Part shown: piece by piece, positions 1 to 64,000 of the stretch
How the letters are laid out: each line of letters begins with the position of its first letter
Position numbering within the stretch: position 1 is the first letter of the stretch
Position numbers and translations under genes: made by a program
Notes under the pieces: model-generated
What the model saw: only the letters and a program-made list of their open reading frames with translations
What the model was told of the DNA's origin: nothing
Databases searched by the model: none
DNA from: Pseudomonas laurentiana
GTDB taxonomy: Bacteria; Pseudomonadota; Gammaproteobacteria; Pseudomonadales; Pseudomonadaceae
Assembly: GCF_014648275.1 (NCBI RefSeq)
Contig: NZ_BMQU01000019.1
Coordinates: forward strand, 29,603-93,602
Direction of reading: 5' to 3'
Length of the DNA stretch: 64,000 bases

Positions 1-48
1 GAGTGCGGCCAACAGGCTGAGTAGCAGGCGAAAAACGGGGGGGAACAT
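1..48 (-). CDS. 5' end of an exported or membrane protein gene (partial)
   Basis: An ATG at 48-46 on the minus strand opens a frame that runs off the window edge. The 16 visible codons read MFPPVFRLLLSLLAAL, a hydrophobic stretch like the start of a signal peptide or first membrane helix. No clear Shine-Dalgarno sequence precedes it, so the start is tentative. Family and function cannot be told from 16 residues. It is divergent from the lipoprotein gene at 231. Confidence 0.35.
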   Translation of the reverse strand, partial: MFPPVFRLLLSLLAAL

Positions 49-230
49 GCCAATGGGTGCTCGCGGCTGAAAAGTCGTGCCGGAAGATTAAGACAGTACG
101 ATGACCGCAAGATGACGAAGCGCCCAGCATCCTGGCTGAATGGAACGTCGACGCCATGGCTACTACCCTCACAGAACAACCTGCTTCGAGTGGCGTTCTG
201 TGGCCAAACGCCTGACGTGAGGATCGACCG

Positions 231-779
231 ATGGTGCAACGGTTAAGTGTGACGTTACTGGTTTCTTCCTTCGTACTGCTTACGGCGTGTGCGGGGCACA
301 TCGACAGTACCAGCGAGGCGACATTCTCGGCGTCGATGGTGGGCATGAGCGAGGACATGGATCTGGAACAGAAGGCGGCATATGACCGGGCGTTGACGGT
401 AGTCAGGGAGGCATACGGACTCGACCGTGCCCGAATGGCCAAGGCATTGGATGGCAAGGACGCCGAGGACGTCCTGGACCTTGCGGCGGATATCCGTGAA
501 AAACAGGAAAAGGCTGCTCTCGCGCAAGCCGAAAAGGACCAGGCCGCTCATCTTGAGGCGTCGAAGGCGAGCCTTGCGCAGTACACGGAGCGTTGTGAGG
601 CGCTTGAAACCAAGCGTCTGGCCGAAGATCCGGACAGCCGTGGCCCCAGTCGATTTGAGGCGCACGTATGTGCTTCCGCAAACCGCTACGAGCGGACGGT
701 CGCCAATCTCAAGGAGATGACCCCGGAGCAGTACAGGGATGCTGACAAAGACACGATCAGCCAGCTCAAGCTGGACTGA
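231..779 (+). CDS. Small putative lipoprotein, function unknown
   Basis: The protein has 182 aa. The N-terminus is a short signal peptide ending in a lipobox, LLTAC, with the lipidated cysteine at residue 20, so the mature protein should be membrane-anchored. The rest is hydrophilic and rich in Ala, Glu, Lys and Asp, especially residues 55-125, which look helical or coiled-coil. Two more cysteines lie near residues 122 and 145. A GAGGA ribosome site sits 7 nt before the ATG. I do not recognise the family. It is monocistronic and followed by a 14-bp palindrome. Confidence 0.7.
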   Translation: MVQRLSVTLLVSSFVLLTACAGHIDSTSEATFSASMVGMSEDMDLEQKAAYDRALTVVREAYGLDRARMAKALDGKDAEDVLDLAADIREKQEKAALAQAEKDQAAHLEASKASLAQYTERCEALETKRLAEDPDSRGPSRFEAHVCASANRYERTVANLKEMTPEQYRDADKDTISQLKLD

Positions 780-853
780 ATGTCGGGTTTGCCTGCGATG
801 GCGGCGGTGACGGGCAGGGCGTTCGCGGTGTTTGCATTGAGGGCAAGCCCGCG

Positions 854-867
854 CCACACATGTGTGG
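854..867. repeat. 14-bp perfect palindrome between the lipoprotein gene and xthA
   Basis: CCACACATGTGTGG is a perfect palindrome in the short gap between two convergent genes. It is flanked by degenerate inverted GC-rich stretches (GCCCGC and GGCAAGCC), so the gap may be a decayed REP-like element or a weak bidirectional terminator. No T-run is present. Confidence 0.4.
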
Positions 868-891
868 GATGCAGGCAAGCCAGGGCGGGTC

Positions 892-1704
892 TTAGCTCAG
901 TTCCAGCCAGATCGGTGCGTGGTCCGAGGGTTTTTCCATGCCACGAAGTTCATAGTCGACTCCGGCATCCTTGACCCGTGGCAGCAGCCCTTGAGAGGTC
1001 ATGATCAGGTCGATACGCAGGCCACGCTTGGGTTCATCCTCGAAGCCACGGCTGCGGTAGTCGAACCAACTGAAACGGTCGCAGACGTCGGGGTTCAGGT
1101 GGCGGAAGCTGTCAACCAGCCCCCAGTTTTTCAGTCGGGCCATCCACTCGCGCTCTTCCGGCAGGAAGCTGCACTTGCCGGTCTTGAGCCAGCGCTTGGC
1201 ATTGTCGGGGCCGATGCCAATGTCACAGTCTTCCGGGGAGATGTTCACGTCCCCCATCACCACCAAGGGTTGCTGGTTCTGGAACTGACTTTCAAGCAGG
1301 GCTTGCAGGTCGCTGTAGAAGCGCTGTTTTGCCGGGAACTTGGTGGGGTGATCGCGGTTTTCCCCCTGGGGGAAATAGCCATTCATGATGGTGATCGGTG
1401 TGCCATCGGCGTCGGCGAAGGTGCCCCAGATGAAGCGTCGCTGGGCGTCTTCCTCGTCGGTGCTGAACCCCTTGAACAGGCTTAGCGGCGCCTGGCGCGA
1501 GAGCAGGGCGACGCCGTAGTGGCCCTTTTGACCGTGGAAGCTCACGTGGTAGCCCAGTGCTTGGACTTCAGCCAGCGGGAATTGCTCGTCCGCCACCTTG
1601 GTCTCTTGCAGGCCGATCACGTCCGGTTGGTGCTTTTCGATCAACGCGGCCAACTGATGGGGCCGGGCGCGCAGGCCGTTGATGTTGAACGAGACGATCT
1701 TCAT
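892..1704 (-). CDS. xthA: Exodeoxyribonuclease III (AP endonuclease)
   Basis: This 270-aa protein of the EEP nuclease fold cleaves DNA at abasic sites and removes 3'-blocking groups in base excision repair. Family motifs appear in order: [14 protein letters not shown] at the N-terminus, IGLQETKV with the metal-binding Glu, the GDVNISPED segment, RIDLIM, and the terminal [10 protein letters not shown] with the catalytic Asp-His pair. Length matches the family (about 268 aa). The open frame extends 14 codons upstream, but the family start MKIVSFN at 1704 is clear. It is convergent with the lipoprotein gene and divergent from the GNAT gene. Confidence 0.95.
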
Positions 1705-1861
1705 GGAAGCAACAATCCTGGTAAAAGTCAGGATGCTAGCTGACATCGCCGGCTACGACCAGCATGGCGGCCATGCAGATCGCCTGCTAACGTGCTTCAC
1801 GAGGGCGCGCCAGCGTAGCGCGCACCTTGATGGCAATGAATGCCCAGGCCTGGAGGGTTCC

Positions 1862-2515
1862 ATGATGTCCGAATCGACTGCCGTTACGGCTGAAGTCCGC
1901 TTGCTCGATGGGGGCTACAGTCATGAGACCCGCTCATTGCTCTACCATGCCTACCGTCATGAGCCGACCTTCGCCTACCTTTTCGAGGCGGCGCGCCCTG
2001 GGTACGACCACCGTATCCGGGCTACGGTGCGAGAGCTGGTATGCCAGCATTTCTATCAAGAACTGCCCGCGCTGGGGCTGTTGATCGGGGAACGTTTGAT
2101 TGGCGTTGCACTGATTGCGCCACCACAACGTCGGCTCAGTGTCACGGAAAGCTGGGCCTGGCGGATGCGCATGTTGCTCAGCGCCGGGTTCAACTGCACG
2201 CGCCGCTACCTGGATTACCAGGCGGCACTGATGGCCTGCCTGCCTACTGACGCGGTTCACATGCTGCCGCTGCTGGGTATTCATCCGCAATTCCAGGGCC
2301 AGCACTACGGGGAGCAGTTGCTTCAGGCATTACACGACTGGTGTGCTGAAGATGAACATTCCCAAGGGATTGTCCTGGACACCGGCAATGAGCATTACCT
2401 GGCGTTTTATGCACGGCAGGGCTATCAGGAAATTGGTGAAATAGCGGTAGGGCCTGTTCGTGAGCACGTTTTTTTTCACCCGAATCCCCAGCATTCCCGG
2501 CAGATCGGGGCGTAA
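1862..2515 (+). CDS. GNAT-family N-acetyltransferase
   Basis: The protein has 217 aa. The GNAT fold is visible in the C-terminal half: a hydrophobic beta strand LLGIHPQFQGQHYGEQLL carrying an acetyl-CoA-binding Q/R-x-x-G-x-G/A-like loop, then LDTGNEHYLAFYARQGYQEIGE, the typical strand-loop-helix with the conserved FYxRxGF-like turn. Substrate is unknown. GGAGG at 1852-1856 supports the ATG at 1862 rather than more upstream in-frame starts, which would overlap the xthA 5' end. It lies upstream of tamA in the same direction with a 63-nt gap. Confidence 0.8.
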   Translation: MMSESTAVTAEVRLLDGGYSHETRSLLYHAYRHEPTFAYLFEAARPGYDHRIRATVRELVCQHFYQELPALGLLIGERLIGVALIAPPQRRLSVTESWAWRMRMLLSAGFNCTRRYLDYQAALMACLPTDAVHMLPLLGIHPQFQGQHYGEQLLQALHDWCAEDEHSQGIVLDTGNEHYLAFYARQGYQEIGEIAVGPVREHVFFHPNPQHSRQIGA

Positions 2516-2578
2516 TCGAACCGTGAGCGATGGCTATGGTCGCCCGGCTGCCGCCAAGCTCTGGTAGCATCGGGGCTT

Positions 2579-4318
2579 ATGACGTATTTAGCACCTTTTA
2601 CCTGCGGTTTGATTCTATGCATCGCCAGCTTCGCCGTCTGTGCGCAAAGTGAACTGGTCGTTCGGATAGAGCCTGCCAATAGCGAGCTCAAGGACAATAT
2701 CGAAGGTTACATTGGTAGCCTCGGCGACCGTGACGAAGAGGCCTTGATGCGCTTCAGTCGCGGCGCCGTCGAGCAGGCCAGAAAAGCCGCCCAGGCGCTG
2801 GGGTACTACCAGCCCCACATCGAAACCGAAGTCAAACCCCCAGCCAAGGCGAACAAAGGTCCACGTCTGGTGCTGAAGGTTGAACCTGGTGAGCCCATCC
2901 GGCTTCGTGACATCACGGTGCGTATTGAAGGCCCGGCCAGTCAGTTGAAGGCCTTTCGCATACCTAACAGCCGCTACTTGCGCTCGGGTGAGGTGCTCAA
3001 CCATGGGCACTATGGGGACGCCAAGCGGTTGATTCAGAATCAGGCTTCGCGCTACGGTTTTTTCAGTGGCCGTTTTCTTCGCCAGCGTCTGGCTGTCGAT
3101 CCACTGGCCGGGGTCGCGGATATCGAACTGGTCTATGACAGCGGCCCGCGCTACGCCCTGGGCAAGGTTCAGTTCACTGGCGACAGCCCTTTCGACGAGG
3201 ACCTGCTGCGCAGGATGGTGCCGTTTCAGGACGGTGCGCCCTATGATTCTGAGCTGATTGCCGAGCTCAATAACGCCTTGCAGTCCAGTGGCTACTTTGA
3301 AGGCGTGCGGGTCGATGCTGCGCCGACGGCAGCGGTGGGCCAGACGATCCCGGTGGCGGTTCAGTTGCAGACCCGCAAGCCCCGCACCATGGGCTTGGGC
3401 CTGGGATTCTCGACGGACGTCGGTCCTCGTGCCAAGGCTAACTGGACGCGCCATTGGGTTAACCCTGAAGGTCATAGTTATGGTGTCGAGACAGAAGTCT
3501 CGGCCCCCCGGCAGAACGTCGGCCTGTGGTACGACGTGCCTCTGGACCCGCCGCTGACCGACAAGTTTCGTTTTGCCGGCGGTTATCAGAACGAAGAAAT
3601 CGCCAACACCGACAGCCTCAGCAAGCTGCTGACGGTAGGCCCGGAATGGCACAGCAAGTTGCCCAGTGGTTGGCAACGGGTGATTTCGCTCAAGTGGCAG
3701 CGCGAGGAATACCGCCTGGGTGATGACTCCGGGCTGAGCAACCTGTTGATGCCGGGTGTCAGTTACGCCTACTTGCGTAGCGACAACCGCATTGATCCGC
3801 ACAATGGCTACCGCCTGCAGTTCGACACGCAGGTCGCGAAGGAAGGTGTACTCTCGGATACCAACCTGGTGCATGGCAATGTCCTGCTCAAGGGCTTGAC
3901 CACCCTTGGGCAGAATCACCGTTTCCTGGGCAGGGTGCAGTTTGGCGGCAGTGCCACCAACGGCTACAAATCAATGCCGCCATCGTTGCGTTTTTTCGCC
4001 GGTGGCGATCAGAGCGTGCGCGGTTACGACTACCAGACGCTGTCGCCGAAGAACTCGGATGGTGACCGTATTGGTGGCCGCTACCTGGTGGCCGGCAGTG
4101 TTGAGTACCAGTATTCGATTGCCGAGAAGTGGCGCGTGGCGACCTTCGTCGATCAAGGCAACTCATTCAACAGTCTGGAGTTGCCAAGCCTCAAGACCGG
4201 CGTCGGTCTTGGCGTACGCTGGGTCTCTCCGGTGGGTCCACTGCGATTGGACCTCGCCCACGCGCTGGATGACGAGGGCGGTATTCGTTTGCACTTTTCC
4301 ATGGGGCCGGAACTGTGA
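2579..4318 (+). CDS. tamA: Translocation and assembly module outer-membrane protein TamA
   Basis: This 579-aa Omp85-family barrel works with TamB to insert proteins such as autotransporters into the outer membrane. A signal peptide (residues 1-22, ending CAQ) is followed by POTRA-type repeats (about 25-265) and a C-terminal 16-strand barrel domain (about 270-579) with the surface-antigen motif LRFFAGGDQSVRGYDYQTL, including the conserved VRGY. Length equals the usual TamA. The stop codon overlaps the tamB start by 4 nt, so translation is probably coupled. Confidence 0.93.
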   Translation: MTYLAPFTCGLILCIASFAVCAQSELVVRIEPANSELKDNIEGYIGSLGDRDEEALMRFSRGAVEQARKAAQALGYYQPHIETEVKPPAKANKGPRLVLKVEPGEPIRLRDITVRIEGPASQLKAFRIPNSRYLRSGEVLNHGHYGDAKRLIQNQASRYGFFSGRFLRQRLAVDPLAGVADIELVYDSGPRYALGKVQFTGDSPFDEDLLRRMVPFQDGAPYDSELIAELNNALQSSGYFEGVRVDAAPTAAVGQTIPVAVQLQTRKPRTMGLGLGFSTDVGPRAKANWTRHWVNPEGHSYGVETEVSAPRQNVGLWYDVPLDPPLTDKFRFAGGYQNEEIANTDSLSKLLTVGPEWHSKLPSGWQRVISLKWQREEYRLGDDSGLSNLLMPGVSYAYLRSDNRIDPHNGYRLQFDTQVAKEGVLSDTNLVHGNVLLKGLTTLGQNHRFLGRVQFGGSATNGYKSMPPSLRFFAGGDQSVRGYDYQTLSPKNSDGDRIGGRYLVAGSVEYQYSIAEKWRVATFVDQGNSFNSLELPSLKTGVGLGVRWVSPVGPLRLDLAHALDDEGGIRLHFSMGPEL

Positions 4319-7300
4319 GTCGTGTGTTTAAAGGGATTGCTATCGGCTTGGTCAGCGGACTGCTGATTGTGGTTTTCGGCGTGGTCGCGGTACTGGGTAC
4401 GCAGGCAGGCAGTCGTTGGGTACTGAGCCGGGTACCAGGGTTGCAACTGGACGACTTCCAGGGGCGGCTGGCAGGGCAGTGGCAGGCCAAGCGCTTGTTG
4501 TGGGAGCAGTCGGGTAACCGGGTTGAGCTGACCCAGCCGCTGCTGGAGTGGTCGCCCGCCTGCCTGTTGCGCATGACCCTATGCGTAACGCAACTCCGTG
4601 CCGAGCGGGTGGACCTGGCGTTTGCCCCCGGCGAACCTTCGACAGACAGCGGCCCGCTGCAGTTGCCGGCCTTGGCACTGCCGCTGAGCATCGAACTGGG
4701 TGAGCTGCAGGTTGGTCGACTGACGCTGGATGGCAACGAGCAGTTGAGTCAGTTGCAACTGGCGGCCCATTGGGGCATCCAGGGCCTGCGTATTGATCGC
4801 TTGCAGGTTCAGCGAGAGGAATTGCACCTGACCTTGCAGGGGACGTTGCAGCCTGAGGGCGACTGGCCTTTGCAGGCCACCGGCCAACTGCAATTGCCGG
4901 CCGTGGATGGGCAGTCGTGGCAATTGGCTCTGAAGGTGGACGGTGACCTGCAGCAGACGTTGCGGGTGGGCGCCGACAGTACGGGCTATTTACAAGGGCG
5001 GCTTGACGGGCAGTTACAGCCGCTGGCAGCGAACTTGCCGGCCAAGGTGCGTATCAGCGCCGATGCCTTCAAGGCGAGTGCCGACCTGCCTGATACCCTC
5101 CAGCTCAATCAGGTGTTGCTAACCGGTGAAGGTGACCTGAGCGCCGGTTACCGGCTCGCGGGCAATGCCAGCCTGCCGGCCTTGCAGGGCCCGATAGCCT
5201 TGGCCCTGCAAGGCCGGGTCGATGCCCGTGGCGCTGAATTGTCGGCCCTTGATCTTAATGCCGCTGCCGAGCAGTACCTCGCGCTCAAGGCCACTGCCGA
5301 CTGGCAGCAGGGCATCAAGGCCGGCGCTCAGGTTGAGTGGCTGGACTTCCCCTGGTTGCGCCTTTACCCGATGGATGAAGCGCCCCAGGTCACCCTGCGT
5401 CGTTTCAATGGCCAGGTCCGTTACCAGGAAGGGCGTTACGAAGGGGATTTTGCCGGTGACCTGGATGGACCGGCCGGTGCGCTCAAGGTCAGCAGTCCGT
5501 TCAACGGCGATCTCACGGCGATCGAGCTGCCACAGCTTGTCCTGACTGCGGGGCAGGGCAAGGCATCCGGTCACCTCACGCTGCGGTTCGCCCAAGGCAT
5601 CGCCTGGGACACGGCACTGACCCTGTCTGCGCTTGATCCCGCGTATTGGCTGGCCGAGTTGCCAGGTTCACTGGCCGGGCCGTTGCGCAGCACGGGCGAG
5701 TTCAAGGATGGCCAGTTGCGCCTGGATGCCGACTTGAACCTGAAGGGCCGCCTGCGTGGCCAGCCCGCACAGCTTCAGGTCAAGGCCGAGGGGGCTGGGG
5801 AGCAATGGACCTTGGGCACTCTGGATGTACGTCTGGGGGACAACCATATCAACGGTAGTGGCAGCCTTCAGCAGCGCTTGGCCGGCCAGCTCGACCTTGA
5901 CCTGCCCCGTTTGGGGCAGCTCTGGCCGCAACTGCAAGGTCGCTTGAAAGGGCGCCTGGAGGTTGCGGGTACATTCAAGGCACCGCAGGGCCAACTGATG
6001 TTGCTGGGGCAGCAGTTAGTCCAGGGCGAGAACCGTCTACAACGCCTGGACCTCAGGGCGCACCTGGACTCGACGCAGCGTGCGCTGATTGAACTGGAGG
6101 CGGGTGCGATCCAGTTGGGTGAAACGGCGTTGGGCACGCTGACCGCCAAGGGGGAGGGTGATAGGCGTCAACAGCAGTTGAGTTTGGGGCTATCAGGGCC
6201 GCAGTTGGTGCTTGACCTTGCGCTGGATGGCCAGTTGGACAAGGAGAACTGGCGAGGGCGCCTGGCCAGTGGGCGTATCCAGGCCGGTGGTCAAGACTGG
6301 CAGTTGCAGGCGCCGGCTCGGCTGCAGCGTCTGGCGAATGGCCAGATCGACTTTTTTGCGCATTGCTGGCGCTCGGGCGACGCCAGCCTGTGTGGCGAAG
6401 ACCAGCGTCTGGCGCCTGAGCCGAGGTTGCGTTATCACCTCAAGCAGTTCCCGTTGCAGAGCCTGGCCCAATGGTTACCTAAAGACTTCGCCTGGAACGG
6501 CCTGCTCAATGCCGATATCAACCTCGATCTGCCGGCCAGCGGCCCCAAGGGGCTTGTTCAGGTCGATGCTGGTGGTGGCACGTTTCGGCTGCGTGAGAAA
6601 GGACAATGGCTGGACTTCCCTTACCAGACCCTGCGTCTTGACAGCACCCTGGCCCCACGACGGGTAGATACTCGTCTGGCGTTTCGTGGAGAACGACTGG
6701 GTGAACTGAACCTGGATACGCGCCTCGATCCTTTGGCGAAGAACAAACCGGTCAGTGGCACGTTCAGTCTGAATGGACTGGACCTTTCCATCGCCCGCCC
6801 CTTCGTTCCAATGGTGGAACGTCTGGCCGGTCAGTTGAATGGCAGCGGCAGGGTGTCCGGCACACTGCTGGCCCCTCAAGTCAACGGTAGCCTCATTCTG
6901 TCGCAGGGCGAAGTCAGCGGGTCAGAATTGCCCGTCAGCATGCGCGAGCTGACGTTGCGTGCCGTGGTTGCTGGCGAGCAGGTCCAACTGCAGGGCGGGT
7001 GGAAAAGTGGTGAGAGCGGTCAGGGCCAGTTGAACGGTCAGATCGGCTGGGCGCGTGCGCTGGCGGTCGATCTGCGTGTGCGTGGCCAACGCTTGCCGGT
7101 CAACGTCGAACCCTACGCCGCGCTTGAGGTGGCCCCTGACCTGAGCATTGGCCTGCAAGGTGACAAGCTGGCAATCACTGGCAAAGTGCTGGTGCCCAAG
7201 GGCAAGATCAGCATCCGTGAACTACCGCCTTCAACCGTCAAGGTCTCCGATGATACGGTGATCGTCGGCCATCAGACCGAGGCGGGTAAGGTACCCCTGG

Positions 7301-7989
7301 CGGTCGCCATGGACGTCGATGTTGAGGTAGGGCAGGAAAAATTGTCGTTCAGGGGCTTTGGTTTGAGTGCAAACCTGCGCGGTGCCGTGCATATCGGTGA
7401 CAACCTCGATACCCGCGGCGAGCTGAGCCTGGTCGATGGCCGTTACCGCGCGTATGGTCAGCGCCTGACCATTCGTCGTGCTCGATTGCTGTTTGCCGGC
7501 CCTATCGACCAGCCGTATCTGGATATCGAGGCTGTGCGCAAGACCGATGACGTGATCGCCGGTATCCGCCTGAGCGGCAGTGCCGAACAGCCAACCACCC
7601 AGGTGTTTTCCGAGCCGGCGATGAGCCAGGAACAGGCCTTGTCGTACCTGGTGTTGGGGCGACCGTTGGGCAGTACCGGTGAAGACAACAACATGCTTGC
7701 GCAAGCGGCGTTGGGCTTGGGACTGGCTGGCAGTTCGGACCTGACCGGCAGCCTCGCGAAGAATCTGGGTATCGACGACTTCCAGCTCGACACTCAGGGG
7801 AGTGGCGCCAGCACCAGTGTGGTCGCCAGTGGCAACCTGACCGAGCGCTTGAGCTTGCGCTATGGCGTGGGCGTCTTCGAGCCGGCCAACACCATTGCCT
7901 TGCGCTACCTGCTGAGTAAAAAGCTCTACCTGGAAGCCGCCAGTGGGATCGCCAGCTCGCTTGATCTGTTCTACAAGCGCGACTTCTGA
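4315..7989 (+). CDS. tamB: Translocation and assembly module inner-membrane-anchored protein TamB
   Basis: This 1,224-aa AsmA-like protein forms a long hydrophobic beta groove bridging the periplasm from the inner membrane to TamA, and the family is also linked to phospholipid transport. An N-terminal anchor helix (about residues 8-27, IAIGLVSGLLIVVFGVVAVL) is followed by about 850 residues of repetitive beta-rich sequence and the conserved C-terminal DUF490/TamB domain, ending in LDLFYKRDF. The GTG start at 4315 lies in the GTGA overlap with the tamA stop. Confidence 0.92.
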   Translation: MSRVFKGIAIGLVSGLLIVVFGVVAVLGTQAGSRWVLSRVPGLQLDDFQGRLAGQWQAKRLLWEQSGNRVELTQPLLEWSPACLLRMTLCVTQLRAERVDLAFAPGEPSTDSGPLQLPALALPLSIELGELQVGRLTLDGNEQLSQLQLAAHWGIQGLRIDRLQVQREELHLTLQGTLQPEGDWPLQATGQLQLPAVDGQSWQLALKVDGDLQQTLRVGADSTGYLQGRLDGQLQPLAANLPAKVRISADAFKASADLPDTLQLNQVLLTGEGDLSAGYRLAGNASLPALQGPIALALQGRVDARGAELSALDLNAAAEQYLALKATADWQQGIKAGAQVEWLDFPWLRLYPMDEAPQVTLRRFNGQVRYQEGRYEGDFAGDLDGPAGALKVSSPFNGDLTAIELPQLVLTAGQGKASGHLTLRFAQGIAWDTALTLSALDPAYWLAELPGSLAGPLRSTGEFKDGQLRLDADLNLKGRLRGQPAQLQVKAEGAGEQWTLGTLDVRLGDNHINGSGSLQQRLAGQLDLDLPRLGQLWPQLQGRLKGRLEVAGTFKAPQGQLMLLGQQLVQGENRLQRLDLRAHLDSTQRALIELEAGAIQLGETALGTLTAKGEGDRRQQQLSLGLSGPQLVLDLALDGQLDKENWRGRLASGRIQAGGQDWQLQAPARLQRLANGQIDFFAHCWRSGDASLCGEDQRLAPEPRLRYHLKQFPLQSLAQWLPKDFAWNGLLNADINLDLPASGPKGLVQVDAGGGTFRLREKGQWLDFPYQTLRLDSTLAPRRVDTRLAFRGERLGELNLDTRLDPLAKNKPVSGTFSLNGLDLSIARPFVPMVERLAGQLNGSGRVSGTLLAPQVNGSLILSQGEVSGSELPVSMRELTLRAVVAGEQVQLQGGWKSGESGQGQLNGQIGWARALAVDLRVRGQRLPVNVEPYAALEVAPDLSIGLQGDKLAITGKVLVPKGKISIRELPPSTVKVSDDTVIVGHQTEAGKVPLAVAMDVDVEVGQEKLSFRGFGLSANLRGAVHIGDNLDTRGELSLVDGRYRAYGQRLTIRRARLLFAGPIDQPYLDIEAVRKTDDVIAGIRLSGSAEQPTTQVFSEPAMSQEQALSYLVLGRPLGSTGEDNNMLAQAALGLGLAGSSDLTGSLAKNLGIDDFQLDTQGSGASTSVVASGNLTERLSLRYGVGVFEPANTIALRYLLSKKLYLEAASGIASSLDLFYKRDF

Positions 7990-7990
7990 G

Positions 7991-8563
7991 TCAGCGAACG
8001 GTTGCGGCGGCGATGAACTCGTTGTCTGTGGACGGCGGTGCAGGGGTGGGTTGGCGGCTGGGGACAATCAGTTGGGTGTACTCTTCGATCAGTCGATTCA
8101 GTGCCTCGGGCGGTTCGCAGGCCTGAAACTGCATGCGAATCTGTACTTCGTCCGGGTCACGATGATCGCCTTGGCGCTTGTTCTGAGCGCCAACGGTGAC
8201 CATGAACCGTTCGTGCTTGAGCGCGCTGTTCTCCAGTACGTGGCTTGCATCGGCCAGCTCGGTGTTCTGGATTTTTACCGAGAGGTCGACTTGCATCCGC
8301 TCCAGGGCCAGGCCGCGGGGTGATACCAGGGTGATCAGTGGGATGCTCAGGGTATGCCGGTCATCCATGGCAACATCGACCATCTTGGCCTTCATGGGGG
8401 CGCCCAACGCTTCGGCGTCATAGTCAAAAAACTGGTCAAACAGCTTGATGTACTGTTGGGCGATCAGGTTGTTCGCCGCCGCTGCGGCGTCCTGCAGACC
8501 TCGGGTAATGTCAGCCAGATCGCAGGTAGCAAGCGGCTCTTTGTCGTTAGGACTGCGTTCCAA
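7991..8563 (-). CDS. DUF2589-like protein B, paralog of the adjacent gene
   Basis: The protein has 190 aa, with a TTG start and a strong AAAGGAG ribosome site 9 nt upstream; no ATG is available before residue 57. It resembles the neighbouring DUF2589 protein in layout: an N-terminal helical segment (ADITRGLQDAAAAANNLI), a central beta segment (IPLITLVSPRGLALERMQ), and a C-terminal motif CEPPEALNRLIEEYTQL matching QDPPEALMRVIDILT in protein A. No signal peptide or membrane segment is seen. Function is unknown. It ends 2 nt after tamB on the opposite strand and is last of a minus-strand set behind the Mor-type gene. Confidence 0.7.
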   Translation of the reverse strand: MERSPNDKEPLATCDLADITRGLQDAAAAANNLIAQQYIKLFDQFFDYDAEALGAPMKAKMVDVAMDDRHTLSIPLITLVSPRGLALERMQVDLSVKIQNTELADASHVLENSALKHERFMVTVGAQNKRQGDHRDPDEVQIRMQFQACEPPEALNRLIEEYTQLIVPSRQPTPAPPSTDNEFIAAATVR

Positions 8564-8595
8564 GAGGCTGGGCTCCTTTGGCGAGGGACGGGAAA

Positions 8596-8617
8596 GCTCC
8601 GCTCATCAGAGCGGAGC
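8596..8617 (-). promoter_or_regulatory. Perfect hairpin between the two DUF2589 genes
   Basis: A 9-bp perfect stem (GCTCCGCTC / GAGCGGAGC) with a 4-nt loop lies in the 67-nt gap between the paralogous genes. No T-run follows on the minus strand, so it is more likely a transcript-processing or attenuation element than a full terminator. It could set different levels of the two proteins. Confidence 0.45.
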
Positions 8618-8630
8618 CTGCTGTAGCGTG

Positions 8631-9275
8631 TCAGACGGTGGTCTGTTGCACCTGGTCTGGCATCGGCAGTTTGGATTCAGGCAAGGCGTCCTTGTTCTGC
8701 GCCTCGGTGTTGGGAAGCATGACGGGCTTGGTGGCGGCATCGGTCAGGATGTCGATGACCCGCATCAAGGCTTCTGGTGGATCCTGGCGTTTGACACGGG
8801 TATTGAATGCGTAACGCGCGCGGGTGTCGGTCTTGCGGGTTTGTGTTGACTTGTGGCTGACCTGGCCTTTGACGTTCATCTTGAACGGGCCCCAGCCAAT
8901 GGAGGCGCCGAACTCAGCGCTGCCACCGGTTTCAGTGCTGCTTTCGGCCTGCTGGCTGATGGTCAGCTCGAACTCGATGTTACCTTCTTCAATGGCGATG
9001 TTCGGGTGGGTGACAGCCGCCAGCAGGGGGATCTGCATTTTCTTGGCGACGGTACCCTGATAGACACCCTGTTCGTCCGTGAGGGTTTCTTCGTAGTCGA
9101 ATTGGATGGCGACCGCCTTGCCATCTTGAATGCAGACGCCCATGAGGAAGTCTGCGTAGGATTTACTGGCGCTGACCTGCGCCTGAATCATGGCCTGCAG
9201 CGGCCCGGAGATCATCCGATCCAGTGGCAGTGCGTTCATGACCGAGCCGATGAGGCTGTTATCGATAGTTGCCAT
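8631..9275 (-). CDS. DUF2589-family protein A
   Basis: The protein has 214 aa. It shows the pattern I associate with DUF2589 (Pfam family of unknown function): an N-terminal amphipathic stretch MISGPLQAMIQAQVSASKSY leading into FLMGV, an acidic strand IQFDYEETL, a central strand PLLAAVTHPNIAIEEGNIEF, a Ser/Thr/Gly-rich segment near residue 125 (ESSTETGGSAEFGASIGWGP), then the PPEALMRVIDIL motif. No signal peptide, membrane helix or catalytic motif is visible. AAGGAA lies 9 nt before the ATG. It sits 46 nt downstream of the Mor-type gene on the same strand, suggesting co-transcription. Confidence 0.78.
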   Translation of the reverse strand: MATIDNSLIGSVMNALPLDRMISGPLQAMIQAQVSASKSYADFLMGVCIQDGKAVAIQFDYEETLTDEQGVYQGTVAKKMQIPLLAAVTHPNIAIEEGNIEFELTISQQAESSTETGGSAEFGASIGWGPFKMNVKGQVSHKSTQTRKTDTRARYAFNTRVKRQDPPEALMRVIDILTDAATKPVMLPNTEAQNKDALPESKLPMPDQVQQTTV

Positions 9276-9321
9276 GGTGCGATTTCCTTATCGTGAAGTG
9301 CGCGTCAGTGCGCGGTTACCG

Positions 9322-9711
9322 TTAGGCGGTGTGGCGAGCGTGAGCCTCTTGACGCCTGATGTTGCCGATCTGGCGCAGGCTCAGGCCGTATTTGTCGGCC
9401 AGCACGCTACGGGACAGGCCGTGCGAGCTTTCCTGTTGAATCTGTTGGTTACGCAGTTGCCGGTTGAAATGGTCGGGTTTGGGAATCTCCAGCGCAGTGC
9501 CCGCGTAGCGTTTGATCAAGGCCTCGAGTTGTTCGCTGGGCAGCACATCGGCCAGCGTTGTGCGGCCCGGATGCTTGGGAATGTACTTGGGCCTGCCGCC
9601 GTAGATGCAGGTCAAGCGGTACGCGCTTTCCAGCCCGACACAGGCGATCAACGCTTGTAGGGAATGAGGCAGTTGCGTGATGTCGATGCGGTTCAGGTCG
9701 CTGAGTTCCAT
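9322..9711 (-). CDS. Mor-family transcription activator (Mu middle-operon regulator type)
   Basis: The 129-aa protein matches the length of phage Mu Mor. The N-terminal dimerisation region contains LPHSLQALIACVGLESAYRL followed by YGGRPKYIPKHP, the Gly-Gly-Arg and Tyr-Ile-Pro signature of Mor/C proteins. The C-terminal region (about residues 99-121, LSRSVLADKYGLSLRQIGNI) fits the helix-turn-helix. The ATG at 9711 is preferred over an in-frame GTG at 9717 because AAGGAA is correctly spaced only from the ATG. No other Mu-like gene is nearby, so it is a solitary regulator, plausibly controlling the DUF2589 genes directly downstream. Confidence 0.78.
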   Translation of the reverse strand: MELSDLNRIDITQLPHSLQALIACVGLESAYRLTCIYGGRPKYIPKHPGRTTLADVLPSEQLEALIKRYAGTALEIPKPDHFNRQLRNQQIQQESSHGLSRSVLADKYGLSLRQIGNIRRQEAHARHTA

Positions 9712-9731
9712 GAGCACTTCCTTGTCAATGG

Positions 9732-9750
9732 GCAGGCCATTCAGGCCTGC
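9732..9750 (-). promoter_or_regulatory. Hairpin just upstream of the mor-like ribosome site
   Basis: GCAGGCC and GGCCTGC form a perfect 7-bp stem around a 5-nt loop, ending about 8 nt before the Shine-Dalgarno sequence of the Mor-type gene. It may be an operator dyad or a translation-controlling hairpin. No protein-binding consensus was recognised. Confidence 0.35.
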
Positions 9751-9771
9751 GTTGTGTATTGGCCATCAACC

Positions 9772-9804
9772 TTCAGCCCGACCGGTACTGCCGTACCGGC
9801 TGAA
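9772..9804. terminator. Candidate terminator hairpin after the frameshifted gene
   Basis: An inner stem CCGGTAC/GTACCGG (9782-9799, loop TGCC) is extended by an outer TTCAG/CTGAA pair. It lies between the 3' end of the broken minus-strand gene and the Mor-type gene. There is no T-run, so intrinsic termination would be weak. Confidence 0.35.
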
Positions 9805-9818
9805 TGCGTTGGTTGGCG

Positions 9819-10471
9819 TCATGGGATGATTCTCGGGCACTGCACGACAAAAGATCTAGGTAGCAAGCGGGTCTCTGCCAGTAGCTGTTCCTGCTTATAT
9901 TCGGTGGGAAAAATGGCGAAGGTATGTGGGTATTCACCAGAGCAGTCGGCGCAAAGCCCCGCTTTTCGGTCAGTCACCACAATGGCAATGCCGCTGCTTG
10001 GGTCTACCAGCGTCAGTCGCAAGGATGGGTGATCAACAAGTTGACTTGAGCCATCAGTGCGGTTTGGCGAGGTAAGGCATTGTCGGGAAAGGACCGCCAG
10101 TCGACCCATAGGCAGATGGCGGTGAGTGGGGTATCACCACGTGCGCCGACGACCTGTGGGGCGAAGTCGCGGCGGTACAGGGCTTGGGTTTTCTTTAGCC
10201 CTTGGGCGCTATCGGCCGAGGTCAATGTGGCTCTCACCAGCGGCGGAATTTCCCTCATGGTGACGGTGAAGGCTTCTTGTGTTTCCGGACTGCCCAGGTG
10301 TCCGGCCTGTCGAGAGCGTTGCCACAACTGCTGCCATTGGCTGTTGCCTGCGCTGTTCGCTAGGCCGGTACCGAGTTGCTTCAGGTGTGAAGGATCGAGG
10401 TCTACGGTTTGCAGTGCTTGAGCCTCAATACAGACCAGCAGGCCGATACTGAGCAGGGAAGGTATGCGCAT
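9819..10471 (-). pseudogene. Exported hypothetical protein split by a frameshift
   Basis: One frame (10471 to 10013) gives about 152 aa beginning MRIPSLLSIGLLVCIEAQALQ, a good signal peptide, and stops soon after NLLITHP. The -1 frame continues without a stop to 9819 with plausible protein sequence (SLRLTLVDPSSGIAI ... DRKAGLCADCSGEYPHTF ... PRSFVVQCPRIIP), including a CADC pair. Joining the frames near 10020 would give about 220 aa. A GGAG lies 8 nt before the ATG at 10471. A lost base in the genome or a sequencing error explains this best; a slippery heptamer is not visible. The family is unrecognised. Alternatively, the short frame alone is the gene. Confidence 0.5.
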
Positions 10472-10620
10472 GAGGGGGGCTCCGCGAGGCGTAAGTGCGT
10501 GAGCGCTCATGTTTGCAAGTTGGCTGGTGGGGCAGAACCGGGAAAATATCCTTGTGATCGGGATGGACGTTGTATGATTCGCGTTTGATTTTTTGTCTCC
10601 AACGCCTCAAGGAAACCCAC

Positions 10621-10809
10621 ATGACTCAAGGCCAACGCCTTAAATACTCCATCCTGCTGTCCCTGCTGGTGTTGGCAACCATGCTGGGGCTGTCTTATCT
10701 GCAGAAAGACGGTGTGATCAGCGAAAAGGTGTTCCAGTACATTGCCATCGGCGTGGCGGTCGTCGTGGTCATCGTCAACGGCATCATGCGCCGCAAGGTC
10801 AAACTCTGA
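10621..10809 (+). CDS. 62-aa two-helix membrane protein
   Basis: The protein MTQGQRLKYSILLSLLVLAT... has two predicted membrane helices (about residues 10-25 and 39-54) joined by a short polar loop (QKDGVISEK), and ends in a basic tail RRKVKL. AAGGA lies about 8 nt before the ATG. The open frame extends further upstream, but without a ribosome site. No family is recognised. A 10-bp stem-loop follows the stop. Confidence 0.7.
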   Translation: MTQGQRLKYSILLSLLVLATMLGLSYLQKDGVISEKVFQYIAIGVAVVVVIVNGIMRRKVKL

Positions 10810-10815
10810 CTCCAG

Positions 10816-10841
10816 GGCGGCCAGCAGTGAAGCTGGCCGCC
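10816..10841. terminator. Stem-loop between convergent genes
   Basis: A perfect 10-bp stem (GGCGGCCAGC / GCTGGCCGCC) with a 6-nt loop sits between the small membrane protein gene and trhP, which converge. It probably acts in both directions, although no strong T-run follows on either side. Confidence 0.5.
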
Positions 10842-10849
10842 ACCGGCCG

Positions 10850-12169
10850 TTACAGGGTCAGGTCACGCAGCAGGAGGCCATACTCCAGGTTCACCTGCTC
10901 GGGAATCGGCAGGTAGACGGTATGGCCGTCGCCAGGGGCAACCTCAATGGGTTGGCCCTGGCGATTGCGCAATTGATGCAGGTCGAAGTGGTAGTTGCCA
11001 CGTGGCGTCATCAGCTCAAGGTGATCGCCAAGGCCAAAGCGGTTTTTCACCTGTACCTCGGCCAGCCCATCGACCCGCTCGCCGGTCAGTTCGCCAACGA
11101 ACTGCTGGCGTTCAGACAGCGAGTTTCCACGTTGGTAGTTCTGGTACTCGTCATGCACGTGGCGGCGCAGAAAACCCTCGGTGTAACCCCGTTGCGCCAG
11201 TGACTCCAGATTGAGCATCAGCGAGCGGTCGAATTCGCGACCTGCCACAGCGTCGTCGATTGCCTGGCGGTAGGCCTGAGTGGTGCGGGCGCAGTAGAAG
11301 TGCGACTTGGTACGGCCCTCGATCTTCAGCGAATGGACGCCCATGTTGGTCAAGCGCCCGACGTGCTGTACCGCGCGCAGGTCCTTGGCGTTCATGATGT
11401 AGGTGCCGTGCTCGTCCTCGAATGCCGGCATTTCCTCGCCAGGACGGTTGCTTTCTTCCAGCAGGAAGACTTCATCAGTGGGCGCACCCAGGCCCAGCGT
11501 CGGTTCGACTTCGCGGACGATCTCGCCAGTAACATTTTCCGTGGCCGGGGTGGCGCTGTACTTCCAGCGGCAGGCATTGGTGCATGAGCCCTGGTTGGCG
11601 TCACGCTTGTTCAGGTACCCGGACAACAGGCAGCGGCCGGAATACGCCATGCACAGTGCGCCGTGAACGAACACCTCCAGTTCCATTTCGGGAACCTGGT
11701 GACGAATTTCCTCGATCTCCTCCAGTGACAACTCGCGGGACAGGATCACCCGGGTCAGGCCCAACCCGCGCCAGAACTCCACGCTGGCCCAGTTCACCGT
11801 GTTGGCCTGTACGGAAAGATGAATCGGCATTTCCGGAAAATGCCGACGAACCAGCATGATCAGGCCCGGATCGGACATGATCAGTGCATCCGGGCCCATG
11901 GCGATCACCGGCTCCAGGTCCTTGAGGAAGGTCTTCAGCTTGGCGTTATGCGGTGCGATGTTGACCACCACATAGAACTGCTTGCCCTGGGCCTGGGCTT
12001 CCTTGATGCCGATGGCCAGATTCTCATGGTCGAATTCGTTGTTGCGTACCCGCAGGCTATAGCGCGGTTGCCCGGCATAGACCGCGTCGGCGCCATAGGC
12101 GAAGGCATAGCGCATGTTCTTGAGGGTGCCGGCAGGGGCAAGTAATTCGGGTTTGGCGAGGCTGGTCAT
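10850..12169 (-). CDS. trhP: tRNA 5-hydroxyuridine synthesis protein TrhP (YegQ, U32 family)
   Basis: This 439-aa protein of the peptidase-U32 family takes part in prephenate-dependent hydroxylation of wobble uridine-34 in tRNA. Sequence signs are the N-terminal PELLAPAGTLKNMRYAFAYG, the U32 signature around EVFVHGALCMAYSGRCLLSG, and the cysteine cluster completed by GSCTNACRW, which binds an Fe-S cluster in the family. Length is close to E. coli YegQ (453 aa). TrhP is preferred over the ubiquinone-pathway U32 proteins UbiU and UbiV because those are shorter (about 300-330 aa). Confidence 0.88.
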   Translation of the reverse strand: MTSLAKPELLAPAGTLKNMRYAFAYGADAVYAGQPRYSLRVRNNEFDHENLAIGIKEAQAQGKQFYVVVNIAPHNAKLKTFLKDLEPVIAMGPDALIMSDPGLIMLVRRHFPEMPIHLSVQANTVNWASVEFWRGLGLTRVILSRELSLEEIEEIRHQVPEMELEVFVHGALCMAYSGRCLLSGYLNKRDANQGSCTNACRWKYSATPATENVTGEIVREVEPTLGLGAPTDEVFLLEESNRPGEEMPAFEDEHGTYIMNAKDLRAVQHVGRLTNMGVHSLKIEGRTKSHFYCARTTQAYRQAIDDAVAGREFDRSLMLNLESLAQRGYTEGFLRRHVHDEYQNYQRGNSLSERQQFVGELTGERVDGLAEVQVKNRFGLGDHLELMTPRGNYHFDLHQLRNRQGQPIEVAPGDGHTVYLPIPEQVNLEYGLLLRDLTL

Positions 12170-12292
12170 GGGAGATCGGGTCGCAGCTGAAAAAGGCGCA
12201 GAGGCTACCTCACTGCGCTGCCGCGTTTATTGATCTATAGCAATGCCATGGTGCGGGGCCACGTATTCGGTGGCCTCGCCGTTGGCACTGTT

Positions 12293-14395
12293 TCAGCGCA
12301 GGCTGTAGGACACGCCAACATAGGCCCCGAAACCCTCGCCGGGTGTGGAGCGGGCGATGTCCTTACCTTGGTCGTTGTAGCCTGGCGTCACGGTGGCGGC
12401 GTACCGTTTGTTGGTCAGGTTGCGCAGGTCCAGCCAGGTTTGCCAGTCGTTTTTCGGCGCGTTGAAGCCGAATGTCGCCCCGAGCAGTGCATAGGCATCG
12501 GTTGGGTAAGAGTTGGCGTAGTCAACCTGTACCTTGGACGCCATCTGCGTATTGAGCCCGGCATAGAAGCCCGTCGGGTGATCGAAGCGCACCTCGGCCT
12601 GGTAGTAATGCATCGGGATGCCGGGCAAGCGGTTGTCACCGAAGACGTCGTCATCCCGGTAGTGGAAATCGCTGAAGGTGTAGGCTTGACGCAACGACAC
12701 CTTGCCGACGGCAGCACGTTCCCAGAGCAGGCTATTGAGGCCGGCTTCGATGCCCTGGTGGATTGTAGGGCTGGCGTTGATTTCGGTAGCCGGATTGCCA
12801 GGCACGGTTTCTACGGCCAGCAACTCATGGCGTACTGCGGCGTAGTACCAGGCCAGGTCCCAACGACCCACTGCCGAGTCGCCACGGGCGCCAAGTTCAA
12901 GGGTGGTAGCGGTCTGATTTTGCAGTTCGACGGGGGTTTTCTGAAGTTTGGCGGCCGGGCCGCTGGCGAAGCGTTCGCTGGCACTCCAGATCAACGCCCA
13001 CGGGTGTGGCGGCTCGACCGAGCGGCTGAGGTTGCCGTAGACCTCCAGTTGCGGGTTGAAGGCGTAACGCAGGCCGATGCGTGGGGCGTAGTCCCAGTCA
13101 TGCTGGCTGACCTTGCCGCCATCGGCAGGGTAGCTGACATCACTTTCCCGGCGGGTGTAGATCAGCGCCAGGCCGGTGGTCAGCCACAGGTCTGGCATCA
13201 GCTCCAACTCGTTGCTGGCGTGCAATACGTTGTCAGAACCCTGATAGCTGAAGTCGCGGGTTTTGGTACCAATCGGGATGCCGACATTCTGACTCTGCTG
13301 GACGCGCACATACTCGGATGCGCCGCTATTGGGCAGATGCTTGGTCGAACGCCAGCCGATCGAAGTGTTGCTCTCGCGGTCGAACAGGGTGTCTCGACGG
13401 AAGTAGTTCAACGTACCACTGACATCGGTGTAGGCCACTTTCAGGCGGTTCAGGCCTTCACGCAGGTCCATCGGGTAGTCGTGATACACCAACCCGGCCT
13501 CCAGGCGTGAATCGTCATCCAGAAAGAAGGTGGTCTTGTTCGCCAGCCAGGTGCTGCCCGGCTGTGGGCGGCTGGCGTCACGGGAGAGGTAGGTTGGGTT
13601 CGCAGCCCGTGGATCATGCTTGATCTGTGCTTTGGTCAGGCGCCCGGCCAGGTCGTTCTCGGTTTCCCGATAACGCAGGTAGAAGCGGGTTTCCAGGTTC
13701 GGGTTGAAGCGGTAGCCGACATTGGCGGCGATGCCTTTGCTGCTGCCGCTGCTGTGATCCTGATAACCGTCGTATGCCGAGTCGGTCGCCGCCACGTAGT
13801 AATCCAGGTCGCCCAGCACCTGGCCGGAACTGATCTGGCGCTTCATGTAGCCGCGGCTGCCGGCTTCATAACGAACTTGCAGGGGCGCTGCGTCATACCC
13901 TGTGTGGGTGATGTAGTCGATGGCCCCGCCCAATGCCAGCGCGCCCTTGTCGAAGCCATTGGCGCCGCGCAGCACTTCGGCGCGGCTCAGCCACAGCGGT
14001 TCGAACAGTTCGTAGGGCGTACCACCGGGGCCAGTCAGTGGCAGGCCGTCGAACAGGGTATACACCCCGGAGCCGTGGCTGCCCGGTGCCCGGTTGATGC
14101 CCGAACCACGAATCGATAATTTGATCCCATCATTACCGGCGGACTGTGCAAATACGCCGGGCTGGTAGGCCAGCACATCCTGGTTGCTGGCAACCCGGCC
14201 TTGCTCGACCTGCTGCATGTCTACCAGATTGGTCCCGCCCGGCACCCGCTGCAGGCGCTCTTTGGCCGACGCCAGTTCGCTCTGTTCCTGTTCCTGAATC
14301 AGCACCTGACCCAGTTCGACAGCGTCGTCGGCCTGGACGGTGGTGGCGCAGACGAACAGCAGTGCCAGTGGAGAGCGTGGGAGGGCGGATCGCAT
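12293..14395 (-). CDS. TonB-dependent outer-membrane receptor
   Basis: The protein has 700 aa. A signal peptide ending near VQA is followed by a short region (about 26-45) where a TonB box would lie, a plug domain (about 50-155, with IKLSIRGSGINRAPGSHGSG and LRGANGFDKGALALGGAI), and a 22-strand barrel with the FxxPRxGxRYxF-type motif (YAPRIGLRYAFNPQLEVYGN). The ligand cannot be read from sequence; siderophore/ferric chelate import is the common role. The start is ATG 14395; TTG at 14401 is possible. The terminal residue is Arg, not the usual aromatic, which is unusual for barrel assembly. No riboswitch is seen upstream. Confidence 0.85.
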   Translation of the reverse strand: MRSALPRSPLALLFVCATTVQADDAVELGQVLIQEQEQSELASAKERLQRVPGGTNLVDMQQVEQGRVASNQDVLAYQPGVFAQSAGNDGIKLSIRGSGINRAPGSHGSGVYTLFDGLPLTGPGGTPYELFEPLWLSRAEVLRGANGFDKGALALGGAIDYITHTGYDAAPLQVRYEAGSRGYMKRQISSGQVLGDLDYYVAATDSAYDGYQDHSSGSSKGIAANVGYRFNPNLETRFYLRYRETENDLAGRLTKAQIKHDPRAANPTYLSRDASRPQPGSTWLANKTTFFLDDDSRLEAGLVYHDYPMDLREGLNRLKVAYTDVSGTLNYFRRDTLFDRESNTSIGWRSTKHLPNSGASEYVRVQQSQNVGIPIGTKTRDFSYQGSDNVLHASNELELMPDLWLTTGLALIYTRRESDVSYPADGGKVSQHDWDYAPRIGLRYAFNPQLEVYGNLSRSVEPPHPWALIWSASERFASGPAAKLQKTPVELQNQTATTLELGARGDSAVGRWDLAWYYAAVRHELLAVETVPGNPATEINASPTIHQGIEAGLNSLLWERAAVGKVSLRQAYTFSDFHYRDDDVFGDNRLPGIPMHYYQAEVRFDHPTGFYAGLNTQMASKVQVDYANSYPTDAYALLGATFGFNAPKNDWQTWLDLRNLTNKRYAATVTPGYNDQGKDIARSTPGEGFGAYVGVSYSLR

Positions 14396-14508
14396 TATCA
14401 AGAATTCCAGGTTATGAGGCGGCTATCTGACGCCGCAACTACCAGACGAAGCACAGTCGAGAAGCTGCACAGGTTGGCTTTGTCGGCGATGGGTATCCGG
14501 AAAACAAA

Positions 14509-14530
14509 ACACCCCGCCGAGGCGGGGTGT
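14509..14530 (-). terminator. Rho-independent terminator of the nuo operon
   Basis: A perfect inverted repeat ACACCCCGCC / GGCGGGGTGT lies 34 nt after the nuoN stop, followed on the minus strand by TTTTGTTTT. It also separates nuo from the TonB receptor gene, which is read in the same direction. Confidence 0.88.
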
Positions 14531-14563
14531 CTGTTGTTACCGAAGCAATTGTTACCTGGGCGA

Positions 14564-16039
14564 TCAACCGATCAGTTGAAACCCGGCGTGTTGGACCATG
14601 TCCAGCAGCGGTTGCGGGTACACGCCCAGCACGAAGGCCAGGATCGCGATGGCCAGCAGCATGACGCCGCCAGTACGCTGTTCCCAGTTCAGCGGAGCAT
14701 CGTGGCGACGCAGGTTTGGCTCGATCAGGTACAGGGTAACCATGACGCGCAGGTAGTAGAACACGCCGATGGCGCTGCCCAGTACCAAGGCGCCAACCAG
14801 CCACCACAGTTGCGATTCGACACCGGTTGCAATGATGTAGAACTTGCCGATGAAGCCTGCGGTCAGCGGGATACCGGCGAGCGACAGCATCATTACGGTC
14901 AGTACGGCGGTCAGGTACGGACGGCGCCAGAACAGGCCGCGGTACTCGTACAGGGCGTCAGCGTCGCGGCCGTTGTACGGCGACGACATCAGGGTGATGA
15001 CACCGAAGGCACCGAGGCTGGTGATCACGTAGGTGACCAGGTACACGCCGATGGCCTCCATCGCCAGGCCCTTGCTGGCCACCAGGGCAATCAGCAGGTA
15101 ACCGAAGTGGGCGATGGACGAGTAACCGAGCAGACGCTTGAGGTTGCTCTGGGTCAGCGCCAACAGGTTACCGATCAGGATCGAGGCGACCGCGATGACC
15201 GACAGTACGGTGGTTAGCACACCGCTGCTGGCAGCCGGCGAGATCAGGAACAGGCGTACGACGACGGCGAATACTGCAACCTTGCTGGCGGTGGCCAGGA
15301 ACGCTGCGACCGGTGCTGGTGCACCTTCGTAAACGTCCGGGGTCCACAGGTGGAACGGTACCAGCGACAGTTTGAATGCCAGGCCAACCAGCATCATGCC
15401 CAGGCCCAGTTGGGCCAGCAGGCTTGGCATGCCAGTGGCTGCCAGTGCCTTGCCAATACCGCTGAAGGTCAGGCTGCCAGCGTCAGCGTAGAGCAGTGCC
15501 ATACCGAACAGCAGGAAGGCAGAGCCTGCGGCCGACAGCACCATGTACTTGATGCCGCCTTCCAGCGAACGCTTGTTGAAGAACGCGTAAGCCACCAGGC
15601 CATAGACCGGTACCGAGAGCAGCTCCAGGCCGATGAACAGGCCAGCCAGGTGCTGTGCACAGACCAGTACCAGGCCACCAAGGGCAGCCATCAGGATCAG
15701 CAGGTACAGTTCTTCACGGTTGCCTGGGTAGCCTTTGCCGCTTTTGCCTTCACCCAGGTAGGCGTGGGCGAGGGTTACGCAAGCCAGGGTGGCGACCAGG
15801 ATCAGCGCCATGTACAGGCAGGCGAAGTTGTCGATGGTCAGCAGCGGGGTGACCGCCAGGGGCGTCACTTTCAAGGTCGGAATAATCGACAGCAGGGCCA
15901 GGTTCAGGCCTACGGTCGACAGCAGGAAGGTTTGCGAGTGATTGCGGCGCCAGGCGATGGCCAGCATCACCACAACAGTGGTGATACTGGTAATCAGCAG
16001 CGGCGCAAGCGCGATAAAGTGTTGAATCGTCAGGTCCAT
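14564..16039 (-). CDS. nuoN: NADH-quinone oxidoreductase subunit N
   Basis: This 491-aa polytopic membrane protein is one of three antiporter-like proton-pumping subunits in the membrane arm of complex I. It has about 14 hydrophobic helices and the Proton_antipo_M region ([20 protein letters not shown], with the key Glu; later [16 protein letters not shown]). The open frame extends 21 codons upstream; the family start MDLTIQHF at 16039 is chosen, just 7 nt after the nuoM stop. It is the last gene of the operon. Confidence 0.95.
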
Positions 16040-16046
16040 AGCGCTC

Positions 16047-17579
16047 TTACCGGGCCGAAGCGAGTTGAGTGAAAGCGGTGCCGAGCCAATGCTGCACACC
16101 ACTCATGGTTGCGGCAGAGGTGTCGAGGAACGGCTGCGGGTAAACGCCCAGCAGGATCAGCAGGCCAGCCAGGCCCAGCACCATGATCATTTCGCGAGTG
16201 TCCATGCCGGCGAGGACTTCATCGGATTTCGCCGGGCCGAAGTAGGCACGGTGAATCATGATCAGCGAGTAGACCGAACCGAAGACCAGGCCGCTGGTCG
16301 CGATCACAGTCACCCATGGCGAGCTGACGAAGCTGCCGATCAGGATCAGGAACTCACCGACGAAGTTACCGGTACCTGGCAGGCCCAGCGATGCGGCGGC
16401 GAAGAACAGGCTGATGGCTGGCAGGTAAGCGATACGGTGCCACAGGCCGCCCATCTGACGCATGTCACGGGTGTGCAGGCGTTCGTACAGTTGGCCACTC
16501 AGGATAAAGAGTGCCGCAGCCGACAGACCGTGTGCGAGCATCTGGATCACCGCGCCTTGCAGGGCTTGCTGGCTGCCGGAGTAGATACCGATCAGCACGA
16601 AGCCCATGTGCGAGACGCTGGAGAACGCGATCAAGCGCTTGATGTCGGTCTGTGCGAAGGCCAGGAACGCACCGTAGAAAATCCCGATCAGACCCAGGGT
16701 CATGGCGATCGGCGCGAATTCCGCCGAGGCATTCGGGAACAGCGGCAGGGCGAAACGCAGCAGGCCGTAGGCAGCGGTTTTCAGCAAGATACCCGCCAGG
16801 TCCACGGAACCAGCGGTAGGTGCCTGGGCGTGAGCGTCAGGCAGCCAGGAGTGGAACGGTACAACCGGCAGTTTCACCGCGAAGGCGATGAAGAAGCCCA
16901 GCATCAGCAGGTACTCGGTACCGGCTGGCAGTTCGGCCTTGAGCAGTGTGCTGTAGTCGAAGGTCAGTACGCCGGTGGTGTTGTAGTTCACCAGTACCAG
17001 GCCCAGGATCGCCACCAACATGATCAGGCCGCTGGCCTGGGTGTAGATGAAGAACTTGGTTGCTGCGTAGATCCGGGTCTTCTTGCCGTCCGCCGAGCTG
17101 TGACCCCAGAGCGCGATGAGGAAATACATCGGCACCAGCATCATTTCCCAGAAGAAGAAGAACAGGAACAGGTCCAGGGCCAGGAACACCCCGACCACGC
17201 CGCCCAGGATCCACATCAGGTTGAGGTGGAAGAAGCCGACGTGGCGCTGGATCTCTTTCCACGAGCAGAGGACCGACAGCACACCGAGCAGGCCGGTGAG
17301 CAAGATCATCAGCAGCGACAGGCCGTCCAGGCCCAGGTGCAGGCTGATGCCGAAGCGCTCGATCCAGAGCACTTTGTATTCGACAGTCCAGGCAGGCTCG
17401 GCACCCGGTGCCGGGGCGAGCGTGTAGTCACCGTGGGCCCACAGCCAGAGGCCGATACCGAGCAACAGGGACATGGTCAGCAGCGCAATCCAGCGTGGCA
17501 GGGTGGCGCCGAAGCGCTCACCCAGCCAGCACAGCAGGCCGCCGATGAAGGGGATCAGGATCAGCCAAGGCAAAATCAT
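16047..17579 (-). CDS. nuoM: NADH-quinone oxidoreductase subunit M
   Basis: This 510-aa antiporter-like proton-pumping subunit lies in the membrane arm. Family features are [20 protein letters not shown] with the conserved Glu, [22 protein letters not shown] with the conserved Lys region preceding it, and ISHMGF-like [12 protein letters not shown]. Length is typical. It lies between nuoL (39-nt gap) and nuoN. Confidence 0.96.
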
Positions 17580-17618
17580 GACGGGCTCAATTCCTTTCGC
17601 AAAGTCGCAAGGTTCATA

Positions 17619-19468
<1,850 letters not shown>

Positions 19469-19472
<4 letters not shown>

Positions 19473-19777
19473 CCGCGCATCTCACTGGCTGCATCGATAT
19501 CGAGAGTGTGGAAGCGGCGATACAGCTGCAACAGGATCGCCAGGCCAATACTGGCCTCGGCGGCTGCCAGGCTGATCACCAGGATGAACATGATCTGTCC
19601 ATCCGGCTGCGCCCAACGGCTGCCCGCGACAATGAACGCCAGTGCCGAGGCGTTCATCATGATTTCCAGGCTCATCAGCACGAAAAGAATGTTGCGGCGC
19701 ACCATCAGCCCGACCAGACCGAGGCAGAACAGGATGCCGGCGACGGCCAGGCCATGTTCGAGAGGAATTGCAGGCAT
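19469..19777 (-). CDS. nuoK: NADH-quinone oxidoreductase subunit K
   Basis: This 102-aa, three-helix membrane subunit resembles MrpC. Conserved acidic residues in helices 2 and 3 ([14 protein letters not shown] and [14 protein letters not shown]) form part of the proton path next to NuoN and NuoJ. It lies 4 nt after nuoJ and overlaps nuoL by 4 nt. Confidence 0.96.
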
Positions 19778-19781
19778 GTCG

Positions 19782-20282
19782 TTACTCCTTCGCCTCGTTG
19801 CGGCCGAGATGGAATGCCGTTACCGCTGCGGCGAGCAGCAGCATCGAGGCCAGTTCCACCACCAGCAGGTAAGGGCCGAACAGGCTGATGCCAACGGCCT
19901 TGGCATCGACAGTGGTGTGGCCGATGCCGACACCGCTTTGATTGCCGAACAGCACATAGAGCAGTTCCAGCAGCAGCAGGGCGCCGAGGAACACCGGCCC
20001 CGCCCAGATACCGGGCTTGAGCCAGTCGCGCTCCTGGCGAACCGAAGCCGGCCCCAGGTTGAGCATCATCACCACGAAGACGAACAGCACCATGATGGCG
20101 CCAGCGTAGGCGATCACTTCCAGTACGCCGGCAAACGGCGCGCCGAGGGCGAAGAACGTCATCGCCACCGAGATCAGGGAAATGATCAGGTAGAGCAGGG
20201 CGTGTACCGGGTTGGTGTTGGTGATCACCCGAAGGGTGGACACCACAGCGACACCGGATGCGAAATAGAAAGCGAATTCCAT
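19782..20282 (-). CDS. nuoJ: NADH-quinone oxidoreductase subunit J
   Basis: This 166-aa protein has five hydrophobic helices. The helix-3 segment [20 protein letters not shown], with its pi-bulge region, is characteristic and couples quinone chemistry to proton pumping. The start [10 protein letters not shown] is 9 nt after the nuoI stop. Confidence 0.95.
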
Positions 20283-20291
20283 CTTTCTTCC

Positions 20292-20837
20292 TTAAGGGAG
20301 CAAGCTCTTCACGTTGATCGGCTCGGCTTCGTTCTGCGCAGCGCCTTTCGGCTTGCCGGCAACTGCCATACCTGCAACACGGTAGAAGTTGTAATCAGGG
20401 TTCTTGCCGGGACCGGAGATCAGCAGATCTTCTTTCTCGTACACCAGATCCTGACGTTTGAACTCGGCCATTTCGAAATCCGGCGTCAGCTGGATCGCGG
20501 TGGTCGGGCAGGCTTCCTCGCAGAGGCCGCAGAAAATGCAGCGCGAGAAGTTGATGCGGAAGAACTCGGGGTACCAGCGACCGTCGTCGGTTTCGGCCTT
20601 CTGCAGCGAGATGCAACCGACCGGGCAGGCCACGGCACACAGGTTGCACGCTACACAGCGCTCTTCGCCATCGGGATCGCGGGTCAGGACGATGCGACCA
20701 CGGTAGCGTGGTGGCAGGTAGACCGGCTCTTCCGGGTATTGCAGGGTGTCGCGTTTGCGGAACCCGTGGGAGAACACCATCACCAGGCTGCGCAGCTGGG
20801 TGTAGGTGCCTTTGATGATGTCAAAAATGTACTTCAT
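20292..20837 (-). CDS. nuoI: NADH-quinone oxidoreductase subunit I (two 4Fe-4S clusters)
   Basis: This 181-aa electron-transfer subunit holds clusters N6a and N6b. Two CxxCxxCxxxCP motifs are intact: Cys 61/64/67/71 ([12 protein letters not shown]) and Cys 100/103/106/110 ([12 protein letters not shown]). The amphipathic N-terminal helix lies on the membrane. It sits 11 nt downstream of nuoH. Confidence 0.96.
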
Positions 20838-20848
20838 GCTCTATATCC

Positions 20849-21856
20849 TCACTGAACCGCGCCGGCCGGCGTGTTCAACAACACGAGCGCGGCGGTCACC
20901 AGCAGGTTGATCAGGGTCAGCGGCAGGCAGAACTTCCAGCTGAAGTCCATCACCTGGTCATAGCGCGGGCGCGGAATCGAGGCGCGCAGCAGGATGAACA
21001 GCATGATGAAGAACGCGGTCTTCAGGGCAAACCAGAGGAACGGCAGTTGCGGCAGGATGCCGAACGGGCCGTGCCAGCCACCGAAGAACAGCGTTACCAG
21101 CAGCGCCGAGATCAGGATGATGCCGATGTACTCACCGACGAAGAACATGCCCCATTTCATACCGGCATATTCAATGTGGTAACCGTCGGCCAGTTCCTGT
21201 TCCGCTTCCGGTTGGTCGAAGGGGTGACGGTGAGTCACGGCAACGCCAGCGATGAAGAAGGTGCAGAAGCCAAAGAACTGCGGAATGATGAACCACAGGT
21301 TCTGTGCCTGGTAGTCGACGATGTCGCGCATGTTGAACGAACCAACCTGCGCCACGATGCCCATCAGCGCCAGGCCCATGAACACTTCGTACGAAACGGT
21401 CTGGGCCGAAGCCCGCAGGCTGCCGAGCAGCGCGTACTTGTTGTTCGACGACCAACCGGCGAACAGTACGGCGTAGACCGACAGACCGGCCATGGCGAAG
21501 AAGAACAGCAGGCCGATGTTCAGGTCCGCGACACCCCAGGTCGGGGTGATCGGGATGATCGCGAAGGCAATCAGCAGAGCACTCATGGCCACGACCGGCG
21601 CCAGGGTGAAGATCACCTTGTCGACGAAGGGTGGGTTCCAGTCCTCCTTGAAGAACATCTTCAGCATGTCGGCAGCAATCTGGAACATGCCGAATGGGCC
21701 GACGCGGTTCGGACCGTAACGGTCCTGCCACCAACCCAGCAGGCGCCGCTCGACGAAGCTGAGCAGCGCGCCGCAGACCACCACGGCCAGCAAGACCACG
21801 ATGGCCTTGACGACGGTGATGATCACATCGATCACTTCAGGGGTGAACCAGGTCAT
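20849..21856 (-). CDS. nuoH: NADH-quinone oxidoreductase subunit H
   Basis: This 335-aa membrane subunit lines the quinone cavity. Conserved segments are the [20 protein letters not shown] helix with Glu-Arg-Arg, [20 protein letters not shown], and the loop around [19 protein letters not shown]. It overlaps the nuoG stop by 4 nt. Confidence 0.96.
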
Positions 21857-24567
21857 TGTGCTGCCTCCTGCAGGCCTTCGACGGTGTGACCGAAGATGGC
21901 TGGCGGGATACCGGCCAGGCCTTTCGGCAGGGCAACCAGGCCAGCGCCCAGTTCCTCATTGATACGCAGCGGCAGACGCAGGGTCTGGCCGGCGACGTTC
22001 AGGCTGAGCATGGCGCCGTCGTTGACACCCAGGCGGTCGGCTTCGGACTTGGCCAGTGCGACGTAGGCTTGCGGGATACGCTCTTGCACCGGTGCTGCGC
22101 GCGAAGAGTTCTCTTCACTGCCGAACAGGTGGTAGAACGGTACGGCCTGCCAGGTACCACGCGCTGGTGCGAATGCGCCTGGAATGCTGGCGAACCAGTT
22201 CAGCTTGTCGCCCTGGCTTTCGATCAGGCGGGTGCCCGGGTCGCCAGCGCGCAGGTGACCACCGACTTCGTCCTGGAACTTGTTCCAGGCTTGAGGCGAG
22301 TTCCAGCCCGGAGACCAGGCAAACGGCACTTGCTGACGCGGTTCAACCGAACCCGAATAACCTTCCATGGAGAAGGCGAATGCGGTGTCCTGGTCTTGTG
22401 GGGTACGCGGCTCATGTACGCTGATGTTGGCGCGCATGGCGGTACGACCGGAGTAGCGCAGCGGCTCGCGGGCCAGTTTCAGGCCTTTGATACGGAATGC
22501 CGCCGACGGTGCCGCATTGACGATGCCGGCCAGTTGCGGTGCCGCTGTTGCGCAGGCGCTGGTGACATGGTCCAGTTGGGTCCAGTCCACCGGCTTGTTC
22601 AGCAGGGTCGAGCGCAGGGCGTGCATCCAGCGCCAGCCTTCGTGAACCAGGATCGAGGCGTCCATGTAGGTCGGATCGAACACCTGGAAGAAACGCTGGG
22701 CGCGGCCTTCGAGGCTGACCAGGGTCCCGTCGCCTTCAGCGAAGGTCGCAGCAGGCAGCACCAGGTGGGCGCGGTCAGTGGTCGGGGTCTTCTGGTGGTC
22801 CGCCACGATGACAACCTTGGCGGCCGCCAGTGCAGCATCGACCTTGGCCGCTGGCAGGCGGCTGTACAGGTCGTTTTCCAGTACGACGATGGCGTCGGCT
22901 TTACCGGCAATCACGGCGTCCAGCGCGGCATCGGCCGAGTCACCGCCGAGCATGGCGAGCCCCAGGCTGTTGGCTTCGGGGACGACCAGGCTCAGGGAGC
23001 CATTCTTCTCGCGCAGCTTCAGGGCCTTGGCGATGTTGGCGGCGGCTTCGATCAGGGCCTTGGAGCCCAGCGAAGTACCAGCAACGACCAGTGGGCGGTT
23101 GGCAGCGACCAGGGCATCGGCAATGCGCTTGGCCAGGGCCAGGGCTTCGGCGTCCAGGCCTTCAACGGCAGGGGCGCTTGGGTCGATGGCGTGGGCGACA
23201 GCGAAACCGAGGCGAGCCAGGTCATCCGGGGAGGCGTGTACGCATTCTTCGGCGACGTCATCGAGCTTGGTTTCGGCTAGGCTGGCGATGAACAGCGGGT
23301 ACATGGCGTGCTGGCCGATGTTCTTCACCGCAGCGTCGAGCCAAGGCTGAACACGCATGGCGTCGGCCATGGCCTCGGCCTTGCCCTTGACCGACTGGCG
23401 CAGGGCCAGGGCAACGCGGGCAGCGGTTTGGGTCAGGTCTTCACCGAGGACGAACACGGCGTCGTGATCTTCCATCTCGCGCAGGGTTGGCACCGGCAGC
23501 GGGCTGTCGTTCAACACTTGCAGGACCAGGCGAACGTTTTCCAGTTCAGCCGCTTCCATACCCGAGTAGAAGTGCTCGGCACCGACCAGCTCGCGCAGGC
23601 CGTAGTTGCTTTCCAGGCTGGCGCGTGGCGAACCGATACCGACGATGTTGCGACCACGCAGCATATCGGCGGCTTTATCCAGGGCGGCGTCCAGGCTCAG
23701 TTTCTGGCCATTGGCGAGCAGCGGCTGGCGAGGGCGGTCTTCACGGTTGACGTAGCCATAGCCGAAACGACCACGGTCGCACAGGAAGTACTGGTTGACG
23801 GAGCCGTTGAAGCGGTTCTCGATACGACGCAGTTCGCCATAACGCTCGCCCGGGCTGATGTTGCAACCGCTGGAGCAGCCATGGCAGATGCTCGGGGCGA
23901 ACTGCATGTCCCACTTGCGGTTGTAGCGCTCGGAGTGCGTCTTGTCGGTGAACACGCCGGTCGGGCAGACCTCGGTCAGGTTGCCGGAGAATTCGCTTTC
24001 CAGCGCACCGTCTTCGACGCGACCGAAATAGACGTTGTCGTGGGCACCGAAAACGCCCAGGTCAGTACCGCCAGCGTAGTCCTTGTAGTAACGCACGCAA
24101 CGGTAGCAGGCGATGCAGCGGTTCATCTCGTGAGCGATGAACGGGCCGAGTTCCTGGTTCTGGTGGGTACGCTTGGTAAAACGGTAGCGGCGCTCGTTGT
24201 GGCCGGTCATCACCGTCATGTCTTGTAGGTGGCAGTGACCGCCTTCCTCACAGACCGGGCAGTCGTGTGGGTGGTTGGTCATCAGCCATTCGACGACGCT
24301 GGCGCGGAACACCTTGGCTTCTTCGTCGTCAATGGAGATCCAGCTGCCATCGGTGGCCGGGGTCATGCAGGACATGACGATACGACCACGCTTGTCGTTC
24401 TCGTCGGTGTACTGCTTGACCGCGCACTGGCGGCAAGCACCGACGCTACCGAGCGCCGGGTGCCAGCAGAAATAAGGAATGTCGAGGCCGAGCGACAGAC
24501 AGGCCTGTAACAGGTTGTCTGCGCCGTTGACTTCGAGCTCTTTGCCGTCTACGTGGATAGTGGCCAT
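21853..24567 (-). CDS. nuoG: NADH-quinone oxidoreductase subunit G
   Basis: This 904-aa peripheral-arm iron-sulfur subunit carries an N-terminal ferredoxin domain ([15 protein letters not shown]), the His-Cys3 motif [12 protein letters not shown] for N5, [12 protein letters not shown] for N4, and CHGCSSGC for the extra N7 cluster found in gammaproteobacterial enzymes. These are followed by a molybdopterin-oxidoreductase-like domain that binds no cofactor in complex I. Length is typical (E. coli 908). It is separated from nuoF by an unusually large 132-nt gap. Confidence 0.96.
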
Positions 24568-24586
24568 GGTTCAAAGTTCTTCGTTG

Positions 24587-24602
24587 GCCCGCGTCTGCGG
24601 GC
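24587..24602 (-). promoter_or_regulatory. Intra-operon hairpin upstream of nuoG
   Basis: GCCCGC/GCGGGC with a 4-nt loop lies 20 nt before the nuoG start, in the only large gap of the operon's middle part. Together with the hairpin at 24668 it could mark an RNA-processing site. Confidence 0.35.
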
Positions 24603-24667
24603 GTGGCTAATGGAAAACTGTGTGCTTGCAGCCCGCGACAGGCGGACCCGGGCGAGCAGTGCAAGCA

Positions 24668-24689
24668 GCGGGTGGCACGGACCACCCGC
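24668..24689 (-). promoter_or_regulatory. Intra-operon hairpin downstream of nuoF
   Basis: A perfect 8-bp stem GCGGGTGG/CCACCCGC with a 6-nt loop begins 10 nt after the nuoF stop. No T-run follows, so readthrough into nuoG is expected. Confidence 0.4.
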
Positions 24690-24699
24690 GTTCTATTCG

Positions 24700-26055
24700 T
24701 TATGCGCCGACGACGATCGGCTTCGCCAGGTCCGGGCGCACGCCTGCGTTCGCAGCAATGCCAGCCTCGAATTCCGGGCGGAAATATTTGATCGCGCTGC
24801 CCAATGGCTCCACGGCACCCGGTGCGTGCGCACAGAAGGTCTTGCCTGGGCCGAGGAAACCGACCAGACCCAGCAGGGTCTCGATGTCGCCCTGCTGGCC
24901 CTGGCCTTTCTCGAGGGCGCGCAGGAGCTTGACGCTCCATGGCAGGCCGTCGCGGCACGGGGTGCAGAAACCACAGGATTCACGGGCAAAGAACTCTTCC
25001 ATGTTGCGCAGCAGCGAGACCATGTTGACGCTGTCGTCCACGGCCATGGCCAGGCCAGTACCCATACGGGTGCCAACCTTGGCAATGCCACCGGCGTACA
25101 TTTGTGCGTCCAGGTGCTCAGGCAGCAGGAAACCGGTACCGGCACCACCAGGTTGCCAGCACTTGAGCTTGAAGCCGTCGCGCATGCCACCGGCATAGTC
25201 TTCGAACAGTTCGCGAGCGCTGACGCCGAATGGCAGTTCCCACAGGCCAGGGTTCTTCACCTTGCCGGAGAAGCCCATCAGCTTGGTACCGTGGTCTTCA
25301 CTGCCTTCGCGGGCCAGCGACTTGTACCAGTCGATGCCGTTGCCGACGATCGCCGGCACGTTGCACAGTGTCTCGACGTTGTTCACGCAGGTCGGCTTGC
25401 CCCAGACGCCAACGGCGGCAGGGAAGGGCGGCTTGGAGCGTGGGTTGGCGCGGCGGCCTTCGAGGGAGTTGATCAGTGCGGTTTCTTCACCGCAGATGTA
25501 ACGACCGGCACCGGTGTGGACGAACAGCTCGAAGTCAAAGCCGCTGCCGAGGATGTTCTTGCCCAGCAGGCCGGCAGCCTTGGCTTCTTCGACCGCACGG
25601 TTCAGGTGCGCGGCAGCAGTGACGTATTCGCCACGCAGGAAGATGTAGCCACGGTAGGCTTTCAGCGCACGGGCGCTGATCAGCATGCCTTCGATCAGCA
25701 GATGGGGCAGTTGCTCCATCAGCATGCGGTCTTTCCAGGTGTTGGGTTCCATTTCATCCGCGTTGCACAGCAGGTAGCGGATGTTCATGGATTCGTCTTT
25801 GGGCATCAGGCCCCATTTGACGCCAGTCGGGAAGCCCGCACCACCACGGCCCTTGAGGCCGGAGTCCTTGACGGTCTGGACGATGTCGTCCTGGGACATT
25901 TGCCCCAGTGCCTTGCGGGCGGCAGCGTAGCCGTCCTTGGCCTGGTATTCGTCGAGCCACACCGGCTGGCCGTCATCGCGCAGACGCCAGGTCAGCGGGT
26001 GGGTTTCGGCGGTGCGGGCGATGCGGTTGGCAGGCCCGAAGGAGGTAAGGGTCAT
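24700..26055 (-). CDS. nuoF: NADH-quinone oxidoreductase subunit F (NADH and FMN binding)
   Basis: This 451-aa subunit is the NADH oxidation site. Signs are the glycine-rich NADH/FMN region [20 protein letters not shown], the FMN loop [19 protein letters not shown], and the N3 cluster ligands [12 protein letters not shown]. It starts in a 4-nt overlap with the nuoE stop. Confidence 0.96.
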
Positions 26056-26549
26056 ACGTAGCCCTCCAGCAGTTTGGAGACGCCGGCCGGCTGTACATCG
26101 CCGAAGGTGTCGTCATCGATCATCAGCGCCGGGGCCTTGTCGCAGTTACCCAGGCAGCACACTGGCAGCAAGGTGAAGCGACCGTCTGGCGTGGTCTGGC
26201 CGAGGCCAATGCCCAGTTCGCTCTGGATCTGGCTGACGACCGACTCGTGGCCACCGATGTAGCAGACCATGCTGTCGCAGACACGGATGATGTGCCGGCC
26301 GACAGGCTGACGGAAGATCTGGCTGTAGAAGGTTGCGACGCCTTCGACATCGCTGGCCGGGATGCCCAGGATCTCGCCGATGGCGTAGACCGCACCGTCA
26401 GGCACCCAGCCGCGTTCTTTCTGAACGATCTTCAGGGCTTCGATGGACGCCGCGCGCGGGTCCTCGTAGTGATGCATCTCGTGCTCGATGGCCGAGCGCT
26501 CGGTTTCGCTCAGGGCGAAACGGTCGGTTTGGATAAGCGTGCTATTCAT
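26052..26549 (-). CDS. nuoE: NADH-quinone oxidoreductase subunit E (2Fe-2S)
   Basis: This 165-aa thioredoxin-like subunit carries cluster N1a. The cluster ligands are visible as Cys 91 and 96 (CDSMVC) and Cys 132 and 136 (CLGNC). The start is 2 nt after the nuoCD stop. Confidence 0.95.
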
Positions 26550-26551
26550 GC

Positions 26552-28351
<1,800 letters not shown>

Positions 28352-28410
28352 TCAACGTAGAGAATGAAGCCAGGCCGCCTGTTCCGCAGAGCAGGCAGCA
28401 GGTCGCTGGA

Positions 28411-29088
28411 TCAGACTTCGTCGGGGCTGCGCAGGTTGGTGACCTGGATGCGCTGTTCACGACGCTGCTCTTTCTGCGACGGCATCTCGGCGCGGTATAC
28501 GCCTTGATCACCGACAACCCAGGAAAGAGGGCGACGCTCCTGGCCAATCGACTCCTGCAACAACATCAGGCCTTGCAGGAATGCTTCAGGGCGAGGCGGG
28601 CAGCCAGGCACGTAGACATCCACGGGGAGGAACTTGTCGACCCCCTGAACGACCGAGTAAATGTCGTACATGCCGCCAGAGTTTGCGCACGAACCCATGG
28701 AGATGACCCACTTGGGTTCGAGCATCTGCTCGTACAGGCGCTGAATGATCGGCGCCATTTTGATGAAGCAGGTGCCAGCGACGACCATGAAGTCGGCCTG
28801 ACGCGGTGATGCCCGGATGACTTCGGCGCCGAAGCGGGCGATGTCGTGGGGCGCCGTGAAGGCCGTGGTCATTTCCACGTAGCAGCAGGAGAGGCCGAAG
28901 TTATAAGGCCACAGGGAGTTTTTACGCCCCCAGTTCACCGCACCACTGAGCACATCTTCAAGTTTGCCCATGAAGATGTTCTTGTGGACCTGGTCCTCTA
29001 GCAGCGAATCGGAGACGGTTTCCCGTTCTCCGATTGGGTACTGCTCGTTAGGCGCATCCGGATCGATTCTGGTGAGATTGTATTGCAT
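28411..29088 (-). CDS. nuoB: NADH-quinone oxidoreductase subunit B (cluster N2)
   Basis: This 225-aa subunit holds the terminal 4Fe-4S cluster N2 that reduces quinone. The four ligands are intact: the adjacent Cys 68-69 (GLSCCYVEM), Cys 134 (GSCANSGG) and Cys 163 ([10 protein letters not shown]). ATG at 29088 (MQYNLTR) is chosen because GAGG is correctly spaced; the frame extends two codons to a TTG without support. It is 10 nt downstream of nuoA. Confidence 0.96.
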
Positions 29089-29098
29089 TGCCAAAGCC

Positions 29099-29512
29099 TC
29101 ATTGTTTCAGCTTCGCTTGCCGCTTGCGACGACCTACGGGAGCCCAATCGAGCGCCCCTACTCGCCAAAGGTAGACAAGACCTGCCAACAGAATTGCTAT
29201 GAAAACGAGTGCTTCGACGAATCCGGTCCAGCCGCTTTCGCGGACAGACACAGACCATGCAAAGAGAAAGAGGGCTTCGATATCGAAGATCACGAACAGC
29301 ATCGCGACCAGATAGAATTTTGCCGAGAGGCGCAGGCGTGCGCTGCCGGTAGGCAGCATGCCGGATTCAAAGGGTTCGTTCTTGCTGCGGCCCCAGGCCT
29401 TGCTGCCGAGCAGGCTGGACAGACCGAGCATGAAGGCGCACAGGCCGACGACACCCAAAAGGAAAATGGCAAAGCCCCAGTTGTGGGCGATGAGTCCTGT
29501 CGAATCGGGCAT
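29099..29512 (-). CDS. nuoA: NADH-quinone oxidoreductase subunit A
   Basis: This 137-aa, three-helix subunit has the conserved loop [23 protein letters not shown] and the helix [20 protein letters not shown], whose Asp/Glu residues are essential in the family. AAGGA precedes the ATG. It is the first gene of the operon, with a candidate promoter about 90-120 nt upstream. Confidence 0.95.
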
Positions 29513-29600
29513 GCTGAAAATCCTTAACAGAGCGCTTGGGTCTCTGAGCTTGAAAGAAGTAGAGCAGTGACGATATGTCGCAGCGGGATCTATCGCGCTG

Positions 29601-29629
29601 ATTTTATGGGTAAAGCGGGTGCAAGTAAA
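29601..29629 (-). promoter_or_regulatory. nuoA: Candidate sigma-70 promoter of the nuo operon
   Basis: On the minus strand, -35 TTTACT (29629-29624) and -10 TAAAAT (29606-29601) are separated by 17 bp, matching consensus at 4/6 and 5/6 positions. A start near 29594 would give a leader of about 80 nt before nuoA. Chosen by eye. Confidence 0.45.
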
Positions 29630-29761
29630 ATTTCTGCAGCAAATTAATTCGTTAGATTAAGAACAAAAATCTTTCGTATCACGCTGCAGGCCGCATAGGC
29701 TGGGCATTGCCTCACCTTTTGTTAATTATGTTTCTTGCTTGGTGTAATGAACGACAAGATT

Positions 29762-29780
29762 GTTAATGATAATTGATATC
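29762..29780. promoter_or_regulatory. Candidate Fur box upstream of nuo
   Basis: The 19 bases beginning GTTAATGATAATTG match 15 of 19 positions of the Fur consensus (GATAATGATAAT-C-ATTATC), in an AT-rich stretch about 250 nt upstream of nuoA and about 135 nt upstream of the proposed -35 box. No coding target lies on the other side within 1 kb. Confidence 0.4.
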
Positions 29781-29957
29781 ATTTAAGGCCGCTGTTTAAT
29801 AGCGCTTCCTGTTGCCTGGAAAGTTCCAGCGCATAGTGTGGCAGCCATAATTCCCTGCGTTTACCTTTTTAGCAGCTTTTCCCCCGGATTGTGCCGCCTT
29901 GGATCAATGCTTTGGCGGGTTGGTGTGGCGTTACAGTCAATAGCCACGCGCGATGTC

Positions 29958-30011
29958 GGGCCTTCCTGGCCCTCGGTCCTCACCAGGCATCCCTGCCTGG
30001 CACTCAGCTAC
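29958..30011. repeat. Dispersed repeat module 1, copy A
   Basis: This stretch, beginning GGGCCTTCCTGGCCCTC and containing CCAGGCATCCCTGCCTGGCA, recurs at 30482-30535 with few differences. It contains two small inverted repeats (GGCC..., CCAGGCA/TGCCTGG). Confidence 0.75.
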
Positions 30012-30049
30012 CAAGCGAAGCAGCGAGCCTCTGCTTCTCAGTGCGCCTA

Positions 30050-30131
30050 GTGGGGTGCGAGGCAAGGATGCCTCGCACGTGCTGATGGGGCATGGATGGC
30101 CCGTCGGCGCGTCCACACGGGAGCGATGGCG
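30050..30131. repeat. Dispersed repeat module 2, copy A (82 bp)
   Basis: The module recurs at 30724-30805 with the same length and about 80 of 82 identical bases. It contains the dyad TGCGAGGCAAGGATGCCTCGCA. The short open frame across it ends at different places in the two copies, so the conserved unit is the DNA or RNA rather than a protein. Confidence 0.8.
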
Positions 30132-30146
30132 TAAAGACGGCACCCG

Positions 30147-30440
30147 AAGCGCAGCGTAGGGCCGGATGTCGGGACAGGGCGTTTTGCCCACTTTTGCGCC
30201 CTATCAAAAGTGGGTCGCTGTAAAAGGCGAAACCAGCCGCTGGTGCCGCTGCAGGGAATGGATATGTTCACGAGGTGGGTGCCAATTGCCACAAACATGC
30301 GTCGCCCCTGATGACGGCAGGCATATCCGTTTGCGATGTTGGGTTTGATGCCCCGTTCCGCCCTTACGGCGTGTCACTTTTGAGGGCAAAAGTGACCAAA
30401 ACCCCTCGTCCCAACATCCGGCCCTCCGCTGCGCTACGGG
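30147..30440. repeat. Long imperfect inverted repeat with nested hairpins
   Basis: Arms at about 30147-30227 and 30362-30440 are reverse complements over most of about 80 bases. Both contain GCGCAGCG, GGGCCGGATGT and a GGGTTTT-like core. Each arm also carries its own hairpin: CCCACTTTTG/CAAAAGTGGG (30187-30214) and GTCACTTTTG/CAAAAGTGAC (30373-30396). The 135-nt spacer holds module 3 copy A. Confidence 0.75.
30254..30332. repeat. Dispersed repeat module 3, copy A (79 bp)
   Basis: This module, beginning GGGAATGGATATGTTCACGA, recurs at 30828-30906 at equal length with about five or six differences. Copy A lies between the arms of the long inverted repeat; copy B does not. Confidence 0.78.
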
Positions 30441-30481
30441 TCCTCTCACTCCGGCAGTGCTCCCGCCGGGACCGTGCTGAA

Positions 30482-30535
30482 GGGCCTTCCTGGCCCTCAG
30501 CCCTTGCCAGGCATCCCTGCCTGGCACCCAGCTAC
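30482..30535. repeat. Dispersed repeat module 1, copy B
   Basis: Second copy of the module at 29958. It lies directly after the right arm of the long inverted repeat. Confidence 0.75.
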
Positions 30536-30723
30536 GCACCGCCTGCGTTCGACCTCCTGAAGGGACAATTTGGCAGCGCCTGCAAGTTCAACGCATGAAA
30601 AAGCAACGCCGAAAAGCCCTCGCGTTCCCGGACAAGCGAAGCCGAGAGCATCTGCTTCTCAGTACACGGAATGTCAGGCGCCGCAGGACGTCCCTTCAGG
30701 AGGCTGAGTGGAGCCATCGCGGA

Positions 30724-30805
30724 GTGGGGTGCGAGGCAGGGATGCCTCGCACGTGCTGATGGGCCATGGATGGCCCGTCGGCGCGTCCACACGGGAGCGA
30801 TGGCG
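30724..30805. repeat. Dispersed repeat module 2, copy B
   Basis: Second copy of the 82-bp module at 30050. It differs at about two positions (CAAGG to CAGGG, GGGGC to GGGCC). Confidence 0.8.
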
Positions 30806-30827
30806 CCCAGCCTGTGGCGCCACTACC

Positions 30828-30906
30828 GGGAATGGATATGTTCACGAGGTGAGAGCCAATAGCCACAAACATGCGTCGCCCCTGATGGCGGCAGGCAAAT
30901 CCGTTT
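30828..30906. repeat. Dispersed repeat module 3, copy B
   Basis: Second copy of the 79-bp module at 30254. Here it follows module 2 after only 22 bp, whereas in copy A the gap is 122 bp and contains one arm of the inverted repeat. Confidence 0.78.
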
Positions 30907-31028
30907 TCGATCTCGGGCTGTATGGACCAGAGACATGGTTGACACTTTTCGGTGAGCAAGCCTGCCGGGACCGCGCTCAAGGGGCTTCCTGGTGCTCAGT
31001 CACATCAGTCATATCAGTCATAGATGCA

Positions 31029-31063
31029 AAAAACCCGGAGCCCCATCACAGGCCCCGGGTTTT
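31029..31063 (-). terminator. Rho-independent terminator of aceA
   Basis: AAAACCCGG...GCC pairs with GGC...CCGGGTTTT around a short loop, 35 nt after the aceA stop, followed on the minus strand by a T-rich stretch. Confidence 0.85.
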
Positions 31064-31097
31064 CAGTGCTACCCGAATATCAGCAACTGATCATGGA

Positions 31098-32423
31098 TCA
31101 GTGGAACTGCTCTTCCTCGGTGGAGCCGGTCAGTGCGGTTACCGAAGACGAGCCACCCTGAATCACGGTGGTCATGTCGTCGAAGTAGCCGGTGCCGACT
31201 TCCTGCTGGTGAGCAACGAAGGTGTAGCCCTTCGACGCGTCGGCGAATTCCTGCTCTTGCAGTTTCACGTAGGCAGTCATGTCGTTTCGGGCGTAGTCGT
31301 GCGCCAGGTTGAACATGCTGTGCCACATGTTGTGGATACCCGCCAGGGTGATGAACTGGTGCTTGTAACCCATGGCCGACAGTTCGCGCTGGAACTTGGC
31401 GATGGTCGCGTCGTCCAGGTTTTTCTTCCAGTTGAAGGAAGGCGAGCAGTTGTAGGACAGGATCTGGTCCGGGTATTCCTTCTTGATCGCTTCGGCGAAG
31501 CGACGAGCTTCGTCCAGGTCTGGCTTGGCGGTTTCACACCAGATCAGGTCGGCATACGGCGCGTAGGCCAGGCCGCGAGCGATGGCTTGGTCCAGGCCGG
31601 CGCGTACTTTGTAGAAACCTTCCTGGGTGCGCTCGCCGATCACGAATGGCTGATCGTATGGGTCGCAGTCGCTGGTCAGCAGGTCGGCGGCGTTAGCGTC
31701 GGTACGGGCCAGAATGATGGTCGGTACACCGGCAACGTCGGCAGCCAGACGGGCAGCGGTCAGTTTCTGAACGGCTTCCTGGGTTGGAACCAGTACTTTA
31801 CCGCCCATGTGGCCGCATTTCTTCACGGAGGCCAGTTGGTCTTCGAAGTGAACGCCAGCAGCGCCTGCTTCGATCATGTTCTTCATCAGCTCGTAGGCGT
31901 TCAGTACGCCGCCGAAACCGGCTTCGGCGTCCGCTACGATCGGAGCGAAGTAGTCAACATAGCCTTCATCGCCCGGGTTCTTGCCGGCTTTCCACTGGAT
32001 CTGGTCGGCGCGACGGAACGAGTTGTTGATGCGCTTGACCACAGTTGGAACCGAGTCCACTGGGTACAGCGACTGGTCTGGGTACATGGACTCGGCCGAG
32101 TTGTTATCGGCAGCCACTTGCCAGCCGGACAGGTAGATAGCCTGGATGCCGGCTTTGACCTGTTGTACTGCCTGGCCGCCGGTCAGGGCGCCCATGCAGT
32201 TGACGAAATCTTTTTCGGGGCGGAAGGATGGGTGGGCACCTTGGGTGACCAGTTTCCACAGCTTCTCGGCACCCATGCGGGCCAGGGTGTGCTCTGGCTG
32301 GACCGAGCCACGCAGACGGACAACATCAGCAGCGGTGTAGGTACGGGTCACGCCTTTCCAGCGCGGGTTTTCGGCCCAGTCTTTTTCGAGGGCTGCAATT
32401 TGCTGTTCGCGTGTCAGTGCCAT
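31098..32423 (-). CDS. aceA: Isocitrate lyase
   Basis: This 441-aa enzyme cleaves isocitrate to glyoxylate and succinate, the first step of the glyoxylate shunt needed for growth on acetate and fatty acids. The catalytic loop KKCGHMGGK is intact with Cys 203, and the metal-site region VHFEDQ lies just before it. The open frame runs 21 codons further upstream, but [13 protein letters not shown] at 32423 is the family start and has GAGG upstream. It is monocistronic, with its own terminator. It competes for isocitrate with idh and icd further right. Confidence 0.95.
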
Positions 32424-32950
32424 GAAAATAAACCTCGTCGCATAGGTCTTGGTAAAAATGTTCGCTCTGTCGGCTGCGCTGTTCATTTACAGGGGGCAGC
32501 ACCGATTGCTCGCAGATCAGAAGCATTGGCGATCAGTCGTGTTTGGCGAAATGTGCGACGGTCGAACGAGTGAGGCTCAAGGGGGAAGTGAGCAGGTCCT
32601 TGGCGCTTCGGGTGAGTGCAGGTTGGCTCGTGGTTGCCGTGCTGCGTTCCCTCAGGTGCCGTGTACCGTGTGATGCGCTTCCGTCCCTCAGGACAACTTC
32701 GTTCCAGTCGCAATCTCGTCAAACGCCTTGTGGGCTGTACAGACACGAATCGGCTCAGTTGGGTAGGTTTAGAGCGCGACTCGAAGGCCCTTGCCAGGGC
32801 CTCTGATTAGCGGGAGCGGGGCCATCATGCCTCTGCGATTTGAGGCCGTCAAATGTTTTGTAGTGCTTTTTTGTGCTTACTACATCTTTGGTCTAATAAG
32901 ACTCGCCAGTCAGTTTCGAGGCCATTGGTCGAGGCCTTGATTTCCCTGGG
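32424..32950. other. Intergenic region upstream of aceA
   Basis: This 527-nt stretch has no gene I can support. It must carry the aceA promoter. A hairpin AGGCCC/GGGCCT lies at 32785-32803 without a T-run, and an AT-rich patch occurs near 32,855-32,910. A CCCTGG/CCAGGG stem overlaps the end of the next gene at 32945-32962. Confidence 0.7.
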
Positions 32951-33685
32951 TCAGTCCAGGGCATCGACTTTTACCCGCAAAGTCATGTTTTCACCCCGTT
33001 GAGTGGAGTAATTGAAGGCCTGAGTGCTGCGTTCCGACTGGCTTTGCTGGTTATTGCCAGCCAGTGTGATCCATTCCCCTAGTTTTCCTGTGACTTTTGT
33101 GTCGGTGCTTTGAACGTTCACTACATCAGGACGTTCCTGGCTCATTCGGTCATTGTTGGTGCTGATGCTCAGGTGCACGGTCTGACCGGTGACGCTCGCC
33201 GTCACGTAGAAGCCCTGGGTGACGTTGCGGTACTCCGTCTGGCTCTGCAGGCGGCCATAGGTGTCGGTCTGGGTGGTGGTCAGCGGCACACTCTGGCCTA
33301 GCTGAATCAGTGCAGGTGTGCCTTCGCTGGCCTGGATCTGTTGCATGCCACCTTCGCGGTTGGCAGTGCCGTAGCGGATGACGCGTGCGTTGCCGCGATT
33401 GTCCTGAAAGTTGCTGTCGTTGTTGTCGACACTGATCAGCAGGCGACGGGGCGCGGTATCGAGTTGTTCAAGGAGTGCGCGCAGTTCGTCGATCTTGTCA
33501 GGGGCGGCCTTGACGATGAGTTTGTTTTCAAAGGCGCTGACGCTGCCGTCCTTGCCGAGAAAGGACTGTGCGGCGGGGAGGATTTCGGCGCTGGTCCGGT
33601 GGCTCAGTGGCAACACTTCAGTGGCGGCCAGGGTGCTGAGGCTGAAGGACAGCAGTAGCGAGGCGAGAAGGGGGCGTAGCGGCAT
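32951..33685 (-). CDS. Exported protein with a secretin N-domain-like region
   Basis: The protein has 244 aa. A signal peptide (MPLRPLLASLLLSFSLSTLAA) leads to TEVLPLSHRTSAEILPAAQSFL and a KLIVKAAPDKIDELRALLEQLD segment. The latter is the beta-alpha-beta pattern of secretin N-domains, which mediate ring contacts in type II/III secretion and pilus secretins. The C-terminal half is beta-rich but lacks the secretin channel domain. It may be a solitary periplasmic relative of secretins; partners are not nearby. Start 33685 is chosen because GGAG is 9 nt upstream; ATG 33691 is the alternative. Confidence 0.65.
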   Translation of the reverse strand: MPLRPLLASLLLSFSLSTLAATEVLPLSHRTSAEILPAAQSFLGKDGSVSAFENKLIVKAAPDKIDELRALLEQLDTAPRRLLISVDNNDSNFQDNRGNARVIRYGTANREGGMQQIQASEGTPALIQLGQSVPLTTTQTDTYGRLQSQTEYRNVTQGFYVTASVTGQTVHLSISTNNDRMSQERPDVVNVQSTDTKVTGKLGEWITLAGNNQQSQSERSTQAFNYSTQRGENMTLRVKVDALD

Positions 33686-33814
33686 GTCCATGATCTCCGC
33701 GGGTGGAGAGGACATGATGGCAAATTTGCGGCAGATGTGGGAGTTGTGTGGTGGAAAAGCATTCCCGACAAGGTCTCCGCTCTTGAGGCGTTGACCCTGT
33801 CGGGGGATTGGCCG

Positions 33815-34249
33815 TCAAGCCAGCTCTTTGGACTCGCGCACCATGTCGACGTGCGGAATACCGGCCTCGAGGAACTCCTCGCTGACCACTTTGAAGCCCA
33901 GGCGCTCGTAGAACGGTGTGGCATGAACCTGGGCGCTGAGCATTTGCTGCTTCAGGTCACGGTTCTGGGCTTCGACGATGACCGCTTGCATCAGGGCATC
34001 GCCGACCTTCAGGCCGCGCCAGTCCTTGAGAACCGACACTCGGCCAATGTGGCCGCTGGGCAGCAGGCGTGCGGTACCGATGGCAAAGTCGCCTTCGTAG
34101 GCCAGAAAGTGCACCGCGCTGGTATCGTCAGTGTCCCATTCCAGTTCAGGCGGTACGGCCTGCTCGGCGATGAACACGGCTTCACGAATGCGGCGGATGT
34201 CGGCGTTGTCTTTCTGCCAGTCTGCAACGCGTACCGTGATCTTATTCAT
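33815..34249 (-). CDS. GNAT-family N-acetyltransferase (YjcF/ElaA-like)
   Basis: The protein has 144 aa. The motif GHIGRVSVLKDWRGLKVGDALMQ is the acetyl-CoA-binding strand and loop, and ATPFYERLGFKVVSEEF is the C-terminal GNAT turn. Substrate is unknown. The start overlaps the roxA stop by 8 nt, so the two are co-translated. Confidence 0.82.
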   Translation of the reverse strand: MNKITVRVADWQKDNADIRRIREAVFIAEQAVPPELEWDTDDTSAVHFLAYEGDFAIGTARLLPSGHIGRVSVLKDWRGLKVGDALMQAVIVEAQNRDLKQQMLSAQVHATPFYERLGFKVVSEEFLEAGIPHVDMVRESKELA

Positions 34250-35408
34250 TGGCAAACCCCAGGCTACCTTGCTTGACCAGTTCGCAGAGCAGGGTAAGGC
34301 CCGTTTCGTTGCCTAGCCACTCGCCAAGGTTTTCAGCATGCAATGCATCGGCGGCGCAGATCAGTTTGAGCAGTTCGCGCAGGTCGCCCGGCAGCAGACG
34401 GCTCTGGCCGCTGGCGAACAACAGCAGGTTGTCGTCGACTTCGGACCAGGCCAGGCGTGCGCTAGGGTTGCGGATCAGGAGTGCGCCCTGTTCCAGGCTG
34501 TCGATCAGTTCTTCCTCGCTCAGTGCTTCGCCGCTGACCAGCTCAGGGTAGCGTGGCTCGGTCATGAACTGGCCGAACCAGGTCAGCAGCAGGCGCTCGT
34601 CAGCCATGTGCTCGGTCAGCAGGCTCTTCAGGCGGTCGAGGGCATCGTGCTGGATCTGGTGCGGATCGCTGACAGGCTTGGCGTCGGCGTCGGTGTAGCG
34701 CTCTTCATCCGGCAGGAACTGGCTGAGGAAGTCGGTGAAGTGCGTGAGCACTTCGGCGGCGCTCGGTGCGCGGAAGCCGACCGAGTAGGTCATGCAGTCG
34801 TCTTCGGCGATGCCGTAGTGGGCCAGGCGCGGTGGCAGGTAGAGCATGTCGCCGGGCTCCAGGGTCCACTCGTCGCTCTGCTCGAATTCCGCAAGGATAC
34901 GCAGGTCGCTGTGTTCGAGCAGAGGGCTGTCGCTGTCGCAGACCTGCCCGATCTTCCAGTTACGCTTGCCCTGGCCTTGCAGCAGGAACACGTCGTAGTT
35001 GTCGAAGTGCGGGCCAACGCTGCCACCGGGGGCGGCGAAGCTGATCATCACATCGTCGATGCGCCAGCTAGGCAGGAAGCGGAAGTGTTCCAGCAGCTCG
35101 CCGACTTCAGGTACGAACTGATCGACTGCTTGTACCAGCAGGGTCCAGTCGCGTGCTGGCAGCTGGCTGAAGGCGTCTTCTTCAAACGGACCGCGACGCA
35201 TTTCCCATGGGCGTTCGCCATGTTCGAGGATCAGGCGCGATTCGACTTCTTCTTCCAAGGCGAGGCCGGCCAGTTCGTCGGCGTCGATCGGGCTTTCGAA
35301 GTCAGGGAATGCCTGGCGGACGAGCAGGGGTTTCTTCTGCCAGTAGTCGCGCATGAATTCGCGTGCAGTGAGGCCGCCCAGGAGTTGCAGTGGTGTATCA
35401 GGATTCAT
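34242..35408 (-). CDS. roxA: 50S ribosomal protein L16 arginine hydroxylase (JmjC/cupin)
   Basis: This 388-aa 2-oxoglutarate/Fe(II) oxygenase of the RoxA (YcfD) type hydroxylates an arginine of ribosomal protein L16. The iron-binding triad is visible: His 134 and Asp 136 in GPHFDNYD, and His 197 in PPRLAHYGIAE, spaced as in E. coli YcfD. The C-terminal region fits the winged-helix dimer domain. It is downstream of purB after a strong terminator, so probably has its own promoter. Confidence 0.9.
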   Translation of the reverse strand: MNPDTPLQLLGGLTAREFMRDYWQKKPLLVRQAFPDFESPIDADELAGLALEEEVESRLILEHGERPWEMRRGPFEEDAFSQLPARDWTLLVQAVDQFVPEVGELLEHFRFLPSWRIDDVMISFAAPGGSVGPHFDNYDVFLLQGQGKRNWKIGQVCDSDSPLLEHSDLRILAEFEQSDEWTLEPGDMLYLPPRLAHYGIAEDDCMTYSVGFRAPSAAEVLTHFTDFLSQFLPDEERYTDADAKPVSDPHQIQHDALDRLKSLLTEHMADERLLLTWFGQFMTEPRYPELVSGEALSEEELIDSLEQGALLIRNPSARLAWSEVDDNLLLFASGQSRLLPGDLRELLKLICAADALHAENLGEWLGNETGLTLLCELVKQGSLGFANE

Positions 35409-35450
35409 GTGTAACCTATTGAAAAAAAGTAATTTTCTTTCGGTAATAAA

Positions 35451-35473
35451 AACGCCCGGCTTGGCCGGGCGTT
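35451..35473 (-). terminator. Rho-independent terminator of purB
   Basis: AACGCCCGGC/GCCGGGCGTT form a perfect 10-bp stem with a 3-nt loop. On the minus strand it is followed by TTTTATT. It separates purB from roxA. Confidence 0.9.
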
Positions 35474-35490
35474 AACGCGCAGGGCGAAAG

Positions 35491-37053
<1,563 letters not shown>

Positions 37054-37674
37054 TTAGCCGCGCATCATCGGGTAGAGCTCTTTGAGCAGTTTGCGCCGGC
37101 TGAACACCAGTTGCCAGCGATGACCGCCGAGCTGGCGCCAGAGGCGCGCCGCGCGGATGCCGGCGAGCAGCAGGGCACGGATCTTTGAGGCGTTGTTGGG
37201 TTGTTGCAGGTGGCGCATGTCGCCATGAACCTGAATGCGCTGGCGCAGGGTGCTCAGGGTGTCCTGGTACAGGGCGCCACTGGAGGCAATGACGTTCTCG
37301 TGAGCCAGGCCGAAATGATCGGCCTGGGACTGGATCTGCGGCAGGCGGTTGCCAATGACTTCAAGCATGTCGCCCCGCTTGGCCAACTGGCGCTCAAGGC
37401 CCAGCATCGACAGGGCGTAGCGTAGCGGCTCACGCTGCAGGCTGGCCGGGTCGCGCTCCAGGGCGCTGACCAGGGCGCGGTAGCCGTCACGCAGGTTGAG
37501 GTCATCACCGCCGAATACTTCCAGGGTGTCTTTGGGGTCGCGCACCAGCAGGCTGCCTAGCATGCAACCCAGGTTGGCCTCGCTGACCTGCCCGGTGCGG
37601 GCAATTCGATCGACCAGTACGGCGGCCTCAAAGACACCGCCCAGCGCGACCAGCTGCTCTTGCGTGGTATTCAT
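37054..37674 (-). CDS. hflD: High-frequency lysogenization protein HflD homolog
   Basis: This 206-aa, mostly helical cytosolic or membrane-peripheral protein is named from phage lambda lysogeny control in E. coli and is usually encoded just after mnmA, as here. Family segments are [20 protein letters not shown] near the N-terminus and [18 protein letters not shown] near the C-terminus. The start codon shares one base with the mnmA stop, so translation is coupled. Its native role in Pseudomonas is not known. Confidence 0.9.
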
Positions 37675-38795
37675 CAGCGCTGGCTCCATGGCTCGGCCGC
37701 TTCGATCACGCCGCCGCCCAGGCAGATTTCGCCATCATAGAAAACGACGGACTGGCCCGGCGTTACCGCCCGCTGGGGTTCTTCAAACACGGCACGATAG
37801 CCGTCGCTGGTACGTTCCAGGGTGCAGGCCTGGTCGCTTTGGCGGTAGCGCACCTTCGCGGTCAGGCGACGCGGGCTGGAGAGGTCTATCGGGTTGACCC
37901 AGAAGATCTCCGAGGCGAGCAGGGCGCGGGAGAACAGCCAAGGGTGTTCATTGCCCTGGCCAACCACCAGCACGTTGCGGGCAAGGTCTTTTTCCAGGAC
38001 ATACCATGGCTCGTCGCCTGCGTCTTTCAGGCCGCCAATACCCAGGCCCTGGCGCTGACCGATGGTGTGGTACATCAGGCCGTGGTGGCGACCAATGACT
38101 TCACCTTCGGTGGTCTGGATTTCGCCCGGCTGGGCGGGCAGGTACTGCTTCAGGAAGTCGCTGAAGCGACGCTCACCGATAAAGCAGATGCCGGTGGAAT
38201 CTTTTTTCTTTGCAGTGGCCAGGCCATGCTTTTCGGCGATGGCGCGTACTTCCGGCTTCTCCAGTTCGCCTACCGGGAACAGTGTGCGGGCAATCTGCTC
38301 GCCGCCGACGGCGTGGAGGAAGTAGCTCTGGTCCTTGTTCGGGTCCAGGCCTTTGAGCAGTTCGGTACGACCGTCGATGTCACGGCGGCGCACGTAGTGG
38401 CCGGTGGCGATCAGGTCGGCACCAAGCATCAGGGCGTAGTCGAGGAACGCCTTGAACTTGATTTCGCGGTTGCAGAGGATGTCCGGGTTTGGCGTGCGTC
38501 CGGCCTTGTATTCTGCCAGGAAGTGCTCAAACACGTTGTCCCAGTATTCGGCGGCGAAGTTGGCGGTGTGCAGTTTGATGCCGATGCGGTCGCACACGGC
38601 TTGTGCGTCAGCCAGGTCTTCGCGGGCGGTGCAGTACTCGGTACCGTCGTCTTCTTCCCAGTTCTTCATGAACAGGCCTTCGACCTGATAGCCCTGCTCC
38701 ATCAGCAGAAGGGCGGAAACGGAAGAGTCCACGCCGCCGGACATGCCGACGATCACGCGCGTCTTTTCGGGTTCTTTGAGAGCTGGAGTGGACAT
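37674..38795 (-). CDS. mnmA: tRNA-specific 2-thiouridylase
   Basis: This 373-aa enzyme transfers sulfur to C2 of wobble uridine-34 in Lys, Glu and Gln tRNAs, the last step of the relay that includes TusBCDE (encoded at about 57-59 kb). The PP-loop [15 protein letters not shown] and the two catalytic cysteine regions ([12 protein letters not shown] and [13 protein letters not shown]) are intact. It forms an operon with hflD. Confidence 0.96.
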
Positions 38796-38866
38796 AGGAA
38801 TCGCTGCGTATCCGGGTAAAAGGACAAGATTCTAACAGGCTGTGCGCGGCAAGGCGAAAACCATGC

Positions 38867-39307
38867 TCAATCGCGTATTACCGCCAGGCTATGCAAGGGG
38901 CCGGCGAGGAAGTCGTCAATGCAGCGAGGTACCAGTTCACTGCGCCAGTGCTCGGGGTCGGCGAGCAGTTCCTCGCGGGTCAGCCACACGGCGCGGACGA
39001 TGTCGCTGTCCAGTGCGCGGTCGGCATTATGTCGCACCGGCTTGGCGGCAAAGCAGACGCGCTGGTAGGTCACGCCATTGCTGGGGGCCGTGTAGAGGTA
39101 GATGCCGACCACGCCGGTCAGTTCTACGTCCCAGGCGGTCTCCTCAAGGGTTTCGCGCAGGGCGGCCTCGGCCAGCGACTCGTTGGCTTCCAGGTGGCCG
39201 GCCGGCTGGTTGAATACATGCTTGCCGGCTTTGAACTCTTCGACCAGCAGGAAGCGGCCCTGGTCTTCGACAATGGTGGCGACGGTGATGTGGGGTTGCC
39301 AGGTCAT
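38867..39307 (-). CDS. nudJ: Nudix hydrolase, NudJ-type phosphatase
   Basis: This 146-aa protein carries a Nudix box within QPAGHLEANESLAEAALRET followed by LEETAWDVEL, fitting G-x5-E-x7-REUxEExGU with Trp/Ala-Trp in place of the usual Gly. NudJ removes phosphate from thiamin pyrophosphate precursors and nucleoside di- and triphosphates. The start is ATG 39307; a TTG two codons upstream is less likely. It lies upstream of mnmA by 71 nt in the same direction. Confidence 0.85.
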   Translation of the reverse strand: MTWQPHITVATIVEDQGRFLLVEEFKAGKHVFNQPAGHLEANESLAEAALRETLEETAWDVELTGVVGIYLYTAPSNGVTYQRVCFAAKPVRHNADRALDSDIVRAVWLTREELLADPEHWRSELVPRCIDDFLAGPLHSLAVIRD

Positions 39308-39384
39308 GCGCAAGGTCCTGTGTGTGCTGGCGGGTCGTAGTGCCGATCATGCCGACAATACGGGTACCACGAATCTGTAAAAAG

Positions 39385-39415
39385 CAGAAACCCCGGTGCG
39401 TGGCCGGGGTTTCTG
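39385..39415 (-). terminator. Rho-independent terminator of idh
   Basis: A 12-bp perfect stem (CAGAAACCCCGG/CCGGGGTTTCTG) is followed on the minus strand by CTTTTT. It lies 19 nt after the idh stop. Confidence 0.92.
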
Positions 39416-39434
39416 GTGTTACATCAAGCGAGCC

Positions 39435-41819
<2,385 letters not shown>

Positions 41820-41865
41820 TCAGTCTTGTCGGGGCGCGCGTCTCATTTCAGACCGGTTGCCCCCA

Positions 41866-41881
41866 GTGACCCTTTGGTCAC
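41866..41881. promoter_or_regulatory. Inverted repeat GTGACC-N4-GGTCAC in the idh-icd region
   Basis: A perfect 6+6 dyad with a 4-bp spacer, typical in size for a dimeric regulator site. A half-site GGTCAC recurs near 41,936-41,941. The regulator is unknown. Confidence 0.45.
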
Positions 41882-41899
41882 CGGCGGAGTATACCAAAC

Positions 41900-41920
41900 C
41901 CTTGGTCTTAATCACCAAGG
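41900..41920. promoter_or_regulatory. Inverted repeat CCTTGGT-N7-ACCAAGG in the idh-icd region
   Basis: A perfect 7+7 dyad with a 7-bp spacer, 19 bp from the preceding dyad and about 150 nt before icd. It is a candidate operator affecting one or both isocitrate dehydrogenase genes. Confidence 0.45.
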
Positions 41921-42071
41921 CGTAGTGGTCGGTTGGTCACTTATAGACGAAAGATGTAGAGAATTTGGCGCTTTGTGACGGTTTGGCGCACGAGGTTTCC
42001 GTTCTCCGTCAACTGGGTTAGGCTCTGGGTAATGCATGATGACGAACCACACCAAAAAAACGGAGTGCAGC

Positions 42072-43328
42072 ATGGGATACCAGAAAATCAAGGTTCCGGC
42101 AGTCGGCGACAAAATCACCGTCAACGCAGACCATTCTCTCAATGTTCCAGATAATCCGATCATCCCGTTCATTGAAGGTGACGGCATAGGCGTCGACGTC
42201 AGCCCGGTCATGATCAAGGTCGTCGATGCTGCTGTAGAGAAGGCCTATGGTGGCAAGCGCAAGATTTCCTGGATGGAAGTCTATGCCGGCGAGAAGGCTA
42301 CCCAGGTGTATGACCAGGATACCTGGCTGCCTCAGGAAACCCTGGACGCGGTCAAGGATTACGTTGTCTCCATCAAGGGCCCGCTGACCACCCCGGTCGG
42401 TGGTGGTATCCGTTCCCTGAACGTGGCCCTGCGTCAGCAACTGGACCTGTATGTTTGCCTGCGTCCGGTGGTGTGGTTCGAAGGTGTTCCAAGCCCGGTC
42501 AAGAAGCCCGGCGATGTCGATATGGTGATCTTCCGTGAGAACTCCGAAGACATCTATGCCGGTATCGAATGGAAGGCCGGTTCGCCTGAGGCGAACAAGG
42601 TCATCAAATTCCTGAAGGAAGAAATGGGTGTGACCAAGATCCGTTTCGATCAGGATTGCGGTATCGGTATCAAGCCGGTCTCCAAACAAGGCACCCAGCG
42701 CCTGGTGCGCAAGGCCCTGCAGTACGTCGTGGACAACGACCGTGAGTCGCTGACCCTGGTGCACAAGGGCAATATCATGAAGTTCACCGAGGGTGCCTTC
42801 AAGGACTGGGGCTACGAAGTCGCCAAGAACGAGTTTGGTGCGGAACTGCTCGATGGTGGCCCGTGGATGCAGTTCAAGAACCCGAAAACCGGCCGCAAGG
42901 TCGTGGTCAAGGATGCCATCGCCGACGCCATGCTCCAGCAGATCCTGCTGCGTCCGGCCGAGTACGATGTCATTGCGACCCTCAACCTCAACGGTGACTA
43001 CCTCTCCGACGCCCTGGCGGCCGAGGTTGGCGGTATCGGTATTGCGCCGGGCGCCAACCTGTCCGACACCGTGGCCATGTTCGAAGCTACCCACGGTACC
43101 GCGCCGAAATACGCCGGCAAGAACCAGGTCAACCCGGGCTCGGTGATCCTCTCCGCCGAAATGATGCTGCGTCACCTGGGCTGGACCGAGGCGGCTGACC
43201 TGATCATCAAGGGCACCAACGGTGCTATTGCGGCCAAGACGGTGACCTACGACTTCGAGCGCCTTATGGAAGGCGCTACGCTGGTGTCGAGTTCCGGCTT
43301 CGGTGAGGCACTGATCAAGCACATGTAA
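42072..43328 (+). CDS. icd: NADP-dependent isocitrate dehydrogenase (dimeric, AceK-regulated type)
   Basis: This 418-aa homodimeric enzyme makes 2-oxoglutarate. The phosphorylation-site segment [13 protein letters not shown] is intact with Ser 115, the same number as in E. coli. AceK-type phosphorylation could therefore divert isocitrate to aceA; aceK is not in this window. The substrate and metal region [14 protein letters not shown] and the NADP loop [19 protein letters not shown] are present. Start ATG 42072 follows GGAG; upstream in-frame codons are ignored. Confidence 0.96.
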
Positions 43329-43338
43329 GGGCGATACC

Positions 43339-43376
43339 AAAAACCGGCCAGTCCCTGCGGATTGGCCGGTTTTTTA
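43339..43376. terminator. Bidirectional terminator between icd and cspD
   Basis: AAAACCGGCCA pairs with TGGCCGGTTTT and is followed by TTTTTT on the plus strand. It serves icd and probably also cspD from the other side. Confidence 0.88.
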
Positions 43377-43400
43377 TGCGCGATTCAAAAGCAGGTGTTG

Positions 43401-43655
43401 TCAGGCGAGCGTGGTGGTCGAGGGGGCGGTGGGGGCCGTGGTTTCCGTTTTTGCGGCTGCCTTGATCTTCACGGCGTGTAATCCCTTGGGGCCCTGGATG
43501 ATCTCGAAGGAAACGGCTTGTCCGGCTTTCAACGTCTTGTAGCCGTCCATCTCAATGGCCGAGTAATGGGCGAAGAGGTCGTCGGTCTTGCCCTCCTCGT
43601 TGATGAAACCGTAGCCCTTGGCATTGTTGAACCACTTGACTTTACCGCTTGCCAT
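43401..43655 (-). CDS. cspD: Cold-shock-domain protein, CspD-like
   Basis: This 84-aa, five-stranded single-strand nucleic-acid-binding protein carries RNP1 as KGYGFINEE and RNP2 as DLFAHYSAI. A 17-residue Ala/Thr-rich tail extends past the cold-shock domain. The name follows its place beside clpS-clpA, as in E. coli, where CspD inhibits replication in stationary phase; function here is inferred. ATG 43655 has GAGGG 8 nt upstream, so it is preferred over an ATG two codons earlier. Confidence 0.88.
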   Translation of the reverse strand: MASGKVKWFNNAKGYGFINEEGKTDDLFAHYSAIEMDGYKTLKAGQAVSFEIIQGPKGLHAVKIKAAAKTETTAPTAPSTTTLA

Positions 43656-43879
43656 CCTCATATCCCTCTGCAAAGGACTCCATCACTGGAGTATCATCCA
43701 CTCAATCCGCTGATTAACCTGCGAACTCTGGTTGACTGCGCGGACCTTGTTGACCACGGTGGGTTCTTATTGGTTGTAACACCGTTTTGCTGATAGTCAA
43801 GGCAGTGCGACGGTCGTTCAGGCGTCGACCCGGCGGTCAACTCACAACCTTAACGTGTCGAAATGATGAAATTCTTTCC

Positions 43880-44242
43880 ATGCATGCACATAGCCAGATT
43901 CGACTAACATTCAATCAGGATCATCCGCAATCGCATGAGGACGATGGGTCCGGGCTGGCAGTGCAGGAAGCCAAGCCAGCGCTGCAGGCACCACCGATGT
44001 ACAAGGTGGTTTTGTTCAATGATGATTACACCCCGATGGATTTTGTCGTCGAAGTGCTCGAAATGTTCTTTAACCTGAACCGCGAGCTGGCGACCAAGGT
44101 CATGCTGGCCGTCCACACAGAAGGACGGGCAGTGTGCGGATTGTTTACCCGTGACATCGCCGAGACCAAGGCCATGCAGGTCAACCAATACGCAAGGGAA
44201 AGCCAGCATCCGCTACTCTGTGAAATCGAGAAGGACGGTTAA
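43880..44242 (+). CDS. clpS: ATP-dependent Clp protease adaptor ClpS
   Basis: This 120-aa adaptor recognises N-degron substrates and delivers them to ClpAP. The core [20 protein letters not shown], with the ligand-pocket Asn-Asp-Asp, and [10 protein letters not shown] are intact, and a disordered N-terminal extension of about 38 residues precedes it. The start MHAHSQIRL at 43880 fits family N-termini; the frame extends further upstream without support. It is followed 30 nt later by clpA. Confidence 0.95.
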
Positions 44243-44272
44243 TCGCCGGCCACTTGGGTATGAGGTGAAGCT

Positions 44273-46543
44273 ATGTTAAACCGCGAGCTCGAAGTCACCC
44301 TCAATCTGGCCTTCAAGGAGGCCCGTTCGAAGCGTCATGAATTCATGACCGTCGAGCACCTTTTGCTGGCGCTATTGGATAACGAGGCAGCCGCCACCGT
44401 TCTGCGGGCCTGTGGTGCGAACCTCGACAAACTCAAACACGACCTGCAGGAGTTCATTGACTCCACCACGCCGTTGATCCCGGTGCACGATGAGGATCGC
44501 GAAACCCAGCCAACCCTGGGCTTCCAGCGCGTGTTGCAACGTGCGGTGTTCCATGTACAGAGCTCGGGCAAGCGTGAGGTTACCGGTGCCAATGTGCTGG
44601 TGGCGATTTTCAGCGAGCAGGAAAGCCAGGCGGTGTTCCTGCTGAAACAGCAAAGTGTGGCCCGCATCGACGTGGTCAACTACATTGCCCATGGCATCTC
44701 CAAGGTGCCAGGGCATGGCGAGCATTCAGAAAACGATCAGGAAATGCAGGATGAGGAGGGCGGTGAAACGTCTTCTTCGGGCAATCCGCTGGATGCCTAT
44801 GCCAGCAACCTCAACGAGCAGGCGCGCCAAGGGCGCATCGACCCGTTGGTGGGGCGTGAGGCCGAGGTTGAGCGCGTGGCGCAAATCCTTGCCCGTCGGC
44901 GCAAGAACAACCCGCTGCTGGTCGGTGAGGCGGGCGTGGGCAAAACCGCCATTGCCGAAGGCCTTGCCAAGCGCATTGTCGATGGCCAGGTGCCGGATCT
45001 GCTGTCCCACAGTGTGGTCTACTCGCTTGACCTGGGCGCACTGTTGGCCGGTACCAAGTACCGTGGCGATTTCGAGAAGCGCTTCAAGGCGTTGCTCAAT
45101 GAGCTGCGCAAACGGCCGCAAGCGATTCTGTTCATCGATGAGATCCACACCATCATCGGCGCTGGTGCAGCATCGGGCGGCGTGATGGATGCGTCCAATC
45201 TGCTCAAGCCGTTACTGTCCTCGGGCGATATCCGCTGCATCGGTTCGACCACGTTCCAGGAGTTCCGTGGGATCTTCGAGAAAGACCGTGCCTTGGCACG
45301 GCGCTTCCAGAAGGTCGATGTCAGTGAGCCATCGGTGGAAGATACCGTTGGCATCCTGCGCGGCCTCAAGGGGCGTTTCGAGTCGCACCACAACATCGAG
45401 TACAGCGATGAGGCCCTGCGTGCGGCTGCGGAGCTCGCAGCGCGCTACATCAATGATCGGCACATGCCTGACAAGGCCATCGACGTCATCGACGAAGCCG
45501 GTGCCTACCAGCGTCTGCAGCCAGTAGAGTTGCGGGTCAAGCGCATTGATGTGCCACAGGTCGAGGATATTGTTGCCAAGATCGCGCGGATTCCACCAAA
45601 ACACGTCACCAGCTCCGACAAGGAGTTGCTGCGTAACCTGGAGCGTGACCTGAAGCTGACGGTGTTCGGTCAGGATGCCGCCATTGACTCGCTGGCTACC
45701 GCGATCAAGTTGTCGCGGGCAGGCCTGAAGTCGCCGGACAAGCCGGTCGGCTCGTTCCTCTTTGCCGGGCCGACAGGTGTCGGCAAGACCGAGGCGGCGC
45801 GACAACTGGCCAAGTCGCTGGGTGTCGAGCTGGTGCGCTTCGACATGTCCGAGTACATGGAGCGGCATACCGTGTCGCGTCTGATTGGTGCACCGCCCGG
45901 TTATGTCGGTTTCGATCAGGGTGGCTTGCTGACCGAAGCAATCACCAAGCAGCCGCACTGCGTGTTGCTGCTTGATGAGATCGAGAAGGCGCATCCGGAA
46001 GTCTTCAACCTGCTGCTGCAGGTGATGGACCATGGCACGCTGACCGACAACAACGGGCGCAAGGCGGACTTCCGCAACGTGATCGTCATCATGACCACCA
46101 ACGCAGGTGCCGAGACGGCTGCACGGGCCTCTATTGGCTTTACGCAGCAGGATCACTCGTCCGATGCGATGGAAGTCATCAAGAAAAGCTTCACGCCGGA
46201 GTTCCGTAACCGCCTGGACACCATCATTCAGTTTGGTCGCCTGAGCCACGAAACCATCAAGAGTGTGGTCGACAAGTTCCTCACCGAACTGCAGGCGCAA
46301 CTCGAAGACAAGCGCGTGCTGTTGGAGGTTTCCGATGCGGCGCGTAGTTGGCTGGCGGCCAGTGGCTATGATGCGCAGATGGGGGCGCGGCCAATGGCGC
46401 GGCTGATTCAGGACAAGATCAAGCGGCCATTGGCTGAAGAGATCCTGTTTGGCGAGCTGGCCGAGCATGGTGGCGTGGTGCACGTCGACATGCGTGATGG
46501 CGAGTTGGTGTTCGAGTTCGAGACGACGGCTGAAATGGCCTGA
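44273..46543 (+). CDS. clpA: ATP-dependent Clp protease ATP-binding subunit ClpA
   Basis: This 756-aa AAA+ unfoldase feeds ClpP. An N-domain (1-145) with two Clp repeats binds ClpS. D1 has Walker [14 protein letters not shown] near residue 217, and D2 has Walker [14 protein letters not shown] near residue 500 and Walker [14 protein letters not shown]. ate and aat just downstream create the N-degrons that ClpS-ClpA recognises, so the pathway is clustered. Confidence 0.97.
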
Positions 46544-46560
46544 TAGCCGTCATCGGCAGC

Positions 46561-46580
46561 CCGGCTCCTTTGGGAGCCGG
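46561..46580. repeat. REP-like hairpin after clpA
   Basis: CCGGCTCC/GGAGCCGG form a perfect 8-bp stem with a TTTG loop, 17 nt after the clpA stop, followed by CCTTGCCGG. It resembles half of a Pseudomonas REP unit. Confidence 0.5.
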
Positions 46581-46630
46581 CCTTGCCGGAGAGGGTGCAG
46601 ATAGGGTCTCCATGGTTTCATTAAGACAAA

Positions 46631-46662
46631 CGAAAACGCCCGGCTGATGCCGGGCGTTTTCG
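46631..46662. terminator. Bidirectional terminator between clpA and infA
   Basis: CGAAAACGCCCGG and CCGGGCGTTTTCG form a 13-bp stem with a 6-nt loop and T-rich ends on both strands, between convergent genes. Confidence 0.92.
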
Positions 46663-46672
46663 TTGATGACGT

Positions 46673-46891
46673 TTAACGGGCGCGGTAGGTGATGCGCCCT
46701 TTGCTCAGGTCATAAGGCGTCAGTTCGACGCGGACCTTGTCACCAGTCAGAATTCGAATGTAGTTCTTGCGCATTTTTCCAGAGATATGCGCGGTAACGA
46801 CGTGCCCGTTTTCCAACTCCACGCGGAACATGGTGTTGGGCAGGGTGTCGACGACAGTGCCTTCCATTTCGAAGCTGTCTTCTTTCGACAT
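46673..46891 (-). CDS. infA: Translation initiation factor IF-1
   Basis: This 72-aa S1/OB-fold protein binds the ribosomal A site during initiation. The sequence from [20 protein letters not shown] to [13 protein letters not shown] is highly typical. The start at 46891 is the family start. It lies beside ate and aat as in other gammaproteobacteria. Confidence 0.97.
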
Positions 46892-46993
46892 GCAGTAAAG
46901 CCCTCGGTATCCAGTTAATGGCCCGGTGCGGCTGCGCCAGGCAAAAAAAGTGGCGTGCATTGTGCCCGAAAAATGGGGTTCAAGCCAAGGATT

Positions 46994-47701
46994 TCAATTT
47001 AGCGTCACCCAGCGCTGGTTGATCAGCAGCTCGATGGGACGGTACTGGGTCTTGTAACTCATCTTTTTGCAGTTCTTGATCCAGTAGCCCAGGTAGACCG
47101 CCTCCAGGTCCAGGCGCAGCGCTTCGGTGATCTGCCAGAGGATGGCATAGCGCCCCAGGCTGCGACGCTCCTCATCGGGCTCGTAGAAGGTGTAGACCGC
47201 TGACAGGCCGTTGGGCAGCAGGTCGGTGACCGCTACGGCGAGCAGGCGGCCATCCAGGCGAAATTCATAGAAACGTGAGAACGGCAGGTCGCGCACCAGG
47301 AAGGTGGCGAACTGATCGCGGCTCGGTGGGTACATGTCGCCATCGGCATGGCGCTGCTCGATGTAGCGCCGATACAGGTCGAAGTACTCTTCGTTGAACG
47401 CCGGGCGTGCAGCGGTCACGACCAGGTCGGCGTTGCGCTTGAGGATGCGCTTCTGCTGGCGGCTGGGCAAAAAGCGTGCAGCCGGAATCCGCGCCGGTAC
47501 GCAGGCATTGCAGTTCTGGCAGTGCGGCCGGTAGAGGTGGTCGCCGCTGCGCCGGAAGCCCATCTCCGACAGATCTGCGTAGACATGCACGTCCATCGGC
47601 TGGCTCGGGTCGAGAAACAGCGTCGTGGCTTGCTCGTTTGGCAGGTAGCTGCAGGAATGGGGTTGAGTGGCATAAAACTTCAACCGCGCCAGCTCTGTCA
47701 T
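46994..47701 (-). CDS. bpt: Aspartate/glutamate leucyltransferase (Bpt/Ate)
   Basis: This 235-aa aminoacyl-tRNA-protein transferase adds leucine to N-terminal Asp or Glu, making substrates for ClpS-ClpAP. The ATE N-terminal cysteine region ([29 protein letters not shown]) and the C-terminal [20 protein letters not shown] are intact. Start ATG 47701 is chosen over a TTG two codons upstream. It follows aat by 56 nt. Confidence 0.94.
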
Positions 47702-47757
47702 GATCAACCCCTCGGGAGTGACTTTGTTTTAAGTGTAAGCCAGCTGGAAAAACTCGC

Positions 47758-48438
47758 CTAGCAAACCCATGTCGCCGAGTTGGGTTGATCGAGGTAGCGT
47801 TTCAGGTAGTCGGCGAATGTGGCGCGGGCAATTGCTCGGGCACCGAGGCTATGCAGGTGCTCGGTGGGCATCTGGCAGTCGATCAGGACAAAACCGGCGT
47901 TTTTCAGGTGTTCGACCAGCGTTGCAAAGCCGACTTTGGAAGCGTTGTCAGCCCGGCTGAACATCGACTCGCCAAAGAACAGGCGCCCCATTGCCAGGCC
48001 ATACAGGCCACCGACAAGTTCGCCGTGTTCGCGCACTTCCACCGAGTGGGCAAACCCCTGTTGGTGCAGCTTCAGGTAGGCGTTTTGCATGCTGTCGGTG
48101 ATCCAGGTGCCGTCGGCATAGGTGCGTGGTGCCGCGCAGGCGCGGATGACACCGGCAAAATCCTGGTCGAAGCTGACCTGATAACGGCCCTGGCGCATGA
48201 CCTTGCGCAGCGAGCGCGAGACATGCAATTCGTCGGGGAACAGCACGGTGCGTGGGTCTGGCGACCACCACAGGATCGGCTGGCCATCCTGGTACCAGGG
48301 GAAGCAGCCATGCCGATAGGCCTGGACCAGTCGTTCTGCGCTCAGATCGCCACCAGCGGCAAGCAGGCCGTTAGGGTCGCGCAGGGCCTTTTCCAAAGGG
48401 GGGAAGTCAAGAGAATCGCGGCTCAGCCAGGTCAGCAT
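47758..48438 (-). CDS. aat: Leucyl/phenylalanyl-tRNA-protein transferase
   Basis: This 226-aa enzyme transfers Leu or Phe from tRNA to N-terminal Arg or Lys. Family motifs are [29 protein letters not shown] near the N-terminus, [20 protein letters not shown], the [16 protein letters not shown] segment and FGESMFSR. It acts in the same N-degron pathway as bpt and clpS-clpA. Confidence 0.96.
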
Positions 48439-48738
48439 CGTCGTTTCAACGGCAGAAGAGGGGAGGGTGGTCAGGATCGCCTGCCAGAGCGATGCGGGTC
48501 AACCGCAACTTGCCGGCTGATTTGTTGTCCCTACTACGCAAAAAGCCCGTATAAGCCTTTGTCACAAAAGAGAATGCGTGCTCAAATTGAACATTATGCA
48601 ATTAATCCCGTCCGCGTCGTATTCTGGCGCACCGCCATGGCGGCATGCGGGTAGTAATGTTAAAAGTAATGGTTTGTTGGCTGCCTCCGTCAGCCGGCCA
48701 CCTGTTGGACGCGCAAGCAGCGCAGGAATAGACGCGTT
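48439..48738. other. 300-nt gap between aat and ftsK
   Basis: No gene is seen. The divergent aat and ftsK promoters must lie here, but no clear sigma-70 pair or LexA box (CTG-N10-CAG) was found by eye. In some pseudomonads a thioredoxin reductase gene (trxB) occupies this place; it is absent here. Confidence 0.6.
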
Positions 48739-51168
48739 TTGAAGAAATCCACCGCTACCCCGAACCCCTTGCCGGTACCGCTTTGGCGCCAGCAACTGCA
48801 CTACCGGCTCAAGGAGGGTGCCCTGATTGCCATGGGCGCCCTGTGCCTGTATCTGTGGATGGCTTTGCTCACCTACGACCAGGCAGATCCTGGCTTCAGT
48901 CACACCAGCAATGTCGATCAGGTGCAGAACGCCGCGGGCCGCGCCGGCGCATTCTTTGCGGATGTGTTGTTCATGGTGTTGGGTTATTTCGCCTACATCT
49001 TCCCGTTATTGCTGGCGATCAAGACCTGGCAGATCTTTCGTGAGCGTCACCAGCCCTGGCAGTGGAGCGGCTGGCTGTTTTCCTGGCGCCTGATCGGCTT
49101 GGTGTTCCTGGTGCTGTCCGGTGCCGCGCTGGCGCATATTCATTTCCATTCGGCCCCAAGCCTGCCGGCGTCTGCAGGCGGCGCGCTGGGCGAAAGCCTG
49201 GGTGACCTGGCCAAGAATGCGTTGAACGTGCAGGGCAGTACCCTGATGTTCATTGCCCTGTTTCTGTTTGGCCTTACGGTGTTCACCGACCTGTCCTGGT
49301 TCAAGGTGATGGACCTTACCGGCAAGATCACCCTTGACCTGTTCGAGGTGTTTCAGGGCGCGGCCAGTCGTTGGTGGGCTGCACGTAACGAGCGCAAGCA
49401 ACTGGTTGCCCAATTGCGTGCGGTCGACGAGCGGGACCACGAGATCATGGCGCCGGTGGTTGCCGAACGCCGCGAGCCGGCCAAGGCTCGGGAGCGTGTC
49501 GCTGAGCGCGAACCTGCGCCGAGCAAGCCGGTGGTCGAGCGTCCACAGTCGCCTGCACCGATCATCATGCCAGCTCCAGCTCCAGCTCCAGCGCCGGCCA
49601 AGGCAGCGGAGCCGGTCAAGCGTGTGCCGGCAGAGAAGCCCGCGCAGGTGTTCGTCGACAGTGCTGTCGAAGGCACCTTGCCACCGATCTCGATCCTCGA
49701 TCCTGCCGAGAAGAAACAGGTCAACTACTCGCCTGAGTCGCTGGCGGGTGTCGGGCAACTGCTGGAAATCAAGCTCAAGGAGTTCGGTGTCGAAGTGTCG
49801 GTGGATTCGATCCACCCCGGCCCGGTGATTACCCGTTATGAGATTCAGCCTGCTGCCGGGGTCAAGGTCAGCCGTATCGCCAACCTGGCGAAGGACCTGG
49901 CGCGCTCGCTGGCCGTGACCAGCGTGCGGGTGGTCGAGGTCATTCCCGGCAAGACCACCGTCGGTATCGAGATCCCGAACGAAGACCGGCAGATCGTGCG
50001 CTTCTCCGAAGTGTTGTCTTCGCCGCAGTACGATGAAGCCAAGTCACCGGTCACGTTGGCGCTGGGCCACGACATTGGCGGTAAACCGGTGATTACCGAC
50101 CTGGCCAAGATGCCACACCTGTTGGTGGCGGGTACCACCGGTTCCGGTAAGTCGGTGGGGGTCAACGCAATGATCCTGTCGATCCTGTTCAAGTCGAGCC
50201 CGGAAGACGCCAAGCTGATCATGATCGACCCGAAAATGCTCGAGTTGTCGATCTATGAAGGTATTCCGCACTTGCTTTGCCCTGTCGTCACCGACATGAA
50301 GGACGCGGCTAACGCCCTGCGCTGGAGCGTGGCCGAGATGGAGCGGCGCTACAAGCTGATGGCGGCCATGGGTGTGCGTAACCTGGCTGGCTTCAACCGC
50401 AAGATCAAGGACGGCGAGGAAGCTGGCGAACCGGTCTACGACCCGCTGTTCCGCCGTGAAAGCATGGACGATCAGCCGCCGCTGCTGAAAACCCTGCCGA
50501 CCATCGTGGTGGTGGTCGACGAATTTGCCGACATGATGATGATCGTGGGCAAGAAGGTCGAAGAGCTGATCGCCCGTATCGCCCAGAAAGCGCGTGCGGC
50601 CGGTATTCACTTGATCCTCGCAACCCAGCGGCCCTCGGTAGACGTGATTACCGGCCTGATCAAGGCTAACATCCCGACCCGTATGGCCTTTCAGGTGTCG
50701 AGCAAGATCGACTCGCGCACCATCATCGACCAGGGTGGTGCTGAGCAGTTGCTCGGCCATGGTGACATGCTCTACATGCCGCCAGGCACCAGCCTGCCAA
50801 TCCGCGTACACGGTGCGTTCGTTTCCGACGAAGAAGTGCACCGCGTGGTTGAAGCGTGGAAACAGCGCGGCGCCCCGGACTACAACGATGACATCCTCAA
50901 CGGTGTCGAAGAGGCCGGCAGTGGCTTTGATGGCGGTAGCGGCGGTGAGGGTGGCGACGACTCTGAGACCGATGCGTTGTACGATGAAGCGGTTCAGTTC
51001 GTTCTGGAGAGCCGTCGCGCTTCCATTTCCGCCGTCCAGCGCAAGCTGAAGATCGGTTACAACCGCGCTGCACGGATGATCGAAGCGATGGAGATGGCCG
51101 GCGTGGTCACGGCCATGAACACTAACGGCTCGCGCGAAGTCATTGCGCCAGGGCCGATGCGCGACTGA
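48739..51168 (+). CDS. ftsK: DNA translocase FtsK
   Basis: This 809-aa protein pumps chromosome ends through the division septum and activates XerCD at dif. Four N-terminal membrane helices (about 25-190) are followed by a short Pro/Ala-rich linker (about 215-320), the alpha-beta RecA-like motor with Walker [15 protein letters not shown] near 464 and Walker [14 protein letters not shown], and a C-terminal winged-helix gamma domain that reads KOPS. The linker is far shorter than in E. coli. The start appears to be TTG at 48739 (KKSTATPN...); the next in-frame Met is at residue 32, inside the first helix region. Confidence 0.94.
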
Positions 51169-51231
51169 TGATCGATTTTGCCGGGTGCCAATGACGGTGC
51201 CCGGCCCATTCACTGTTCTACGAGGATTCTC

Positions 51232-51855
51232 ATGCGCCTGATTCGCATGTTGTTGGTTTCTGCCCTGACGGTGTCCGCCATTCCGGCCTATGCCGGTGAG
51301 CAAGACGTGGCGCGTCTGACCCAGTTGCTGGAAAAATCGCAGACAATTACTGCCCGTTTCTCTCAGTTGACCCTTGATGGCAGCGGTACCCAGTTGCAGG
51401 AAACCAATGGTGAGATGTCAGTAAAACGTCCTGGCCTGTTCTACTGGCACACGGATGCGCCACAGGAGCAGGTCGTGGTCTCGGACGGGCAGAAAGTCAC
51501 CCTGTGGGACCCGGATCTGGAGCAGGCGACGATCAAGAAGCTCGACGAGCGCTTGACCCAGACGCCAGCGTTGCTGCTGTCCGGCGATGTGTCGAAGATC
51601 AGCCAGAGCTTCGAGATTTCCTCCAAGGAGCAAGGCGAGGTGGTGGATTTCACCCTCAAGCCGAAAACCAAGGACACCTTGTTCGACTCGCTGCGCCTGT
51701 CGTTTCGCCGTGGCCTGATCAATGACATGCAACTGATCGACAGTGTCGGTCAGCGCACCAATATCTTGTTCACCGGGGTCAAGGCCAATGAGGCGATTCC
51801 AGCGGGCAGATTCAAGTTCGACATCCCGAAAGGCGCTGACGTCATTCAGGAATAA
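51232..51855 (+). CDS. lolA: Outer-membrane lipoprotein carrier protein LolA
   Basis: This 207-aa periplasmic chaperone moves lipoproteins from the LolCDE transporter to LolB. A signal peptide (to AYA, about residue 20) precedes a half-barrel with the family pattern [20 protein letters not shown] and [24 protein letters not shown] supports the ATG at 51232. It follows ftsK by 63 nt, the conserved ftsK-lolA-rarA order. Confidence 0.95.
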
Positions 51856-51873
51856 GAGGTAAGGCAGCCGTTG

Positions 51874-54868
<2,995 letters not shown>

Positions 54869-56254
54869 ATGGAATTCCTACCGCTGTTCCACAACCTGCG
54901 CGGCAGCCGTGTGCTGGTCGTAGGTGGCGGCGAGATTGCCCTGCGCAAATCTCGCTTGCTGGCAGATGCCGGCGCCGTATTACGTGTGGTTGCGCCCGAG
55001 ATCGAAGGGCAATTGGCCGAGCTCGCTCGGCACAGCGGTGGTGAACTCCTGTCCCGTGGGTATCAGGAAAGCGATCTGGACGGTTGTCAGTTGATCATCG
55101 CTGCGACCGATGACCAGGTGCTTAATGCCCAGGTGTCTGCGGATGCCCGGCAGCGTTGCGTGCCAGTCAATGTGGTCGACGCGCCAGCGCTGTGTTCGGT
55201 GATCTTCCCTGCCATTGTCGACCGTTCGCCACTGGTTGTCGCAGTGTCCAGCGGCGGTGACGCGCCGGTGCTGGCCCGGTTGATCCGGGCCAAGATGGAA
55301 ACCTGGATTCCTGCCGCTTATGGTGAGTTGGCGGGTCTGGCTGCGCGTTTTCGCCACAAGGTGAAAGCCCTCTACCCAGACGTCAATCAGCGCCGTGGCT
55401 TCTGGGAAGATGTCTTTCAGGGGCCGATTGCCGAGCGCCAACTGGCCGGGCAGGGTGCTGAAGCCGAGCGCTTGTTGCAGGCCAAGGTCGATGGCGTACC
55501 TGCCCAGACTTCGGGTGAGGTCTATCTGGTCGGCGCCGGCCCTGGCGATCCTGATCTGCTGACCTTCCGTGCCTTGCGCCTGATGCAGCAAGCCGATGTG
55601 GTGCTCTACGACCGCCTGGTGGCACCGGCGATCATTGAGCTGTGCCGCCGTGATGCCGAACGTATTTACGTCGGCAAGCGTCGCGCCGATCACGCCGTGC
55701 CTCAGGATCAGATCAATCAGCTACTGGTTGACCTGGCCAAGCAAGGCAAGCGCGTGCTGCGGCTCAAGGGTGGCGATCCGTTCATCTTCGGGCGTGGCGG
55801 CGAAGAGATCGAGGAGCTGGCGGAGCAGGGCATTCCGTTCCAGGTAGTGCCCGGCATCACGGCGGCCAGTGGTTGCTCGGCGTATGCCGGTATTCCGCTG
55901 ACCCATCGCGATTACGCGCAGTCAGTTCGCTTCGTGACCGGTCATCTCAAGGATGGCACCAGCAACCTGCCGTGGAACGATCTGGTGGCGCCAGCGCAGA
56001 CCCTGGTGTTCTACATGGGGCTGGTGGGGCTGCCGACTATCTGCGCCGAGCTGATCCGTCATGGTCGTGCTGCGGATACCCCGGCTGCGCTCGTTCAGCA
56101 AGGCACCACACCCAATCAGCGCGTCTTTACCGGCACGTTGGCTGACCTGCCGACACTGGTGGCGGAGCATGAAGTCCATGCGCCAACGCTGGTTATCGTG
56201 GGTGAGGTGGTGCAACTGCGCGACAAACTCGCCTGGTTCGAAGGCGCCCAGTAA
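54869..56254 (+). CDS. cysG: Siroheme synthase CysG
   Basis: This 461-aa trifunctional enzyme makes siroheme from uroporphyrinogen III. The N-terminal dehydrogenase/ferrochelatase domain has the NAD-binding [17 protein letters not shown], and the C-terminal SUMT methyltransferase domain begins at [16 protein letters not shown] with [14 protein letters not shown] and [11 protein letters not shown]. Siroheme serves sulfite and nitrite reductases. The ATG follows the serS stop directly, so the two are coupled. Confidence 0.96.
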
Positions 56255-56285
56255 AAAACGGCTTTTGTTGGCGATTGCAGTGATG

Positions 56286-56305
56286 GGCGCCGCGTGTGCG
56301 GCGCC
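56286..56305. terminator. Terminator-like hairpin between cysG and ybiB
   Basis: GGCGCCGC/GCGGCGCC is a perfect 8-bp stem with a GTGT loop, followed by TTCATT. It lies between convergent genes. Confidence 0.6.
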
Positions 56306-56339
56306 TTCATTGTCAGCAGGGCTGGTGCCTGCCCGTTCA

Positions 56340-57338
56340 TTAGCCGAGTGGGCGTGCTGCCCAGTATTCCCGTGCCTTGGCGAACGCGTTTTCGCGGTCA
56401 TCGCCCAGCCCACGCAGGGCCAGGGCCATGGTCGAAATCAGGGCCATTTCGCCATAGCTGTCGCTGGCTTCGCCACGCCAGACCGCCAGTAAATGCTCCG
56501 GTTCCAGGCTGGCCGGTTTGACATGGCGCTGCGCTGCCAGCGCTGGCCATTCTTCATCCCAATCCAGCCCGCTTGCCGTGCCGTACAAATGGCTGGCGCT
56601 GTCCGGATTGACCTCGATCTCACCCCCGTCGCCCTTGACCACAATGGCCGTGTCACCGAGCAGTCGGCTGGCCTCGCGATGCACCGCCTGATAGCCAGGG
56701 TGGAAGATGCTCTGCAGGCCGCAGCGCGCGCCTAGCGGGTTGAGCACGCGAGCCAGGGAGTGGATCGGCGAACGCAGACCCAGGGTGTTACGCAGGTCGA
56801 TCATCCGTTGCAGCTGGGGTGCCCAGTCCTGTAATGGCGCAAACGCCAAGTGGTGGTTATCCAGCGCCTTAGACACGGCATTCCAGTCGCGGCACAGCGG
56901 AATCTGCAGCAGGTCGAGCAGTTGCTCGGTGTACAGACGCCCAGCGGTATGTGCACCCCCACCATGCATCAGGATGCGTACGCCGTTTGCCGCCAGGCAC
57001 TTGGCCGCCAGCAGGAACCACGGCAGGTGACGCTTCTTGCCCGCGTAGCTTGGCCAGTCCAGGTCGACCTGCATTGGCGGCGCGTGCAGGCGCTGGCGCA
57101 GCGCTTCGGTGAAGCCTGCCAATTCCTCGGGGCTTTCTTCCTTGTGCCGCAACAGCATCAGGAACGCGCCAAGCTGGGTTTCCTCGACCTTTTCGTCGAG
57201 CAGCATGCCCATGGCCTCACGGGCTTCTTCACGGGTCAGGCCGCGAGCACCGCGCTTGCCTTTGCCAAGGATGCGCACAAACTGAGCGAAAGGGTGCTCA
57301 GCCGGGGTTTCGAGGGTCAACGGGCGAGGGTCGGTCAT
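56340..57338 (-). CDS. ybiB: YbiB/TrpD2-type nucleic-acid-binding glycosyltransferase-fold protein
   Basis: This 332-aa protein resembles anthranilate phosphoribosyltransferase (TrpD) in fold, but family members bind nucleic acid and are not tryptophan enzymes. Signs are the N-terminal helical domain FAQFVRILGKGKRGARGLTR, AMGMLLDEKVEETQLGAFLM, the Gly-rich MHGGGAHTAGR and VVKGDGGEIEVNPD. It starts in a 4-nt overlap with the tusE stop, at the end of the tus operon. Its link to tRNA thiolation is unclear. Confidence 0.85.
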   Translation of the reverse strand: MTDPRPLTLETPAEHPFAQFVRILGKGKRGARGLTREEAREAMGMLLDEKVEETQLGAFLMLLRHKEESPEELAGFTEALRQRLHAPPMQVDLDWPSYAGKKRHLPWFLLAAKCLAANGVRILMHGGGAHTAGRLYTEQLLDLLQIPLCRDWNAVSKALDNHHLAFAPLQDWAPQLQRMIDLRNTLGLRSPIHSLARVLNPLGARCGLQSIFHPGYQAVHREASRLLGDTAIVVKGDGGEIEVNPDSASHLYGTASGLDWDEEWPALAAQRHVKPASLEPEHLLAVWRGEASDSYGEMALISTMALALRGLGDDRENAFAKAREYWAARPLG

Positions 57339-57670
57339 ATGCAATTGGTTGGCTTCGGCAGGCCCGCCAGCTTGGCGGCGAGTTTGGCAGGGGTACCCTT
57401 GAACAGGCGATTCAGGTGCAGGCTGTTGCCTTTTTCCGGGCCCAGCTTCAAGGCGGTGTATTTAATCAGCGGGCGTGTGGCTGGCGACAGCTGGAACTCC
57501 TGGTAGAACTGACGCAGCAACTCCAGCACTTCCCAGTGCTCGGCGGTCAGTTCCAGTGCTTCACGTTCCGCCAGTGCAGCGGCTACGTCGCTGGACCAGT
57601 CACTCAGTTCCAGCAGGTAGCCTTCTTTATCCAGCGCGATCTCGCGGGTGCCGACAGTCAGGGTACTCAT
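57335..57670 (-). CDS. tusE: Sulfurtransferase TusE (DsrC family)
   Basis: This 111-aa protein accepts sulfur from TusBCD and passes it to MnmA. The C-terminal PKPTNCI carries the conserved penultimate cysteine that forms the persulfide. It overlaps tusB by 4 nt and ybiB by 4 nt. Confidence 0.94.
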   Translation of the reverse strand: MSTLTVGTREIALDKEGYLLELSDWSSDVAAALAEREALELTAEHWEVLELLRQFYQEFQLSPATRPLIKYTALKLGPEKGNSLHLNRLFKGTPAKLAAKLAGLPKPTNCI

Positions 57671-57966
57671 AACCAGCTGTTGACCTTGTCGTACTGCAGG
57701 GACAGGGCCACGAAAGCCGGGTAATCAACGCTGCGGGCCAAGGTCTCGGCCGCAATGGCGCGTGCCTGCAGGTCCTCTTCGAGCGCGAACAGGCGCTCGC
57801 CAAGGTTGTGGGCCAGCAGGGTGCTCAGCGGCGCGCTGCCGGGTTGCAGGGCATACACCGCATCGCCACAGAGCAACAGGCCATCGGCGGGGCCAAGCAG
57901 GCGCAGGCAGCTGCTCAGGCGGTCGTCGCCAAAGGGTGAGTGGGAAATGACATGCAGGGTGCTCAT
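57667..57966 (-). CDS. tusB: Sulfurtransferase complex subunit TusB (DsrH-like)
   Basis: This 99-aa protein is a small structural subunit of the TusBCD hexamer. The DsrH pattern is MSTLHVISHSPFGDDRL and DGLLLCGDAVYAL. The start shares a base with the tusC stop. Confidence 0.9.
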   Translation of the reverse strand: MSTLHVISHSPFGDDRLSSCLRLLGPADGLLLCGDAVYALQPGSAPLSTLLAHNLGERLFALEEDLQARAIAAETLARSVDYPAFVALSLQYDKVNSWL

Positions 57967-58325
57967 CAGAGGGTTACCACCTGATCAAAACGGTCAATCA
58001 GCGCTGCCAGGGCACCGTCGTCCAAGACTTCCACCGGCAAACTCAACTGCTCGGCACAAAGGCCGCGCTCGTGCAGGCTGGTGCGGGCAGCAAACAATTC
58101 TTCTACGCCGAACATAGGCAGGGCCTGCAGGTTCGCCGCAAGGTTCTTCTGCTGCAGTTGCGCAGGTTGTTGCCCGGGGGCGAGCTGGAAAACGCCGTCA
58201 TCCAGAAACAGCATGCCCAATGGCAAGTCAAAGGCACCGCCGGCCAGGGCGATGTCCAATGCTTCGCGGGCGGAGGGGCCTGCCCACGGTGCTTGACGGC
58301 TGATGATCAACAGGGACTTGGCCAT
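57966..58325 (-). CDS. tusC: Sulfurtransferase complex subunit TusC (DsrF-like)
   Basis: This 119-aa DsrE/F-like protein shows SLLIISRQAPWAGPSAREALDIALAGGAF then LPLGMLFLDDGVFQL, the typical DsrF start. The start is ATG 58325 (MAKSLL); the frame runs back into tusD. It sits 1 nt after the tusD stop. Confidence 0.92.
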   Translation of the reverse strand: MAKSLLIISRQAPWAGPSAREALDIALAGGAFDLPLGMLFLDDGVFQLAPGQQPAQLQQKNLAANLQALPMFGVEELFAARTSLHERGLCAEQLSLPVEVLDDGALAALIDRFDQVVTL

Positions 58326-58326
58326 T

Positions 58327-58719
58327 TCAATCGCCTCCAAAGCAGACCAGTCGGTCGGCGGTTTGTGCGGCCTCATGCAACTGACCAAGGCCTGACAGCT
58401 CCCAGGGCGCCGACAGGTTTGCCGCCTGGCGCTGATAGCGCTGGGCTTCTTCTGCGTTCAGCACGCCCCGGCGCAAGGCTGCGGCGATGCACACCACGCC
58501 ATCGAGCTGTTGCTCGCTGACAAAGGTGCGCCACTGGGCTGGCACATCCAGCTCATCCTGGGGGGTGACCACATTGCTCGAAGCGTTGTGAACGCCATCC
58601 TGGTAGAAAAACAACCGGACAATCTCGTGCCCGCCGGCCAGTACGGCTTGGGCGAACAGCAGGGCGCGGCGCGAGGAGGGCGCGTGGGCCGGGGAAAAAA
58701 CCGCAATCGCGAACTTCAT
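58327..58719 (-). CDS. tusD: Sulfurtransferase complex subunit TusD (DsrE-like)
   Basis: This 130-aa catalytic subunit of TusBCD carries the persulfide cysteine, Cys 77, in LDGVVCIAAALRRGV, matching Cys 78 of E. coli TusD. It receives sulfur from TusA, not encoded here, and passes it to TusE. It is first in the tusDCBE-ybiB operon. The leader before the ATG lacks a recognisable Shine-Dalgarno sequence and instead reads CCTCC. Confidence 0.93.
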   Translation of the reverse strand: MKFAIAVFSPAHAPSSRRALLFAQAVLAGGHEIVRLFFYQDGVHNASSNVVTPQDELDVPAQWRTFVSEQQLDGVVCIAAALRRGVLNAEEAQRYQRQAANLSAPWELSGLGQLHEAAQTADRLVCFGGD

Positions 58720-58760
58720 GGGAGGCTCTGTCAGCAAATCTGAGGGAATAATAAAGCAAA

Positions 58761-58784
58761 AAGCCCGCAGCGGGCTGCGGGCTT
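58761..58784 (-). terminator. Rho-independent terminator of the NCS2 permease gene
   Basis: AAGCCCGCAG/CTGCGGGCTT form a perfect 10-bp stem with a CGGG loop, followed on the minus strand by TTTTTGCTTTATT. It separates the permease from the tus operon. Confidence 0.9.
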
Positions 58785-58822
58785 CCTGTTCTATCGGCCT
58801 CTGGCCACGAGGCGACCGTCAA

Positions 58823-60205
58823 TCAGGCCTTTTGCGCGCTGCTTTCTGGCAGGAACCAGTTCAACACCAGTGCACAGATCCCACCGGTGGCGACGCCCGA
58901 TTCCAGCACATTGCGCAGTGCCGATGGCATATGGGCGAGGAACTCCGGTACCTGCGCCACGCCCAGGCCCAGCGCCAACGATACCGAGATGATCAGCAGC
59001 GCACGACGGTCCAGGCTGATGCTGGCGAGGATATTGATACCCGACGCCGCCACGGCCCCGAACATCACCATCGCTGCGCCACCCAGTACCGGCTCAGGTA
59101 CTGCCTGAATTACACCGGCCACTGCCGGGAACAGGCCCAGCAGCACCAGCATCGCGGCGATCCACACACCAATGTGGCGGCTGGCGATACCGGTTAGCTG
59201 AATCACCCCATTGTTCTGGGCGAAGATCGAGCTGGGGAAGGTGTTGAACACGCCGGCCAACAGCGAGTTGGCACCGTTCACCAGCACGCCGCCCTTGATC
59301 CGCTGCATCCACACCGGGCCTTCTACCGGCTGGCGCGACACTTTACTGGTGGCGGTGACATCGCCGATGGCTTCCAGCGAGGTCACCAGGTAGATCACCA
59401 GCATCGGGATAAACAGTGCCCAAGAGAAGCTCAGGCCGAAGTGCAGTGGCATCGGCACCTGGAACAGCTCGGCCTGGTGCATGCCGGTAAAGTCCAGGCG
59501 GCCCATATAGCCGGCCAGCGCGTAGCCCACGGCCAGGGCAATGACGATGGCACAGCTGCGCATCCAGACCACAGGAATACGGTTGAGCACCACGATAATC
59601 GCCAGTACCACACCGGACAGCAGCAGGTTCTCGCCGTTGGCGAAGGTGCCGTTGGCCATGGCCGTGAAGCCGCCACCCATGCTGATCAAGCCGACCTTGA
59701 TCAGGGTCAGGCCGATCATCAGCACCACGATACCGGTCACCAGCGGGGTGATCAGGCGCTTGACGAACGGCAGGATCCGGGAAATGCCCATTTCCACGAA
59801 AGAACCGGCAATGACCACACCGAAGATGGCCGCCATCACCCCTTCTACCGGCGTCCCTTGCTTGACCATCAACGCACCGCCGGCGATCAGCGGGCCGACA
59901 AAGTTGAAGCTGGTGCCCTGAACGATCAGCAGCCCGGCGCCAAACGGCCCGAAGCGGCGGCACTGCACAAAGGTGGCAATCCCGGAGATGACCAGCGACA
60001 TCGACACGATCAGGTTGGTATCGCGGGCTGAAACCCCCAGTGCCTGGCAAATCAGCAGGCCGGGCGTCACGATCGGTACGATGATCGCCAGCAAGTGCTG
60101 CAGGGCAGCCAGCAGGCCGATCAGCAGGCGAGGGCGGTCTTCCAGACCCAGGACCAGTTCATTGGCCAGCGCGGGTGCGTCGGGCCGGTGTTCGATTGAG
60201 CTCAT
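58823..60205 (-). CDS. NCS2-family purine (xanthine/urate) permease
   Basis: This 460-aa nucleobase:proton symporter has about 14 membrane helices. The NAT signature is present as QNNGVIQLTGIASR, and the helix-8 substrate Glu lies in VTSLEAIGDVTATSKVS. QNNG is typical of xanthine/uric-acid carriers (XanQ, UacT) rather than uracil carriers; the exact substrate is inferred. Start 60205 (MSSIEHRPD) is preferred; the frame continues 31 codons upstream. Confidence 0.88.
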   Translation of the reverse strand: MSSIEHRPDAPALANELVLGLEDRPRLLIGLLAALQHLLAIIVPIVTPGLLICQALGVSARDTNLIVSMSLVISGIATFVQCRRFGPFGAGLLIVQGTSFNFVGPLIAGGALMVKQGTPVEGVMAAIFGVVIAGSFVEMGISRILPFVKRLITPLVTGIVVLMIGLTLIKVGLISMGGGFTAMANGTFANGENLLLSGVVLAIIVVLNRIPVVWMRSCAIVIALAVGYALAGYMGRLDFTGMHQAELFQVPMPLHFGLSFSWALFIPMLVIYLVTSLEAIGDVTATSKVSRQPVEGPVWMQRIKGGVLVNGANSLLAGVFNTFPSSIFAQNNGVIQLTGIASRHIGVWIAAMLVLLGLFPAVAGVIQAVPEPVLGGAAMVMFGAVAASGINILASISLDRRALLIISVSLALGLGVAQVPEFLAHMPSALRNVLESGVATGGICALVLNWFLPESSAQKA

Positions 60206-60289
60206 GGGTAGTGTGCTGCCCCGGGAGAAAAAAGGAGCGCATTCTACGGTGGCACACCCATTTGGCAAAGCCCAAACGCCACCCATGAA

Positions 60290-60311
60290 AAAGCCCACCG
60301 AAGTGGGCTTT
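60290..60311 (-). terminator. Rho-independent terminator of yccA
   Basis: AAAGCCCAC/GTGGGCTTT with a CGAA loop, followed on the minus strand by TTTTTC. It lies 17 nt after the yccA stop. Confidence 0.88.
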
Positions 60312-60328
60312 CGTACACTACCGGGCTA

Positions 60329-61000
60329 TCAGTCGTCGCGACCCATCAGGCCGAACAGCTGCAGCAGGCTGATGAACAGGTTGTAGATCGATACATACAG
60401 GCTGATGGTTGCCATGATGTAGTTACGCTCGCCACCGTGGATGATCGCGCTGGTCTGGAACAGAATGCAGACCGACGAGAACAGTACGAAGCCAGCGCTG
60501 ATCGCCAGTTGCAGGCCGCTGATCTGGAAGAACAGGCTGGCCAGCACCGCACCCATCAGCACGAAGAAACCGGCAGTGATGAAGCCGCCCAGGAAGCTCA
60601 TGTCCTTGCGGGTGATCAGTACATAGGCCGACAGGCCGCCGAACACCAGCGCAGTCATGGCGAACGCCGAGCTGACGACTTCAGCGCCGCCCTGCATGCC
60701 CAGGTAGCGGTTGAGGATAGGGCCGAGGATGAAACCCATGAAACCGGTGAGGGCGAAGGTGGAGACCAGGCCCCAGACCGAATCACGCAGCTTGTTGGTG
60801 AGGAAGAACAGGCCATAGAAGCCGATCAGCACCACGAACACGTTCGGGTAACCGACGCGCATCTGCTGGGCCACGTAGGCCATGATGCCGCTGAAAACAA
60901 GGGTTATAGCCAGAAGACCGTACGTGTTACGCAGGACGCGGCTGACTTCTTGCTGCTCGACCTGCAGGCCGTGATTGACGGCGTAATCCTGTTCGCGCAT
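60329..61000 (-). CDS. yccA: Bax inhibitor-1 family membrane protein (YccA-like)
   Basis: This 223-aa protein has seven hydrophobic segments. E. coli YccA is an FtsH substrate that modulates membrane-protein quality control, and other BI-1 members are pH-gated calcium leaks. Conserved parts are VLRNTYGLLAITLVFSGIMA, LSAYVLITRKDMSFLGGFI and the C-terminal ASISLYVSIYNLFISLLQLF-like segment ending GRDD. It lies upstream of the NCS2 gene and divergent from tRNA-Ser. Confidence 0.9.
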   Translation of the reverse strand: MREQDYAVNHGLQVEQQEVSRVLRNTYGLLAITLVFSGIMAYVAQQMRVGYPNVFVVLIGFYGLFFLTNKLRDSVWGLVSTFALTGFMGFILGPILNRYLGMQGGAEVVSSAFAMTALVFGGLSAYVLITRKDMSFLGGFITAGFFVLMGAVLASLFFQISGLQLAISAGFVLFSSVCILFQTSAIIHGGERNYIMATISLYVSIYNLFISLLQLFGLMGRDD

Positions 61001-61122
61001 GGCGACACTCCTGTGGTTTTGAAACGTTCAGATGCAAAGATCATAACAGAGGCATGCAAAGCGGCTACACAGAGAGTTTGACAGCTTGTTTCATTTCGGT
61101 ATTATGGCGCCCGCAAAGCCGA

Positions 61123-61210
61123 GGAAGCGTGGCCGAGTGGTTTAAGGCAACGGTCTTGAAAACCGTCGATGGGCAACTATCCTAGAGTTCGAATCTCTAC
61201 GCTTCCGCCA
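61123..61210 (+). tRNA. tRNA-Ser (anticodon TGA)
   Basis: 88 nt including an encoded CCA. Acceptor arms GGAAGCG/CGCTTCC pair fully, with discriminator G. The anticodon stem ACGGT/ACCGT encloses loop CTTGAAA with TGA at 61157-61159. The long variable arm (GATGGGCAACTATC region) is characteristic of class II tRNA-Ser, and the T-loop GTTCGAATC is intact. Confidence 0.97.
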
Positions 61211-61215
61211 TATTC

Positions 61216-61239
61216 AAAGCCCTGATTATTCAGGGCTTT
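61216..61239 (+). terminator. Terminator of tRNA-Ser
   Basis: AAAGCCCTG/CAGGGCTTT with a short loop starts 6 nt after the tRNA, followed by TT, then GCGTTTTTT. Confidence 0.92.
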
Positions 61240-61687
61240 TTGCGTTTTTTGGGTATATAAAAGTCCCTGCTCGGCACTGGCAAAAGCCTAGGATTTCCGA
61301 AACTTTCCTTATTTTGACGGTTTTGCGATGGCCCCGACTCGGCGATAACCCCGTTCGGTGATGTCGCCTTCCTCCAAGGCTGTCGATCTGGCCGGTGCCC
61401 GAGCTTCGTCCCAGTCATCTGGCTCGCCACCGATCCGGCGGCATGTTGCCTATGGCGACAAGCCTTTAAACGTCGCAGCCAGTGCAATCGGCTTCAATCG
61501 TCATGCTATGGGCGCCTTGCTGGTCTCTGCATACCCAGACCCGGAAATGCACGTGCTTACCCTGAGGATCGCTTCGGGTCACACGCTCGAGGCAGTAGCC
61601 GTATGTGGTAGTTCCGTCTGTACGGACCTGTGTGAGGGGCGGGTAACTACCGTCCTCACCGCACCCCTGAAACGACCATCAGGCTAA
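61240..61687. other. Gene-poor stretch after tRNA-Ser
   Basis: About 450 nt with no supported protein gene. A plus-strand open frame (61,358-61,687) and a minus-strand one (to 61,487) lack ribosome sites and recognisable domains. The right part holds the possible group II intron RNA relic described separately. Confidence 0.55.
61590..61660 (+). mobile_element. Possible group II intron RNA relic
   Basis: The segment contains GCCGTATG...GTACGG enclosing a short hairpin, then CTGTGTGAGGGGCGGGTAAC. It resembles the RNA stretch GAGCCGTATG-hairpin-CGTACGG-TCTGTGTGAGGGG that I recall beside reverse-transcriptase genes of bacterial group II introns. No reverse transcriptase, domain V or intron boundary is visible, so this would be a short remnant. 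The match is from memory. Confidence 0.3.
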
Positions 61688-62809
61688 TTAAACATCGTCG
61701 TCGATGTATTTCGTCATAACGTGCCTTACTGTCTCAGCCTGTTCTATCAATGCCGTAACACAGTCGTTATCCAGCTTTCCTTGATCTGCGAGAAGGCTGA
61801 GCTCCGCAAAGGCCTCATCCAGTGACCATTGTTTCTTGTATGGCCTTTGAGAGGTGAGCGCATCGAAGATGTCCGCAACGGTCACAATGCGCGCCTCTAG
61901 CGGCACTTCATCCCCGACAAGGCCTCGTGGATAACCCGTTCCATCCAGAAGCTCGTGGTGGCACAAGACGATATTCCTGAGTATGGAGGACTCTGGAAAT
62001 GCGTTGATGCCTCCTTTGCCCATCATTCGTTCGATGATCTCCATGCCCTTCTCGACATGGGTTTCCATAATCGCGCGCTCATCGGCATCTAACCTGCCTG
62101 GCTTCAGCAAGATTCGATCCGGGACGGCTATTTTTCCAACGTCGTGCAAGGGGGCAAACAGGCACACGCTTTCAACAAACTCGTCGTTGAGCCCGCGTGA
62201 TTTCGCAACTGCGCGCGCAATGACGTGTGAGTAGCGGCCCATGCGATCCAAGTGCGCACCGGTCTCGAAGTCGCGCATCTCGGTGAGTTGACGGACGACA
62301 CGCGTCGTCTCGATTGCCATCCTGATGGCTGATATCTCGCTGGTAATCGACATGCGGATCAAGCTGGTGTAGAGGACGAGGTCTCTCTGTACCTGCACGT
62401 TGAATGTGGCAGGTTGCCTCGAGTCGAAAAAGACGAATCCTAGCAGATCGCCCTCACCATAGACTGGCACAGTGAAGGATGACTGGTAGCCTTGATCCTT
62501 GAGCCAGGTTGAGTGTGCCGAGTCAGATAACACCGCTGAAGCAATTTCATCCAGAACCCGAAATTCGCCACTGTCGGCTAACGCTTTAAGTGAGTAACTG
62601 TCAGACAGTGGGTACTCATAGCCTACCAAGGCAGTTCCATTGTGTGTGCTGTTGATGAATGTCTTCAGCGTGTCTTCCTGCGGGTCGTACAGCGCACAGG
62701 CGATGCGGTCAACACCTGGAACCGTCTCGATCAATTTCGTATGCAGGGCCGTCAGCCGATCTGTCAGCGATCTGGAACTCTCAATGAGCGCTCGCGTAAT
62801 TTTTTTCAT
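61688..62809 (-). CDS. GAF-HD-GYP domain protein (predicted c-di-GMP phosphodiesterase)
   Basis: The protein has 373 aa. The N-terminal half (about 1-165) fits a GAF sensor: DRIACALYDPQEDTL, SSFTVPVYGEGDLLGFVFFD. The C-terminal half is HD-GYP with the metal residues intact: HLDRMGRYS, LHDVGKIAVPDRILLKPG, ETHVEKGMEI, CHHELLDGTGYPRGL, VADIFDALTSQRPYK. It should hydrolyse c-di-GMP under control of the GAF domain; there is no receiver or membrane segment. ATG 62809 has only a weak ribosome site; TTG 62821 is possible. It lies in a stretch with AT-richer codon use and no operon partners. Confidence 0.87.
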   Translation of the reverse strand: MKKITRALIESSRSLTDRLTALHTKLIETVPGVDRIACALYDPQEDTLKTFINSTHNGTALVGYEYPLSDSYSLKALADSGEFRVLDEIASAVLSDSAHSTWLKDQGYQSSFTVPVYGEGDLLGFVFFDSRQPATFNVQVQRDLVLYTSLIRMSITSEISAIRMAIETTRVVRQLTEMRDFETGAHLDRMGRYSHVIARAVAKSRGLNDEFVESVCLFAPLHDVGKIAVPDRILLKPGRLDADERAIMETHVEKGMEIIERMMGKGGINAFPESSILRNIVLCHHELLDGTGYPRGLVGDEVPLEARIVTVADIFDALTSQRPYKKQWSLDEAFAELSLLADQGKLDNDCVTALIEQAETVRHVMTKYIDDDV

Positions 62810-64000
62810 GATGATGGCCAATACCTTTAGGTGATATTCGTCAAATTATGACGCGAATTGCTCCCTGCTCTGGAGGGCTCCTTGAGAGCCTTAAGGTGCG
62901 GGTCAACACGTTCGGCAGCAGATTGCCGCGAGGGTTTGGTGGAAAACAAAAAACACGGGTTCGTTGAGGGCCAAGCTTGAGCAGACGATATCACTCAGGC
63001 GCTCTATAGATGGTGATGCTTTTTATCATTTATAGGAAAGCAGGGGGAAACTCGAAAAACGCTATGCACGACATTCTGCAGGCAGCTTTTACTAGCGCTT
63101 GGGGGCTGCGAGCTTAACTCACCGACCAAGATCTTCATGTCTGACAAGCCTGCGTAGCTCCCGATCGCTCAGGAAATTGACTTTCATCTCCCTCAAGCAT
63201 TGATAACGAATGACATCTGTCATTGCGGTCGGTGAATGGGTTTTTACTACAGCGATCTGGTCTCAGGAAAACCCCAAAACTGAGATTGATTGGCGGCAGG
63301 GAATCCGTCCAGGCCTTCGGCATGAAAATTTTCTCCCTGAACCCGTGCAAAGGCAACGCGTTGGCCCGCGTTCCGGTGCTATCTCTTCGGTCTATCTGAG
63401 ACGCCGTGGTTCCTGGCGGCTTGCTTGGTTCGTGCGTTAGCGGTCGCAGTACTCACGAAGATGCCCGGCATCGTAACCTGGTTTTCCGAGGATACACACT
63501 TGATCCAAGAGCGGCTGAGTATGCGATATCACTGATCTGCCAAAGCGGCAGCATGAGGAGGAGGGGCGTTGGTAACGCCGATCAGGTGGAGCCTGTTGGT
63601 AAGGTCCCCCCTGTTGTCCCCCGGCACACGGTGTACCGTTGAGCACGGGGCCGAAGCGCTCCGGGAATTCGCGCCAGGCGGTTCCAGACTAGAAGACTCA
63701 GAAGATCCCGTTGAGCACCAGCCAGGGGAGAGTGCTAAGCCATCAACTAATCATAAAAATCAAGTTCTGTAAGCGGTTCTATTGATCTGGGTCAAAAAAA
63801 TGACGTCACTTAAAATAATGGCACATTGCCATTGAAAAGCCTCTGTTATCGAAATAGAATTTATCTAACTGGTAAGGCAACTATAACGATATTGAGAGTG
63901 GTACTTGCCGGGGCTTAGATCATGGAACGATTTTTAGGGAAACTCTGAAAAAGGCTTCGAGATTTGGTGAAATACCCGCCTCACAGGAATCGAACGGTTG
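62810..64000. other. Degraded accessory region at the right edge
   Basis: About 1.2 kb without an intact gene. Base composition is visibly lower in GC than the core genes, notably near 63,000-63,060 and 63,770-63,940. It contains a transposase relic (63,437-63,751). Short open frames elsewhere have no ribosome site or family resemblance. Confidence 0.65.
63437..63751 (-). pseudogene. IS5-family transposase remnant
   Basis: Read on the minus strand in one frame, the sequence gives LVLNGIF-stop-VF-stop-SGTAWREFPERFGP, the N-terminal domain pattern of IS5-type transposases (NGIFWVLRSGTPWRDLPERFGP). After a shortened middle with CAGGQQG, it gives PLLDQ...GKPGYDAGHLREYCDR, the pattern around the second catalytic Asp (ADKGYDADHLRE). 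Two in-frame stops (TGA in place of Trp, and TAG) and a large internal deletion show it is dead. Terminal inverted repeats were not found. Confidence 0.6.

What the first reader, a model, noticed from the sequence alone, without database searches (positions are those of the whole stretch)
7991..9711. Mor-type regulator plus a pair of DUF2589 paralogs: a compact cassette of unknown function
Three minus-strand genes lie between tamB and a broken gene: a 129-aa protein with Mor/C signatures (GGRPKYIP and a C-terminal helix-turn-helix) and two proteins that share a PPEAL-x-R-x-I motif near the C-terminus and a similar central strand. Mor activators normally switch on the middle genes of Mu-like phages, yet no phage gene is nearby, so the regulator seems to have been kept for the DUF2589 pair. 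DUF2589 has no assigned function that I know of. A domesticated phage-type switch driving two cytosolic paralogs is a good candidate for an undescribed defence, stress or competition module. The function is inference.
Basis: partly seen in the sequence, partly recalled or inferred. Interest (0 to 1): 0.72.

Follow-up and report, generated by a model that had tools for sequence, protein, structure and literature searches.

The report
Mor-controlled DUF2589 lysis-type gene cassette
Two paired proteins of unknown function, sitting behind a phage-type gene switch in a Pseudomonas genome, belong to a conserved cassette whose relatives often lie beside cell-wall-cutting lysozymes in bacteria and phages, which suggests they help to open cells or let lysozyme out.

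Summary
In detail: the minus strand carries a Mor-type regulator and two adjacent DUF2589 paralogs (A, B). The unit is larger than reported: the "broken" upstream gene is an intact secreted-type protein (C6, 10013-10471), giving C6-Mor-A-B. Mor accompanies the pair in 63 of 65 Pseudomonas-type loci.

In the sister Pseudomonas branch the cassette also carries a divergent, signal-less pesticin-type muramidase (21 of 65 loci, never at the tamB site). In 149 Pseudomonas genomes the only four strong, full-length pesticin domains all lie about 0.7 kb from a DUF2589 gene. Elsewhere the pair sits beside lysozymes of other families (GH24, GH19, N-acetylmuramidase) and, in one phage group, near a peptidoglycan-binding endolysin and a weak holin match. 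One paper mentions DUF2589; none found assigns a function.

Best reading (0.5): a domesticated phage lysis/release cassette under Mor control. The window's branch lacks the lysozyme, so its role there is inferred. Bolder reading (0.2): A/B is a soluble membrane-opening device replacing a holin; A has a Ser/Thr-rich amphipathic hairpin.

Against: 14 of 22 other loci and two sampled phage groups showed no lysozyme nearby; an archaeon has DUF2589-related genes.

The parts
7991..8563 (-). B: shorter DUF2589 paralog, 190 aa, TTG start; no signal peptide or clear TM segment by hydropathy
   Evidence: PF11655 E 6.4e-15; AF2 model pLDDT 82.8: long helix, five strands, C-terminal helix; hydropathy of 181 B-type sequences
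8631..9275 (-). A: longer DUF2589 paralog, 214 aa
   Evidence: PF11655 E 2.7e-23; AF2 model pLDDT 67.2, pTM 0.46
8829..8969 (-). codons 103-149 of A: Ser/Thr-rich, beta-amphipathic hairpin region with a GWGPF tip
   Evidence: S+T 28% against 11% in the rest of the core, higher in 32 of 32 aligned sequences; beta-periodic hydropathy; exact GWGPF in 18 of 32; modelled with low confidence
9322..9711 (-). Mor-type transcription activator, 129 aa (131 aa from the GTG at 9717)
   Evidence: PF08765 E 7.5e-9; phrog_836 E 1.3e-26; 46 bp upstream of A, so probably co-transcribed (inference)
10013..10471 (-).
   Evidence: tblastn of homologues over full length, E 8e-34; alignment of 20; dN/dS 0.12-0.32; no Pfam family at E<=1 for the longer ORF, none over cut-off for a homologue, no credible PDB relative
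9819..10022 (-). short ORF tail between C6 and Mor, seen only in Pseudomonas defluvii; possible gene remnant
   Evidence: tblastn against 115 sequences: WIN and L081 only, apart from one hit at E 0.57

Best explanation
The trio is part of a small phage-derived lysis or release cassette kept by Pseudomonas under a phage-type activator. In the full form of the sister branch, Mor switches on a cytosolic muramidase without a signal peptide, the DUF2589 pair A+B and a secreted protein C6. The DUF2589 pair works together with the peptidoglycan hydrolase, most likely in getting it, or other cell contents, across the envelope; the pair stays while the lysozyme is of another family in other lineages. 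In the window's branch (tamB site) the lysozyme is absent, leaving C6-Mor-A-B under purifying selection, so here the cassette acts without its own lysozyme or with one encoded elsewhere. Shown here: families, gene order, co-occurrence, selection, and absence of signal peptides and TM segments by hydropathy. Inferred: the role of A/B, that Mor drives the cassette, and the function in the window itself.
For: (1) A and B come as a pair: 22 of 23 positive Pseudomonas genomes (of 149) have exactly two matches, 8 of 9 in the phylum sample of 398, 3 of 3 in the class sample of 369; the own genome is in all three. (2) In 65 Pseudomonas-type loci: Mor 63, C6 60, pesticin-type muramidase 21, tamB neighbour 41, muramidase and tamB together 0; the two forms are sister branches in a tree of A (support of the tamB branch 100/97, of the muramidase branch 87/83). 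(3) The only 4 PF16754 matches with E<1e-40 in 149 Pseudomonas genomes all lie about 0.7 kb from a DUF2589 gene. (4) Lysozymes of other families beside the pair: GH24 in L148, L161/L162, L077, L072, L156; GH19 in L145/L075 and L047/L159/L160; PF11860 in L080. Phage_lysozyme was the commonest Pfam family among 147 neighbour proteins (7). In 17 DUF2589-bearing genomes 4 of 16 PF00959 genes lie within about 4 kb of the pair; by my arithmetic about 0.04 expected. (5) One viral group has a peptidoglycan-binding, endolysin-type gene near the pair in 26 of 80 loci (two representatives tested) and a weak holin match; L199, L200, L204, L205, L207 have a lipobox-plus-TM, spanin-like gene upstream of A. 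(6) The lysozymes have no hydrophobic N-terminus in 25 of 26 pesticin-type, 7 of 7 GH19 and 11 of 11 GH24 sequences (some redundant), and A, B, Mor and the muramidase have no clear TM segment.
Against: The window's cassette has no lysozyme and its genome no pesticin match. Of 22 non-trio loci examined, 8 have a recognised lysozyme within about 4 kb and 14 do not, though some contigs are short and two SLT hits were not placed. A tally of 125 neighbours from 15 viral loci showed portal, capsid and recombination genes and one endolysin, which I had put first (only the top 25 of 139 and 71 families are shown), so the sampled phage groups L164-L172 and L173-L177 do not show the link. Where a holin match exists in the same phage group, A/B cannot simply replace the holin. 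A paper reports DUF2589-related genes AF0414-AF0417 in Archaeoglobus, up-regulated on lactate (passage); by my own knowledge that archaeon lacks murein. The Pseudomonas pesticin cases are one branch, not independent events. No experiment.
Confidence: 0.5

Rival explanations
1. A/B belong with lysozymes but open nothing: they bind, hold back or time the hydrolase in the cytosol (a soluble antiholin- or chaperone-like pair), and another membrane protein does the opening.
For: Tight linkage, with B and the GH24 frame overlapping in L077 and L162 and 3 bp apart in L148; a weak holin match occurs in one phage group; hydrophobic, probably membrane proteins follow the lysozyme in L148/L161.
Against: The lysozymes next to the pair belong to several Pfam families, so a specific binding partner would have to re-evolve; the pair persists without a lysozyme at the tamB site.
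Confidence: 0.2
2. A/B are virion or late structural proteins of tailed phages, and the lysozymes beside them are virion-associated; bacteria have kept the pair for something else.
For: In the L164-L172 group the pair sits just upstream of portal and capsid genes; no lysozyme was seen among the sampled neighbours there.
Against: No portal or capsid family is among the top 25 of 190 Pfam families of the 147 neighbours from 22 mostly cellular loci, where Phage_lysozyme leads; the position behind a tail-fibre-like gene and before the portal would also fit a lysis module (my reading).
Confidence: 0.15
3. A/B are general cytosolic proteins (stress or metabolism) with no necessary link to the cell wall; the lysozymes reflect phage-derived neighbourhoods.
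For: Archaeal DUF2589-related genes respond to the growth substrate (PMC3949148 passage); 14 of 22 other loci lack a recognised lysozyme nearby.
Against: Enrichment of lysozymes near the pair and their variety.
Confidence: 0.1
4. The cassette is an anti-phage (abortive infection) system: Mor senses or belongs to an invading Mu-like phage and triggers A/B suicide.
For: Mor is a phage regulator family; a lysis device would suit abortive infection (inference).
Against: No PADLOC model matches Mor, A, B, C6 or a cassette muramidase at E<=1. Surrounding genes were not scanned for defence systems.
Confidence: 0.05

Closest known systems
Type 10 secretion systems / phage lysis cassettes (holin-endolysin-spanin)
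   Same: Phage-derived, beside a dedicated regulator, with a signal-less peptidoglycan hydrolase in the sister and some distant forms; T10SSs are described as holin/endolysin/spanin clusters outside phages (PMC10847048 passages) and as derived from phage lytic cassettes (PMC13284979 abstract)
   Different: No holin and no spanin in the Pseudomonas cassette; a soluble DUF2589 pair is the constant element; the window's form has no hydrolase either
Phage Mu Mor/C activators (PF08765, phrog_836)
   Same: Mor profile match over cut-off; phrog_836 match
   Different: 27-35% identity to the 8 phage records matched; sits in front of DUF2589 genes; promoter binding untested
DUF2589 (PF11655)
   Same: Both paralogs over the curated cut-off
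   Different: The family has no assigned function; this report adds the near-constant pairing, the lysozyme link and the viral occurrence
Pesticin-type muramidase with periplasmic immunity protein (recalled)
   Same: A pesticin-domain muramidase beside a secreted two-cysteine protein (C6) in the sister form
   Different: The cassette muramidase is little more than the catalytic domain (190 aa, Pfam match 11-160); C6 finds no credible PDB relative; immunity not tested

Membership tests
DUF2589 (PF11655) | profile match over the curated cut-off, near full length | tested here: met
   A 83.4 bits, positions 1-152 of 154; B 56.3 bits, positions 2-153; cut-off 23
Mor activators (PF08765) | profile match over the curated cut-off | tested here: met
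   36 bits against 24.9, positions 26-94 of 107
Mor activators (PF08765) | dimer binding to two 5-bp inverted repeats in a 16-bp element centred at -43.5 (PMC4390567, start of abstract in the listing) | not tested
   Paired TTCC boxes lie upstream of mor in the muramidase form, but start sites are unknown and binding is not shown; the tamB form lacks the pairs
Type 10 secretion system / phage lysis cassette | holin (membrane protein) | tested here: not met
   By hydropathy no clear TM segment in A, B, Mor or the muramidase; C6 has an N-terminal signal-type stretch (38 of 53)
Type 10 secretion system / phage lysis cassette | peptidoglycan hydrolase in the cluster | tested here: not met
   No pesticin-type gene at the window's locus or in its genome; present in the sister form (21 of 65 loci)
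Type 10 secretion system / phage lysis cassette | spanins | tested here: not met
   No lipoprotein or TM protein among the four window genes by hydropathy and inspection; spanin-like genes only in some viral relatives
Known anti-phage defence systems (PADLOC-DB 2.0) | profile match of a component | tested here: not met
   0 hits at E<=1 for Mor, A, B, C6 and a cassette muramidase
Beta-pore-forming proteins | fold similarity to a solved pore-forming protein | tested here: inconclusive

The most novel reading that the evidence does not exclude
The DUF2589 pair is a new, soluble, two-protein way of opening the inner membrane from inside: B binds, and A inserts a Ser/Thr-rich amphipathic beta-hairpin with an aromatic tip, forming a pore that lets cytosolic lysozymes (GH24, GH19, pesticin-type, N-acetylmuramidase) and cargo out. 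It would be a holin substitute shared by phages and domesticated release cassettes. In the tamB-site form the pore works alone, with the secreted C6 as protector or cargo.
Probability: 0.2. Interest if true: 0.85.

Novelty: new variant of a known kind. Interest (0 to 1): 0.62.

Why it matters
DUF2589 appears in one paper of a library of 5.39 million and no function is given there, yet the pair occurs in 23 of 149 sampled Pseudomonas genomes and in many viral contigs. Linking it to lysozymes of four Pfam families makes the function directly testable with plain lysis assays. If A/B open membranes, they would add a soluble device beside holins for lysis and for lysis-based secretion.

Full report
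What is in the window. Minus strand, in order of transcription: C6 (10013-10471), Mor (9322-9711), A (8631-9275), B (7991-8563), then tamB convergent on the plus strand (4315-7989). Mor matches PF08765 over its cut-off (E 7.5e-9) and phrog_836 (1.3e-26); A and B match PF11655 (2.7e-23 and 6.4e-15). The genome search found no other DUF2589 gene and no pesticin domain. The nearest locus is Pseudomonas defluvii L081 (A 98% identical).

The 'broken gene' is not broken. Twenty C6 proteins from Pseudomonas loci align over their length with two invariant cysteines and three invariant tryptophans; 38 of 53 have a hydrophobic N-terminus. The window copy is a complete 152-aa frame from ATG 10471 to the stop at 10013. 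What may have looked broken is a short ORF tail (9819-10022) behind C6, found otherwise only in L081.

Conservation. Window against L081-L084: dN/dS 0.04-0.09 (A), 0.06-0.11 (B), 0.02-0.12 (Mor), 0.12-0.32 (C6), 0.08-0.145 (tamB), with dS above 1 for three of the four comparisons. DUF2589 is in 23 of 149 Pseudomonas genomes, 9 of 398 in the phylum sample and 3 of 369 in the class sample, the own genome being in each. Two matches per genome are the rule: 22 of 23, 8 of 9 and 3 of 3; the exceptions are G080 (four partial matches, apparently decayed) and G166 (one).

Two forms in Pseudomonas. A genome-contig scan found 200 relatives, of which the best 80 were kept. Seven are distant, 8 are other lineages with A and B, and 65 are Pseudomonas-type (63 labelled Pseudomonas, two MAGs labelled otherwise). 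By tblastn within 6 kb of A the 65 are: 39 tamB+C6+Mor+A+B, 20 C6+muramidase+Mor+A+B, 2 Mor+A+B, 2 tamB+A+B, 1 muramidase+Mor+A+B, 1 C6+Mor+A+B. So Mor is in 63 of 65, C6 in 60, muramidase in 21, tamB in 41, muramidase with tamB in 0. In a tree of A the two forms are sister branches (tamB 100/97, muramidase 87/83), with L099, which lacks the muramidase, inside the second and L134, at a contig end, inside the first.

The muramidase. It matches PF16754 (E 6.7e-52) and is transcribed away from Mor. In the 149 Pseudomonas genomes 18 have some PF16754 match, but only four reach E<1e-40 (G061, G067, G106, G109), and all four lie about 0.7 kb from a DUF2589 gene (coordinates). My arithmetic for four of four falling among the 23 positive genomes is about 4.5e-4; the four come from one branch and are not independent.

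Other lysozymes. L148 (Leminorella), L161/L162 (provirus-like contigs) and L077 (Burkholderia stagnalis) have a GH24 Phage_lysozyme after the pair, its frame overlapping B in L077 and L162. L072 and L156 have GH24 about 1 kb away. L075/L145 has a Mor-like protein below the Pfam cut-off, A, B and a GH19 enzyme. L047/L159/L160 have a GH19 enzyme followed, in L047 and L159, by an EndoU protein. L080 has PF11860 N-acetylmuramidase. In a bag of 147 of 155 listed neighbour proteins from 22 loci, Phage_lysozyme was the commonest family with 7 members, which by my own HMM are in L072, L077, L148, L156 and L161. Together 8 of those 22 loci have a recognised lysozyme within about 4 kb; 14 do not. In 17 DUF2589-bearing genomes there are 16 PF00959 matches, and 4 of them (two in one genome) lie within about 4 kb of the pair (with positions); with about 65 Mb searched and 10 kb per locus I expect about 0.04.

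Viruses. A viral-contig scan gave 231 relatives, 80 kept; 78 of 80 show A or B with my own HMMs. In one group a peptidoglycan-binding, endolysin-type protein lies within 6 kb of the pair (26 of 80 loci, many alike; representatives L195 and L185 match endolysin PHROGs), and a 70-aa protein weakly matches a holin PHROG (E 1.4e-4). In L199, L200, L204, L205 and L207 a protein with a lipobox and an internal TM segment, spanin-like by my reading, lies upstream of A. In the L164-L172 group a protein with one C-terminal TM segment precedes A, and portal and capsid genes follow B. A PHROGs/Pfam tally of 125 of 189 listed neighbours from 15 viral loci, among them L165, L168, L172-L175 and L177, showed no lysis gene other than the L185 endolysin that I had placed first (the tool shows only the top 25 families).

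Mechanism. The lysozymes next to the pair mostly lack a hydrophobic N-terminus (0 of 11 GH24, 0 of 7 GH19 and 1 of 26 pesticin-type have one), and A, B and Mor rarely show a TM-like stretch (3 of 178, 1 of 181 and 0 of 73). So in the Pseudomonas muramidase form no encoded protein looks like a holin, and something must let the muramidase out. A differs from B by a longer middle region (residues 103-149) with 28% Ser+Thr against 11% in the rest (higher in 32 of 32), beta-periodic hydropathy and a GWGPF tip in 18 of 32 sequences. This recalls the hairpins of beta-pore-forming proteins (recalled, not tested); the A model is poor (pLDDT 67) and no fold match supports it. I therefore give the lysis/release reading 0.5 and the pore reading 0.2.

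Regulation. Upstream of mor in the muramidase form, 12 of 13 dissimilar sequences carry two TTCC-type boxes about two helical turns apart, with 3.08 boxes per sequence against 0.94 in shuffles. The boxes are also enriched, without the pairing, upstream of mor in the tamB form (0.81 against 0.46) and of C6 (1.07 against 0.47; 1.76 against 0.75). Mu Mor binds two 5-bp inverted repeats in a 16-bp element (PMC4390567, start of abstract in the listing). Whether these boxes are Mor sites is unknown.

Known systems. T10SSs are holin/endolysin/spanin clusters outside phages (PMC10847048, passages) that derive from phage lytic cassettes (PMC13284979, abstract). The window cassette fails the holin, hydrolase and spanin tests, so I do not file it as a T10SS; it may work like one with other parts. 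The only DUF2589 paper found reports archaeal DUF2589-related genes AF0414-AF0417 up-regulated on lactate (PMC3949148, passage). By my own knowledge that archaeon has no murein, which speaks against lysis as the sole function of the family.

Noticed in passing
L148 9302-13760 and L161 1120-6417: Islands with the DUF2589 pair, two GH24 lysozymes each, a barnase-like secreted protein (PDB profile E 4.6e-11), an RNase A-type CdiA domain protein (PF18431), small hydrophobic proteins and a LuxR-type regulator: a possible secreted-RNase plus lysis island.
   Followed up: partly
L047 10171-11587, L159 3582-5068 (L160 looks alike by eye): GH19 enzyme followed by a secreted EndoU-type nuclease near the distant DUF2589 pair in other Pseudomonas species.
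   Followed up: partly
upstream of mor in L094, L095, L097, L105, L108, L110, L112, L118, L136, L138, L143, L152: Paired TTCC-type boxes about 21-22 bp apart between the muramidase and mor start codons; possible operator.
   Followed up: partly
L047, L048, L071, L072, L073, L078, L079, L154, L156, L157, L159, L160: A small protein of about 90 aa (C15), usually directly after A, a possible third partner in the distant B2-A form; no Pfam match for the one tested (L047).
   Followed up: partly
L078 9416-9835: A Mor-like protein (own HMM) also follows the DUF2589 pair on a Vibrio tubiashii plasmid, so the Mor link may not be confined to Pseudomonas.
   Followed up: partly
L199, L200, L204, L205, L207, gene upstream of A: Lipobox plus internal TM segment, spanin-like; in L200, L204 and L205 a second small ORF, lipoprotein-like by eye, overlaps its end.
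   Followed up: partly
G080 (L068): Decayed copy of the cassette: DUF2589 matches split into four pieces beside a shortened tamB frame.
   Followed up: no
window 9819-10022 (-): ORF tail seen only in P. defluvii between C6 and Mor, possibly a gene remnant.
   Followed up: partly
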